Virus record (IMG/VR): IMGVR_UViG_3300047470_000359
Coordinates: 1-40,484 of that record
DNA from: a virus
Strand: one strand, 5' to 3'
DNA length: 40,484 nucleotides
In this document: positions 1 to 40,484 of the stretch, piece by piece
Numbering within the stretch: the first letter of the stretch is position 1
Layout: every line of letters begins with the position of its first letter
The notes under the pieces: generated by a model
What the model was told of the DNA's origin: nothing
Databases searched by the model: none
The model's input: the letters and a program-made list of their open reading frames with translations, nothing else
Program-made: the position numbers and the translations under genes

Positions 1-128
1 AAGCTCTGTGACACTGGAACAGAATTACACCGCGATTCTAAAGGGGTAAGGCAAAGTACTCAGGGCCAATGAAACCGGGCACTTCCTTACTTTGGAATAC
101 CCGGTTTCAACCTGCTTTACACGGTCAG

Positions 129-147
129 TGGTACAAAAATTGGTACA
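129..147. repeat. Left copy of the TGGTACA tandem, candidate attachment-site remnant
   Basis: Two TGGTACA units are separated by AAAAAT. The right end of the window, inside the last codons of the integrase (40445-40462), carries the same arrangement with one A fewer. The longest exact match around the second unit is AAAATTGGTACA (12 bases). Tyrosine-integrase phages often carry the att core at the 3' end of int, so this could be attL or a relic of another integrase gene end. A one-base indel and the short identity keep this uncertain. Confidence 0.35.
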
Positions 148-234
148 AGCTTCATTCCCTTCTTCGGCGTCCTGCCTACCGTTCGTCAGTTCCTAATACA
201 GCTGCTACGCTGAAGCCTCCAAGGAGGATTCGCG

Positions 235-444
235 ATGCCAAACTCAGACCTGCTCCCTTCCCTGCTATTCAAGATCAACGAAAACCAGCTCGCCCTGGAG
301 GCTGCCATCATGGAGCTCACGCTTTGGATTGAGCAGCGCGGAGCGGCTGAGGTCGGCGGCAATATCCGTGGCGCCCTTCAAACGATCGACAAGAACGAAG
401 AGTTCATCAAGATGACGCTCGCGGTGATGATGACGCCCGAGTGA
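235..444 (+). CDS. Small conserved protein, function unknown
   Basis: The product is 69 aa. The ATG is preceded by a near-ideal AAGGAGG (220-226), which supports the start. The protein looks all-helical and soluble, with no transmembrane segment or cysteine motif. It lies just downstream of the TGGTACA tandem, so it may be a cargo gene near a recombination site. I recognise no family. High-GC third positions match typical Pseudomonas coding sequence, unlike the AT-rich gene that follows. Confidence 0.65.
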   Translation: MPNSDLLPSLLFKINENQLALEAAIMELTLWIEQRGAAEVGGNIRGALQTIDKNEEFIKMTLAVMMTPE

Positions 445-746
445 TGACTATCGGCCAAAAGCGGACTTATGAAATACCCTTAGTCGTCGTATCAAGCAGC
501 TGAGGAGTCCGCTTGAGTGTTGGCGCGGCGACAATAAAATCGACGGTTTGATGGGCGATCTATTCATTATCATTTCTATCCATCACCTGCTGCTTTATTC
601 CTTCTCTTTGGCCCGAAATTTGCTAGGAGTATTCTTTACCGTCAAATAGACAACAAAAATATGAACGGCCAGCCGATTGTATGTAACACGTTAAAAAACC
701 CACAACAATTGTAAAAAAACGCATCCAAAAAAACGAGCCGCTTATA
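445..746. other. AT-rich intergenic stretch, no gene seen
   Basis: No convincing ORF is present. A 9-base inverted repeat (AAGCGGACT at 459-467 and AGTCCGCTT at 506-514) could form a long-armed hairpin downstream of the 69-aa gene, but no T-run follows. Base composition drifts toward AT before the radical SAM gene, which marks a composition boundary near 560-620. Confidence 0.5.
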
Positions 747-1916
747 ATGCATATGTTTATTGATATAGTTGGAGCTTGTAATTTAAGTTGCCCGTCATGC
801 CCAATGGGAAACTCTGAAAATAACAACTTTAAAAAATCCATGCAGATCGAGACATTCAGGAAAATAGTTGGAAAAGCACAACAAGAAAATATAGACTCTA
901 TTCATCTTTACAACTGGACTGAACCATTAGTTCACCCACGTATTGGCGAGTTTATTCAGGCAATAAACGCTGCAGGCTTGGCCAGCGGCATTAGCACTAA
1001 CTTGAATATCGCCAAGAACATGGAGCAAGCGTTGAGAGCTGAGCCCTCGTTCTTTCGTATCTCGCTGTCCGGTTTTTATCAAAAAACCTACGAGAAAGGA
1101 CATGTGGGAGGGAACATCGAAGCCGTCAAACAAAACATGATAAATCTGCATAACATCAAGCAGAAATACAATCTTAATACATCTATCGAAGTCTTCTACC
1201 ATCGCTATTTAGACAATCTGGAAGAAGAGGGGTTGATGCGAGAGTTTAGTGAGCGCCTAGGCTTCACATTCACTACAGGTTATTCGGTGATGATGCCATT
1301 GGAAAAAAACCTTGCCATAATCGAACGTGATCAATCCGTCACAGAAACAGATCGTGAAACCCTTAAAAGACTCGCATTACCGCTCTACGATGACCTGATT
1401 AATTTAATCAAGCATTATCCAAAACATGCATGCGCTCTAAAAGAGAACATGCTGGTACTCGACTGCAATGGAAACGCTGTTCTTTGCTGTTCTATTTTCA
1501 ATCAGTCCGAGTACCAAGTCGGAAAGTATCTAGAATTGCCTCTCAAACAGCTAACACACCTTAAATCCACTCAACAAAATTGCGTCGACATGTGCAATCG
1601 GTGTACACAAAATGGCCTCCACTCTTACTCTACAGCACCCGACCATGGGCCGATGGAGCGCCACGCTGTCAACCGCATCAATGATTTTCAACGTCGCAGC
1701 ACGCTAGGTCTCCCGATTGATAGTGAGGCTCTTGGACGGCAAGACGGCGAAGTCAGCGCAGCAAACTTTGATGAACTTCATTATCTGCAGTCGAACCTTG
1801 ATGTAAAGGCCGCAGTCTCCAGCGGTGCCTTCTCGAACGGTTATCAGCACTACCTATTCTATGGCCGTTTTGAAGGCCGTACTGGAGCGAGCTCACCCTC
1901 AGCACCCGAGAAGTAA
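747..1916 (+). CDS. Radical SAM/SPASM protein with C-terminal HYLxYGxxEGR repeat
   Basis: The product is 389 aa. C11, C15 and C18 form the CX3CX2C signature that binds the radical SAM [4Fe-4S] cluster. A second cysteine set (C229, C240, C247, C248, C279, C283, C286) fits a SPASM-type auxiliary cluster domain. Such proteins usually modify peptides or act in cofactor or polysaccharide pathways; the substrate here is unknown. Residues about 340-378 form an unusual tail with a YLQSNLDV...HYLFYGRFEGR pattern, a unit seen in bacterial surface-associated and glycan-related proteins. The gene is clearly AT-rich compared with its surroundings, which suggests horizontal acquisition. No good ribosome binding site precedes 747; ATG 753 is an alternative start. 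No partner peptide or transport gene is adjacent. Confidence 0.85.
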   Translation: MHMFIDIVGACNLSCPSCPMGNSENNNFKKSMQIETFRKIVGKAQQENIDSIHLYNWTEPLVHPRIGEFIQAINAAGLASGISTNLNIAKNMEQALRAEPSFFRISLSGFYQKTYEKGHVGGNIEAVKQNMINLHNIKQKYNLNTSIEVFYHRYLDNLEEEGLMREFSERLGFTFTTGYSVMMPLEKNLAIIERDQSVTETDRETLKRLALPLYDDLINLIKHYPKHACALKENMLVLDCNGNAVLCCSIFNQSEYQVGKYLELPLKQLTHLKSTQQNCVDMCNRCTQNGLHSYSTAPDHGPMERHAVNRINDFQRRSTLGLPIDSEALGRQDGEVSAANFDELHYLQSNLDVKAAVSSGAFSNGYQHYLFYGRFEGRTGASSPSAPEK

Positions 1917-1937
1917 AACATGGCTACAGGCGAAGGT

Positions 1938-2153
1938 TTAATATTGTTTCATGTGATCAAACATCAGTTCGGTTATTGGGAGGGGCGTGCGAAGCGTCAG
2001 GCCGTCGAAAATGAACGAGCCTCCCTGTTCGCCCCAGCCACCGCTGCTGTTGATCGCCTTGACGTCATCTTCGCGGACAGTCGATGGTTCGGACCACTGT
2101 GACCGAGCCACAGTCTGCCCGTGTTGCGCCAACAAACAACGTGCGAAATTCAC
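1938..2153 (-). other. Unrecognised 71-codon ORF, possibly a gene relic
   Basis: This is the only minus-strand ORF of note in the gene-poor stretch between the radical SAM gene and DUF1652. The encoded sequence has ordinary composition (segments such as GGWGEQGG and FDGLTLRTPLP) but matches no family I know, and there is no clear ribosome binding site. It may be a decayed fragment or chance. Confidence 0.2.
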
Positions 2154-2620
2154 TCGCAGCCCACGCCGTTCGTGGCTAACGGGCTGATTTGCGAATCTCC
2201 AAACCTAACGCCTGTTCGGCTGAACCGTGACCGAATTGAACCCGTATCTAACGGAGCCAGGAAATACCCTCGGGTTACCTTGGCGCAGCAGGGTGCGAGG
2301 CGGTCATCATCTAGCGTCCGTTAATGGCCGATTTCTTTCTCATGCGATGGGCTGCTTTGGGTCGTTTTAGGCCCTTCGCATAGGTAGACGCGACATATAA
2401 TTATGACGTCAACATGGGGGTAGACGGGGGATTGGCCTTTGAATCCAAGGGCCCAACCTCATGAAATCCCCGCAGCCCTCCGCCCTTCCCCGATAAATTG
2501 GCCCAAGAATTGGCCCAGCCATCTATGACGTTCTGTCGAACGATTTTCCAACACAACACCGCGACAGCGCTCCAGAGCGACCTTGCACAAAGCGCAGAAT
2601 TAATCAAACTCAAAACTCTA
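2154..2620. other. Gene-poor flank with a paired TTGGCCCA motif
   Basis: No supported gene was found. At 2498-2517 two TTGGCCCA units are separated by AGAA. Their geometry resembles the TTGGTACA pairs at 129-147 and 40445-40462. This could be a scar from the 3' end of another integrase or att site, but the sequence identity is limited to TTGG-three bases-A. Confidence 0.3.
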
Positions 2621-2860
2621 TTACGCAAATGATGTTTTCCTGGCCGCCATTTCGCCTCGCAGCTCATCAATTAGCTGTGCGATAGATCGGGCGCTATTCA
2701 GCTTCAATGTCGACACTGCGGTGACCAACAACTCGACCCGGCCTGATTCTGGATCAAAAACCTTAATCATCAGTGAGCCATCAGGGTTTACGGTGCAGGA
2801 GCAGGAAAGGGGCAGAAAACCACACTCAATGATGTGGCGAAGCTCAAGAATGGAGATCAT
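2621..2860 (-). CDS. DUF1652 family protein
   Basis: The product is 79 aa. It shows the pattern of the Pseudomonas DUF1652 family: an N-terminal ELRHIIECGFLP helix, a CTVNPDGSLMIKVFDPESGRVELLVTAVS strand region (given here as a span, about residues 22-50), and a C-terminal IAQLIDELR helix. Function is unknown. The family is common as small stand-alone chromosomal genes in Pseudomonas, so this is probably host DNA, placing the left phage boundary between it and the endolysin. A weak AAGGGCG precedes the ATG. Confidence 0.85.
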   Translation of the reverse strand: MISILELRHIIECGFLPLSCSCTVNPDGSLMIKVFDPESGRVELLVTAVSTLKLNSARSIAQLIDELRGEMAARKTSFA

Positions 2861-3168
2861 GACTTTCGCCCTTAAGGTCAGAGGGGATTGCTTCTTCCAC
2901 TAATAAAGGTAGCTGTTCAACACTGGAACGGTGCAAAAACCGACTAAATGCCTGACTCCGGAATGATTTTGCGGTGTCAAAGCCTGGGATGCCGCATAGG
3001 AATCGCCCAAGGCCTTTATAATCAAGGCCTTGAGCTACAAATAACCCCCAAAAATCAACACCTTTTGCGACTCTTTAGAACCCAATAAACATTGGTCCAA
3101 ACGGTTGCGTTTTGGGGAAGAATTTCCCGCAAAAAATCCCACCTCCGGCGTTCTGCCGATCGTTACCC
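2861..3168. other. Intergenic junction region, likely left prophage boundary
   Basis: No gene was seen. It contains a perfect 9-base-pair hairpin (3008-3016 with 3024-3032, CAAGGCCTT/AAGGCCTTG, loop TATAATC). That hairpin lacks a T-run on either side, so it is not a standard terminator. This stretch separates the presumed host DUF1652 gene from the last phage-strand genes. Confidence 0.4.
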
Positions 3169-3270
3169 TCATCGCAACATCAAGTAAAAAACTGCAAAGC
3201 TCACAGCCGACCCGGCTGCAAAAATCCACATTCCCAATGTGACGCTAAGAAAAAGAGGATATTTCCACAT
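3169..3270 (-). CDS. 33-aa single-span membrane protein
   Basis: The ORF starts at ATG 3270 with AAAGGA eight bases upstream and ends at TGA 3171-3169. The product begins MWKYPLFLSVTLG and is almost entirely one hydrophobic helix (about residues 5-31) ending LMLR. It lies about 180 bases downstream of the endolysin on the same strand. It could be an accessory lysis or exclusion peptide at the end of the late operon, or a host gene at the junction. I know no named family for it. Confidence 0.5.
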   Translation of the reverse strand: MWKYPLFLSVTLGMWIFAAGSAVSFAVFYLMLR

Positions 3271-3406
3271 AGCTCTAATCCTTTAATGCTTGAGTACGAG
3301 CACCAGAGCAATATCCACGCCACTAGGCAATGTCTGGCGTAAAGCCCAATGCCACGGCGATAAGACGGATTTTTCGGGCCGGCAGGTTCATGTTGCCTTA
3401 TTGGGA

Positions 3407-3426
3407 ATCCCCCAGACTTGGGGGAT
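3407..3426 (-). terminator. Hairpin downstream of the endolysin
   Basis: This is a perfect 8-base-pair stem ATCCCCCA/TGGGGGAT with loop GACT, 20 bases beyond the endolysin stop. No U-run follows on the minus strand, so it may stabilise the mRNA end or act as a weak terminator. Confidence 0.4.
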
Positions 3427-3446
3427 GGAGCACCACGATCCCGCAG

Positions 3447-3872
3447 TCACGGCACGTCCTTGAAAAAGATGTGATGACCCAGTCTCAAGGTTTCCTTGGC
3501 ACCCTTCACCCAAGTCGGCGCCTTCGGCATGGTGGTCGCGTAGTAGTGCGTGGCGCCACCGGTTGGGTCAGGCACCGCTCCATCAATCACTTTGTCAGCG
3601 GCAATCCGCGCCTGAGCCAGCTCGCGGAATGGAATCGGCTTTGCCCCACTCAAGTAGGCGTAGTTCGGGTCGTTCTTGTTCCAGCAGCTGAACTGGTACG
3701 GCTTCTGGCATACGCCGGCATAGCCTTCGCCCCACCATGATTTGTCCTTGCCGTCGTGCACGCGGTTGCAAATGGTCCAGGCCACGGCGATCTGGCCGAG
3801 CAGGCTTTCGCCACGGGCCTCGCCCCACAAGGTGCGGGCAAAAATGTCGCGGTCTTTTTCAATCGAATCCAT
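3447..3872 (-). CDS. Endolysin, SleB-like cell wall hydrolase (Hydrolase_2)
   Basis: The product is 141 aa. It degrades peptidoglycan at lysis. The family signature is clear: DIFARTLWGEARGES near the N terminus (catalytic Glu in the WGEARGE motif), ICNRV, the CQKPYQFSCWN motif, then THYYATTMPKAPTW near the C terminus. An ATG at 3917 in the same frame would put a terminator hairpin inside the coding region. ATG 3872 has CTGGAG eight bases upstream and is preferred. There is no signal peptide, so export needs a holin, yet the holin candidates lie 20 kb upstream near the terminase. Two terminators precede this gene. Confidence 0.9.
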   Translation of the reverse strand: MDSIEKDRDIFARTLWGEARGESLLGQIAVAWTICNRVHDGKDKSWWGEGYAGVCQKPYQFSCWNKNDPNYAYLSGAKPIPFRELAQARIAADKVIDGAVPDPTGGATHYYATTMPKAPTWVKGAKETLRLGHHIFFKDVP

Positions 3873-3889
3873 GCGTTTGCTCCAGGTAT

Positions 3890-3910
3890 AAAAAACCCGC
3901 GCGCGGCGGG
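3890..3910 (-). terminator. Rho-independent terminator just upstream of the endolysin
   Basis: On the minus strand CCCGC-CGCGC-GCGGG is followed by TTTTTT. It lies only about 18 bases before the preferred endolysin start, so expression of the endolysin probably depends on antiterminated late transcription. Confidence 0.7.
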
Positions 3911-3932
3911 TCGACATCGACGGTGGTCCGAT

Positions 3933-3963
3933 AAAAAAAACGCCCCGACAGCGCGGGGCGTTT
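3933..3963 (-). terminator. Strong terminator after the tail fibre assembly gene
   Basis: On the minus strand AAACGCCCCG-CGCTGT-CGGGGCGTTT is followed by a run of T. It overlaps the stop region of the fibre assembly gene and forms a tandem with the terminator at 3890-3910. Confidence 0.85.
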
Positions 3964-4372
3964 AAGGCAGCGACGCGGCGTCCGGCGCCACGGGCCAGGC
4001 CACGGTGTCGGGGTAGCCCGGCTGGTCGGGAATGCGATTCAGCTCGACCCGGTACTTTTTCCAGGCCTTGAGCGCGAGCAGCTCCGCCGCGGTGATCTCG
4101 TCGATATCCAAGGCGTCCTGCAGCGGCGCGACCGCCTCATCGGCGTGCTTGCGCTCGACGCTCACCCGCCCCTGAACACGCTCGATCAGCTCCTCGCGGG
4201 ACGGCGGCGGTGGCGGCACAAAGGCTTCACCATCAAACACCCAACCTTCCTCGGGCAACGGCGCCACGCCGGTGATTTCGATGATCACCAGGTCAGGGGC
4301 GAACTCGGGGAGCTCGTCCTGCTCAAACCGCCAGTGCAAACGCTCGTCTTGGACCTGCGCAAATACTTTCAT
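3962..4372 (-). CDS. Tail fibre assembly protein (chaperone)
   Basis: The product is 136 aa from ATG 4372, which overlaps the fibre stop as ATGA and has GGAG eight bases upstream; a GTG at 4381 is also open. The sequence has an N-terminal beta-rich part with EGWVFDGEAFVPPPPP at about residues 42-57, then a helical AAELLALKAWKKYRVELNRI stretch and a PDTVAWPVAP end, all typical of phage tail assembly chaperones (Caudo_TAP/DUF4376 type). It probably assists folding or trimerisation of the fibre encoded just upstream. Confidence 0.85.
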   Translation of the reverse strand: MKVFAQVQDERLHWRFEQDELPEFAPDLVIIEITGVAPLPEEGWVFDGEAFVPPPPPSREELIERVQGRVSVERKHADEAVAPLQDALDIDEITAAELLALKAWKKYRVELNRIPDQPGYPDTVAWPVAPDAASLP

Positions 4373-5517
4373 TGGAACCACTCCACCAGAACAAACCCCT
4401 TACTCCCCGACGCGCCGACCGTGCGGCAGCCACCGCCACCGCCGGTGCCGTAACCGCCGCCCGGCATGGCCGCAACGGCGCCGAGGCGCAGGCTGCCAAA
4501 GCCCCCCGCCCCAAAGGCCGAACCGCCGCCGGCACCGCCCTGCTCACTGCTCGTGGCCGCCGGGTTGTACGCCTGGCCAGTCCCACCCGCGACGACCGCG
4601 CCGCTGGCCGCGCCTGCGGAACCGCCCACACCGGCCGAGACGCCGCCGCCCCCGCCCGCGGCACTGACCAGCGCGCCAAACGATGACGCGCCGCCGGCCG
4701 TGCCATTGGCACCCGACACCTGTCCACCACTCCCCGCGGCGCCGACTGTCACCGTGATCACCTGGCCCGGCGTCACGCTCACCGGCACTTTAATGCCCGC
4801 GGCACCCCCGCCACCGCCAGCGCCGGCCGAGGACACGTCGAAATAGGCGGCGCCACCGCCCCCGCCGCCGCACAGGGTGACCAGGACCGAGGTAATGCCG
4901 GCCGGCACGGTGAAGCTATTGTTGGCCGAGAACAACTGCGCTCCGCGATTTTGCAACTGGGCGAGCGTGACCGCCTGGCCGCTCTTGAGGGCGGGCGCCA
5001 CTTGCAGGGGCGCGCTATCACACGACAGCAGCACATAGGCGCCCGCGCCGCCCCATGACGAACTGTTCCAGCACACGGTGCAGATACCGTCGACGGCCAC
5101 TTCACCGCCCTGCAACGCCAGGCCCGCCAGGCCGATCAAGTTCGCCAGGCCCAACCCGTCGTTGATCGTCGACGACGCGGTGTTGGTGGTCTTCGCTTTG
5201 AAGCGCAGCACGCGGCCATTGACGCGGCTGCTGAAGGTTGGGGCGAAGGCCACCACATAGGCATTCACGGCGCCGGTGTCCACGGCGTAGCTGGCCGCGC
5301 CGGACTGGCCGATGACGCGGATCGCCTTCAGCAGCTGGGTCAAGTCCGCTTCGGCCGGCACCAGGCTGGCCGCCAGAATCACGTTCAACACCTCGTCGGT
5401 GATGGCGCTGCCCCAGGCCGCCGGAATCAACGACCCGACCTGCCCCGTCGCGGTGTTTTCGTCGACAAATTTGCCGGCGACCAGGCCGACGTTCGGCACA
5501 CTGTTCGGATAATCCAT
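4369..5517 (-). CDS. Tail fibre with glycine-rich tip domain
   Basis: The product is 382 aa. The N terminus (MDYPNSVPNVGLVAGKFVDE) is a typical fibre attachment region. The middle is a beta-rich shaft. From about residue 195 (FSANNSFTVPAGITSVLVTLCG) to the end it has many GGGG runs spaced by small residues, then GSKGFVLVEW. This is the glycine-rich C-terminal domain of many Proteobacteria phage fibres. In some phages such glycine-rich tips fold as polyglycine-II sandwiches and bind the host receptor. It follows DUF2313 directly and precedes its chaperone, so it is probably the receptor-binding protein. Confidence 0.85.
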   Translation of the reverse strand: MDYPNSVPNVGLVAGKFVDENTATGQVGSLIPAAWGSAITDEVLNVILAASLVPAEADLTQLLKAIRVIGQSGAASYAVDTGAVNAYVVAFAPTFSSRVNGRVLRFKAKTTNTASSTINDGLGLANLIGLAGLALQGGEVAVDGICTVCWNSSSWGGAGAYVLLSCDSAPLQVAPALKSGQAVTLAQLQNRGAQLFSANNSFTVPAGITSVLVTLCGGGGGGAAYFDVSSAGAGGGGGAAGIKVPVSVTPGQVITVTVGAAGSGGQVSGANGTAGGASSFGALVSAAGGGGGVSAGVGGSAGAASGAVVAGGTGQAYNPAATSSEQGGAGGGSAFGAGGFGSLRLGAVAAMPGGGYGTGGGGGCRTVGASGSKGFVLVEWFQ

Positions 5518-6126
5518 TTATTCATCCACCCCATAATTAATAAATTCAAGCGTATGCGCCGGGGCGCTCCGGCGAATGATGCATTCCAACGTACCGCTGG
5601 GATTGGTGCCAAAACGCTCGCCCCAAAAACTGGCGCCGAACCGCCGGCCCAGTCGCCGCCGCGGGCCGGTGTTGAGCGTCCACATAAACTGCGCCGACCA
5701 GGTGCCAAAGAACGCCCGGCCAAAACGCGAAACGCCAAAGCGCGGCGCGCGGTGTTCGCTGATCGTGGCATCGGGATAGCCCTGGCTGACGGCGATGTCG
5801 ATGAAGTAGGCCGGGCTCTGCCCGCCGGTCTCGAACAGGCGCCGGCGCACCGCCAAGCGCCGATCCTCAAATGCCGGGTTCAGCCCCAGGCACGGATCCG
5901 GCAAGCCCATGATCGCTTCCCAATCCGGTACCAGCTCGCTGACGCCGGCGGCGTCCATTTCATTCAGCAGGTCCACGGCCCGCCCATCAAGGCGGGCGAA
6001 CTCGACGGCCACCCCCTGCAACACCTGCTCGATCTCCGGGACCAGCTCGGGATCCCAGGCCGGCCCCGCCGGCAACAGCCCCCGCAGCTGCTGGTGATAC
6101 TCCTCAGCCGAGCGCGCTATAACCAT
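5518..6126 (-). CDS. Baseplate wedge protein, DUF2313 (YmfQ/Mu gp48 type)
   Basis: The product is 202 aa. It has the N-terminal AEEYHQQLRGLLPAGPAWDP motif and LLNEMDAAGVSELVPDWEAIMGLPDPC, both characteristic of the DUF2313 family that links baseplate and tail fibre in Mu-like tails. It overlaps the baseplate J gene by 10 bases and abuts the fibre gene. The position after GP46 and baseplate J is the standard Mu order. Confidence 0.92.
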   Translation of the reverse strand: MVIARSAEEYHQQLRGLLPAGPAWDPELVPEIEQVLQGVAVEFARLDGRAVDLLNEMDAAGVSELVPDWEAIMGLPDPCLGLNPAFEDRRLAVRRRLFETGGQSPAYFIDIAVSQGYPDATISEHRAPRFGVSRFGRAFFGTWSAQFMWTLNTGPRRRLGRRFGASFWGERFGTNPSGTLECIIRRSAPAHTLEFINYGVDE

Positions 6127-7154
6127 GTGATGCCCCCAAACGTCAGCAGCTGGTTGGTGGCCGCGACCACGTTGGCCACCGGCGTCGTCAGTTGATGGTC
6201 CGTTTCGTTGGCTGAACCACTGATGACGGCGCGGATGTGCGTGATCAACAAGGTGTCACCGAGGCCCGCCTCGCGCTGATGCAGATCGCGCAGCTCTTCC
6301 TCAATCGCCGCCCGCACCTGCGAGGTGTCCGGCACGGCGCGGATGCTGTAGGGCACCGGCACCGGCACCGGCGGTAACACGTACAGCTCCGCCGTCACCG
6401 GCCGCAACGGCTCAATGTGGTCTTTCACCTCGGCCAGTTGCGCCGGGTTGGGCACCGCTACGCCGTCGCCATCACGCATCACAAACAGCCCCACGGTGCC
6501 CGGCCCCAGGTAATTACGCCGGCACCAGGCGCGGGTGATCCCCGGCACTTCCAACGCCCAGGTTTCGTAATCACTGGCCGAGCCGCCCTGGGCGATCACC
6601 CGGTAGGAACGCACCACCCGTGCGCGCAGCGCCTCGACCCCCTCCTGAGCAATCCCCCCGGCCAGCCCTGGGGCCAACACGGTGAAGGTGCTCGCCACCC
6701 CGGCCACCGGCTGCACCAAGGTCAACTGCAACCCCGCGTCGGCATTGCCCAGGGCGCCAGCGTCCACGGCCTCCACGGTGGTGGTGTTGAGCCCGGCCAC
6801 CGTGGTCACCGCGACGGTCACCTTGTAGGTGCGACCATCGCTGGCCTGCAGCAGCGTATCGACATCGAGCACGCCACCGGCGGCGGCGATAAAACTGGCG
6901 GGGCCGGTCGCCGGCTGGGCGCTTTTGCGCGGCTCGCTCAAGCGCAGCGCGGCCATCCGTTCCAGGGTTTGCTCATCCGCCGAATCCGGCAGAATTTGGT
7001 CGGCCATCCAGTTCAGGTAGCCGTACAGTCCATACGCCACCCCGGCATGCGCGCGGGCCAGCACCTGCGCATCGGAGCGGCGCAACGCATCACCGGCCAG
7101 GTCCGTCTGGACACGGCCGACCAGCACCGGGAGTGAGGGGGTTTCAAACGGCAT
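6117..7154 (-). CDS. Baseplate J-like protein (Mu gp47 type)
   Basis: The product is 345 aa. An N-terminal MPFETPSLPVLVGRVQTDL motif, a central beta domain with GALGNADAG, and a later VSGSANETDHQLTTPVANVV segment match the Baseplate_J family. It forms the wedge of the contractile tail baseplate and lies between GP46 and DUF2313 with short overlaps on both sides, indicating translational coupling. Confidence 0.95.
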   Translation of the reverse strand: MPFETPSLPVLVGRVQTDLAGDALRRSDAQVLARAHAGVAYGLYGYLNWMADQILPDSADEQTLERMAALRLSEPRKSAQPATGPASFIAAAGGVLDVDTLLQASDGRTYKVTVAVTTVAGLNTTTVEAVDAGALGNADAGLQLTLVQPVAGVASTFTVLAPGLAGGIAQEGVEALRARVVRSYRVIAQGGSASDYETWALEVPGITRAWCRRNYLGPGTVGLFVMRDGDGVAVPNPAQLAEVKDHIEPLRPVTAELYVLPPVPVPVPYSIRAVPDTSQVRAAIEEELRDLHQREAGLGDTLLITHIRAVISGSANETDHQLTTPVANVVAATNQLLTFGGITWL

Positions 7155-7542
7155 AGATCACCTGCCAGGCAGAAGGGGGATTGACGTCCAACTGCGCGCC
7201 ACTGGGGATCGTCAGCGTGGCCCGCAGGTTTAAACGGTTGAGGTCGACCTGTTCGCTGCTGACCACCAGGGCGATGACGTGGCCATCGTCGAGCAGCCAC
7301 TGCAGCGCCTCACGGGCATAGAACTCGGCATCGCGCTGGGTGGCCGCGGTCAGCTTGACCCGGCGCAACAGCCACAAGCGCGAGCCAATGCGGTCATCGG
7401 CCGTCGCCGGGTAGCTGTCGCCCCACCAGCCGAAACGCTCGTCATCGTCCACCGGATCATCGGTGGCGGCCCGCCGCCACGTGAACAGGCTGATGATCAC
7501 CGCGCGCGTCAGACCGGCGTGCAACGCCTCTACGGCCGTCAT
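7144..7542 (-). CDS. Phage GP46 family baseplate protein
   Basis: The product is 132 aa. Motifs RRAATDDPVDDDERFGWWGDSYP and IGSRLWLLRRVKLT (read across about residues 23-65) are the hallmark of Mu GP46, a gpW/gp25-like baseplate wedge subunit. It overlaps the spike gene by four bases and the baseplate J gene by 11. No anomaly was seen. Confidence 0.95.
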   Translation of the reverse strand: MTAVEALHAGLTRAVIISLFTWRRAATDDPVDDDERFGWWGDSYPATADDRIGSRLWLLRRVKLTAATQRDAEFYAREALQWLLDDGHVIALVVSSEQVDLNRLNLRATLTIPSGAQLDVNPPSAWQVIYAV

Positions 7543-8036
7543 ACCGGCACCCCGCTCTGGCCACTGCCGACCTGCACCGCGCCGTGCTTGTGATGGATCT
7601 GACTGATGCCGCCGGCGAGCTGGTCGCCTTGGGATTCAATCGTGCCGGTCTGGGTGATGCTCGGGGTGTCGAAGTGCACGCCGCTGCTGGCCTTGATGTT
7701 CAAGGTGCCCGTTTCGATATCGATGATTCGCCCGCGTTTGAAATGGATCTTGTCGCCTTCGTCGGTGTAGATCGCCACCTCGCCCGGCTGCAACTCGCGG
7801 ATCCGGTAACGGCGGTCGGACGCCACCAGCACCACGGCGTGCGAGCGGTCGCCACCGAGGAAGGCGGTCAGCACCTCGGCACCGGCCAGCGGGTGGCTGG
7901 TCAAGCCATACGGCTCGAAATGCTCGGCGCCGTCCTTGATTTCCCCGGCGGTGAGGCGTACCTGCAGGGTTTGCAGTTTGCGCGCGGCGTCGGCCAGGAT
8001 CACCGTGCCGCGGACCAGCATGCTTTTCAGGCTCAT
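7539..8036 (-). CDS. Baseplate assembly protein V / tail spike (Mu gp45 type)
   Basis: The product is 165 aa. An N-terminal OB-like region (residues about 5-90) is followed by a beta-helical part with ETGTLNIKASSGVHFDTPSI repeats, ending in an IHHKHG motif. In the P2 and Mu spike proteins a comparable HxH cluster near the tip binds iron. The protein forms the membrane-piercing tip of the contractile tail. It starts four bases inside the hub gene end, so translation is coupled. Confidence 0.93.
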   Translation of the reverse strand: MSLKSMLVRGTVILADAARKLQTLQVRLTAGEIKDGAEHFEPYGLTSHPLAGAEVLTAFLGGDRSHAVVLVASDRRYRIRELQPGEVAIYTDEGDKIHFKRGRIIDIETGTLNIKASSGVHFDTPSITQTGTIESQGDQLAGGISQIHHKHGAVQVGSGQSGVPV

Positions 8037-9148
8037 TTTTTCGACTCGTAGTCAGCAGGCAGCAGGTATTCGAAGTTGTCGGCCTTGCCGCCCTTCTTCG
8101 CCTTGCGCGCCTTGTGCGGATCCTTCGGTTCGGGCTCAAAGCAGTCCGCCGGCGCCACTTCCAATTTGGTCAACATGCCCTGATCGCTCAGCGAATAGGT
8201 GATACGGGAAATCAGCAGCTCACGGTCGAAGCCGATGATCGGATCAATCACCCGTACCAGGGTGTTGTGCCGCCACAGCTGGCCATTGGACTGGCGCCAG
8301 CCATGCACCGTGTAGGTGGTGGCCAGCGCCTTACCCATGCGCGAACCGCGCTCCCAGTTGGCCCGCGCCTGGGCCAGCTCGTTGGTCATCTGCCCGGTTT
8401 CATGAATGATCTGCACGCGCCGGCGCTTGACCCGCTCATCACTGAGGGTGGCGGTCACCTCGGAAGCCTGGGCGCCATATTCGGTGTCGGTGCCGCTCTT
8501 CTGCCCCAGCACCTGGTACTCGGAAAACACCCCGGAAAAGTCCAGGGCGGCGTCGGCCGACTTGATGTTCTTGCCGACCTCCAGCGCATCGAAGCTGCGC
8601 CCGCCGCTGCCAGGGCTGGCCAGCACCGCCATGCCGCGCGCATCGTCGGTGGAAAACACCCGGAACAACGTCAGCAAGCGGTCAATCGAGGCGAACGCCG
8701 TCTCGCCCGGCTCCAGGGTGTGGTCGGAGAGCTTGTCGCCTTCCGGTATCTCGCTGCTGACCGCAATGTTGTACGGCGCCGCCAGCGCCTTGACGATGGC
8801 CAACACGCTCTGATTGCTCCACTGCCCCGGCTTGTTCACCGCCGCGCAGTCGACCAGATCCGCGGTCAGCGAACGGCCGCTGATGGACAGGGTGATTTGC
8901 TTGTCGTCGTAACCAATCGGCGTGGCAAACACCCAGCCGGTCAGCACCAGGTCAGGCCCGATGCGCACCTGACACTTGGCCCCCTCGCGAATGACCCGCC
9001 GCTCCAGCTGGCCGGGCCATTGCCAGGTCAAACTGAGGTTAAACGAGCGCGCCTGATCCTCCAGGCCGGCGGTGATCTCCACCGATTTCCAGCCGAAATA
9101 ATCCAGGCCGTCGACCGTGAGGCTGACGGCGTTTTGTTCATCGGACAT
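8033..9148 (-). CDS. Baseplate hub protein (gpD/Mu gp44 type)
   Basis: The product is 371 aa. It starts MSDEQNAVSLTVDGLDYFGWKSVEI, with the family segments SLTWQWPGQLERRVIREG, GKNIKSADAALDFSGVFSEY and VRVIDPIIGFDRELLISRI. These identify the gp27-like hub that carries the spike. The C terminus is lysine-rich. It lies in the canonical order circularisation protein, hub, spike. Confidence 0.93.
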   Translation of the reverse strand: MSDEQNAVSLTVDGLDYFGWKSVEITAGLEDQARSFNLSLTWQWPGQLERRVIREGAKCQVRIGPDLVLTGWVFATPIGYDDKQITLSISGRSLTADLVDCAAVNKPGQWSNQSVLAIVKALAAPYNIAVSSEIPEGDKLSDHTLEPGETAFASIDRLLTLFRVFSTDDARGMAVLASPGSGGRSFDALEVGKNIKSADAALDFSGVFSEYQVLGQKSGTDTEYGAQASEVTATLSDERVKRRRVQIIHETGQMTNELAQARANWERGSRMGKALATTYTVHGWRQSNGQLWRHNTLVRVIDPIIGFDRELLISRITYSLSDQGMLTKLEVAPADCFEPEPKDPHKARKAKKGGKADNFEYLLPADYESKK

Positions 9149-9150
9149 GC

Positions 9151-10470
9151 TTACCTCTGGGCCAGTTTGATCGGCACGGCCGGCACAAAACCGGGATGGC
9201 GGATACGGTTGCGCTGCACCACCTCGGCCTCCCGGGTGGCATCACCAAAGCGCCGGTAAGCCAGCACCAGGACCGACAGCGTCTCCGGCGGGGTCACGTC
9301 GACCAGACGCACCCCCGCCGCGGCCACCGCGGTCAGGTGCTTGACCAGCGTCTGCCGGTAGTGGTTGAGCGCCTGGTAGTGGTCCGGGTCGGCTTTGAGC
9401 GAGGCGGTAAAGATCGCCTCATTGAGGGTGTCGCGCAGCACCAGCACGTCGTCCGCCACCGGCACTTCCGGGCGCACCAGCGGCTGCAACGCCTGCTGCT
9501 CAACCGAGGGGGCCGCGTTCAGCGTCGCCGGCTGCTGAGTCACGGGCATGTCGCTGACGATCAACCCGATCTGCACCAGCAGGGCGTCCTGCACCAGGTT
9601 GGCGGTCGCCTGCGAGGCGAGCACCGTGTCGTGCCCACCCAATGGGCTGAGCGTATCAATCGCACTGACCGCCTGGCTTTGCTGGGTCGCCGCGGCCAGC
9701 GCCGCCCGATAACCGCCACTCGACGCACCCGAGGTGGCGGTGGCACTCGACCCCGACAGCGAGCCTGAGCCTGAGCCTGAGCTGCCGCCACCGCTAAAAA
9801 AATTCATCCCCGAAAAACTGCTGAAGTAGCCGGTAAACAACGACGACAACGAGCCGGGCGAATTCATCAGCGACTGGGCAAACCCGCTGAGCGACGTGAA
9901 GGTGCTCAGAAACGGGGCGAAATGCTGCTGGATCACCCCGTACACCCCCGACAGCCGCGTGCGCAGTTGTTGCAGCCCAAGCCGGGCCTGGTTGACCTGA
10001 CCCATCGCCGACTGGTAACGCCCCAGCGACGAATCCAACAGGCTGTTGGAGGACGTCACCAACTGCTGCTGGCTGTTGACCCTGGCCGCCGGTGACTTCA
10101 GCGGCAGGTCGGGATAGAAGGTCAACTCGAACGTGACCATCCCGCCCTGGGTGCGCTCATGGGCCATGTCGCACTCGCCGACCTTGACCTGCAGGCGCCC
10201 CAACCAGGGATGCACCAGCTCGCCGGCGCCCGGCGTCTGCAACGCCTCGATCAGCTTGTCACGCCGCTCAAGGCAGTCATCGCCCACCACCCACGCGGTC
10301 ATTTTGTGCACGTGGGCCTGCTTGCCCATCTGCTCAAAAAACGGCGTGTCGCGCTGCGGAAATTCATGCAGCGGCCCCTTCATGCCCACCGGTACTGACG
10401 CCTGCGGAATCAAGAAACTGATCCCGCGGAACGAAGCCGGCAACAACTTATCGCGCCACGTCGCTGTCAT
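9151..10470 (-). CDS. DNA circularisation protein (Mu gp43/N type)
   Basis: The product is 439 aa. The N-terminal DNA_circ_N domain is recognisable from WRDKLLPASFRGISF through GGMVTFELTFYPD (about residues 4-138). A serine/glycine-rich linker (SGGGSSGSGSGSLSG, about 227-241) separates it from a C-terminal domain with LVDVTPPETLSVLVLAYRRFGDATREAE, a LysM-like tail-protein motif. The family is named from Mu-type N; in contractile tails the protein sits between tape measure and hub. Confidence 0.93.
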   Translation of the reverse strand: MTATWRDKLLPASFRGISFLIPQASVPVGMKGPLHEFPQRDTPFFEQMGKQAHVHKMTAWVVGDDCLERRDKLIEALQTPGAGELVHPWLGRLQVKVGECDMAHERTQGGMVTFELTFYPDLPLKSPAARVNSQQQLVTSSNSLLDSSLGRYQSAMGQVNQARLGLQQLRTRLSGVYGVIQQHFAPFLSTFTSLSGFAQSLMNSPGSLSSLFTGYFSSFSGMNFFSGGGSSGSGSGSLSGSSATATSGASSGGYRAALAAATQQSQAVSAIDTLSPLGGHDTVLASQATANLVQDALLVQIGLIVSDMPVTQQPATLNAAPSVEQQALQPLVRPEVPVADDVLVLRDTLNEAIFTASLKADPDHYQALNHYRQTLVKHLTAVAAAGVRLVDVTPPETLSVLVLAYRRFGDATREAEVVQRNRIRHPGFVPAVPIKLAQR

Positions 10471-12593
10471 TAGTTCGGCCTCATCACACCGATGGTTCGG
10501 GTACCGACGCTGGGCTTAATGCTCAAGCCCGGCTGGTTGGTTTTTGGTTGGTCAACCGTCGTCCCCGGCGGAGCGCCGTTGAGATTGATATTGAGCTCAC
10601 CATTGAGCTTTTGCGTCTGGGTGGCAGCCGTTTGCTGAAGCAACCCACTAGACCGTGCGGCAATGCTCGGGGCCTGAGTGGCGGCGCCCGGCGAATGAAG
10701 TGACAAAACAGCAGGCTCACCAGCAAGGTTGGGGCGACTGAGTAATTTTTCTGTACTCGGGATACCCGTGGCATTTTTCATCATCCGTTGATATCGCTGG
10801 GCACCCTCCACGGCACCAGCCTCAATAAACGCACCGTCACCGCCGCCAGGCCCAGCATTACGCACACGCTGCTCGTCGGCGAACGCGTTGGCCTTGTTGG
10901 TCGCGGTTTTGATGATTCCTTCACCATCCTCGCCACCACCGAAGTACTTCATCATCGGCTCGATGATCGGTTTCAGTTTCGCCCAGAGATTTTGGAACCA
11001 AGCGGCGATAGGTTCCCAGTTTTTGACGATCATTCCCAACGGAGACCAGTCAAAAATTTTCACCATAAAGCCCATGAACGGCACTGAAAGGGCTTTTACA
11101 ACCCCCCATAAAGCACTGAAAAACTCACCCAGCGGCTGCCAATTGGCAATGATCATCCCTAGCGGCGTCCAGGCGAAGGCACCTTTCATCCAACCCCAGA
11201 CAACCATTGCCGGCCCTTGGATCTTCGTCCACATAACCTGGAAGAATGGAGCCAAGGTCGACCAGTTGGCGACAATCAGTCCCGCCGCCGCCGCAATAGC
11301 TACTGCCGCAATGCCTATCGGTGTTGCCGCGAAGGCTACGCCGAGTAGACGCACGGCGACGGTAGCCGCCAGCACACCGACTCGAATCGCAGTGAAGGCA
11401 ATCCCCGCCATACCCAGCCCGCGGACCAATGCGGGGTTCGCCTCAATGACTTGGGCAACCTTCGACGCCATAGGCTGGAGCGCCTTGGAAACCATATTGA
11501 TTGCGGGCAGTAAAGCATCGCCAATAGCACGCGCTACGCTCGCTGCCGTGTTGCGCAGCAGTTGAAGGTTATTTGCAGTCGTGGCTGCTCTGGATTGGTA
11601 CTCCTGATCCATCGAGCCACCATACTGCTTCTGGTCGGTGACTTTCTGCAGGTTGCTCTTGAGTAGATCAAGGTTCGTCAACAACGGGGCAATGGCACCA
11701 ACGGACTCGCTACCGAACATTGTCGTCAGCAACCCCGCCTGCGACTCCGGCTTAACCTTACTGATCCGAGTGAGCAGGTCGAGCAAGGTGCCCTGGGCAT
11801 CTTTCTGCATGCCCACCGCAACAGCCTTCGAGTCCAGCCTAAGTGCCTTGAAGGCCTGTTGCTGGCCCTTCGTGGCAGCCGTGCCCTTGGTCAGTGCCAG
11901 CATGAAGTTCTTGATACCAGTTGCAGCCACTTCTTGCTCGATGCCTACCCCCGCCATAGTCGCGCCAAGTGCCGCGATTTGACCCGACGCTAGACCCGCG
12001 ATAGCACCCAAAGGGCCGATACGCGTCACGATGTCTGATATCTGCTTTGTGTTAGCCGGCCCGGTGTTGCCGAGGTAGTTGATCTTGTCAGCCAGACCAA
12101 CGACATCGGTCTGAGTCATTTTGAAGGACGTCCGCCACTTGGCCATCATGTCGCCGCTTTCCTCAGCGGTCTGATCAAAGGCGATACCCATCTTCACCGC
12201 AGCTTCGGCGAAGCCCAGTAACTCTTCCCGGGCAATACCTGATTGTCCTCCAGCGGCGACAATCTTGGCGATGTCTCCGGCGGCCATGGGCAAGCGCTCA
12301 GACATTCGCCCGATATCGTCGCCCATCTGCTTGAACTGTTCGGGCTTATCGAAGTTGACGACTTTTCGCACATCCGCCATTTGCGACTCAAAGTTGATGG
12401 CGGCAGCTGCACCGGCAACAAACGGCGCAGCCAACGCGCCCCCAGCTAGGACGTCCCCGAAATTGATTTTACCAAGCCCGGTTTTATCTAGCCCCTTCTT
12501 GAATCCCGCGATGTTTTTGCGGATGCCAGAAAGTTTCGGCGACAGCTTGTCGACGCCGGTAATTAACGCCTTGAGCTGGAACTTGTCTGCCAT
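10470..12593 (-). CDS. Tail tape measure protein
   Basis: The product is 707 aa from ATG 12593, which overlaps the upstream TGA as TGATG; a GTG at 12596 is also open. The N-terminal half has the PhageMin_Tail core (MADVRKVVNF..., AEESGDMMAKWR, a TGPANTKQISDIV segment). Hydrophobic segments follow at about residues 395-450. Two repeated modules reading WTPLGMIIANWQPLGEFF and WSPLGMIVKNWEPIAAWF (about 470-545) are internal tandem repeats. It sets tail length and is ejected with the genome. Base composition is slightly lower in GC than the baseplate genes. Confidence 0.95.
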   Translation of the reverse strand: MADKFQLKALITGVDKLSPKLSGIRKNIAGFKKGLDKTGLGKINFGDVLAGGALAAPFVAGAAAAINFESQMADVRKVVNFDKPEQFKQMGDDIGRMSERLPMAAGDIAKIVAAGGQSGIAREELLGFAEAAVKMGIAFDQTAEESGDMMAKWRTSFKMTQTDVVGLADKINYLGNTGPANTKQISDIVTRIGPLGAIAGLASGQIAALGATMAGVGIEQEVAATGIKNFMLALTKGTAATKGQQQAFKALRLDSKAVAVGMQKDAQGTLLDLLTRISKVKPESQAGLLTTMFGSESVGAIAPLLTNLDLLKSNLQKVTDQKQYGGSMDQEYQSRAATTANNLQLLRNTAASVARAIGDALLPAINMVSKALQPMASKVAQVIEANPALVRGLGMAGIAFTAIRVGVLAATVAVRLLGVAFAATPIGIAAVAIAAAAGLIVANWSTLAPFFQVMWTKIQGPAMVVWGWMKGAFAWTPLGMIIANWQPLGEFFSALWGVVKALSVPFMGFMVKIFDWSPLGMIVKNWEPIAAWFQNLWAKLKPIIEPMMKYFGGGEDGEGIIKTATNKANAFADEQRVRNAGPGGGDGAFIEAGAVEGAQRYQRMMKNATGIPSTEKLLSRPNLAGEPAVLSLHSPGAATQAPSIAARSSGLLQQTAATQTQKLNGELNINLNGAPPGTTVDQPKTNQPGLSIKPSVGTRTIGVMRPN

Positions 12594-13020
12594 CACTGCA
12601 CCTGCTGAAGTTCGTTAATGCGCTGGGCGTGCTCAAGGCTTTCGCTGAGCGCATCCAGTGGCCTGGCCATCATCCGTTCGGGGTCAACCTTCCAGAACCA
12701 GGCCAGGTCGTAGGCGACTGAAATCAGGTCGGTGACGGAGCCGACGCCGCACTCATGAAAAAACCGGCGACCGCCCAGCTCAAGGTATTGAGATCTGACA
12801 GATCCAGCTGATTGACAGACGACGGTGGGATGCCGGCGCAGACCGCGATGTATTTTGCCGCGACATCCATGTCGAGGCTGACGTCTTCATTTTTGTCGAC
12901 CTTGTACGGCAGCGCCTTGATGGTGCGCACTTCCTGCACCGTCGGGCGACGTAGAGTGAGCTCCGTCAGCGGCTCGCCATGGGCTTCAATAGCCACTTCA
13001 AGTTTCACGACTTCGGTCAT
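12593..13020 (-). CDS. Frameshifted long form of the tail assembly chaperone
   Basis: The zero-frame gene (13020-12724) carries the slippery heptamer T-TTT-TTC at 12763-12757. After a -1 slip there, translation continues as HECGVGSVTDLISVAYDLAW... for 54 residues and stops at 12595-12593, overlapping the tape measure start. The predicted product is 142 aa (88 + 54). The extension ends in RPLDALSESLEHAQRINELQ, resembling the GpE-type extension of P2/Mu tail chaperones. No other gene fills the 12594-12723 gap, which supports this reading. Confidence 0.8.
12724..13020 (-). CDS. Tail assembly chaperone, short form (Mu gp41 type)
   Basis: The product is 98 aa from ATG 13020. AAGGGG lies seven bases upstream of this ATG but only one base from the alternative ATG 13026, which decides the start. 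The sequence has EPLTELTLRRPTVQEVRTIKALPY and ends in a helix near the frameshift site, matching the Phage_TAC E family. It coats the tape measure protein during tail assembly. It overlaps the tube gene end by four bases. Confidence 0.88.
   Translation of the reverse strand: MTEVVKLEVAIEAHGEPLTELTLRRPTVQEVRTIKALPYKVDKNEDVSLDMDVAAKYIAVCAGIPPSSVNQLDLSDLNTLSWAVAGFFMSAASAPSPT
12757..12763 (-). promoter_or_regulatory. Programmed -1 frameshift site T-TTT-TTC
   Basis: The codons are GGT TTT TTC ATG, so the heptamer fits X-XXY-YYZ exactly. The -1 frame is open from upstream of the site to 12593, and the zero frame stops 10 codons after the slip. Frameshifting here is known for the equivalent gene pairs of P2, Mu and lambda. 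Confidence 0.82.
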
Positions 13021-13364
13021 TGCCATACCCCTTTGATTCCGTCGAATTGCAGTTCAATGGTGCCGTCATCGCCTTTCGACGTTGGCTCGTCGACCAAGTA
13101 CGCACCTGAAAGCACGTAGACCTTGCCGTTGTTGAATTCACAGGTGACCGTCATGTCCGTGCCGTCGGTCAGCGTTTTGAGCGATAGGGCCGGATCGTGG
13201 ATGGCGGTCATCTTCAGATAGGGCGCCAGCTCTTCTTCCTTGTAGAAGCCTGGATAAACTGTCTCCCGCTTTTTATCCATCAACGGCGCTTCGGCGCCAC
13301 CGGTGATGGTCAGTTGCATGCCGTCCACCTTGACGTAGGCCGTGCCGGCTACTTTTTTGCCCAT
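13017..13364 (-). CDS. Tail tube protein (Mu gp40 type)
   Basis: The product is 115 aa. GTAYVKVDGMQLTITGGAEAPL at the N terminus, KMTAIHDPALSLKTLTDGTDMTVTCEFNNGKVYVLSGA in the middle and DGTIELQFDG near the end match the Mu-like tail tube family. It polymerises into the inner tube under the sheath. A terminator hairpin lies between it and the sheath gene. Confidence 0.93.
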   Translation of the reverse strand: MGKKVAGTAYVKVDGMQLTITGGAEAPLMDKKRETVYPGFYKEEELAPYLKMTAIHDPALSLKTLTDGTDMTVTCEFNNGKVYVLSGAYLVDEPTSKGDDGTIELQFDGIKGVWQ

Positions 13365-13382
13365 GGGTTGAATCTCCAGAAT

Positions 13383-13406
13383 GAAAAAGCCCGCTCGGGG
13401 CGGGCT
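13383..13406 (-). terminator. Terminator/attenuator between sheath and tube genes
   Basis: On the minus strand AGCCCGC-CCCGA-GCGGGCT is followed by TTTTC. It lies inside the tail operon, so full late transcription must pass it, and it may adjust the sheath-to-tube ratio. Confidence 0.7.
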
Positions 13407-13424
13407 GGGTGATCAGGGTCAGCG

Positions 13425-14921
13425 TTACGCGGCGGCGTCGTACTGGAGGCGGAACTGGTTGAGCAGCGCAAAAATGCGCAGGCCGTTGATGTAGTCCGGC
13501 GGGAACAACACGTTCACGCGGCTCGGGTCATTACCGTCGCGCTCCACCACCAGATGCTCGGCGAACAGGTCAGCGTTTTCCACATGCCCTTCCAGCTCAA
13601 GCTTGCCGTACTGTGCAATCAGCTCGCCCCGAATGGTGCTCGGCGTGACGATCGGTTGGCCGGCACCGAAGCGCGTACCGTCGCTGGCCAGCTTGTGGCG
13701 GCCGTACTTGCTGGTGATCACGCTCTGCATGCGCCGGATGATGAATGCCGACTGATGCATGGTCTCGCTGTCCAAGTACGAGTTGTCCGCCTGGCCGTAC
13801 GCGTTTTTCTGGTAGGTGGTGATAGAGCGCTGAATGCGCACATAGCCGCCTTCGTAGTAGGCCGTGGCAAGGCCATAGGTCAGCAGCGATTGGCGCTCCG
13901 TGAGCGTGAACCGTTCACTGGCCGGCGCAGGATCCAGACCGGGCAGCGAGCCGCTTTGCGTGGGCCGGCTGGCATCAGCGGAGATGAACACCGAGGTGCG
14001 CGCCGCCAGCGCTGCGGCCTGCACCCAGACGGGCTGGGGCACGCCCGGCTCCACCGCTTGGATAGTCATGTGCTGGTCATTGCGCGCCTGACCGGCCGCC
14101 ACCAGCGTACCCAACGTACCGCGCTTTGCCGTGTAGACGTGGCCGAACAGTTGCTTGGCCCAGCTCCAGCGCCCGGTGTTGTCGTCCATCGCATCTTTCC
14201 ACGCATTCAGCGTGGTCGTATCCGACCAGGGCACGCAGATGAATTCGAAAGGCTCGTCGCCCAGCGCCGCGACTGCATCGATCTGGTCAGGCGCACCGAC
14301 GCCCCCAGTCATCTGGGTCGCAACAACATTCAGGCCGGCAGGGGTCGACTCGCCATTCGACTTGCCCAGGCGGTTCAGGACCAGACCAATGTCGTTGCCG
14401 CTCTCACCCTTCCACTTACAAGTGAGCGTGACGACTCCCGCGACAGCCAAGGCGGTGACTGGCAGGTCTGGCGTGGCGTTGATCTTCACGGCCAACGCTG
14501 ACGCTGCGATGGTCGGAGTAGCCGCCGACACGACGACCGACTGCACACGAACACCACCGACGTACAGGTTCAATAACCCCGGCTCGGTCGCGGCACCGGT
14601 GATGGTGACCGTCGCTGTTGCAGCGGTACCGGTTTCGGTCTGCAATGGCAGACACCAGATCTCACCGATGGGGTCAGTCTTGCGCCAGGTTTCGTACATC
14701 GCGGCGAGCATCGAGCCTTGCCCGCCGATGTCCTTGGCCAGACCCAGGCTCGACACCAGCACCAACTGGCCGATGCTATCGCTGGTGGCGTCACCGTTGA
14801 CCTGAGCGACGATCAGCCGGCGTAAGGCTGACGACGCACTGTTGGCCGCCGAATTATCCATCTCCGCATAGAACAGCGGCACACGGATATCGGCGGGGAT
14901 GTTGCTGAATCCGATAGGCAT
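13425..14921 (-). CDS. Tail sheath protein (Mu gp39 type)
   Basis: The product is 498 aa. MPIGFSNIPADIRVPLFYAEMDNS and LRRLIVAQVNGDA at the N terminus, SADASRPTQSGSLPGL at about residues 315-330, and the C-terminal HVENADLFAEHLVVERDGNDPSRVNVLFPPDYINGLRI identify the contractile sheath family. Its presence makes this a myovirus-type tail. The start ATG shares a base with the TAA of the DUF2635 gene. Confidence 0.97.
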   Translation of the reverse strand: MPIGFSNIPADIRVPLFYAEMDNSAANSASSALRRLIVAQVNGDATSDSIGQLVLVSSLGLAKDIGGQGSMLAAMYETWRKTDPIGEIWCLPLQTETGTAATATVTITGAATEPGLLNLYVGGVRVQSVVVSAATPTIAASALAVKINATPDLPVTALAVAGVVTLTCKWKGESGNDIGLVLNRLGKSNGESTPAGLNVVATQMTGGVGAPDQIDAVAALGDEPFEFICVPWSDTTTLNAWKDAMDDNTGRWSWAKQLFGHVYTAKRGTLGTLVAAGQARNDQHMTIQAVEPGVPQPVWVQAAALAARTSVFISADASRPTQSGSLPGLDPAPASERFTLTERQSLLTYGLATAYYEGGYVRIQRSITTYQKNAYGQADNSYLDSETMHQSAFIIRRMQSVITSKYGRHKLASDGTRFGAGQPIVTPSTIRGELIAQYGKLELEGHVENADLFAEHLVVERDGNDPSRVNVLFPPDYINGLRIFALLNQFRLQYDAAA

Positions 14922-15127
14922 TATTGCGCTTCCTCGGGTTTCGGCGTGGTGACGCCCTTGGTGGATTGGGCTTTATCAGCCTTGAGGGTTACGTCGCCAT
15001 CCGCTTGGCGGCGGCGCCACCATGCGTTGTCTGGGACTTCCCGGCCTTCAACAGGCAACAAGTCGCCAGCGTCCGGATCGGGCACAGAGCGGCCAGAGGC
15101 CGGCACCACAGTGATGCGTTTGGTCAT
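14921..15127 (-). CDS. DUF2635 family protein (Mu gp38 type)
   Basis: The product is 68 aa. ITVVPASGRSVPDPDAGDLLPVEGREVPDNAWWRRRQADGDV is the DUF2635 signature, present in Mu-like tail operons directly upstream of the sheath. Its role is unknown. It overlaps the tail terminator gene by four bases and the sheath start by one, indicating tight coupling. Confidence 0.93.
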   Translation of the reverse strand: MTKRITVVPASGRSVPDPDAGDLLPVEGREVPDNAWWRRRQADGDVTLKADKAQSTKGVTTPKPEEAQ

Positions 15128-15714
15128 GGTGTTACGTCTCCTGAGAATTTCGCTTCAATGCGCCCATCCGGGCCAGGTCGTTGCAAGTTCGGATCTGCTG
15201 GATCGAGGCAGTCCATGTTGAAAGTCGCGCCGGTGAAAGGCGCCAAACCATCCAGTTCAAGTTCGTGCCAGGTTTCGGCAGGATCGCCCTGTCGGCTTCG
15301 ACCAAGCTGGAATTCCGCCGTGAACAAAAATTGGTACACAACCCGCGCTCGACTGGTGTGAAGCAGTGCGCCTTTCCCATATTCAATGGGCTCGTACTCC
15401 GGCGCCGGACACCAACCGACCAGCGATCGCCAGAGTTCGGAACGCAGATCGTGCAACTGGTCGTTGGCTTCCTGGCCGCGCTCATCCCCCGCATCAAGAA
15501 CAATCACCACGGCGAACTGATCCGTGATGTCCTGAATGATCGAGTTTTGGGATTTGTTGGGCCCGCCCGCATCCGCCGAGGCAATGACGTATGCCGCAGG
15601 CAAGGCAAGCTTTGCGCTTTCGACTACAGCATCCCAATCAATGCCACCGGTGACTCGACCGGCAAAGGTGGGGCATGTCGCTCGAAGGTGAGCAACAATC
15701 GGATTCAATTTCAT
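15124..15714 (-). CDS. Tail terminator-like protein (Mu gp37 type)
   Basis: The product is 196 aa. Position between the neck protein and DUF2635, plus ITDQFAVVIVLD, LHDLRSELWRSLVGW and YQFLFTAEFQLG segments, match the gp37/tail terminator group that caps the growing tail. It contains by chance or by history a 15-base exact match (ACAAAAATTGGTACA) to the candidate left attachment repeat. I see no other oddity. Confidence 0.85.
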   Translation of the reverse strand: MKLNPIVAHLRATCPTFAGRVTGGIDWDAVVESAKLALPAAYVIASADAGGPNKSQNSIIQDITDQFAVVIVLDAGDERGQEANDQLHDLRSELWRSLVGWCPAPEYEPIEYGKGALLHTSRARVVYQFLFTAEFQLGRSRQGDPAETWHELELDGLAPFTGATFNMDCLDPADPNLQRPGPDGRIEAKFSGDVTP

Positions 15715-15738
15715 GAGGGTGTCCAGAAGGAACGCTAA

Positions 15739-16260
15739 TCAGCCCAAGGCAGCAGCAAAAGCAACAGAGAGGATTGATTGAACTTGTGACGCCGAGTCCT
15801 GCAAGGCATCAGCCATATAGTTGTCTCGCGGCTTGATTCGCCATTCGCCAGACGCGCGTTCGGCCAGCGCCGCTGCTCGAACCCCTTTGGCTCGACGGTT
15901 CGATTTACCTTTACCCGCCCCGGGCGCCAGCTTTCCAAGGCGCTTTCCCTTTTTCACGCCGTAGTGCAGATAGGCCGGGTAGAAGTCTTCCATGGCCGAT
16001 GTTTTGGTTGGAGATATGCGAACGAGAAAGCCGGAGCGCGAAACCTTGAAACTGATCGACTCCACCGTCGCGCCAGTTCGATTCACCGGGTACCCGTCTT
16101 GGCCTTTGCCAAGCGCGAGATTCATCTGTGCCTTTTGCGTAATCAGCAAGCCGACTTTCCGCATCCCTGCGCGGATTTTTCGTTTGTCGAAGGCATCACG
16201 CTCGAACTTGTCGAAGCCCTCGACGTGCAGGTAGCCGTCAATCGAAGCAGAGTTAGACAT
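15739..16260 (-). CDS. HK97 gp10-like neck/tail completion protein
   Basis: The product is 173 aa. It has LHVEGFDKFERDAF, RAGMRKVGLLITQKAQMNLA, RTGATVESISFKVSR and YPAYLHYGVKKGKR, consistent with HK97 gp10-like or SPP1-type neck proteins. A basic low-complexity stretch (KGKSNRRAKG) lies at about residue 115. It overlaps the head closure gene by eight bases. The family call rests on position and fold-like pattern. Confidence 0.8.
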   Translation of the reverse strand: MSNSASIDGYLHVEGFDKFERDAFDKRKIRAGMRKVGLLITQKAQMNLALGKGQDGYPVNRTGATVESISFKVSRSGFLVRISPTKTSAMEDFYPAYLHYGVKKGKRLGKLAPGAGKGKSNRRAKGVRAAALAERASGEWRIKPRDNYMADALQDSASQVQSILSVAFAAALG

Positions 16261-16654
16261 AGATCCCTACTCCTGATTGCGACGGACTGAGCTCTTCAAC
16301 CTCCAGCAGTGTGAAGCGCCTGGAGTCGTTCATATCCGCTGATCGCTTTACGCGATACAAGGGCGTGTCCGGAACAACCTCATAAGATCCGCCTGAAATC
16401 GCCCTGACATGCACGATTTCATGCGCGTCGGTGATGCCCTTCAAAAGACGGATTGAAATCCGATGCGTGATCTTGACGTCGGTCTGAACGCCATCCGTGT
16501 AAGTGGCGGTACCCACCGGCTCTATCCGAGCCCATACACCGCGTAAGGACGAGAAGTTTGAATCAAGCCCCATGTCGACAGCGGGTGTGTCGGTTCGCCT
16601 GCGGACGGCAACACGGCGATTCAGCGCGCCAATGGTCGGTTCGCGATAGCCCAT
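16253..16654 (-). CDS. Head closure (head-tail adaptor) protein
   Basis: The product is 133 aa. ALNRRVAVRRRTDTPAVD at the N terminus, GVWARIEPVGT and THRISIRLLKGITDAHEIVH match the phage head-tail joining family (SPP1 gp16-like). It seals the connector after DNA packaging. It lies between the gp6-like connector and the gp10-like protein, the usual HK97 order. Confidence 0.9.
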   Translation of the reverse strand: MGYREPTIGALNRRVAVRRRTDTPAVDMGLDSNFSSLRGVWARIEPVGTATYTDGVQTDVKITHRISIRLLKGITDAHEIVHVRAISGGSYEVVPDTPLYRVKRSADMNDSRRFTLLEVEELSPSQSGVGIYV

Positions 16655-16670
16655 TACACACTCCGAAGTT

Positions 16671-16991
16671 CTACATGTTGACCCAGCGGTGAGGCTTCCA
16701 AAGCGCGCTGGTAGCCATAGGCAGCTCGGAAACCTGTGTGGTGCTGGAAATCACCGGCTCGCGGTACACGTACCACTGGCCGATGAGCAGCAGAGCGCCC
16801 TGCTTGATTGCGTTGCTCATGTTCAGCGCATTGCCAACCGGATCCGGGAGCGCCTCCCCTGGTGCAACCAACTTGCGATTGCTCCAGGTTTCGAAGGCGC
16901 TCAGGGCTGCATCCGTGTAACCCTGAATCAGCTGATCTTCGTCGTCGTGATCAACCTTCAAGTGGGCTTTCACGACATTGATATCAATCAT
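16671..16991 (-). CDS. gp6-like head-tail connector
   Basis: The product is 106 aa. It starts MIDINVVKAHLKVDHDDEDQLIQGYTDAAL, the typical start of HK97 gp6-like adaptors, and continues with a helix pair ending QGALLLIGQWYVYREPV. It attaches to the portal ring. It overlaps the preceding HeH-like gene by eight bases. Confidence 0.93.
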   Translation of the reverse strand: MIDINVVKAHLKVDHDDEDQLIQGYTDAALSAFETWSNRKLVAPGEALPDPVGNALNMSNAIKQGALLLIGQWYVYREPVISSTTQVSELPMATSALWKPHRWVNM

Positions 16992-17265
16992 TGCTCGGTA
17001 CCAGAGCTTGCAGGTCCGGTTTCTTCGCCGCCGGATCGAAAGCGATACCCTTCACAGTCAACCACGCACGAAGATCATCGATCTTCATTTTCAGCGGATC
17101 GGTTTCTTCACCACCATCGTCGTCGAGCAACGTGGCAACCCCTAGATGCTCAACGGCAACCAATGCGCAACGATCAGAAACTTCCTGCTCGCCCACTTCG
17201 ATCTGCACGACCTCGTTACCGTCAACCGAGAACGGGAAAGCCGTGGTTACTAAAATAATTGGCAT
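16984..17265 (-). CDS. Small head-region protein with HeH/SAP-like C terminus
   Basis: The product is 93 aa. ATG 17265 has GGAGG five bases upstream and is preferred over ATG 17277, which would overlap that site. The C-terminal part (IDDLRAWLTVKGIAFDPAAK, then KPDLQALV) looks like the short helix-extended-loop-helix (HeH/SAP) motif found in phage head proteins. The N-terminal part is beta-rich. It sits between capsid and connector. Its function is unknown; decoration or head assembly is possible. Confidence 0.75.
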   Translation of the reverse strand: MPIILVTTAFPFSVDGNEVVQIEVGEQEVSDRCALVAVEHLGVATLLDDDGGEETDPLKMKIDDLRAWLTVKGIAFDPAAKKPDLQALVPSND

Positions 17266-17307
17266 AACAACCTCCATTGAACTGGGTGCCCGTAGGCACC
17301 CGTCCGA

Positions 17308-18510
17308 TTACGCAACGCTGAGGGTCAGAACCTTTACGGCCTGGGAGTCGACGAGCATGCCGCCAACGCGCTTGGTGGTGTAGAAGCCAACATAGGGTTT
17401 GTTGGTGTAGGGGTCGCGCAACACGCGGGTACCGATGCGGTCAACGATGGTGTACGCCCGTTTGAAGTCACCAAACGCTATCGCGTTCGCATCAGCCGCA
17501 ACAACCGGCATGTCTTCGTTTTCGGTGATGCCGTAGCCCAGCAAGCTCGATGGTTGGCCAGCCTCCAAGCCCGGGCGCCAGAGATAGTTACCATCGGAGT
17601 CCTTGAGCTTGCGCACATAGGCGACGGTCAGGTTGCCCATCATGAACTTGCCGTTTGCACGGTAGCCGGCTTTTAGGGCATGAATCAGATCGATCAGCTT
17701 GTCACCGGTGATGCCGCCGGCCACACCGGTGACAAGCTTCTGCAGGGTACCGAATGCACGGGCGCCATCCGCGGTGGCGGCCATTGGGTAAGCCAGGAAG
17801 CCTTTCGGTTTATTCGTGCCGTTACCGAGAGTGAAGGCATTGCCCTCTTTCTCGGTGAACTCACGGGCAACTTCCTCATCAAGCCAGGCTTCGGCGTTGA
17901 AGAACATGTCATCCAGGCTGCTCTGGGTGGCTTGCGGGTTGGCATAGATTTCACCCATGAACGCAGAAATCTGCGCCAAGGTTGGCGTGCCAGTAGCCGG
18001 ACGAGGGTCGGTTTCCCCCACCCAGCCAGAGCCAGCGCCACCGAGACTCGCCAATTTTTTGTAGTCCGGTGTACCAACAGTGATCTGGTTGCAGACCTGG
18101 CGCATCGGCGATGCATCATGCAGCAATTTGATGATGTTACGATCCAGCTCTTCCGGCACGGCATAGCCACCATCGGCCTCGACACCGATTTGAAGTGCCT
18201 TGGCTTGCAGGTCACCCAAACCGGTATCAACCCCCTTACGCACAAACTGCATAAATGCGGCCTTGTGCTCACCAGCGGCCTTGGTGTTTGTACCATCCGG
18301 ACGCTTGAGGCTGATCAGCTCTTTTTCCAGAGCTGATTTCAACTCATCCAGTTCGCCCAGTTTTTCGTTCAGCGTGTCGACCTGCCCAGACAACTTACCT
18401 TTTTCGGCTTCCAGGCCTTCGATACGCTTGTCGTTCTTTTCCTTGAACTCGTCGAACTTCTTGCCGAGAGCCTCGGCAACATCCTGCACATCTTTGATTT
18501 CAACAGCCAT
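17308..18510 (-). CDS. Major capsid protein, HK97 family
   Basis: The product is 400 aa from ATG 18510, which has AAGGAG six bases upstream; the ATG at 18534 lacks a site. Residues about 1-70 form a coiled-coil delta domain (KKFDEFKEKNDKRIEGLEAE...). The mature fold follows with GGYAVPEELDRNIIKLL, MRQVCNQITVGT, GWVGETD and GFYTTKRVGGMLVDSQAVKVL. The protease encoded just upstream should remove the delta domain during maturation. Confidence 0.97.
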   Translation of the reverse strand: MAVEIKDVQDVAEALGKKFDEFKEKNDKRIEGLEAEKGKLSGQVDTLNEKLGELDELKSALEKELISLKRPDGTNTKAAGEHKAAFMQFVRKGVDTGLGDLQAKALQIGVEADGGYAVPEELDRNIIKLLHDASPMRQVCNQITVGTPDYKKLASLGGAGSGWVGETDPRPATGTPTLAQISAFMGEIYANPQATQSSLDDMFFNAEAWLDEEVAREFTEKEGNAFTLGNGTNKPKGFLAYPMAATADGARAFGTLQKLVTGVAGGITGDKLIDLIHALKAGYRANGKFMMGNLTVAYVRKLKDSDGNYLWRPGLEAGQPSSLLGYGITENEDMPVVAADANAIAFGDFKRAYTIVDRIGTRVLRDPYTNKPYVGFYTTKRVGGMLVDSQAVKVLTLSVA

Positions 18511-18520
18511 GAGAGGCTCC

Positions 18521-19174
18521 TTACATTCGGTCAAATAGAGTTTTCAGGGATTTCAGTGCGTCGTCGGCACCCGCCTCTCGCGGTGAAACTGCGCCGTAGC
18601 CTTTGGCCATAAAGGCCTTGGCCTGGGAGCCAGAAAACCCAACCTCTCGAAGGGCTCGCTCCACTTTACTGGGCGGCGGCGTTTCACCGCGCGCCAGCAG
18701 AGATTTCACATCAGTGATCCGGGCTTCGTCGTTGGCTGGAAACGTGACTAGGGACACCTCCCACAAGTCGATCGCTTTCAGAATCCATACACCCTTCTCC
18801 TTGTCGTATTCGTAATCGTCGAGCAGATAGCCGATGGACATGCCGGTAAGGCTGCCTGCTTTCATATGCCCGTGCGCCCGCTTCGACAATGGATCGGCAT
18901 CGACCAGTAGCTGGCCTTTGACGTACAGGCCGGTATCGTCTTCGCGCATTTCGGTGTAGATGCCGATCGGCTCGCTCATGTTGTGCTGCCACAGCATGGC
19001 CGGCAGGCGACCTTTTTCTTTCCATTTGGCCAAGGAGTCTGCGAAAGCCCCTCGAACGACAACATCGCCGTAGCTGTCTTCGACACCGAACACGGAGCCG
19101 TAACCTTCAAATTCACCGCTGTCGCTTACCGACTTGATGGTCAGCGGCAGATCAAGGCGCTGTTTTGTCTGCAT
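18521..19174 (-). CDS. Prohead protease, HK97 family
   Basis: The product is 217 aa. FEGYGSVFGVEDSYGDVVVRGAF, the catalytic His motif LWQHN (about residues 62-66) and the catalytic Ser region AGSLTGMSIGY (about 107-117) are all present. It cleaves the capsid delta domain. The C terminus (GETPPPSKVERALREVGFSGSQAKAF) resembles extended HK97 proteases. It overlaps the portal gene end by 23 bases. Confidence 0.96.
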   Translation of the reverse strand: MQTKQRLDLPLTIKSVSDSGEFEGYGSVFGVEDSYGDVVVRGAFADSLAKWKEKGRLPAMLWQHNMSEPIGIYTEMREDDTGLYVKGQLLVDADPLSKRAHGHMKAGSLTGMSIGYLLDDYEYDKEKGVWILKAIDLWEVSLVTFPANDEARITDVKSLLARGETPPPSKVERALREVGFSGSQAKAFMAKGYGAVSPREAGADDALKSLKTLFDRM

Positions 19175-20375
19175 TTGCCGACTCCGGGTTGGTGGTCATG
19201 TTCATTGGGGTCAAGTACACGTCGCCGCCCTCGCGGGGATTCTCGTCCTCCAGTTCGCGGCAGTCGTTGGGGCTCAAAATCCCCCACTGAATACCCTTTC
19301 CGTAGGATTCGTAGCGCCCCTTGAGGTCGCCGCGCATCAGAGCGCCAGCGTTGAATTTCGCGTAATGGGTCAGACGGTCTTTCTCGTTGAGCAGGCCAAC
19401 CTGAATGCGGTGCTCGATACGGGTCATGATCGGAACAAGCGAGTAGTTCACGAAGGCCATGCCCATGTGCTCAATGTTGTTGAGCGTCATTTTTTCCATG
19501 CTGGCCACCAGGTGCGGCGGCACGCGGAAGAGGCCGCAGATCTGCGCCTCGGTCATTTTCTTCGACTCGATGAACTGGGTGTCTTGGGCATTCAGACTGA
19601 TGGGTTTCCACTCCAGCCCCATCTCCAAGATCATCGGCTTATAGGCGTTGGCCACGCCCATATGCTCGCCCTGGAATTCGGTCTTGAGGCGATTGAATGC
19701 CTCGTCGGTAAGTTCCTGGCTGGTTTGCAGAACGCCACTTGTCACCGCACCATTGGTGAATAATTTGGCTGCGTGCGTCTCCATCGCCTGACCGAGCCCG
19801 AGTGCTTGGCGCGCGTAAGCGATTGGATTCAACCCATTCAAACCATCCAGCGTAAACAGCCGGACATGCCAGATCTCATCTTGTGTGAGAACCTTGGTTC
19901 CGGCCTTAAAGTTGACGGTGTATTCGACAGTCCAGTCGTCCTTAAGCCTGGGGGTGACCGAATCCGGGTTGATTGGCAGAAGCTCAACCACGTTGCCCAG
20001 TGCCACAACCTTGTAAGCGAAGAAATTCCCCCGCAAACAGAGGCAGGCCACCAGCATTTCCCAGAACTCCTGCGCGGTCATGTAGCCGTTTGGGGCCATG
20101 GTCAGAAGGGGGTAAAGCCGGTGCGTGTTCGCTGGAAGCCGAACCTTTCCCGTCTGTTTTAGCAGGCGGCATGGAAGCATCCCGATGGACTCGGCCAACA
20201 CGCGAACACAATTGAAAACAGTCAATTGCTGCAGCGCGCTTTGTGTGGTGACCCGTTGTCCCGACTGAGTTTCGTACCCTGCGCCCAATGCCTGGGCAAG
20301 TTTCTCCGGTGTGTCGATAATCTGGGGGTCGCCCTTGATACCGAAGAATCGGCCGATGGTCTTGAATAGCGACAT
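19152..20375 (-). CDS. Portal protein, HK97 family
   Basis: The product is 407 aa. ALQQLTVFNCVRVLAESIGMLPCRL, DEIWHVRLFTLDGLNGLNPIAYARQALGLG and FRVPPHLVASMEKMTLNNIEHMGMAFV are diagnostic of the HK97 portal family. The dodecameric ring is the packaging and ejection channel. The start ATG shares a base with the terminase TAA stop. Confidence 0.97.
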   Translation of the reverse strand: MSLFKTIGRFFGIKGDPQIIDTPEKLAQALGAGYETQSGQRVTTQSALQQLTVFNCVRVLAESIGMLPCRLLKQTGKVRLPANTHRLYPLLTMAPNGYMTAQEFWEMLVACLCLRGNFFAYKVVALGNVVELLPINPDSVTPRLKDDWTVEYTVNFKAGTKVLTQDEIWHVRLFTLDGLNGLNPIAYARQALGLGQAMETHAAKLFTNGAVTSGVLQTSQELTDEAFNRLKTEFQGEHMGVANAYKPMILEMGLEWKPISLNAQDTQFIESKKMTEAQICGLFRVPPHLVASMEKMTLNNIEHMGMAFVNYSLVPIMTRIEHRIQVGLLNEKDRLTHYAKFNAGALMRGDLKGRYESYGKGIQWGILSPNDCRELEDENPREGGDVYLTPMNMTTNPESANADKTAP

Positions 20376-22102
20376 TAGAGCTTCCTGATTCCGTGTTTCG
20401 TGAGGTGGCCGGAGAGGGTTTCCTCTGGAGTGGCATTCATCAGCACGCGACCTATCGCCATGATCAGCGCCACGGCGCCGTCGATCTTGTTGTCGTCACC
20501 CTGTTTGATCGGGCGCACCACGTCATCGTTGCCCGGTAAGTACTTGGCAATCACGTTGCCAATACACCAGGTCATGATTGGATTGCCGTCGTGATGGAAC
20601 CGGCCGGCAGTGATGGCTGCCTCCAGCTCCTTCATCGGGTCGCTCATGTTGGTGTAGTTCTGGGTGATAGTGACGGGATTGAACCCTTCATCATCCAGGT
20701 CGTGAGAAAGCCCCGTCGCCCCGTGGGGGTCGATTGGACACTCGCGAATCGGTGCGAGATGGTTGGCTTCTTTCGCCTCGGCTAGAATTTCTCGGTAATC
20801 GATCTCGGCGCCGGCGGTGGTTTGCAGGTGCCCGGTGTTGATCCAGGCCTGAAACCGTTCCGCCATTCGGCGATTGTCGGTATCTGCGGCTGTGTCTTCC
20901 GGCACCCAGAAGCTGGGAGCAACCGAGTAATAGTGCGTTTTACCATCGATCTCCCGCCAGAACAGGCGAGCCATCGAGTTCATATCTAGCTTGCGGGCCA
21001 GGTCGAAACCGAGCATGCACTCCTGCCCCTCGAACGTTTCAAGGGTCAGCGTTTTGTCTTCGCAGGAGCGCCAGGTTTCAACGTTGAAGAAACCTGACTT
21101 CGCACTCACCCACAGATTCAGGTGCTTGGTTTTGAAGGTGTTGGTGAAGCGGGCCGAGCGAATCGCCCGGGCAAGCTGGCTTTCCAGATACTCCTGGAAT
21201 ACCGACACCCCCATGCAGGGGTTGGCCTTGGCCAGGTTCTTTGGATCAGTCCAATCGTCACCTTCATCCAGCGTCCAGATGTAACCGAACAGCTCGGGAT
21301 CTGGCACCGTGCCGTTGAGCATTTCCAACACTTGACGGCGCTTGTCGTAGCACGGACCTTCGATGTTCGCGCCGGCAGTGGTGATGATGAACATCAGCGG
21401 CTGCCGGCGTGACCCCATGCCGGTGAGCATGGTGTCGTATTGCGCCGAGCTATCGTGTTCGTGGAATTCGTCGATGATCGCGCAGGATGGCGAAGCACCG
21501 TCCCCTGGATTACCGATCAGTGGCTCGAACCGACTGCTGTCAGAGGGAATGTTCATATTCGAGGCGTTGACCTCGATACCGGCCGCCTCTATCAGCATCG
21601 GCGAGCGCATGACCATCAAACGCGCGGGCCGGAAAACCTCCCAGGCTTGCTTCTCGGTCGTGGCGCCCGAGTAAACCTCAGCACCGAATTCGTTGTCTGC
21701 GACGAACATCCCGATTCCAACGCCGGCGGCGATGACGCTCTTACCGTTCTTCCGTGGGACTTCCCAATAGCTTTCACGGAACCGGCGGTGGCCGCCTTTC
21801 TTTTTAACCCAACCAAAGGTGCAGGCCAGGCCGAACAGTTGCCATGGCTCAAGCGTGATGAGCTGTCGTTTGAAGGCCCACTCACCTTTTGTGTGGGGCA
21901 GAAGCTGCATCAGCTTCAGCTTTTTCTCGGCCTTCTTCGGGTCGAACTTGTACGGGAACGACTTCAGCCGACTCGCAGCCACATCATCGAAGTGGCGTTG
22001 GATCGATTGGTGGATATAACGGCATGCCGGGAACTTACCTTTGAGGACAGTCCTTGCCCATGCCATCGCTTTATCAACGCTGGCGTGGGTCGTCCGGGTC
22101 AT
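20375..22102 (-). CDS. Terminase large subunit
   Basis: The product is 575 aa. The Walker A-like motif VPRKNGKS lies at about residues 115-122, Walker B CAIIDE at 208-213, and the C-terminal nuclease has [12 protein letters not shown] starting near 365 with a likely metal-binding Asp. This matches the Terminase_1 (HK97-type) family that pumps DNA into proheads. It starts at the last base of the small subunit stop. Confidence 0.97.
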
Positions 22103-22587
22103 CAGCTACTCAATAATTTGGCGAACTCGTTGGTGGAGTGCTGCTTGTTTCCGCCAATGATTCGGCTTCGACTGGACGGGTCCAGGCCCAGAAGAGAGCC
22201 AAAGGTCACCAGTTGCCGCATCGATTCGTTCGCGGCAGTCAATGCCGGGTTCTTCATGGGGCTGCCCTGGGACGACTCAACAACAATTCCGAACCTTTGA
22301 ACGGCCTCTTCGGCCATCCGCCACTTGTCATAGGCGGTGCAGAACGCTTCGACGTTGTGTAAATCAGTCAGTGCAACGACGTGTTCGCGGAGCAATTCCG
22401 GGATCAGCATCTTCCACATCGTGGCGGCGCGTTCGCTCAACCACTCCGGCGGATCGATATTTGTGACCGTAGAAAATTTCGGCTCGGCTGTATTCAACGC
22501 GCGCTTGCCGGGATTTCCGGCGAGTGCTTTTTGGGCCGTTGGCTTGGGTTTGCGACCACGGCCGGCGACCGTGGCGGTGCCCCCCAT
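22102..22587 (-). CDS. Terminase small subunit, P27 family
   Basis: The product is 161 aa. The N-terminal [24 protein letters not shown] motif (residues 9-32) is the P27 signature, and [12 protein letters not shown] near the end completes it. It recognises the packaging site. AGGAG lies six bases before the ATG. HNH upstream and the P27 type point to cos packaging. Confidence 0.95.
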
Positions 22588-22733
22588 CGCGCAACTCCTG
22601 ATTTTTTAATTTCGCGGTCGGAAGAAAACGATTGGGCGGACGGTCTAGAAGCAAAAACCTCTGAGGTTTTGACCCTCCCCCTCCCCACCAATGAGAACTC
22701 GTCCCATCAGACCCTGTTTTCGTGCTTTTCGTA
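22588..22733. other. Intergenic segment between HNH and terminase genes, candidate packaging region
   Basis: It contains the inverted repeat AAAACC-TCTGA-GGTTTT near 22655 and a pyrimidine-rich run (CCCTCCCCCTCCCC). In HNH-encoding HK97-like phages the cos site lies close to HNH and the small terminase gene, so this segment or the one beyond 23120 is a candidate. I cannot define cohesive ends from sequence alone. Confidence 0.35.
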
Positions 22734-23120
22734 TCATCTGCGCCTCGGATTGCCCCACCCACCGTCCTCGGTGGCTGTCTTCGAGCTGTGGCAGCTGTGA
22801 CAGAGCGACTGCCAGTTCCCACGGTTCCAGAACAGCGTCATGTCACCTTTGTGGGGGGTGATGTGGTCGACCTCAGTGGCGGCCACAACCTCACCGCGTC
22901 GACCGTGCTCGGCACAGAGCGGGTACTTGGCAAGGAAGCCCTTGCTCGCCTTCTGCCATTTGTACCCGTACCCACGTTGGGTGCTGCTCTCGCGCTGCTT
23001 ATCTACACGCTTTGCTGCGGCGGCTTTGGCAAGATCGGCGTGGCCATCGCAATAGCGCGGGTTACGCGTCAGGGCCTTGCAGCCCAGAGCAGTGCATGGC
23101 TTCTTCGGTCGTAGCGGCAT
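22734..23120 (-). CDS. HNH endonuclease, packaging-associated
   Basis: The product is 128 aa. CTALGCKALTRNPRYCDGH (a zinc-type CxxxxC...CxxH pattern) opens it, and the HNH core is EVDHITPHKGD followed by NWQSLCHSCHSSKT. Phage HNH proteins next to terminase act with it in cos cleavage. The position directly upstream of the small terminase gene fits that role. Confidence 0.93.
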   Translation of the reverse strand: MPLRPKKPCTALGCKALTRNPRYCDGHADLAKAAAAKRVDKQRESSTQRGYGYKWQKASKGFLAKYPLCAEHGRRGEVVAATEVDHITPHKGDMTLFWNRGNWQSLCHSCHSSKTATEDGGWGNPRRR

Positions 23121-23145
23121 CGTTACTCAACTCTCTCGACCGTGC

Positions 23146-23340
23146 TCACTTAGCCAGCTTCGGCTGAAGGATCACCCGGGCAACCATCACCAGCAGGCCC
23201 AGCACGCCATAGGCAATCGGCGGCAGCATGCTCTGTAGTTGCGGTAGCAGCTGTTCAGCAATACCCAGCGCAGCAATCGCGCCACCCGCCTGAACGCTGG
23301 TCATGCTCAGCGCTTGTTTCCAGTTGTCGATCAGTTGCAT
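23146..23340 (-). CDS. Small holin-like membrane protein
   Basis: The product is 64 aa. An amphipathic start (MQLIDNWKQALSMTSVQ) is followed by two hydrophobic segments (about residues 17-30 and 40-58) and a basic tail QPKLAK. This is the pattern of small DUF7940-type holin-like proteins of Pseudomonas phages. It is the third of three consecutive small membrane proteins upstream of the packaging genes, one of which may be an antiholin. Confidence 0.75.
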   Translation of the reverse strand: MQLIDNWKQALSMTSVQAGGAIAALGIAEQLLPQLQSMLPPIAYGVLGLLVMVARVILQPKLAK

Positions 23341-23350
23341 GGATCACTCC

Positions 23351-23692
23351 TTAGGGATTGCGCGGTGGTTGCTTTGCTTTGGCCATGTGTCCGACGGGTT
23401 GATAACCTCTTCGGCGTTCTTCCCCGCCCCAACTCCAATCCTGGGTGAAGATGTACCGACGGCGGGCCCAGGCATACAGCACGACACCGCTATGCAGCGT
23501 CACGGTGAACAGAGAGGCGCTTGCACCACGGATCATTTCGCCGAGCAGGCCGAAGGCACCAATGGCGACCAGGTAGAACGCGATGGCGATGACTGGGTGC
23601 TTGAGCAGGTCGACGGCACGCAGGTATTCCAGCGCAGCCAGTACCACGAAGATGCACAACACGGCATCCGTGCCCGTAAGGATGATGTTCAT
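23351..23692 (-). CDS. Holin-like protein with three membrane spans
   Basis: The product is 113 aa from ATG 23692 (GAGG eight bases upstream). Hydrophobic segments lie at about residues 5-22, 33-52 and 60-76, followed by a basic, hydrophilic tail (WARRRYIF...EERRRGY). This topology fits a class I holin or accessory holin. It starts one base after the preceding holin candidate stop. Confidence 0.72.
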   Translation of the reverse strand: MNIILTGTDAVLCIFVVLAALEYLRAVDLLKHPVIAIAFYLVAIGAFGLLGEMIRGASASLFTVTLHSGVVLYAWARRRYIFTQDWSWGGEERRRGYQPVGHMAKAKQPPRNP

Positions 23693-23693
23693 G

Positions 23694-24017
23694 TCAGGTG
23701 CCTCGCGTTGCAACGAACTGCCCAAGTACAGCCTTCGCGGCAGGAATCAGGTTCATGGCCGTCAGGCCCAGCACGAAAGCGACACCGCAGAGCAGGTAGT
23801 CGTCTGACACCAGCTCCAGCTTGTGAACGAGGTACGCTGTCACCGGTTGTGTCAGGAAGATCGAGAAGAAGAATCCGGTCAGTACCGCAGTGGCGGCCTG
23901 GCCTCGGGTGAGGTCCTTGAGGAAGCCAAGCGACAGGATGGCGCCGACGAAACTGGCCGTCACAACGCCGTACTTTGCTACCAGCAAGCCGGCAGCAGTG
24001 CTCGTTGGTTCAGCCAT
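23694..24017 (-). CDS. Putative holin, three membrane spans
   Basis: The product is 107 aa. ATG 24017 has GGAG eight bases upstream; upstream in-frame ATGs would run through a terminator and are rejected. Membrane segments lie at about residues 10-30, 42-62 and 73-95, with GVVTASFVGAILSLGFLKDL at the start. Together with the two following genes it probably forms the holin module, separate from the distant endolysin. Confidence 0.72.
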   Translation of the reverse strand: MAEPTSTAAGLLVAKYGVVTASFVGAILSLGFLKDLTRGQAATAVLTGFFFSIFLTQPVTAYLVHKLELVSDDYLLCGVAFVLGLTAMNLIPAAKAVLGQFVATRGT

Positions 24018-24035
24018 TGGAGTCTCCACGGGAAT

Positions 24036-24057
24036 AAAAAAGGCCTCATATGAGGCC
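24036..24057 (-). terminator. Terminator upstream of the holin module
   Basis: On the minus strand GGCCTC-ATAT-GAGGCC is followed by TTTTTT. It is a perfect hairpin between the 80-aa gene and the first holin gene, again implying antiterminated late transcription. Confidence 0.85.
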
Positions 24058-24087
24058 AAGCGCAGCACGGAGCAGCGATGAATTGGG

Positions 24088-24330
24088 TTATTCGGCTTTA
24101 TGGATGTCGATGTAATACTCGGCACCCATTTCGAGATGAGCTGCAGTCTGTGCAGTCACGCTCAGTTGAATCTCGCCGTACGGGGTGAGCTTGCCGAAGA
24201 TGGCGTTCTCTTCGCACGGGTTGGCCGACCAGACTGCGCCGAGACGCACGCGATGTTGGCCTTCTGGCTCGGCTTCGACCTGAGGCGAGATGTTGTGGCA
24301 GATCATTTTGCAGCGCACGGTTGTGCTCAT
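24088..24330 (-). CDS. Conserved small phage protein, function unknown
   Basis: The product is 80 aa, beginning MSTTVRCKMICHNISPQ and containing VRLGAVWSANPCEENAIFGKLTPYGEIQLSVT, a beta-rich pattern. It reads like a small single-domain protein common in Proteobacteria prophages near the holins, but I cannot name it. It is the first gene after the candidate late promoter and its leader terminator. Confidence 0.75.
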   Translation of the reverse strand: MSTTVRCKMICHNISPQVEAEPEGQHRVRLGAVWSANPCEENAIFGKLTPYGEIQLSVTAQTAAHLEMGAEYYIDIHKAE

Positions 24331-24442
24331 GTTGCACTCCTCGGTGAGTGCAGGTTTGGTTTATCAGTCTTGCGCCTGCGGGTTCAAATCAGCTCCAGTA
24401 GCACTCCCTGCTCGGAGCGATGGGTGTGGTGGAGCCAAAAAC

Positions 24443-24469
24443 GAAAAAGCCCCGCACGATGGCGAGGCT
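24443..24469 (-). terminator. Leader terminator, tR'-like
   Basis: On the minus strand AGCCTCGC-CATCGT-GCGGGGCT is followed by TTTTCG. It lies about 100 bases after the predicted start of the TTGACA promoter at 24604-24575, reproducing the lambda pR'-short RNA-tR' layout. Confidence 0.75.
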
Positions 24470-24574
24470 TGAAATAGGTCCCGCATGTGCGGGCAGTTGG
24501 CGTTGGTTGTTCTCGCCACTTAGTGCTTGTGGCTGTCAGACGACCGCTTACGGCGGCGAGTCGTGCTCCACATA

Positions 24575-24604
24575 GGTATAGGTGTCAGGGCCGGCGCTTG
24601 TCAA
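24575..24604 (-). promoter_or_regulatory. Candidate late promoter (pR'-like)
   Basis: On the minus strand TTGACA (24604-24599), 18 bases, then TATACC (24580-24575). The -35 is perfect and the -10 fair. It lies downstream of the Q-like module and upstream of all late genes, with a terminator about 100 bases into the transcript and no gene in between. Confidence 0.55.
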
Positions 24605-24617
24605 ACCGGGCTGTCTC

Positions 24618-24836
24618 CTATCGCATGTCGTCTGATAGGGGTGTTTCTTCGTCTGCCTCTGGTGTTGTCCTTTCACCAGGATCCTTCCAATCCTCTGGAC
24701 GATCGTCACTTGGATTTTTCAATGGATCGTACTTTTCTGGATCATCAGGATCTAGCGTCGGCTCATCTGTACCTGGCTCAGGCTTGGATGGAACAGAACC
24801 TTGTGTCTGGTCTTGGAAATCCGAATTAGTAGACAT
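24618..24836 (-). CDS. Small acidic, proline-rich protein
   Basis: The product is 72 aa from ATG 24836, which has GAGG five bases upstream; an earlier ATG at 24947 would run through a terminator. The sequence is almost all D, E, P, S and T (for example EPTLDPDDPEKYDPLKNP) and likely disordered. Function is unknown. It stands alone between a terminator and the candidate late promoter, so it probably belongs to the end of the early transcript. Confidence 0.6.
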   Translation of the reverse strand: MSTNSDFQDQTQGSVPSKPEPGTDEPTLDPDDPEKYDPLKNPSDDRPEDWKDPGERTTPEADEETPLSDDMR

Positions 24837-24929
24837 ACCCACCTCACCATTTGAGGTCCAGGTTTTCTGGGCCGTAATAGTTTGAAAGTGGCTGGTAGGG
24901 AGCGTGCGACTGAGCAGATGAACGGATAT

Positions 24930-24956
24930 AAAAAAGCCCAGCGCCATGGCTGGGCT
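24930..24956 (-). terminator. Terminator after the 46-aa membrane gene
   Basis: On the minus strand AGCCCAGC-CATGGC-GCTGGGCT is followed by TTTTTTAT. It closes the small membrane gene at 24978-25118. Confidence 0.85.
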
Positions 24957-24977
24957 TTGGAAATAGATGTTGGCGTT

Positions 24978-25118
24978 TTACAGGAAGCGGCGGTATTTGA
25001 TGAACACCCAAGCGAAGATAGCCACGCCGACGACTGCAAGCACTGAAAGAAAGACAAACGCAATGGCGTATGGCTCGCCCAATACGGCATCGCTGACGAT
25101 TCTCGCAATGGTTTCCAT
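24978..25118 (-). CDS. 46-aa single-span membrane protein
   Basis: The ORF runs from ATG 25118 to TAA 24980-24978. The product starts METIARIVSDAVLGEPYAIA, has one strong hydrophobic helix (about residues 17-41, AFVFLSVLAVVGVAIFAWVF) and ends KYRRFL, consistent with an N-out/C-in membrane peptide. It is flanked on both sides by terminators (24930-24956 and 25161-25192), so it is a separate unit. Function is unknown; exclusion or lysis control is possible. The ribosome site is weak (AGGGCGCCGG). Confidence 0.6.
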   Translation of the reverse strand: METIARIVSDAVLGEPYAIAFVFLSVLAVVGVAIFAWVFIKYRRFL

Positions 25119-25160
25119 CCGGCGCCCTGATTAAGTTGGGGGATACATGTTCCCAAACTC

Positions 25161-25192
25161 AAAAAAAGCCCAACACACTGGCTGGGCTTTTT
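25161..25192. terminator. Bidirectional terminator after the Q-like gene
   Basis: AAAAAAAGCCCA and TGGGCTTTTT flank a 10-base loop, so either strand ends in a T-run. It closes the leftward early operon after the gene at 25258. Confidence 0.85.
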
Positions 25193-25257
25193 AGTCGTCT
25201 CTCATAACGCGCAAGATCGACATGATGGGGTTAATTTATGATCATTCCGCCACTACG

Positions 25258-25821
25258 TCAAGCCGCGTCAATGAAGATCTGTTCTCGGTCAAATATCTCG
25301 GTTGCATGGATGACTGCGGCCTCTTCCAACGACTCAAGCCGTTTGGCAATACCGGTCTTCCAGCGGCGGCGCGTTGACTCGGGTTTACCTTCCATGTCCC
25401 AGGTGTTCATGTCGTAGAACTCTGCGGGTAACACGATCATGTCCGTGGACCGCTTGCCAACCTGTACGCCCTTGAGCTTCGGAATGGCCCAGGAGGTGAG
25501 CGCCTTATATATGAACAGCTGCGGGGCTGGTGATGTAGTACGGGACACCAGGCGGCCGATAGCGGCGACCTTGTTGGCCTTGTGCGTCGAGTACTTGGCC
25601 ACTAGAACATCCCACTGGGCAGGCTCAAGCTGACGATGCAGCAACGCGTACAGGCAGCAGTCGTAATCGAACTTGTCCCGGGGTGAAAGAGTACTGCCGG
25701 TACCGCCCTGGCGCAGGTCAGCATCAATCAGCTTCTGCCATGACTGCTTGGTGCTGTTGTCGATGTTGTCTGCGGCCAGTACGCGTACCAGGGTGCCCAT
25801 CACGTCTTTATATATGCCCAT
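25258..25821 (-). CDS. Putative late regulator at the antiterminator Q position
   Basis: The product is 187 aa. I see no decisive domain. It is basic and helical, with DKFDYDCCLYALLHRQLEPAQWDVLVAKYSTHKANKVAAI (about residues 50-90) and a C-terminal STRRRWKTGIAKRLESLEEAAVIHATEIF (about 149-177), which could be DNA or RNA binding. It is the last gene of the early operon, just before the candidate late promoter, where lambdoid phages carry Q. The gene three bases upstream has a zinc motif like that inside Q proteins. The role is inferred from context. Confidence 0.55.
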   Translation of the reverse strand: MGIYKDVMGTLVRVLAADNIDNSTKQSWQKLIDADLRQGGTGSTLSPRDKFDYDCCLYALLHRQLEPAQWDVLVAKYSTHKANKVAAIGRLVSRTTSPAPQLFIYKALTSWAIPKLKGVQVGKRSTDMIVLPAEFYDMNTWDMEGKPESTRRRWKTGIAKRLESLEEAAVIHATEIFDREQIFIDAA

Positions 25822-25824
25822 CGA

Positions 25825-26139
25825 TCAATCCCCTGTGTAGTTCGATCCGCCGGCACCGCGGCGGTTGTTCTGTTCGTATTGTTCGTGGGCACCGCCGAGC
25901 GCCTTGTTCGCCTTGGCGATCTCCCCCAGCGCATCTCGCAGCCTTGCGTTGAGCACCTGCACGACATCGATAAGCGGCAAGGTCTTCAGCGTCTTACCGC
26001 ACACCCACCCCGACGCATGACAGTTCTCGCAGGTCATTTGATGGAAGACCCCGGTGTAAATGCCGGTGCCGCGGCAAATGTTGCATTCGACGATGAACTT
26101 CAACTGACGCTGGAAGGACGGCCCATGCGACTTCGTCAT
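25825..26139 (-). CDS. Zinc-motif protein (DnaJ-like CxxCxGxG), Q-associated
   Basis: The product is 104 aa. Residues about 19-43 read CNICRGTGIYTGVFHQMTCENC (split: CNICRGTG, then CENCHASGW), a two-CxxC zinc site of the kind found in DnaJ central domains and in lambda Q. A helical segment with possible coiled coil (LNARLRDALGEIAKANKAL) and a disordered end follow. It overlaps the upstream gene as ATGA and lies three bases before the putative Q-position gene. Confidence 0.65.
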   Translation of the reverse strand: MTKSHGPSFQRQLKFIVECNICRGTGIYTGVFHQMTCENCHASGWVCGKTLKTLPLIDVVQVLNARLRDALGEIAKANKALGGAHEQYEQNNRRGAGGSNYTGD

Positions 26140-26339
26140 ACGGCCTCCATCAGCTGCTTGTGGACTTGATACACGTCATCACCATTTGGAAGGGTCGGCT
26201 CATGGTGGACCTGGTACTTCCCGCCGGACCGCATCTGCACTTCCAGCACCGGATCGTGGTTCACCGTGTAGATGAAGATGGCGCTGACATCAGTCGGATT
26301 CACGGCGAGTCGGGTGCGTTTGATGAGCTGAATCATCAT
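26136..26339 (-). CDS. Small hypothetical protein
   Basis: The product is 67 aa. It starts MMIQLIKRTRLAVNPTDVSAIFI and continues LEVQMRSGGKYQVHHEP; the pattern suggests a small beta-barrel or wing fold. GAGG precedes the start by about eight bases. It is three bases after the recombinase stop and overlaps the zinc-motif gene by four, so it is translationally linked. No function can be assigned. Confidence 0.65.
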   Translation of the reverse strand: MMIQLIKRTRLAVNPTDVSAIFIYTVNHDPVLEVQMRSGGKYQVHHEPTLPNGDDVYQVHKQLMEAV

Positions 26340-26341
26340 TT

Positions 26342-27622
26342 TTAAACCTCGCCTATGGTTGTTTTTGGAATAGCACTCAAAGCCACGTCGTCCGTGGACT
26401 GTAGCGGATTACCAGAATCTCCCGATCTAAGGCCGGTCAAGGTATGGATACGCTTGAAACCCTTTGCGTCTAGATACGCGCACCACCGATCCAAGGCCTC
26501 ACGCTTGCGACTCATCACGTCCGACTGGATGTACACCTTCACGTTGTGGCCCATGGCGTGGTTGATCAGCAGCTCACCGATCAGGTGGTCGATGCCGATG
26601 TCGGCCCAACCGGTACGAGCCACCTTGCGCAGGTCGTGACTGGTCCACTCGCCCTGACCCAGCCGCGTGAATACTGCGCACGCCTGCCCCTCACTCAACG
26701 CTTTACCATTGCGGGACGGGAACAGGAACTGACCGTCGTAACCGTTCTCCCGCTGGATTTCGCGATAACCGATCAGCGTCTGCCGTACCTGGTCAGTCAG
26801 TGGCAAATGGTGCTCCACGCCTGTCTTGGTGTTCTCGGCCGGAATGAACCACTCCCGTTCAGCAAGGCTGATATGCGACCACTGGGCCTGCCGGGTCTCA
26901 CCAATGCGGGTGCCGTGGCACAGCATCATCAGGGCGAGCATGGCGTCAGCAGGCGCGCTGGCCATGGCATCCCGCAGCAGGGTGATCAGGTCCTGAAGCT
27001 GGGTGACCCGCAACCGTGACGGTTTCACCCCTACCTTTGCCTTGGAGAAGTCGCTGAACTTGACGTCTTTCATCGGGTTGGCCGAGATCAGCCGAAGCTT
27101 GAACGCCTGGCGGAATGCCAAGGCCAGCAGCTGGAACGCTGACCGCACGTAATCGATTCCGATGGCCTCTTGCGCAGGCCACATGAATTGATCGTCCAGA
27201 GTGGCTTTGTTGATTGAGGCCAGCGGCACGGCCCCCAGCAATGGCTTCAGGTGGCACTTGATCAGCGAGGCGCCGGTCTTTTTGCGCTTGCTCGACAGGC
27301 TACGGTCGCGGGCCATCCGGTCGGCGTACCAGTCCAACAGCTCTCCGGTGGTGATCCACTTCGAAAGGTTGGAGCCAGCGCCTGCGTCGAGGCGGAGACG
27401 AATCGCCGGCAGTGCGGCAACGACCTGCTTGGCGCTCAGATCCGGGAAGCTGCCGACGAGGTTCCATTTCTCCTTGAGCACCAAGTACCACGAAGCCCGG
27501 GTACGATTGCGGGCGAAACGCAGGTACAGCCCCCGGTTCTCGACATCGCGCAGTTCGCGCACCGTCCCCACGGCCTGACGCTTGATTTCGGCGTCGGTGA
27601 TCTTCACGGCGGCGGTGGTCAT
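26342..27622 (-). CDS. Second tyrosine recombinase/integrase family protein
   Basis: The product is 426 aa from ATG 27622, which overlaps the VRR-NUC stop as ATGA. The N-terminal part (about 1-85) is an arm-binding-like domain, followed by a SAM-like core-binding region (about 90-190). Catalytic residues are visible: Arg239 (GTRIGE), His329-Asp-Leu-Arg332 (HDLR), His355 (NHAMGH) and Tyr364 (KVYIQSD). It lies within the early replication operon, far from the terminal integrase. It may resolve phage genomes or have been captured. The last about 25 residues (after RSGDSG) look poorly conserved. Confidence 0.88.
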   Translation of the reverse strand: MTTAAVKITDAEIKRQAVGTVRELRDVENRGLYLRFARNRTRASWYLVLKEKWNLVGSFPDLSAKQVVAALPAIRLRLDAGAGSNLSKWITTGELLDWYADRMARDRSLSSKRKKTGASLIKCHLKPLLGAVPLASINKATLDDQFMWPAQEAIGIDYVRSAFQLLALAFRQAFKLRLISANPMKDVKFSDFSKAKVGVKPSRLRVTQLQDLITLLRDAMASAPADAMLALMMLCHGTRIGETRQAQWSHISLAEREWFIPAENTKTGVEHHLPLTDQVRQTLIGYREIQRENGYDGQFLFPSRNGKALSEGQACAVFTRLGQGEWTSHDLRKVARTGWADIGIDHLIGELLINHAMGHNVKVYIQSDVMSRKREALDRWCAYLDAKGFKRIHTLTGLRSGDSGNPLQSTDDVALSAIPKTTIGEV

Positions 27623-28050
27623 GCGGCCACCACGGTCGGAGCCATGCGCAGATAGGCGCGGATCTGCTCCATCGCGTCGAAGTGGCCCCGACACACCACC
27701 GCCAAGTAGCCCTGGGCATTCAGCTTGCGGATGCGTTCGTGCTGACTCGGTGAGATCGGGGCGTCGTTCGGCGGTGTAGCCTTGAACTCGATGTAAAGCC
27801 CGAAGTAGCCACCGCGAGCCATGGTCAGCACCAAATCGGGAATACCGGCGACCACGCCCTGCTCTTTCAGCTTCATCGCCACAAGTACGTGCCGATGCCC
27901 GCCGTTGGGGACGTGATAGATCAGGTCAGCCACCTCCGGCATACGGATGCGCAACTCAGTCAGCAGTGCAGCCTGCTCCTGCCCTTCACGGTCGACTGAC
28001 TTGGCGCGCACGAGCTTTGACTTGAACAGCTTCGGAACGGCAGCCTTCAT
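27619..28050 (-). CDS. VRR-NUC domain nuclease
   Basis: The product is 143 aa. YHVPNGGHRHVLVAMKLKEQGVVAGIPDLVLTMARGGYFGLYIEFK (about residues 45-90) holds the PD-(D/E)xK core with PDLVL and EFK, followed by the SQHE helix. VRR-NUC proteins are structure-specific nucleases in repair or phage recombination. It is coupled to the recombinase downstream, so the two may act together on replication or recombination intermediates. Confidence 0.93.
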   Translation of the reverse strand: MKAAVPKLFKSKLVRAKSVDREGQEQAALLTELRIRMPEVADLIYHVPNGGHRHVLVAMKLKEQGVVAGIPDLVLTMARGGYFGLYIEFKATPPNDAPISPSQHERIRKLNAQGYLAVVCRGHFDAMEQIRAYLRMAPTVVAA

Positions 28051-28166
28051 TTACGCTCACCTCGCGCAATCCGGTACCGACGATCCAGACGCCGACAGGC
28101 TTCGAGGACGCCGCCGGAGGTGATCAACATGAAGCCGAGCCACAGATGGATCAGAATTTCGCTCAT
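28047..28166 (-). CDS. 39-aa membrane-anchored peptide
   Basis: The ORF starts at ATG 28166 (AGGAGAAAAGGT before it) and ends at TGA 28049-28047, overlapping both neighbours as ATGA. The product is MSEILIHLWLGFMLITSGGV followed by a basic tail ending ARGERK: one N-terminal membrane helix and positively charged tail. Such tiny coupled genes are frequent in phage replication operons; the function is unknown. Confidence 0.6.
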   Translation of the reverse strand: MSEILIHLWLGFMLITSGGVLEACRRLDRRYRIARGERK

Positions 28167-28366
28167 ACCTTTTCTCCTGTGACAACATCGATAACTTCAA
28201 AGGTGGTCGGCCACATCAGGCTGCCAAACCGCTCAGCCGCTGATTGATGTTCGAACAGCGCCACTGCGCGATCTGGCTTATCGGTGAGGTCCCACTTGTA
28301 GCCGCAGCAGTGCACGGCGAAGCGGTACTCGGCGGGATTGGTCGGCGCAAGGCGGGAATCAGACAC
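28163..28366 (-). CDS. Small hypothetical protein
   Basis: The product is 67 aa from GTG 28366, which is preceded by GGGAGG at a spacing of eight; the ATG at 28420 lacks such a site and overlaps the P gene more. It contains YRFAVHCCGYKWDLTDKPDRAVALFEHQSAAERFG and PTTFEVIDVV. It probably folds as a small alpha/beta unit. It overlaps the P-like gene end by eight bases and the 39-aa gene by four. No function is known. Confidence 0.65.
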   Translation of the reverse strand: MSDSRLAPTNPAEYRFAVHCCGYKWDLTDKPDRAVALFEHQSAAERFGSLMWPTTFEVIDVVTGEKV

Positions 28367-29060
28367 GGGCAACACCTCCCGAGCGCATCGCACGGAGAGC
28401 GGCCAACGCTTGATTGCCAACTTCCGGGGTACGTTCAGCAGCCGGCGCGGCCAACTCAGCTACAGGAACTGCGCCGAGCTGCTCGCCCATCCAAACCTTG
28501 CGAACCTGTTCCAGATACCGCTTCTCGAAGCTGATCAAACCCAGCTCCCGGCTGAGCAGTGGCAGGCTGTTAAATCCAGCGGCGGCTGTTGCGTGGTAGA
28601 CGGCTGGGTGAAACCACTTCGCAACGCCGTGCATCGTTGGATGGCAGTTACGCAGGGCCTGCTTGTAGGCCGTCTCCACATTCGGCAGTGGCGGGTTGAG
28701 CATTTCCGGCATGGGCACGCAGCCTTGAATGAACTTGCCGACACTCGGGATGAAGTCGGAAGGTTCGGCGCGGCAGCGGATCAGGCCGATATCGATCTGC
28801 TCCTGGGTGCAGATGCCGTTTTCGATGAACGCTTGTAACCATGTGGCTTTCGATTCCTTGTAGGCCTTCGCGTCCGGCCAAGCCTGACGCCATGCTGTGC
28901 GGATCGAACGCAGCTGGCGGAACAGCTGGTTGATCACCTTGCCGGTTTCGTGGGCCTGATCCTGCTGGGCCTGCACCGAAACGTCGGTGGTCGAGTCGAT
29001 GAATTCGCCGTGGCGAACCTTGGTCACTGCCTGTGCCGCTACCGTGGAAACTGCTCTCAT
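28359..29060 (-). CDS. Replication protein P-like
   Basis: The product is 233 aa from ATG 29060, which overlaps the O-like stop as ATGA. VINQLFRQLRSIRTAWRQAWPDAKAYKESKATWLQAFIENGI (about residues 40-82) and SVGKFIQGCVPMPEMLNPPLPNVETAYKQAL match the lambda P family (Phage_rep_P/helicase loader). It should recruit the host DnaB helicase to the origin bound by the O-like protein encoded just upstream. Confidence 0.88.
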   Translation of the reverse strand: MRAVSTVAAQAVTKVRHGEFIDSTTDVSVQAQQDQAHETGKVINQLFRQLRSIRTAWRQAWPDAKAYKESKATWLQAFIENGICTQEQIDIGLIRCRAEPSDFIPSVGKFIQGCVPMPEMLNPPLPNVETAYKQALRNCHPTMHGVAKWFHPAVYHATAAAGFNSLPLLSRELGLISFEKRYLEQVRKVWMGEQLGAVPVAELAAPAAERTPEVGNQALAALRAMRSGGVARV

Positions 29061-29854
29061 TTCGCACCCCCATTCATCCATTCGGTGTTTTCGTCGTCGT
29101 ACTCGTCCGAAGCGGAAGGCGATGCGGATCCCGCAGCCTTGACGCGCTCACGTTTGACCCAGGTGGCAATGCGGAAACACCAACCGGCAGCGCTGTCGAC
29201 GGTCGACGGCTTTGCGACGAAGAAACCCTTGAACCCTGCGAGAAGTTCGTCAGTGACCGAGTCGGCAGGAAGACCAGCAATGGCAAGCTGGTCAGCCAAT
29301 GCCTTCTCGCCAGGAACCCAAGCGGCGAACATGGCGAAGCGTTGGCGATCATCGGCGGCGAGGGTTTGACGATCCTGCTCGGCGATGACTTCGGAAATCT
29401 CGCGCTGCTGCTGCTCTTCGGTTACTTGATGGTTAATTGATGTATTGGGTGCAGTGGCTGCACCCCGTTCTGTCGTAGGCTGCACCCCGTTCTGTTGTGA
29501 GTTGCACCCCGTTGCATCATTTGCACCCCGCTTTGTGCGGGGTGCAGGATTTGCACCCCGCAATAGTTGAAGGTCGTAAACAACTGGGCGGCGGTCATGA
29601 CGATCAATGTGCACGGCAGCAATAGCCTGATTGCCCTTCTGGATCAGCCCGGACTTCTCCAGATCGTCCAGCTTGTAACGCACGGTCCGCTCGGACAGCC
29701 CGGTGTCTTGAGCCAACGTAGAGGCAGATGGGAAAGCCCCAGCACCGTTCGAACCGGCGTAGTTGGCCAGGCACAACAGCACGTGACGCGCGCTTGAGTC
29801 TTTCAGGGATTCGGTGGGCAGAGAGAGCGCCCAGGACATTGCTTGAACACTCAC
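29057..29854 (-). CDS. Lambda O-like replication initiator with internal origin
   Basis: The product is 265 aa from GTG 29854, seven bases after GGAG and overlapping the antirepressor stop as GTGA. A winged helix-turn-helix (ASTLAQDTGLSERTVRYKLDDLEKSGLI, about residues 44-71) is followed by a linker encoded by the iteron DNA (repeated RGAN/NGVQP-type residues, about 98-135), then a DnaT-like C-terminal domain (FAAWVPGEKALADQLAIAGLP...FRIATWVKRE, about 172-236). This mirrors lambda O, whose binding sites also lie in its own gene. Confidence 0.88.
   Translation of the reverse strand: MSVQAMSWALSLPTESLKDSSARHVLLCLANYAGSNGAGAFPSASTLAQDTGLSERTVRYKLDDLEKSGLIQKGNQAIAAVHIDRHDRRPVVYDLQLLRGANPAPRTKRGANDATGCNSQQNGVQPTTERGAATAPNTSINHQVTEEQQQREISEVIAEQDRQTLAADDRQRFAMFAAWVPGEKALADQLAIAGLPADSVTDELLAGFKGFFVAKPSTVDSAAGWCFRIATWVKRERVKAAGSASPSASDEYDDENTEWMNGGAK
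29459..29560. other. Candidate phage replication origin (iterons)
   Basis: TGCACCCCG occurs at 29459-29467, 29481-29489, 29503-29511, 29522-29530 and 29552-29560, with an inverted copy CGGGGTGCA at 29538-29546. The first three are exactly 22 bases apart. The cluster lies in the linker segment of the O-like gene, as in lambda ori, and probably binds its product. Confidence 0.8.
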
Positions 29855-30591
29855 AGCGAGGCTCCGATATTGATTTCAGCCAAACGGGCAAGGCCTTTCG
29901 GCGTGACCAATGGATCGAAGGCTGCGCGCTCAACGCCGGTTTCAGGATCAGCCTTCAGGGAAGTGACTTTGTGGATCATGTGGCCGGACGTGATACGCGG
30001 CTGGTAGGCCGTCCACCGGCCTGAACCTTGGCGACGAAAAATCCAGCGGTGCTGTTCCAGCCAGGCGAAGAGCTTCGATGGCTGGACTTGCAGGTGCTTG
30101 GCGGCGTCAGTGATGCAGATCGCACCACCGGCCGCCGCGAGACGCCTGATGGCCGCTACTTTGGGCGCTTGGTCGAGAATAACCAGACGGAGCGACTGAT
30201 TATCCTTGGCCTGCTCGGCCGCCGCTTGCAAAGCTTCGGCGTAAGTCGCGGGAATCTGGTACTGACCAAACTGAGCTTCCAGTTCCTGCCAGCGATCAAC
30301 TAGAGCTGCAGTGAACTCTGGGCTGAGCTGGGCGACGACGACGAAGCTGTCGCGCTTGCACACTTGGAAAACGGAAACACTCTGGCCCAAGTGGTTTTTA
30401 ACTTCCCCCAATGGGGGAAGTTGTATGGCGCCACGCTCCGCAAGGCGTTCGATTGATTGCTTTACTTTGTCGTGGCGAGAGCCCACAAGATCGGCGATCT
30501 CTTGTGACGACATCGTGCGCGACATGTTTTGTGATTTACCAAAAAGTGTCGCGACATGGCTGGTATTGCCGGGGGTGATCTGGTTGTGCAT
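29851..30591 (-). CDS. Rha/KilAC antirepressor-type regulator
   Basis: The product is 246 aa. ATG 30591 has GGAG six bases upstream and is preferred to upstream alternatives. The N-terminal part has the Rha domain (MSSQEIADLVGSRHDKVKQSIERLAERGAI..., FVVVAQLSPEFTAALVDRWQELE). The C-terminal part has a KilAC/ANT-like domain (GGAICITDAAKHLQVQPSKLFAWLEQHRWIFRR, about 152-184). Such proteins modulate lysogeny or early gene expression. It lies between the CII-like and O-like genes, downstream of a terminator. Confidence 0.87.
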   Translation of the reverse strand: MHNQITPGNTSHVATLFGKSQNMSRTMSSQEIADLVGSRHDKVKQSIERLAERGAIQLPPLGEVKNHLGQSVSVFQVCKRDSFVVVAQLSPEFTAALVDRWQELEAQFGQYQIPATYAEALQAAAEQAKDNQSLRLVILDQAPKVAAIRRLAAAGGAICITDAAKHLQVQPSKLFAWLEQHRWIFRRQGSGRWTAYQPRITSGHMIHKVTSLKADPETGVERAAFDPLVTPKGLARLAEINIGASL

Positions 30592-30621
30592 AATCATCTC
30601 CACAAAGTTTTGCCGCTGTTG

Positions 30622-30651
30622 AAAAAGCCGACCTCGACCGTCGGCTTTTTT
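30622..30651. terminator. Bidirectional terminator after the CII-like gene
   Basis: AAAAAGCCGAC-CTCGACC-GTCGGCTTTTTT: perfect stem with T-runs on either strand. It lies in the leftward early operon between the CII-like and Rha/KilAC genes, a place for antitermination control. Confidence 0.85.
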
Positions 30652-30662
30652 GTGTCTTGAAT

Positions 30663-31085
30663 TCAGGCAGCCTTGAGGGATTCGCGCAGAACCTGCAGTG
30701 CATCGATCGCTTCAAGGATCGCTTTCTCGCCTTGGGCTTTTTCGTGCTGGCTGATGTGGTTGTCTTCAGCCGCATCGAAAATCAGCCGCCCAACATCGCC
30801 GCACTCAGCCGATAATTGCCCAAGAGCAACCATCAGTGGCTTAACTGCCGGCTTCTCACGAGCAACCAGATCGAAACCGAACTGATCAGCGAGAGAGACC
30901 AATGGGCGCATGTCACCGGTGTGCAGCAAGACGCCGAACAGGTGTTCAATAGTCAGGTGATGCTTGTCGTTATCCGGGTTAGAGCGCTGCAGCAGGCTCA
31001 CGTGCGCCAGGCACATTTTCCCCGCCAGCTCCTCTGCCCCGTTTTCCTTGATGGTGGTGTGGCAAGCCCTCAAGAAATCTTCCAT
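30663..31085 (-). CDS. CII-like phage regulatory protein (Phage_CP76)
   Basis: The product is 140 aa. FLRACHTTIKENGAEELAGKMCLAHVSLLQRSNPDNDKHHLTIEHLFGVLLHTGDMRPLVSLADQFGF (about residues 4-71) fits the CII/CP76 DNA-binding family of Proteobacteria phages. It would act after Cro in the lysis-lysogeny decision. The start has GAGG eight bases upstream. Confidence 0.85.
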   Translation of the reverse strand: MEDFLRACHTTIKENGAEELAGKMCLAHVSLLQRSNPDNDKHHLTIEHLFGVLLHTGDMRPLVSLADQFGFDLVAREKPAVKPLMVALGQLSAECGDVGRLIFDAAEDNHISQHEKAQGEKAILEAIDALQVLRESLKAA

Positions 31086-31158
31086 TCGTAAAACCTCAAA
31101 TTTGTTTCAGTGGCTGCGTACCATCACGCATAGCAAAATGTTTCTAACGGAATGGTGG

Positions 31159-31395
31159 TTAAGCGGCGCCGCGAAGAACCTTGTGTGCGAGCTCGACAAG
31201 GTCAGGTCGTAGACCAGCGATGGTGATCTCGCCGTTTGAGGCGTCCTGAAGGCGCTCGGCAAGTTCGGCAGATGCCTTCCGATGACCGCCTGCAAGCTGC
31301 CAAAGGTGTCCGACGGTGGTCTTGGCAGCATCAGCAACCTGCTGACGTCGGGCGGCTGTTGCGTTGGCGAGCCAGTCGCGCAAGTGGTCATTCAT
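31159..31395 (-). CDS. Cro-type repressor
   Basis: The product is 78 aa. RRQQVADAAKTTVGHLWQLAGGHRKASAELAERLQDA (about residues 17-53) is the HTH of small YdaS/Cro-like regulators. It is divergent from the CI repressor with AGGAG seven bases before the ATG. The promoter and an operator overlap its 5' flank. It probably represses the CI promoter on induction. Confidence 0.88.
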   Translation of the reverse strand: MNDHLRDWLANATAARRQQVADAAKTTVGHLWQLAGGHRKASAELAERLQDASNGEITIAGLRPDLVELAHKVLRGAA

Positions 31396-31419
31396 TGGGA
31401 ATCTCCTAAACGTAGGAGA

Positions 31420-31448
31420 AATTTAGCTTAGGGCTAATATATGAGCAA
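31420..31448 (-). promoter_or_regulatory. Cro/early-left promoter (pR-like)
   Basis: On the minus strand TTGCTC (31448-31443), 17 bases, TAAATT (31425-31420). The operator at 31422-31438 covers the spacer and -10. The start would lie about 18 bases before the cro ATG. Confidence 0.65.
31422..31438. promoter_or_regulatory. Repressor operator, cro/cI cluster site 1
   Basis: TTTAGC-TTAGG-GCTAAT, one base from the full palindrome TTTAGC-N5-GCTAAA. It overlaps the -10 of the cro promoter. Confidence 0.78.
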
Positions 31449-31454
31449 GGAATA

Positions 31455-31471
31455 TTTAGCTGTGGGCACAT
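31455..31471. promoter_or_regulatory. Repressor operator, cro/cI cluster site 2 (weak)
   Basis: TTTAGC-TGTGG-GCACAT has a perfect left half and a poor right half of the same operator family. It sits next to site 3 at 31471, sharing one base. Confidence 0.5.
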
Positions 31472-31487
31472 TTAGCATTGAGCTAAA
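31471..31487. promoter_or_regulatory. Repressor operator, cro/cI cluster site 3
   Basis: TTTAGC-ATTGA-GCTAAA is a perfect 6-base-arm palindrome with a 5-base spacer, about 20 bases upstream of the preferred cI start. Confidence 0.82.
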
Positions 31488-31506
31488 GACTGGCATCCTT
31501 GCTTGT

Positions 31507-32355
31507 ATGGATATCTATGCAATTCGCAAACGCCAACTCATGAAGTTGATCGGCGATCAGAAAAAAGGCGTCTGCGCCGAGCGCTGGGGTATGGCGCCCG
31601 CGCACCTGAGCCAAATTCTTTCGGATAAGACCGCCAAGAACCTGGGCGATGACGTTGCTCGCCGGATTGAAGTGGTAGAGAAGTTACCGCGGGGATGGTT
31701 TGACGCTCTACCGACCGACGATGAGCCGGCCAGTCCTGGTCAGAAAGAAAGCAATTTGGCGTCACTCACCGACTCAGATTCATCAGCCGCTGATCAGGTA
31801 AAGCGAATGCTTGCAAAGGTGAAAGGCCTCTCAATTGAGGCGCGAGATCGCATTGTCGCGGCTGCCGAAGAGCCTGATGATGGGCTGCCCCACCAACTTT
31901 CGGGGAGCCTTGCAAGCCTACGCCCCACGAATGAAGAAATCGTCATTCCTCAGTACGACATTCGCGCCGCAATGGGTCACGGCCAAGTTCCGCCTGACTA
32001 TACGGAGGTTGTTCGAAATCTCGTGGTACGCGAGGACATCCTGCGCGAGAAAGGCGTCACCTACACATCCAAGACATCTTTGGGGATGATCAACGGGTGG
32101 GGGCAGAGCATGGAAGGCACCATTAATGACAAGGATTTGGTCATTGTCGATAAGGGTGTACGGGATTTCATCGGAGAAGGGATCTACGTTTTGACATGGC
32201 ATAACGAGCTGTATATCAAGCGAGTCATGCGCCTCGACGAGGATAATTACCGGTTGATTTCTGACAACCCACACTATGAAAACCAGACAGCCCGGATCGA
32301 TGACGTAACCATTCATGCCAAGGTGCTACTGATCTGGAACGCCAGAAAAGCCTAA
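31507..32355 (+). CDS. CI-type repressor with S24 peptidase domain
   Basis: The product is 282 aa from ATG 31507. A longer form from ATG 31441 is open and has AGGG seven bases upstream, but it would place operators 2 and 3 inside the gene. The N-terminal HTH lies at about residues 8-60. The C-terminal S24/LexA-like domain has Ser201 (GQSMEG) and Lys238 (YIKRVM). The expected Ala-Gly cleavage bond is not obvious; the region reads RAAMGHG (about 153-159). It maintains lysogeny through the TTTAGC-N5-GCTAAA operators. Confidence 0.88.
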   Translation: MDIYAIRKRQLMKLIGDQKKGVCAERWGMAPAHLSQILSDKTAKNLGDDVARRIEVVEKLPRGWFDALPTDDEPASPGQKESNLASLTDSDSSAADQVKRMLAKVKGLSIEARDRIVAAAEEPDDGLPHQLSGSLASLRPTNEEIVIPQYDIRAAMGHGQVPPDYTEVVRNLVVREDILREKGVTYTSKTSLGMINGWGQSMEGTINDKDLVIVDKGVRDFIGEGIYVLTWHNELYIKRVMRLDEDNYRLISDNPHYENQTARIDDVTIHAKVLLIWNARKA

Positions 32356-32371
32356 CCGGTTGAAGCAAATC

Positions 32372-32399
32372 AAAGCCCGCCACTTTGGCGGGCTTTTTT
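32372..32399 (+). terminator. Terminator after cI, shared with the convergent DUF1654 gene
   Basis: AGCCCGCC-ACTTT-GGCGGGCT followed by TTTTTT. It lies 17 bases after the cI stop and just before the end of the opposing DUF1654 gene. Confidence 0.9.
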
Positions 32400-32406
32400 G
32401 TGCCCG

Positions 32407-32727
32407 TCAGAAAGGCGCTAGCTCTTCCACCGCATCGAACTCTTCATGAGCTTCAACGCGGGGGTCGTCATCCGCAGGAGCTTCCCATCGGAGCGTAACT
32501 GAATCGTCCTCATCGTTGAAGGTCATCTCGATACTGTCCACATCGGCAAGCGCTCCCATCACCTCCTCCCACTCCCTATCCCCATCAGTGTCTAGCCGAT
32601 GGATCGTCGCCCACTTCCGATCCTGGGCTATTGGGTGATTGATCATGTTCGAAACTCTAAGAGTCAGGCGCTCAACTCCAGATATTGGCTTTGACTCTTG
32701 CGGTTTTTTCTTCTGCGCGCTTGCCAT
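32407..32727 (-). CDS. DUF1654 family protein
   Basis: The product is 106 aa. VERLTLRVSNMINHPIAQDRKWATIHRLDTDGDREWEEVMGALADVDSIEMTF (about residues 18-70) matches the Pseudomonas DUF1654 family; the C terminus is acidic. AAGGAG lies seven bases before the ATG. The upstream region carries a perfect LexA box and a phage operator, so the gene may respond to DNA damage and to the repressor. It converges with cI. Function is unknown. Confidence 0.85.
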   Translation of the reverse strand: MASAQKKKPQESKPISGVERLTLRVSNMINHPIAQDRKWATIHRLDTDGDREWEEVMGALADVDSIEMTFNDEDDSVTLRWEAPADDDPRVEAHEEFDAVEELAPF

Positions 32728-32744
32728 CAGCTACTCCTTGATTA

Positions 32745-32760
32745 CTGTATATACGTACAG
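32745..32760. promoter_or_regulatory. LexA (SOS) box
   Basis: CTGTATATACGTACAG fits CTGT-N8-ACAG exactly, the Gammaproteobacteria LexA consensus. It lies 18 bases upstream of the DUF1654 start, within the expected promoter. Confidence 0.8.
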
Positions 32761-32771
32761 CCGTTCAGAAT

Positions 32772-32788
32772 ATTAGCTTGATGCTAAT
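32772..32788. promoter_or_regulatory. Repressor operator, right cluster site 1
   Basis: ATTAGC-TTGAT-GCTAAT is a perfect palindrome of the same family as the cro/cI operators. It is 12 bases from the LexA box upstream of DUF1654. Confidence 0.75.
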
Positions 32789-32843
32789 ACCCGCGTAAAG
32801 ACCGATGACGAAATCCCTTTCATAACCTCCACGACTCAGCAAA

Positions 32844-32860
32844 TTTCACCTAAAGCTAAA
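32844..32860. promoter_or_regulatory. Repressor operator, right cluster site 2 (weak)
   Basis: TTTCAC-CTAAA-GCTAAA has one good half-site and one poor half-site in the correct spacing. Its role is uncertain. Confidence 0.4.
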
Positions 32861-32864
32861 ATTA

Positions 32865-32881
32865 TTTAGCTCTGAGCTATT
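32865..32881. promoter_or_regulatory. Repressor operator, right cluster site 3
   Basis: TTTAGC-TCTGA-GCTATT, two mismatches in the right arm. It abuts the -35 of the rightward promoter. Confidence 0.65.
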
Positions 32882-32908
32882 GACTGATCTTTAGCCCGCG
32901 GCTAAATT
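32880..32908 (+). promoter_or_regulatory. Strong rightward early promoter (pL equivalent)
   Basis: TTGACT (32880-32885), 17 bases, TAAATT (32903-32908). The perfect operator at 32890-32906 fills the spacer, and the architecture mirrors the cro promoter. Transcription would run into boxA and the rightward genes. Confidence 0.8.
32890..32906. promoter_or_regulatory. Repressor operator, right cluster site 4
   Basis: TTTAGC-CCGCG-GCTAAA is a perfect palindrome placed between the -35 and -10 of the rightward promoter, so bound repressor would block RNA polymerase. Confidence 0.85.
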
Positions 32909-32953
32909 TACATCAACGCCAACAAACAGGGCGCCAGAGCAAAAACAGCTCGC

Positions 32954-32965
32954 CGCTCTTTAACA
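32954..32965 (+). promoter_or_regulatory. boxA-type antitermination element
   Basis: CGCTCTTTAACA matches the rRNA-operon boxA consensus (GCTCTTTAACA). It lies about 40 bases after the predicted transcription start of the rightward promoter and before a terminator at 33758-33788. This is where lambdoid phages carry nut sites. Confidence 0.7.
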
Positions 32966-33204
32966 GTCAGCGCAACAAACAACAGACCGCATTGCCTCTA
33001 CCGGCGACCGGCGAGCAGACAGGCCCGAAAGCCTGCCAACGACAGGAACAACCTGGACGGTTGCTCGATGGTGAAACGCCAAAACCGTGTGAATGACCCG
33101 GCAAGCAATGCGCCCCGCCCCTCCGGCGGCAATAGGATGGACAGCATCACTGAGCAGCCTTCTCGCGAGGGCTGCTTGGGATGACAACCGACAGGTAATC
33201 ACCC

Positions 33205-33366
33205 ATGAAGCACGCAGCAGCAATATCCCAGCTCGAAATCCACGCCTCCAACTGCGAGAACAACGCAGTGATCCAGGAGCGAGAAGGACAGTTCGAAGAC
33301 GCCGCGAACAACCGCACCAACGCTGCCGATTACCGACAGGCAATCGAAGCGCTCCAGGCTGAGTGA
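33205..33366 (+). CDS. 53-aa early protein, function unknown
   Basis: The ORF runs from ATG 33205 to TGA 33364-33366. The product is hydrophilic and helical (MKHAAAISQLEIHASNCENN..., ending YRQAIEALQAE), with a single cysteine. It is the first coding gene after the rightward promoter and boxA. It is not arginine-rich, so it does not look like an N antiterminator. The ribosome site is weak (CAGG at about ten bases). Confidence 0.6.
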   Translation: MKHAAAISQLEIHASNCENNAVIQEREGQFEDAANNRTNAADYRQAIEALQAE

Positions 33367-33704
33367 ACAACCAGCGCCACGTCAGCCTGACGATAACTGC
33401 CCTAATCCGGTGATGGTTGAGGAAGTGGGTGGTCACTTCTAATCCGGTTAACCCACCCGAGCACCTGGTACTCCCCAGCACCAGGCCGCATCGGGGTGTG
33501 ATCTGAATGCGCAGGCTGATGTGCGCAAGCGTCCATGGAGCCTTCCCTAACAAATGCGGACGGCCAAAGACCGCTACCGTCCTGTCCCGGAGATCAGCAC
33601 CGGCCAGATCACACCCCGATGCGGACGAATTCTGCACCGCGCAATGCGGCCCCCTGCATTACCCATTCAATAGGTGGCCACTGCCTGATCAGTGAGCGAG
33701 CAAT
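33367..33704 (+). ncRNA. Highly structured, apparently non-coding RNA segment
   Basis: This 340-base stretch has no convincing ORF on either strand but many strong stems. CTAATCCGGT is repeated at 33402-33411 and 33439-33448. GAAGTG/CACTTC (33422-33427/33434-33439) competes with GTGGGT/ACCCAC (33425-33430/33451-33456). CCTGGT/ACCAGG pairs 33464-33469 with 33480-33485. A perfect 20-base inverted repeat (33486-33505 with 33605-33624) encloses GCTGAT/ATCAGC (33515-33520/33593-33598) and GGACGG/CCGTCC (33558-33563/33577-33582). It lies between promoter-boxA and a terminator. It may be a structured leader, antitermination or regulatory RNA; I recognise no Rfam family. Confidence 0.55.
33486..33624 (+). 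repeat. Perfect 20-base inverted repeat enclosing nested stems
   Basis: CCGCATCGGGGTGTGATCTG (33486-33505) is the exact reverse complement of 33605-33624, with 99 bases between. Two further stems nest inside. TGCGCA at 33508-33513 and 33522-33527 offers an alternative small hairpin within the loop. Confidence 0.9.
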
Positions 33705-33710
33705 AGGAGG

Positions 33711-33728
33711 ATGACCATCATGAAATAG
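33711..33728 (+). CDS. Minimal ORF (MTIMK or MK)
   Basis: AGGAGG (33705-33710) is followed by ATG ACC ATC ATG AAA TAG. The ideal spacing (nine bases) points to the second ATG, giving a two-codon ORF. Either this is a translated minigene like the lambda bar ORFs, a leader affecting transcription, or a truncated gene start. Confidence 0.35.
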   Translation: MTIMK

Positions 33729-33757
33729 ACCATAACCCGAAGATCGCTGCATCTGTG

Positions 33758-33788
33758 AAAGGCCCGAACGTCCACGGGCCTTTCTTTT
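33758..33788 (+). terminator. Terminator of the early leader region
   Basis: AAAGGCCC-10 bases-GGGCCTTT followed by CTTTT. It separates the structured leader from the rightward coding genes, so antitermination or a second promoter is needed downstream. Confidence 0.82.
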
Positions 33789-33883
33789 GCCTGCCTTTAT
33801 CCGTCAGCACTCTCCCCTGCGCCCAACGGCGGCAGGCGGCCCGAGTGCTGACGAATACACGCAACCCCATCGAGGTAATCGCC

Positions 33884-34165
33884 ATGCATCCATCAATACA
33901 ACAGCGGGTCGACGGGGTCGCTGCCCTGCACGCTCGCTCAACCATCGCTACCGCCGCGTTCTACGCCCTGATCGGCAAGGAGCAGCCAGTGCAAGAGATT
34001 CGCTACCAGGTCGAAGCCAAAGGCAAGGCTTACCACATCGTTGAACTCGCCACCAAGAAGGTCGTAGGTTTCCGATGGACATGGAAGACCGCAGTCAATT
34101 TCGCCCAGCAGATGGAAGCGCGCGCCGATGGCATCAAGCTCTCGCTTTCAGGTGAACGGAAATGA
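33884..34165 (+). CDS. Conserved early phage protein, function unknown
   Basis: The product is 93 aa from ATG 33884 (GAGG eight bases upstream); earlier in-frame ATGs lie in the terminator. It contains an N-terminal helical part (VAALHARSTIATAAFYALI) and a basic beta-alpha part (EIRYQVEAKGKAYHIVELATKKVVGFRWTWKTAVNFAQQME). It overlaps the next gene as ATGA. No family is recognised. Confidence 0.7.
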   Translation: MHPSIQQRVDGVAALHARSTIATAAFYALIGKEQPVQEIRYQVEAKGKAYHIVELATKKVVGFRWTWKTAVNFAQQMEARADGIKLSLSGERK

Positions 34166-34467
34166 TCGGCGTACCAATGCCCCACCCGCGAGACTCGATC
34201 ATCGAGGAGCTCAATCAGAAGCTGGAGCAGTTCTTCGGCGCCGGGAAAGCGGTGCAGGAAATCGCCAGCGGCGTCAGCGCTGAAGTGCCGATGTTCACCA
34301 CCACTCACAGCAACAAGCTGCGCGCCGAGCGGGACAAGATCGCACCAAGGCTGAAGGAACTGGCCGATGCCGGCACACCAGTCGCCAAGGCCGCCAAAGA
34401 GTGCGGTATGGAAGCCAAGCGCGCCCGGCTCATTGCCCGCGAGAACGGCTTTAAGTTCACATCGTGA
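34162..34467 (+). CDS. Small early protein with helix-turn-helix-like C terminus
   Basis: The product is 101 aa. The C-terminal part (LKELADAGTPVAKAAKECGMEAKRARLIARENG, about residues 63-95) reads as a short HTH, and the N-terminal part (EELNQKLEQFFGAGKAVQEIASGV) is helical. DNA binding is possible. It is coupled to the upstream 93-aa gene by a four-base overlap. Confidence 0.68.
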   Translation: MIGVPMPHPRDSIIEELNQKLEQFFGAGKAVQEIASGVSAEVPMFTTTHSNKLRAERDKIAPRLKELADAGTPVAKAAKECGMEAKRARLIARENGFKFTS

Positions 34468-34558
34468 AGCGCCTCAGCATTCGGGTGCGCCAGCGTCTTC
34501 GACAATCGAAATTCAATCTTCCACCCAGCGGCCTGTTGGCCATCCCGGAGAAACAGCC

Positions 34559-34906
34559 ATGTCCACCCCAACCGATACCGCAGAGTTTCTTGAAGAGCTC
34601 AACGGTGGCGCATTCGCCAGCCAAATCGGCCACGCCCTTTCCGAAGTAGCCTCCGGGGTCGTCGACCACGGCAAGACAGGGAAGCTGGTGATCACCCTGG
34701 ACTTCAGCCAAATCGGCGAATCCAGTCAGGTGAAGATCAAGCACAAGCTCGACTACAAGGTGCCGACCAAGCGCGGTACTCGCAGCGAGAACACCAGCCT
34801 GGACACGCCGATGCATGTCGGCTCCGGCGGAAAGATCACCCTCTTCGCTGAGAAGCACGATCAGCTCTTCAGCCGCGAACAAGCTCCTATCACTCCCCGC
34901 TCCTAA
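34559..34906 (+). CDS. Conserved early phage protein, function unknown
   Basis: The product is 115 aa from ATG 34559 (CGGAG eight bases upstream). FLEELNGGAFASQIGHALSEVASGVVDHGKTGKLVITLDFSQIGESSQVKIKHKLDYKVPTKRGTRSEN (about residues 9-77) is a compact alpha/beta protein seen directly upstream of DUF2303 in Proteobacteria prophages. The two may act together. No function is established. Confidence 0.78.
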   Translation: MSTPTDTAEFLEELNGGAFASQIGHALSEVASGVVDHGKTGKLVITLDFSQIGESSQVKIKHKLDYKVPTKRGTRSENTSLDTPMHVGSGGKITLFAEKHDQLFSREQAPITPRS

Positions 34907-34932
34907 CTGCCCGACTAAAAAGGAACTGACCA

Positions 34933-35748
34933 ATGTCTCTGACCAAAGAAGCGATCCAGCTCATCACCGACACCGCGCTCGAAGCGAGTGGTAAAGCGCT
35001 GGCCACCCAAACACCGACCATCGTGCTGCCAGAAGGCTGCCAAGTAGTCACTCTGGAGAAATGGCAGGCAGGTCGCAGCCGTTTCCGTGGCATCTATTCC
35101 ACTCACTCGCTGGCTGACTTCAGCGCCTACGTTGCCGACCGCGCGATCGCAACCGCGAAGGGCTTCATCGATCAGGACGAAATGACCTGCACGCTGCTCT
35201 TCAACCTGGGCACCGACGCATTGCCTGGACATGCCGATGATCGCGCACTGCTTCGATTGAAAGCGTCCGCCGGCTACAAGGCTGCACAGGCAATTGGTGG
35301 GCGAGCCATGACGCAGAAGGATTTGAGCGACTGGATCGAAGACTGGCATCAGTACCTGACGCCAGTCGATGACGAAGGCAACGCGATTCCTGTCGCCAAG
35401 GCAATCGCGGCAGTACGAACCATCACGATCAAAGCGACCAGCGAATCCGAGACAACAGTTGGCGACACCAGCGCCAGCCGTAGCGCCATGGATCAGATCG
35501 AGGCGCGCAGTAAAGAAACGCTGCCGGCCGCGCTGCTGTTCAGCACAGTGCCGTTTGAAGGTCTGACCGAGCAGCAGATCAACTTGCGGATTTCCGTGAT
35601 CACCAGTGGTGTCCAGCCGGCACTGAAACTGCGCTGGGTCGGTGAAGAGGTTCAGCGCGAGGACATCGCGCAGGAATTCAAAACCGTGCTGCAAGAGAAA
35701 ATCGGCAACAACGCAGCACTGTCTCTCGGCGCATTCGATCCGAAGTAA
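34933..35748 (+). CDS. DUF2303 family protein (YfdQ-like)
   Basis: The product is 271 aa. The pattern MSLTKEAIQLITDTA, RGIYSTHSLADFSAYVADR (about residues 51-69), DEMTCTLLFNLGTDALPGHADDRALLRLKAS and LTQKD-type DLSDWIEDWHQYLTP matches DUF2303, a frequent early phage gene of unknown role, often next to recombination or DNA-protection functions. AGGAACTG precedes the ATG. Confidence 0.9.
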   Translation: MSLTKEAIQLITDTALEASGKALATQTPTIVLPEGCQVVTLEKWQAGRSRFRGIYSTHSLADFSAYVADRAIATAKGFIDQDEMTCTLLFNLGTDALPGHADDRALLRLKASAGYKAAQAIGGRAMTQKDLSDWIEDWHQYLTPVDDEGNAIPVAKAIAAVRTITIKATSESETTVGDTSASRSAMDQIEARSKETLPAALLFSTVPFEGLTEQQINLRISVITSGVQPALKLRWVGEEVQREDIAQEFKTVLQEKIGNNAALSLGAFDPK

Positions 35749-35755
35749 GTGCATC

Positions 35756-35774
35756 AGGCCGGGTGATCCGGCCT
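35756..35774. terminator. GC-rich hairpin after DUF2303
   Basis: AGGCCGG-GTGAT-CCGGCCT, 7-base stem, eight bases after the DUF2303 stop. No T-run follows, so it may be a pause or mRNA-end hairpin between convergent genes. Confidence 0.45.
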
Positions 35775-35814
35775 GGCCCACCATTACTTACTTTCTTGAG
35801 GGTGGGTTACAACC

Positions 35815-36075
35815 CTATTCGGCAGCGAGGCTTCTCGCAATTTCCTGCAGCGCAGACGTGATGCTTTCTGATACCTCCTGCGCAGCAATAATGGAGCAAG
35901 AGCTGGTGAAGTCCATAGCCGCCGCCTTTATGAACGCGGCTATAAGTTGAGGGTTCTTCGCTGCGTACCCTTCTCCGAGTTCTGCATCAATCTGGCGAAT
36001 AGCTGCACGCAGATATTGGCCAGCGGTGTCTGGAGCTTGTCCAACCAAGGTGTCGTAACTTGCGGTAATAGGCAT
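35815..36075 (-). CDS. Small hypothetical protein on the opposite strand
   Basis: The product is 86 aa from ATG 36075; an upstream ATG at 36117 adds a poor N terminus. It is helical (DTAGQYLRAAIRQIDAELGEGYAAKNPQLIAAFIKAAAMDF, about residues 14-54). It is transcribed against its neighbours, converging on DUF2303, and could be a moron with its own control. The ribosome site is weak. No family is known. Confidence 0.6.
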   Translation of the reverse strand: MPITASYDTLVGQAPDTAGQYLRAAIRQIDAELGEGYAAKNPQLIAAFIKAAAMDFTSSCSIIAAQEVSESITSALQEIARSLAAE

Positions 36076-36151
36076 TCGCTTCACCAGTTCATATATGGAC
36101 GTCAACAAATACCCCACTTCAACGAATCACGCCAGCCGGCGAGGATCCCCC

Positions 36152-37093
36152 ATGTCTGTTTCATACGGCTCAGTCTGCTCGGGCATCGAGGCCGCGACGA
36201 TGGCCTGGCATCCGCTGGGCATGCGCGCAACCTGGTTCGCCGAGATCGAAGCGTTCCCCAGCGCAGTACTGGCCCACCACTACCCGAACACGCCGAATCT
36301 TGGCGACATGACAAAACTCGGGGCCCTGGTCCTAGCTGGCAAGATCGCCGCTCCGGATGTGTTGGTCGGCGGAACCCCGTGTCAGGCATTTAGTGTCGCC
36401 GGCATGCGCCAGGGTCTGCTCGACCCGCGTGGTGCCCTCACCATCAAATACGTGGAGCTCGCAGATGCAACTGACTATGTTCGCGCCAGCAACCGAAAGC
36501 CTCCCTGTGTCATCGTCTGGGAAAACGTCCCAGGTGTCCTCAGTGATAAAGGGAACGCCTTCGGATGCTTTCTTGGAGCGCTTGCTGGGGAAGACTGCGA
36601 ACTGCAGCCTTCAGGGAAAAGGTGGCCAGACGCTGGTTGTGTGTATGGACCCAAAAGAACAATCGCGTGGCGGGTCCTGGACGCCCAATATTTCGGCCTG
36701 GCCCAACGACGCCGCCGTGTGTTCGTTGTCGCAAGTGCTCGAGACGGATTCGATCCCACCGAGGTACTTTTTGAGCGAGAAGGCGTGCGTCGGGATAGCC
36801 CTCCGGGACGGGAAGAGAAGTCGGCACTTCATCCTACTCTCACGGCACAAGGGGGAGGCTCTCTCGATGACCGAGAGGCATATGTACTGGAGTCATCCGG
36901 GATTCGCCGAACCAGCGTGATCGAGTGGGAGCGGTGCCAAGGCTTTCCCGACAACTACACGCAGATCCCATGGCGAGGCAAACATGCAAACGAATGTCCA
37001 GACGGACCGCGCTACAAGGCGATCGGGAATTCTAAGGCGGTGCCGGTTGTCTGCTGGCTCGGGATGGGCATCAAAAAAGCGCTAATGAAATGA
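36152..37093 (+). CDS. DNA (cytosine-5) methyltransferase, orphan
   Basis: The product is 313 aa from ATG 36152 (GAGG seven bases upstream). C5-methyltransferase motifs appear in order: SVCSGIEAA (motif I, about residues 7-15), GGTPCQAFSVAG (motif IV with catalytic Cys77), ENVPG (124-128), AQRRRRVF (motif VIII, 184-191) and YKAIGNSKAVPV (motif X). No restriction gene is adjacent, so it probably protects phage DNA from host restriction or alters host methylation. The target-recognition region between VIII and X is short. Confidence 0.93.
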   Translation: MSVSYGSVCSGIEAATMAWHPLGMRATWFAEIEAFPSAVLAHHYPNTPNLGDMTKLGALVLAGKIAAPDVLVGGTPCQAFSVAGMRQGLLDPRGALTIKYVELADATDYVRASNRKPPCVIVWENVPGVLSDKGNAFGCFLGALAGEDCELQPSGKRWPDAGCVYGPKRTIAWRVLDAQYFGLAQRRRRVFVVASARDGFDPTEVLFEREGVRRDSPPGREEKSALHPTLTAQGGGSLDDREAYVLESSGIRRTSVIEWERCQGFPDNYTQIPWRGKHANECPDGPRYKAIGNSKAVPVVCWLGMGIKKALMK

Positions 37094-37101
37094 GGATGCG
37101 A

Positions 37102-37131
37102 TTGACGCTGGCTTCCAAATCCAGCATATAG
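37102..37131 (+). promoter_or_regulatory. Possible promoter of the AT-rich cassette
   Basis: TTGACG (37102-37107), 18 bases, ATATAG (37126-37131). The -35 is good and the -10 is poor. It lies just upstream of the TM-GAF gene, which would fit an independently expressed moron. Confidence 0.3.
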
Positions 37132-37158
37132 ATCACGGATAATTATGGAACCTGACTG

Positions 37159-38106
37159 ATGGACCTCAAGCAGTTAAACCTAACAAACAAAACCACAGAA
37201 GCAAACATCACCTCAGTTTCAATATTATTTGCAAACACATGGATGACCTTGATTTCGCCGGTTTTGATCGGCCTATTCATAAGCAAGTTATTTTCAGCGA
37301 ATAACAACTTCACGGGTAGCGAGACAGCATTCGCAGTTATAGCGATTGCCATTCACATTGTACTCGCCTTGATACTTTACAAATCGGGGTCGCGCCAGAG
37401 CAATTCAGTTGAAATTGACAACATGATTCACGAACTCGACACTTTGAAACAAGATGTGATCCCTAAAGCACAACAAATATTCGCTTGCTCCACAGCGCAA
37501 CAGATCGTCATATATTTAATGACGCTAGAGTTAGAATCCCGAATAAGGGAGATCAACTTGAAAGACAAAGATTATCCCGTTGCGCAAAGGTGGGAGGACT
37601 GGGAAAAGGGTCTAGAGGCCGTTTTGTCACATCTTCTTAAACATCGCGTGCAACTATTTGGATATACTGGCGAAAGCCTATATAACATGGCCCTCTATAT
37701 GTATGACAAAAAAGATGATGATCTGTTTATTATCTGGAGGAGGCATGACGATCGAATGTCAACATCGAACAGGCGATGGAAGCCTGGCCTAGGCCACGTG
37801 GGCTTGGCGTTCGTGCAGCAAGAAGCAAAAATTTGCCATGACATCTTCATGAGTACGGAATTAGCGAACTCATCAACCAATGATGAATCAGATAAAGCGA
37901 AATATAGATCTTTCTTATCCATACCTATAACAGACTCGTTTGGAAACAATAATGGTGGAAAACCCCTAGGCGTGCTAGTATTTACCAGTAGCAGCGTAGG
38001 GCAATTTGATTGGGAACGAGACAGATTTTTTACACTCACCATTGCCAAGCTGTTATCGATTTACATTGAAAGAAATGTAGCAGACTGGACAGGAGCAGCA
38101 AAATGA
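37159..38106 (+). CDS. Membrane-anchored GAF-domain-like protein, AT-rich moron
   Basis: The product is 315 aa. Two hydrophobic segments lie at about residues 20-45 and 57-75, then a helical linker (IDNMIHELDTLKQDVIPKAQ). The C-terminal part, about 165-300, has GAF-like features (LYNMALYMYDKKDDDLFIIWRRH, WKPGLGHVGLAFVQQ, YRSFLSIPI, GVLVFTSS). It could sense a small ligand at the inner membrane. The gene is AT-rich against its surroundings and is coupled to the next ORF, suggesting a transferred module, possibly defence or superinfection exclusion. There is no direct functional evidence. Confidence 0.72.
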   Translation: MDLKQLNLTNKTTEANITSVSILFANTWMTLISPVLIGLFISKLFSANNNFTGSETAFAVIAIAIHIVLALILYKSGSRQSNSVEIDNMIHELDTLKQDVIPKAQQIFACSTAQQIVIYLMTLELESRIREINLKDKDYPVAQRWEDWEKGLEAVLSHLLKHRVQLFGYTGESLYNMALYMYDKKDDDLFIIWRRHDDRMSTSNRRWKPGLGHVGLAFVQQEAKICHDIFMSTELANSSTNDESDKAKYRSFLSIPITDSFGNNNGGKPLGVLVFTSSSVGQFDWERDRFFTLTIAKLLSIYIERNVADWTGAAK

Positions 38107-38312
38107 GCAAGTTTAAATATGAAAAAGTTGCCATTGCGCCAGTAGCGTCAGCGCCAAAACGAGCAGATGGCGTTATTTCAGTGAGTATGAGTTTCGAAAA
38201 CTGCTTGGTAGAAAGTCATAAAAACAATGATGCCTACCTAGAAAGCTGGGTCGACACTGAAATTAAAAAAAGCAGCAACTATTTCAAAAAAGAAATATAT
38301 AGCCAAGATTGA
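38103..38312 (+). CDS. Small partner of the TM-GAF gene
   Basis: The product is 69 aa. It overlaps the TM-GAF stop as ATGA and has AGGAG seven bases upstream. It is soluble, with an alanine/proline-containing N terminus (MSKFKYEKVAIAPVASAPKRADG) and a lysine-rich C terminus. It shares the AT-rich composition, and a strong terminator closes the pair. The tight coupling suggests that the two proteins act together. No family is known. Confidence 0.65.
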   Translation: MSKFKYEKVAIAPVASAPKRADGVISVSMSFENCLVESHKNNDAYLESWVDTEIKKSSNYFKKEIYSQD

Positions 38313-38334
38313 TCGCCACACCGAATATCTAGAG

Positions 38335-38362
38335 AGCCGGAGATAATATCTCCGGTTTTTTT
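38335..38362 (+). terminator. Terminator closing the AT-rich two-gene cassette
   Basis: CCGGAGAT-AAT-ATCTCCGG followed by TTTTTTT. It is an ideal terminator 23 bases after the stop of the 69-aa gene. Confidence 0.92.
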
Positions 38363-38582
38363 ATAGATCATTAATAACGAGCACCAACTGCGCTTGGGCT
38401 GCTTCTTTCCATTACCCAACATCTGTCCGCGGTTCCCACCGCCCTCCCCTTCAGCAATCCCGCCGCGAGAGTAGCGGTTGCGGTCGGCAGCCTAGCCTCC
38501 CGAAGCCCCACCAAGCGCACCATAAGCACTACTCAGCCCCCTCCCCTTCAAAGTCAGCCGCTATAGCGGCAAAGGAATCGCC

Positions 38583-39056
38583 ATGTCCGCAATTCTTCAG
38601 CGTTTCCACCAGGTCGCGAACGACGCACTGGTGAAGATCAGCGAACAACTTTGGCCAGACGCCAAGATCGCTCTCGTTATTTACACCCCCGGCAAGCCCG
38701 AGGAAGACATCGTGCTCAAGGATCAAGAGTTGGTTGACGACGAGGTGGTCAGCACGTTGCGACGGCGCGGCCTGAGCATCGATGGCGACAACGCCTACAA
38801 GCGCGACCTGTGTGACTCGATTGTCGGAACCATGGCCTTCGGTGCGCAGGATCGGTGCCCGCCGCCTGCAGGGCACTGGGCACAACGGTTCTGGGACATA
38901 GGTCGCGAAGAACGTGGGCAGCATGAGCAGTTGCTCAGCCTAGTGCAGCGAATGCGCAGCTATATGGATCAGGCCGGAATCGACGCCAAGCCCGAAAGCA
39001 TGAATCCGATGGAGAAGCTCGCATCGGACATCGACATCGCCCTATCAGGCCTTTAA
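38583..39056 (+). CDS. Conserved phage protein upstream of xis/int, function unknown
   Basis: The product is 157 aa. ATG 38583 has AAAGGAATCGCC upstream. A central ELVDDEVVSTLRRRGLSIDGDN segment and CDSIVGTMAFGAQDRCPPPAGHWAQRFWDIGREER are distinctive, and a helical C terminus follows. It reads like a protein often found next to Pseudomonas phage integrases. A GCCGCTATAGCGGC palindrome lies in the roughly 220-base leader before it, which shows no gene. Confidence 0.7.
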   Translation: MSAILQRFHQVANDALVKISEQLWPDAKIALVIYTPGKPEEDIVLKDQELVDDEVVSTLRRRGLSIDGDNAYKRDLCDSIVGTMAFGAQDRCPPPAGHWAQRFWDIGREERGQHEQLLSLVQRMRSYMDQAGIDAKPESMNPMEKLASDIDIALSGL

Positions 39057-39093
39057 CCACCCTCTGCCGCCAAGCGCGGCATGGAGCATCATC

Positions 39094-39435
39094 ATGGCAG
39101 CAGCAGAACAGATACCGGCTGAGTACCTGTCCGATAAGGTCGCCGAGAAGAACTTCGCGGAAATGGTCGGCACGACCCGGCGCGCACTCCAGGGCAAGCG
39201 CCAGCGCAACATCATCCCGAAGGGGGTGTGGAACGAGATCGATGGGCAAATTTACTACAGCATAAGGAGATATGAGGCATGGCTAGAAAGCCTTTGGGAT
39301 TGCCCGCCGGAGTTGAATTCGCGGGCCAGTCAGTCCGGATTCGCTTCACCTGGAATTTCCGCCGCTGCGAGACCCTCCCCTATCCCCAAACGCCAAAAGG
39401 CATTAAAGCAGCCGCAGATCTACGCGCTACAGTAA
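39094..39435 (+). CDS. Excisionase-like protein
   Basis: The product is 113 aa with GGAG eight bases upstream of the ATG. NFAEMVGTTRRALQGKRQRNIIPKGVWNEIDGQIYYSIRRYEAWLESLW (about residues 20-68) matches the DUF1233/phage excisionase winged-helix pattern. The remaining C-terminal residues are encoded inside the integrase gene in another frame and look unstructured. Xis bends DNA at the arm sites to drive excision. Confidence 0.8.
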   Translation: MAAAEQIPAEYLSDKVAEKNFAEMVGTTRRALQGKRQRNIIPKGVWNEIDGQIYYSIRRYEAWLESLWDCPPELNSRASQSGFASPGISAAARPSPIPKRQKALKQPQIYALQ

Positions 39436-40484
39436 TCAGCCTCATCAAGCACGGCGTGATGGACGACCAGCGTTACGCCGAGCTGTTCCCGAGCTCAACC
39501 TACTCCACCTATTCTGCGACACCGCTCTTCGGCGGCTATGCGCAGACTTGGCTCGACAGTCGGGAAGTCGTGGGGGGAACCCGGAAAAACTACCGGATAT
39601 CCCTCAACCTTTATTGGATGCCTCACTTGGCGTTGCTGCCGATTGATCAAATCAGTTCGGCAACGCTGCGAAAAATTGTAAGTGAGACACCGTGGAAATC
39701 TTCGACAGTGAAACGCTCGGCGATCCAGCGCCTGCACACGATGTTTGAGTGTGCGGTGAATGACGAGCTGATCACACGGAACCCGGTTGGCTCGATTGAA
39801 CTGCCGGTGAAGGCGAAGAAGCCGGTGGATCCATTTACGGTAGTGGAGGCGGATTTGATAATCGGGCACCTATATAAGGTGCTGACCGGTTCGATGCTGG
39901 TATACGCGGCGTACTTCGAGTTCGCGTTTTACACCGGCATGCGGCCAGGGGAGATAGCGGCGTTGCGCTGGGATGAGGTGAATACAGAGGCGCGCGTCGC
40001 CAACGTGTGTCGGATCGTCGCGGACTACAAGATAGAGGAGCGCACGAAAACCCGCGAAGCTCGGCGAGTCATGCTGAACAGCAGGGCATTAAATGCGATT
40101 GAGGTGGCCAAGAGTGTGGCCGATTTGAGGGCGAAGCAGAGCCGGCGGCATCACAAGCATTCACCGTACGTGTTCCCGCCGACCAAGAGCTTTGAGTTTA
40201 TCCAGCAGGCCAGCGTGACCGACAAACACTTCAAGGCGGCACTGGCTGCATTGAAGATCAGGGCCAGACGGCAATACAACTGCCGTCACACATACGCTAC
40301 CATGTGCCTCATGGCAGGCATGAACCTCGGGTTCATTGCGAATCAGCTCGGCCACAGCGTGCAAATGCTACTGTCGACCTACGCCCGGTGGATCAATTCC
40401 AGTGAAGACTGGAGCGAAGTCGGGAAGCTTGAACAAAGCCTGATTGGTACAAAATTGGTACAGACAGAAACCGTACCCCTCTAG
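39279..40484 (+). CDS. Phage integrase, tyrosine recombinase
   Basis: The product is 401 aa. The arm-binding domain (DUF3596 type: MARKPLGLPAGVEFAGQSVRIRFTW..., ETLPYPQTPKGIKAAADLR) is at residues 1-55, and a core-binding domain follows at about 84-175. Catalytic residues are Arg222 (TGMRPGE), Arg336 (YNCRHT; the first box II His is Tyr333), His359 (QLGHS) and Tyr368 (TYARW). AAGGAG lies nine bases before the ATG, inside xis, a 157-base overlap. The gene ends exactly at the window end with TAG, and its last codons include the TGGTACA tandem. Confidence 0.95.
   Translation: MARKPLGLPAGVEFAGQSVRIRFTWNFRRCETLPYPQTPKGIKAAADLRATVISLIKHGVMDDQRYAELFPSSTYSTYSATPLFGGYAQTWLDSREVVGGTRKNYRISLNLYWMPHLALLPIDQISSATLRKIVSETPWKSSTVKRSAIQRLHTMFECAVNDELITRNPVGSIELPVKAKKPVDPFTVVEADLIIGHLYKVLTGSMLVYAAYFEFAFYTGMRPGEIAALRWDEVNTEARVANVCRIVADYKIEERTKTREARRVMLNSRALNAIEVAKSVADLRAKQSRRHHKHSPYVFPPTKSFEFIQQASVTDKHFKAALAALKIRARRQYNCRHTYATMCLMAGMNLGFIANQLGHSVQMLLSTYARWINSSEDWSEVGKLEQSLIGTKLVQTETVPL
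40445..40462. repeat. Right copy of the TGGTACA tandem within int, candidate att core
   Basis: TGGTACA-AAAT-TGGTACA lies in the last codons of the integrase (encoding IGTKLVQ). It matches the left copy at 129-147 except for one A. attP often overlaps the int 3' end, so this may be an attachment-related site. Confidence 0.4.

Follow-up and report, generated by a model that had tools for sequence, protein, structure and literature searches.

What is made from the 223 nucleotides at 33402–33624, where an early operon is interrupted by a long inverted repeat and no gene is evident? The window, that is, the whole 40,484-nt stretch of viral DNA analysed here, holds at this place two arms, CCGCATCGGGGTGTGATCTG (33486–33505) and CAGATCACACCCCGATGCGG (33605–33624), which form a perfect 20-bp inverted repeat with 99 nt between them. 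The 223-nt segment has a folding energy of −98 kcal/mol, where shuffled versions average −77 (z −4.2; reached in 0 of 200 shuffles), and the fold of its opposite strand has a z of −5.0. The inverted repeat is more than chance, because the exact 18-mer of the arm is present in at least 119 IMG/VR viral contigs, nearly all of which carry the partner arm; it also occurs in Pseudomonas genomes. Searches of other genera with the exact stem gave genome matches without the second arm, except for a full element in the doubtfully named 'Pantoea sp. Ap-967' (L142), and plasmids gave no match.

A coding reading was rejected: no conserved frame was seen, and a 225-aa minus-strand ORF has no match to a Pfam family. 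Also rejected was a mobile inverted-repeat element, given the usual single copy per record, the constant orientation and the compensated arms. The window has no match in Rfam 15 at the gathering score, and with E values up to 5 it gives only ctRNA_p42d (19.3 bits) on the terminator hairpin. Rfam searches of 58 short loci of relatives (gathering score and E 5) were negative except for one insert, that of L054, which is called as a tRNA. The covariance models of GOLLD and ROOL gave no match in the window or in the relatives' loci at any threshold used, and no description of such inserts was found in the open-access literature. Comparison with the relatives shows that the stretch encodes a putative structured RNA, whose template is read so that the RNA has the plus-strand sequence, close to where an early operon begins.

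Much of this had been seen in a sequence-only reading of the same DNA. Its perfect 20-base repeat 99 bases apart and its strong structure are borne out by the exact arms and the fold z of −4.2, its claim that no gene is evident agrees with the minus-strand ORF lacking a Pfam match, and the described RNA family that it failed to recognise was not found by the Rfam search either. It had placed a boxA upstream and a terminator downstream, and both are present (32954–32965 and 33757–33784). Its structured, apparently untranslated RNA was to be given up if the stems lacked compensatory changes, and such changes were found in relatives. That reading is supported on the structured RNA; it overlooked the role of the helix as a frame for exchangeable inserts and the connection with lambda's N leader.

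The early operon around the element

The element lies among the following features, all on the plus strand.

31441–32355, plus strand: CI-like repressor gene (PHROG phrog_4, Pfam Peptidase_S24), co-directional with the operon, an arrangement also seen for the leftward operon of lambda
32954–32965, plus strand: boxA CGCTCTTTAACA, perfect and the single match in the window (0.10 expected)
33205–33366, plus strand: 53-aa gene directly upstream of the element (phrog_3376)
33705–33728, plus strand: Shine–Dalgarno sequence AGGAGG, then the minigene ATG AAA TAG (33720–33728)
33757–33784, plus strand: intrinsic terminator stem-loop with T tail

The window operon is the counterpart of lambda's pL operon, because it runs in the same direction as the upstream CI-like repressor gene and its last gene is an integrase. 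The boxA lies about 520 nt upstream of the element, with the 53-aa gene between them and no adjacent boxB. Of 168 homologous loci, 88 carry a boxA-like site no more than 1.2 kb upstream. The position of the upstream neighbour is held elsewhere by other genes, from 67 families among 152 loci. Downstream of the element come the start-stop minigene and then a phrog_6742 gene; no N-like gene follows the element in the window. A Shine–Dalgarno sequence with a start-stop minigene stands at this place in 51 of 171 loci, versus 2.6 in shuffles. The minigene is ATGAAATAG in the window and ATGTAA, ATGAAGTAG, ATGGACTAG or ATGTGA in relatives, and such Shine–Dalgarno-led minigenes recall the bar minigenes of lambda. 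Directly before the next gene, positions 33802–33853 hold a perfect 11-bp long-range stem (CGTCAGCACTC..GAGTGCTGACG), and hairpins like it recur ahead of genes in relatives.

Scaffold, closing helix and exchangeable inserts

The element itself is composed of the parts below.

33380–33392, plus strand: HP0, a small hairpin CGTCAGCCTGACG of the constant scaffold, with compensated forms in relatives
33402–33460, plus strand: optional upstream module with CTAATCCGGT repeats, seven copies compared
33456–33460, plus strand: CCCGA, which is complementary to the ATCGG in the 5′ arm and may serve as its alternative partner until the 3′ arm has been transcribed
33464–33485, plus strand: HP2, a hairpin CCTGGT..ACCAGG, known in 78 versions, nearly all of them hairpins with compensated stems
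33486–33505, plus strand: 5′ arm, with the constant base GCATCGG (33488–33494) and the payload helix GTGTGATCTG
33508–33527, plus strand: clamp hairpin HPa, its loop containing GCTGAT (33515–33520); in relatives the stem is compensated and the loop constant
33528–33586, plus strand: variable insert core of class 13; 99 unrelated core clusters occur in 159 clamp copies among the matches listed
33587–33603, plus strand: clamp hairpin HPb, its loop containing ATCAGC (33593–33598), complementary to the HPa loop
33605–33624, plus strand: 3′ arm, with the constant base CCGATGC (33616–33622)
33637–33649, plus strand: HP3, a hairpin CCGC..GCGG, then CTGCAT (33654–33659)

Alignment with relatives shows a constant scaffold of HP0, a linker, HP2, the helix base GCATCGG/CCGATGC and HP3, which displays an exchangeable RNA insert predicted to fold independently. 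HP0 has the compensated forms GACAGCCTGTC, GTCAGCCTGAC and GTGAGCCTCAC among 236 upstream sequences, and CTGCAT follows the element in 122 of 256 cases, mostly 28–31 nt downstream. In the optional module, the direct repeats CTAATCCGGT stand at 33402–33411 and 33439–33448; the first copy in six homologues reads CTATACCGGT, CTAACCCGGT or CTAAACCGGT, and the exact repeat is therefore incidental. The module also contains the hairpin GAAGTG-GGTGGT-CACTTC (33422–33439), whose loop GGTGGT can pair with CCACCC at 33453–33458 in a predicted pseudoknot. Over the seven copies the stem is compensated (GAAG/CTTC, GTCC/GGAC, GAGA/TCTC), and the loop and its partner are nearly fixed. The sequence-only reading had described these repeats, which are present, together with two mutually exclusive hairpins, which are better read as the pseudoknot.

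Elements with different helices were found by anchoring on the 5′ scaffold alone (CCCGAT, HP2, GCATCGG), and CCCGA followed by T or G served as an anchor for further elements. E. coli genomes gave no match to the Pseudomonas 5′ scaffold, though the clamp family is present there. Across 107 distinct arm pairs, columns 1–7 (GCATCGG/CCGATGC) hardly vary; columns 8–18 are paired in 92% of cells, versus a mean of 62% and a maximum of 69% when the 3′ arms were re-dealt (1000 shuffles). The payload helices fall into at least 14 unrelated clusters, each complementary within itself, and one core occurs both under the GTGTGATCTG helix and under a compensated TGAGCGATCTGG helix. The outer helix is thus evidently conserved as a helix and not as a sequence in the 236 distinct Pseudomonas-phage elements among the matches listed. 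A 3′ arm variant, CCAATGC, keeps the C of the 5′ arm; a second partner, CCCGAT, may constrain the 5′ arm at this place.

Inside this helix, the 236 distinct elements among the matches listed carry 69 mutually unrelated insert classes; an earlier set of 187 elements, likewise among the matches listed, had given 61 interior classes without mutual similarity, in none of which was the interior inverted relative to its flanks. These class numbers depend on clustering at 60% overlap, and the counts are samples of the matches listed. Consensus folds of the larger classes keep 96–100% of their pairs, with compensatory changes inside most of them and adjacent ones in classes 5, 6 and 7. One interior is seen with different left and right flanks, and over 152 loci the classes co-occur with many different upstream and downstream genes, a distribution which indicates that inserts move independently of their flanks and of the neighbouring genes. 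A cognate neighbour gene for each insert was accordingly rejected, since the classes occur beside many different genes. Record-wide counts usually give one element per phage. Four loci (L127, L134, L048 and L137) have second, tandem elements downstream, closed by GCAGATG/CATCTGC and carrying the same clamp and cores; they form arrays of RNA domains between genes.

Hairpins resembling the T-arm of tRNA occur on the plus strand in 3 of 60 class representatives, versus 0.075 expected in shuffles, and on the minus strand in none. The L054 insert scores as a tRNA with 37 bits, its anticodon arm being shortened. Because T-arms are confined to the plus strand and one insert scores as a tRNA, the plus strand is taken to be the RNA strand. 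The window insert has no T-arm and no tRNA feature, tRNA-likeness being limited to a minority of the relatives.

Clamp RNAs in Pseudomonas phages, enteric leaders and tRNA arrays

The clamp family is defined by a closing helix, a GCTGAT loop, an ATCAGC loop and a variable core, and all four are found at 33486–33624. The window insert is shown by this comparison to be of the clamp type, in which two predicted hairpins flank a hypervariable core and have loops that are complementary to each other. A separate scan gave 159 copies, among the matches listed, with dozens of closing helices and with compensated HPa stems, and the same core was found under different closing helices. Among the classes with non-canonical loops, a complementary pair is present in 4 of 14, versus 0.66 expected and 0 of 500 shuffles, for example GCGAT/ATCGC and CTGGCT/AGCCAG. 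As such, a kissing interaction of HPa with HPb is likely, because these 4 of 14 other-loop classes keep a complementary loop pair.

Enterobacterial phages and prophages likewise carry clamp RNAs. That of the P22-like phage IME10 sits between a boxA with a boxB-like hairpin and an N-type gene, and that of Edwardsiella phage GF-2 stands directly before the annotated N gene. The leader of lambda has the same design, GCTTTGGGGTGTGTG .. CACACACCACCAAAGC, directly after nutL and before N. A scan with its helix base GCTTTGG/CCAAAGC gave, among the matches listed, 34 leaders with boxA and 16–17 insert classes, some of the inserts having clamps and some T-arms. Contig L698 carries lambda-type flanks around the P22-type insert of IME10, and two insert classes, one of them aligned, are common to Pseudomonas and enteric leaders. 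The literature searched holds no description of insert exchange for lambda.

A third setting is the tRNA array. The lytic N4-like phage ZC03 has a clamp RNA inside an array of ten tRNA genes, and ARAGORN predicts a tRNA within 600 nt of 11 of the 159 clamp copies, always on the same strand. T-arm hairpins in the clamp flanks number 20 on the plus strand, 1 on the minus strand and 1 in shuffles. Clamp RNAs occur in tRNA arrays and are therefore not tied to antitermination leaders. In L371 (533–735), ARAGORN calls a tRNA-Pro inside a clamp, and a tRNA gene may itself be the payload. Other untranslated, strongly structured gaps between tRNA genes, these without the clamp signature, are seen in ZC03 (L572, 680–1860).

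Mechanism, rival explanations and known systems

The explanation that we prefer overall, and to which we give about an even chance, is a constant frame around an exchangeable insert, which would be freed by RNase III as a stable RNA and might act in trans. During transcription the 5′ arm would first pair with the upstream CCCGA around HP2, the pairing that is predicted when the window transcript is truncated before the 3′ arm. Once the insert is complete, the 3′ arm would displace CCCGA and the long helix would close around the folded insert, a strand exchange suggested by the fold predicted for the truncated transcript. RNase III would then cut the closing helix and free the insert, by analogy with the lambda N leader and the rRNA helix. 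More speculatively, host factors may be the targets of the inserts in trans, with decoys related to tRNA or RNAs that counter host defence as the likeliest roles, because the inserts are diverse, freely swapped and in several cases tRNA-like. The same traits point to a possible arms-race function. Several observations count against this explanation: with the boxA about 520 nt away, a gene between and no N-like gene, the geometry is unlike that of lambda; most inserts are not tRNA-like; the near-invariance of the 7-bp base is not explained by pairing alone; and if only the closing helix mattered, the inserts could be tolerated passengers.

That last point leads to the main rival, a leader structure acting only in cis, in which the helix is an RNase III site or a spacer that sets the distance from boxA or nut to the first genes and tunes their translation, with an apex that would accept any folded RNA and with the inserts as passengers. 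In favour of this, position and architecture match those of the N leaders of lambda, P22-type and Edwardsiella phages, a phage usually carries a single element, and RNA processing of the lambda N leader has been published (Steege et al. 1987, listed by PMC5371410 with other RNase III targets). We nevertheless find it somewhat unlikely, as the inserts have conserved, compensated structures of their own and are common to different genera, tRNA arrays remote from any N leader carry the same clamp RNAs, and the gene that follows in Pseudomonas is not N-like and varies. The arms could instead be boundaries, or sites at which gene modules are shuffled by homologous or site-specific recombination, with the RNA structure incidental. 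Mosaic flanks and neighbours, and insert boundaries that are sharp at the arms, would fit such a DNA-level element; it is improbable, since no fixed DNA site would survive the compensated replacement of the arms, none of the elements is inverted and T-arms are on one strand only.

The two alternative partners of one constant segment recall a riboswitch, whose insert would be an aptamer with a ligand deciding whether ATCGG pairs with the upstream CCCGA or with the 3′ arm. However, the unrelated inserts far exceed known aptamer diversity, no conserved link joins the switch to a terminator or ribosome site, and related RNAs lie in tRNA arrays, so a sensor of this kind is very improbable. The sequence-only reading had offered a regulatory, a put-like antiterminator or a stand-alone RNA. 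The stand-alone RNA survives, in keeping with the related RNAs in tRNA arrays. The put-like RNA, which would bind RNA polymerase for readthrough of the terminator at 33757–33784, is not supported: an early leader position with boxA upstream and an intrinsic terminator downstream is what it would predict, but a polymerase-binding RNA should be constant and this interior is hypervariable, there is usually one copy per phage, and the HK022 pL leader was found to have no such long-range closing helix or insert. We regard it as the least probable reading of all.

Beyond the frame-and-insert explanation for this locus, we put forward, tentatively and as something that may well be wrong, that gammaproteobacterial tailed phages possess a general stable-RNA cassette system. 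Standard helical and kissing-loop clamps would take well over 100 folded RNAs without mutual relationship, tRNAs or their mimics among them, exchanged between phages of different genera at the early-operon leader and the tRNA array as an arsenal against host defences or RNA-handling enzymes, and the lambda N-leader hairpin would be one docked cassette. At the position of the lambda N leader, many phages have an exchangeable RNA under structural selection, and lytic phages carry the same RNAs in their tRNA arrays. Together these findings suggest that Rfam lacks a large class of phage RNAs, for which lambda, P22-type IME10, Pseudomonas phiPSA1 and PseuP_224 offer a ready test bed; such a class would also account for structured non-coding stretches that interrupt the early operons of Pseudomonas prophages.

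Among known systems, the put sites of HK022 are short local hairpins whose sequence is constant, each early operon having one. They share with the element an RNA structure in a lambdoid early leader; the element differs in being usually one per record, variable in sequence and closed by a long-range helix, which sets it apart from put. Y RNA and YrlA (RF02553) similarly join a variable module, tRNA-like in some cases, to an end helix that is conserved, but no Ro-type site is seen here, and the only RF02553 match is to L054 (E 0.026), overlapping its tRNA-like part. GOLLD and ROOL are likewise structured phage RNAs near tRNA arrays, with kissing loops and a variable linker able to hold a tRNA; they differ in their length of several hundred nucleotides and in having Rfam families of their own (PMC12286853), whereas the element matches none. 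In rRNA transcripts, too, a long leader-trailer helix comes after a boxA antitermination leader and surrounds a stable RNA of the same transcript, and in E. coli more than 17 bp of it are needed (PMC10250234); the window helix encloses a small variable RNA and not rRNA.

The closest likeness is to the lambda N leader, with which the element shares an early pL-type leader, a constant helix base and a long helix that closes a folded RNA of about 60–150 nt, the enteric relatives having the same clamp inserts; it may also share the boxA setting, as a perfect boxA lies upstream, about 520 nt away. The closing helix of the window is 20 bp long, above the 15 bp set as the minimum for this likeness, and covaries in relatives. 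Over decades of work on lambda's N leader, its hairpin loop has been treated as filler, and Court and co-workers reportedly assigned the hairpin a role in N autoregulation. The window differs in its base, GCATCGG/CCGATGC where lambda has GCTTTGG/CCAAAGC, in lacking an adjacent boxB and a following N gene, and in the gene that separates boxA from the element. The lambda N-leader hairpin appears to be the enteric counterpart of the element, and one case of a much wider RNA system, as yet absent from catalogues, in hundreds of phages of Pseudomonas and of gut bacteria.

Follow-up and report, generated by a model that had tools for sequence, protein, structure and literature searches.

A two-gene cassette that a temperate phage carries at its integration end is, on our tentative reading, a moron that encodes a ligand-gated membrane effector with two transmembrane (TM) helices together with a small regulator, probably directed against other phages. 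The window, by which we mean the whole stretch of 40,484 nt that was analysed, belongs to a phage whose host appears, from the nearest DNA matches, to be Pseudomonas or a relative. We infer the defence role from the likeness of the cassette to known two-TM effectors, from its moron character and from its neighbourhood. The anatomy that the original prediction gave to this cargo unit, namely a sensor with membrane helices, a coupled partner and an autonomous layout, was confirmed by a protein family, a predicted fold and a conserved context, and what was a loosely defined cargo gene can now be tested as a unit of two genes whose borders are known.

Architecture of the cassette and of the TM-GAF protein

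The first gene, TM-GAF (37159..38106, plus strand), encodes 315 aa comprising two TM helices, a long helix and a C-terminal GAF domain, and the second, p69 (38103..38312, plus strand), encodes a translationally coupled protein of 69 aa whose start overlaps the end of TM-GAF by 4 bp (ATGA). A putative promoter of the sigma70 type, TTGACG-N17-CATATA (37102..37130, plus strand), lies 57 nt 5' of the TM-GAF start codon. The pattern TTGAC[G/T]-N17-CATA[T/C/A]A recurs 54–59 nt 5' of the start in this cassette and in the related contigs L002, L099, L100, L101 and L102, and the promoter-like element is absent upstream of TM-GAF in the relative L103. The intrinsic terminator maps to 38331..38361 (plus strand; −18 kcal/mol, z −5.6); a simple scan overlooked this hairpin, which was picked up by folding and a shuffle test in which 0 of 200 shuffles folded as well. 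Terminator-like hairpins also lie 3' of the gene pair in several relatives. Because the promoter-like element is conserved in relatives and a terminator follows the pair, the cassette appears, at the sequence level, to possess a promoter and a terminator of its own. The GC content is 0.42 in TM-GAF and 0.38 in p69, versus 0.58 in the whole window. The promoter and terminator sequences, the deviant composition and the presence or absence of the cassette among sibling phages are the marks of a moron, as far as these can be read from DNA. The partner coupling, the terminator and the low GC content claimed by the original prediction were thus all recovered, the coupled partner being conserved in relatives as well.

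The contig L002 encodes the proteins with 84% (TM-GAF) and 77% (p69) identity to those of the cassette. Differences from L002 fall on the codon positions as 50/17/173 in TM-GAF, where synonymous sites are saturated, and as 10/6/25 in p69 (dN 0.12, dS 1.14), a distribution which shows that both are real translated genes under purifying selection.

Hydropathy placed the two anticipated membrane helices of TM-GAF at residues ~22–45 and ~54–76, forming a hairpin with a short loop (37222..37386, plus strand), and the flanking Lys/Arg residues predict that both termini are cytoplasmic. The Pfam profile GAF_2 scored 31.5 bits over residues 151–304 (37609..38070, plus strand), above the cut-off of 28.6; the PF01590 match was slightly below its cut-off. 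An AlphaFold2 model built from 12 sequences (mean pLDDT 79.8) contains a helix at residues 3–44, a single helix at 53–133 that extends the second TM segment into the cytosol, and then the GAF domain. A two-sequence prediction had been discarded at pLDDT 44.6, and the fold search on that model returned noise. In VIA-align 2, whose rows mainly span residues 103–313 of the 12-sequence model, solved GAF domains ranked top, the best match being 5hl6 (Z 19.4, rmsd 2.0, 157 residues aligned), with 3mmh at Z 19.1 (rmsd 2.5, 161 aligned). With a profile score above the Pfam cut-off and a GAF fold, TM-GAF belongs to the GAF domain superfamily, and the GAF-like sensor domain proposed earlier is predicted with confidence by the structure prediction suggested as a check. 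Since no enzymatic output domain was found C-terminal to the GAF domain, the TM hairpin would be the likely output, driven via the 80-residue helix.

The TM-GAF family and its small partner

Peptide-pattern searches with the cassette protein, or with an early alignment (A1), retrieved a single relative from viral contigs and no relative from bacterial genome contigs. The peptides used were poorly conserved and for the most part fell beyond the conserved GAF motif; their low yield does not show that further relatives are absent. A search at the DNA level for W-x-x-G-x-G-H-[VIM]-G-x-A-F then matched ten stretches in viral contigs, nine of which encode TM-GAF family proteins (L092 among them being the L002 contig); the tenth, L090, was dismissed as a chance match. 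With L102 and L103, which emerged from a profile search, the family comprises 12 contigs, with identities to the cassette protein as low as 22–24%. The family profile finds exactly one TM-GAF copy in each of these 12 records, and GAF_2 is present in all ten members scanned. Hydrophobic segments are visible by eye N-terminal to the GAF domain throughout the family, L096 being cut at its start; formal hydropathy covered the cassette protein and L002. A tblastn search of 50,697 phages and 72,556 plasmids returned nothing related, and a weak plasmid match (E 1) from Roseivivax was set aside as a GAF-containing protein of different layout that looks like a sensor histidine kinase. The collections that could be searched well are viral, all relatives come from viral contigs, and this sampling favours prophage contexts; TM-GAF relatives may have chromosomal roles too.

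The family motif W-x-x-G-x-G-H-V-G-x-A-F corresponds to residues 207–218 of TM-GAF, and residues W207, G210, G212, H213, V214, G215, D228, D245, Y249, S251 and P256 are invariant across the family. Conservation within the protein is highest in the GAF domain, at 46–85% identity to the cassette protein versus 25–84% for the TM hairpin in the eight nearer relatives. This motif, together with the partner signature described below, provides a means of finding the family in genomes.

Each of the 11 members that are not cut by a contig end has a small gene of 61–73 aa 3' of TM-GAF, at a spacing of −14 to +10 bp, and in nine of them the partner is homologous to the p69 family. p69 is conserved in L002, L093, L088, L097, L102, L103, L091 and L095. 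Seven partners align well, with S26, F31, E32, W49, E53, S57, Y60, F61 and I65 invariant. In one hhalign comparison the L091 and L095 partners matched the seven-partner profile with P 9e-4 and a probability of 23%, a statistic that alone is modest; we read them as homologous because their position, the tryptophan region and the intermediate L103 sequence agree. Alignment was also tried for the L089 and L096 partners and revealed no detectable homology to p69. When the partner alone was used as the query, every contig returned also held TM-GAF. The profile searches proposed for both proteins thus gave GAF_2 in TM-GAF and no Pfam match in p69, for which Pfam and NCBIfam also show no known DNA-binding or enzymatic domain; an NCBIfam mob_CxxC match was rejected as chance level.

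Genomic setting of the cassette

The cassette had been placed between a methyltransferase and xis/int. The upstream half of this claim held, as a C5 cytosine methyltransferase (36095..37093, plus strand; Pfam DNA_methylase 7.8e-33) precedes the cassette here and also in L002, L099, L100 and L102. The downstream half needed refining: a 157-aa phage ORF (phrog_16138) separates the cassette from the excisionase and tyrosine integrase genes (39094..40484, plus strand; phrog_9668 6.8e-36 and Phage_integrase 4.2e-19).

Two conserved blocks delimit an exchangeable cargo zone around the cassette, and the genes between them differ from sibling to sibling. The left one, a leader block at 36105..36156 (plus strand), recurs in many sibling prophages that lack the methyltransferase, and the right one, at 38538..38572 (plus strand) with the palindrome GCCGCTATAGCGGC, occurs in 20 of 80 sibling loci. 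Both blocks end in GAGGA or AAGGA with an ATG within a few bases, and both precede different genes in about 20 of the 80 sibling prophages. These blocks resemble module borders or shared leaders. At the left border an ORF of 100 aa was also noted on the opposite strand (35815-36117, minus strand; phrog_1231 5e-10). Among 80 loci with a related integrase, the cassette was found in one contig only (L079, which is L002).

In unrelated prophages the gene pair is again found next to integration or repressor genes. It lies 5' of xis/int in the cassette phage, L002 and L099, and, with intervening genes, in L101 and L102; in L104 it sits between the integrase and an S24 repressor, in L105 it adjoins an S24 repressor and a Mu-type transposase, and in L107 it adjoins a serine recombinase identified by Pfam, an arrangement that L108 shares as judged by its matching neighbour. 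The contigs L103 and L106 stop at or just past the cassette, leaving the downstream side unreadable, and wherever an integrase or repressor is visible the pair lies near one. The neighbourhoods of the homologues are therefore prophage integration and repressor regions rather than metabolic loci, in a search that covered viral contigs far better than chromosomes. Prophage-borne anti-virus systems often adjoin integration or repressor genes.

Other genes of the siblings were recorded in the same zone. L099 carries an AbiP/putAbiC-like gene (L099:3817-4677, minus strand; PADLOC 3.4e-10, Pfam 9e-15) about 3.3 kb upstream of its TM-GAF cassette, and L084, a sibling with the same integrase type, carries a TIR-TM gene directly before the methyltransferase (L084:4866-5669, minus strand; PADLOC E 2.2e-59). 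AT-rich genes on the opposite strand occupy the zone at L002:3515-4585, L005:2248-3159, L008:2667-3332, L099:5390-6106 and L022:3273-4010 (all minus strand); some of them have TM helices, most have no Pfam or PADLOC match, and they may be further unnamed cargo. The left end of the window, positions 1-3000, is likewise AT-rich, with a GC content of 0.46 over its first 2 kb versus 0.70 at 4001-5000, and is possibly another cargo or host segment.

Proposed function, alternatives and comparison with known systems

In the proposed mechanism, the moron cassette would be carried at the integration end of the temperate phage and expressed from its own promoter. TM-GAF would cross the inner membrane twice, with the single long helix linking the hairpin to the cytoplasmic GAF domain. 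What this domain probably binds is a small ligand, or else a protein, that changes state upon the attack of another phage; this change would alter the packing of the TM hairpins in a TM-GAF oligomer, and the repacked hairpins would cause membrane leakage or depolarisation and so stop the infecting phage. The probable binding site of p69 is the GAF domain or the long helix, where p69 would either hold the effector off or help it to recognise the trigger. Since no SMODS CD-NTase, class III cyclase or GGDEF domain was found in the 12 family records, some of which are fragments, we propose that the ligand comes from the host or a phage, or that the trigger is a protein recognised with the aid of p69.

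Several lines of evidence point to defence: the confident GAF model with its continuous helix 53–133 and GAF_2 in ten of ten members scanned, the strongest conservation in the GAF domain, the retention of a partner in 11 of 11 uncut members, the lysogeny-linked location, the AbiP/putAbiC and TIR-TM genes of the zone, and, by analogy, the layout in the Gordonia phage Finkle and the precedents discussed below (PMC9122126, PMC12642688, PMC12657218). On the other side, the records contain no synthase of the three families searched for, so that a host or phage ligand has to be assumed; most Pseudomonas-type members have as their nearest gene a methyltransferase, which serves phage self-protection rather than defence; and the small genes that occupy this position in L089, L096 and Finkle show no detectable homology to p69. 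A more far-reaching version, which we regard as possible though doubtful, is that the cassette represents an unnamed prophage anti-phage system, extending from proteobacterial to actinobacterial phages, in which a GAF domain gates a two-helix effector without a dedicated synthase and is triggered by a molecule from the host or a phage, or by p69.

Other readings of the same features are unlikely to varying degrees. The pair could reside constantly in the inner membrane and block the DNA entry or the receptor of related phages, a narrow superinfection exclusion in which the GAF domain would serve for dimerisation or docking and not as a trigger, with the partner as a chaperone or adaptor. Small inner-membrane proteins expressed from prophages are classic exclusion factors, and the promoter-like element of the cassette fits expression in the lysogen. 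However, a docking role alone is hard to square with a GAF domain that is the most conserved part of the protein and has invariant residues in the GHVG region, and we consider this reading unlikely. We give no greater credence to lysogenic conversion or prophage control, in which the protein would sense a host metabolite or the redox or nucleotide state and tune physiology or induction via its partner: GAF domains are general metabolite sensors and the cassette adjoins int/xis or a repressor in several phages, yet the partner has no known DNA-binding or enzymatic domain, and nearly all siblings that share the integrase type lack the cassette (present in one contig among 80 loci), which is therefore dispensable for lysogeny control.

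Two short coupled genes that always occur together, one of them encoding a membrane protein, also recall an addiction module for prophage maintenance, with TM-GAF as a membrane toxin silenced by p69 or the reverse. Membrane toxins are common, but here the large gene comes first and the small one second, a conserved ligand-type sensor would be unusual in a plain addiction module, and no toxin-antitoxin family was matched in Pfam or NCBIfam, all of which makes this reading improbable. Finally, the solved GAF folds nearest to that of TM-GAF include 3mmh and 3ksf (Z 17.6–19.1), two proteins of the free methionine-R-sulfoxide reductase type, and this would suit a membrane-anchored enzyme of the same kind. 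Free methionine-R-sulfoxide reductases act through conserved cysteines. As no cysteine is invariant among the 12 TM-GAF members and C226 alone reaches 90%, the likeness does not imply enzyme activity, and we give this reading hardly any weight.

Compared with known systems, the cassette matched no PADLOC 2.0.0 system model and gave only chance-level Csx1 (E 0.018) and Csa3 (E 0.041) hits, so that the earlier statement that no known system matches stands within the scope of PADLOC (2023), Pfam and NCBIfam. An identity with CBASS or Pycsar was rejected, neither a SMODS CD-NTase nor a class III cyclase being present in the 12 records, fragments among them, and so was an identity with Panoptes (optSE), the sensor being GAF by profile and fold and the coupled 69-aa partner having no Pfam match. 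The lambda RexA/RexB pair is a prophage two-gene module against other phages and resembles the cassette by description, with sensor and membrane protein on separate chains that TM-GAF joins in one. Gordonia phage CarolAnn gp43/gp44, again likened by description, is a further prophage two-gene module against other phages (PMC6426606). In location, the cassette resembles the P2/P4 and Vibrionaceae hotspots, small high-turnover loci that adjoin integration or repressor genes and hold defence genes, those of Vibrionaceae lying in cI-integrase hotspots (PMC9122126); these belong to other phages, and the main text of that paper does not mention GAF.

Outside the family, a matching layout was found in the actinophage Finkle (Gordonia; ON456347, our L109), where gp43 (two TM helices and a degenerate GAF domain) and gp44 (58 aa), annotated as membrane protein and hypothetical protein, occupy 8622-9590 and are followed by a tyrosine integrase. 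Finkle gp43 matches TM-GAF by fold (E 8e-8), with a weak GAF_2 match (E 0.027). The likeness thus covers the two TM helices, the GAF fold, the small downstream gene and the integrase, whereas the relation is by fold only and gp44 has no visible similarity to p69. SLATT proteins are predicted pore-forming two-TM effectors that depend on a signal in nucleotide-dependent conflict systems, although a fused GAF domain is not among their defining features (PMC7159879); a SLATT_5 match appeared weakly (E 0.0096) in one of ten TM-GAF members and in none of the other nine.

CBASS Cap15 (S-2TMbeta) and Panoptes OptE are effectors in which a cytosolic sensor controls two membrane helices, and they share with the cassette two TM helices, a soluble sensor and a two-gene operon (PMC12657218). 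Their sensor, however, is a beta-barrel and that of TM-GAF a GAF domain, and the partner of OptE is a nucleotide synthase (PMC12657218), while that of TM-GAF is a protein of 60–75 aa with no known domain. Cap1, a type III CRISPR effector, combines TM1/2 with a CARF-like sensor and stops phage by membrane depolarisation (PMC12642688). Its TM helix pair coupled to a cytosolic sensor resembles that of TM-GAF, for which we propose leakage or depolarisation; in contrast, the Cap1 sensor is CARF-like with DUF4579, its ligand is cA4 made by Cas10, and its abstract describes no small partner like p69 (PMC12642688). Cap1, Cap15 and OptE all depend on a messenger synthase, whereas the TM-GAF records hold none of the three synthase families searched for. 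If the cassette is a defence system, it would represent a GAF-gated two-helix effector that works without a partner synthase, and GAF, a very common bacterial sensor fold, would join the beta-barrel, CARF and SAVED domains as a sensor of two-helix effectors.
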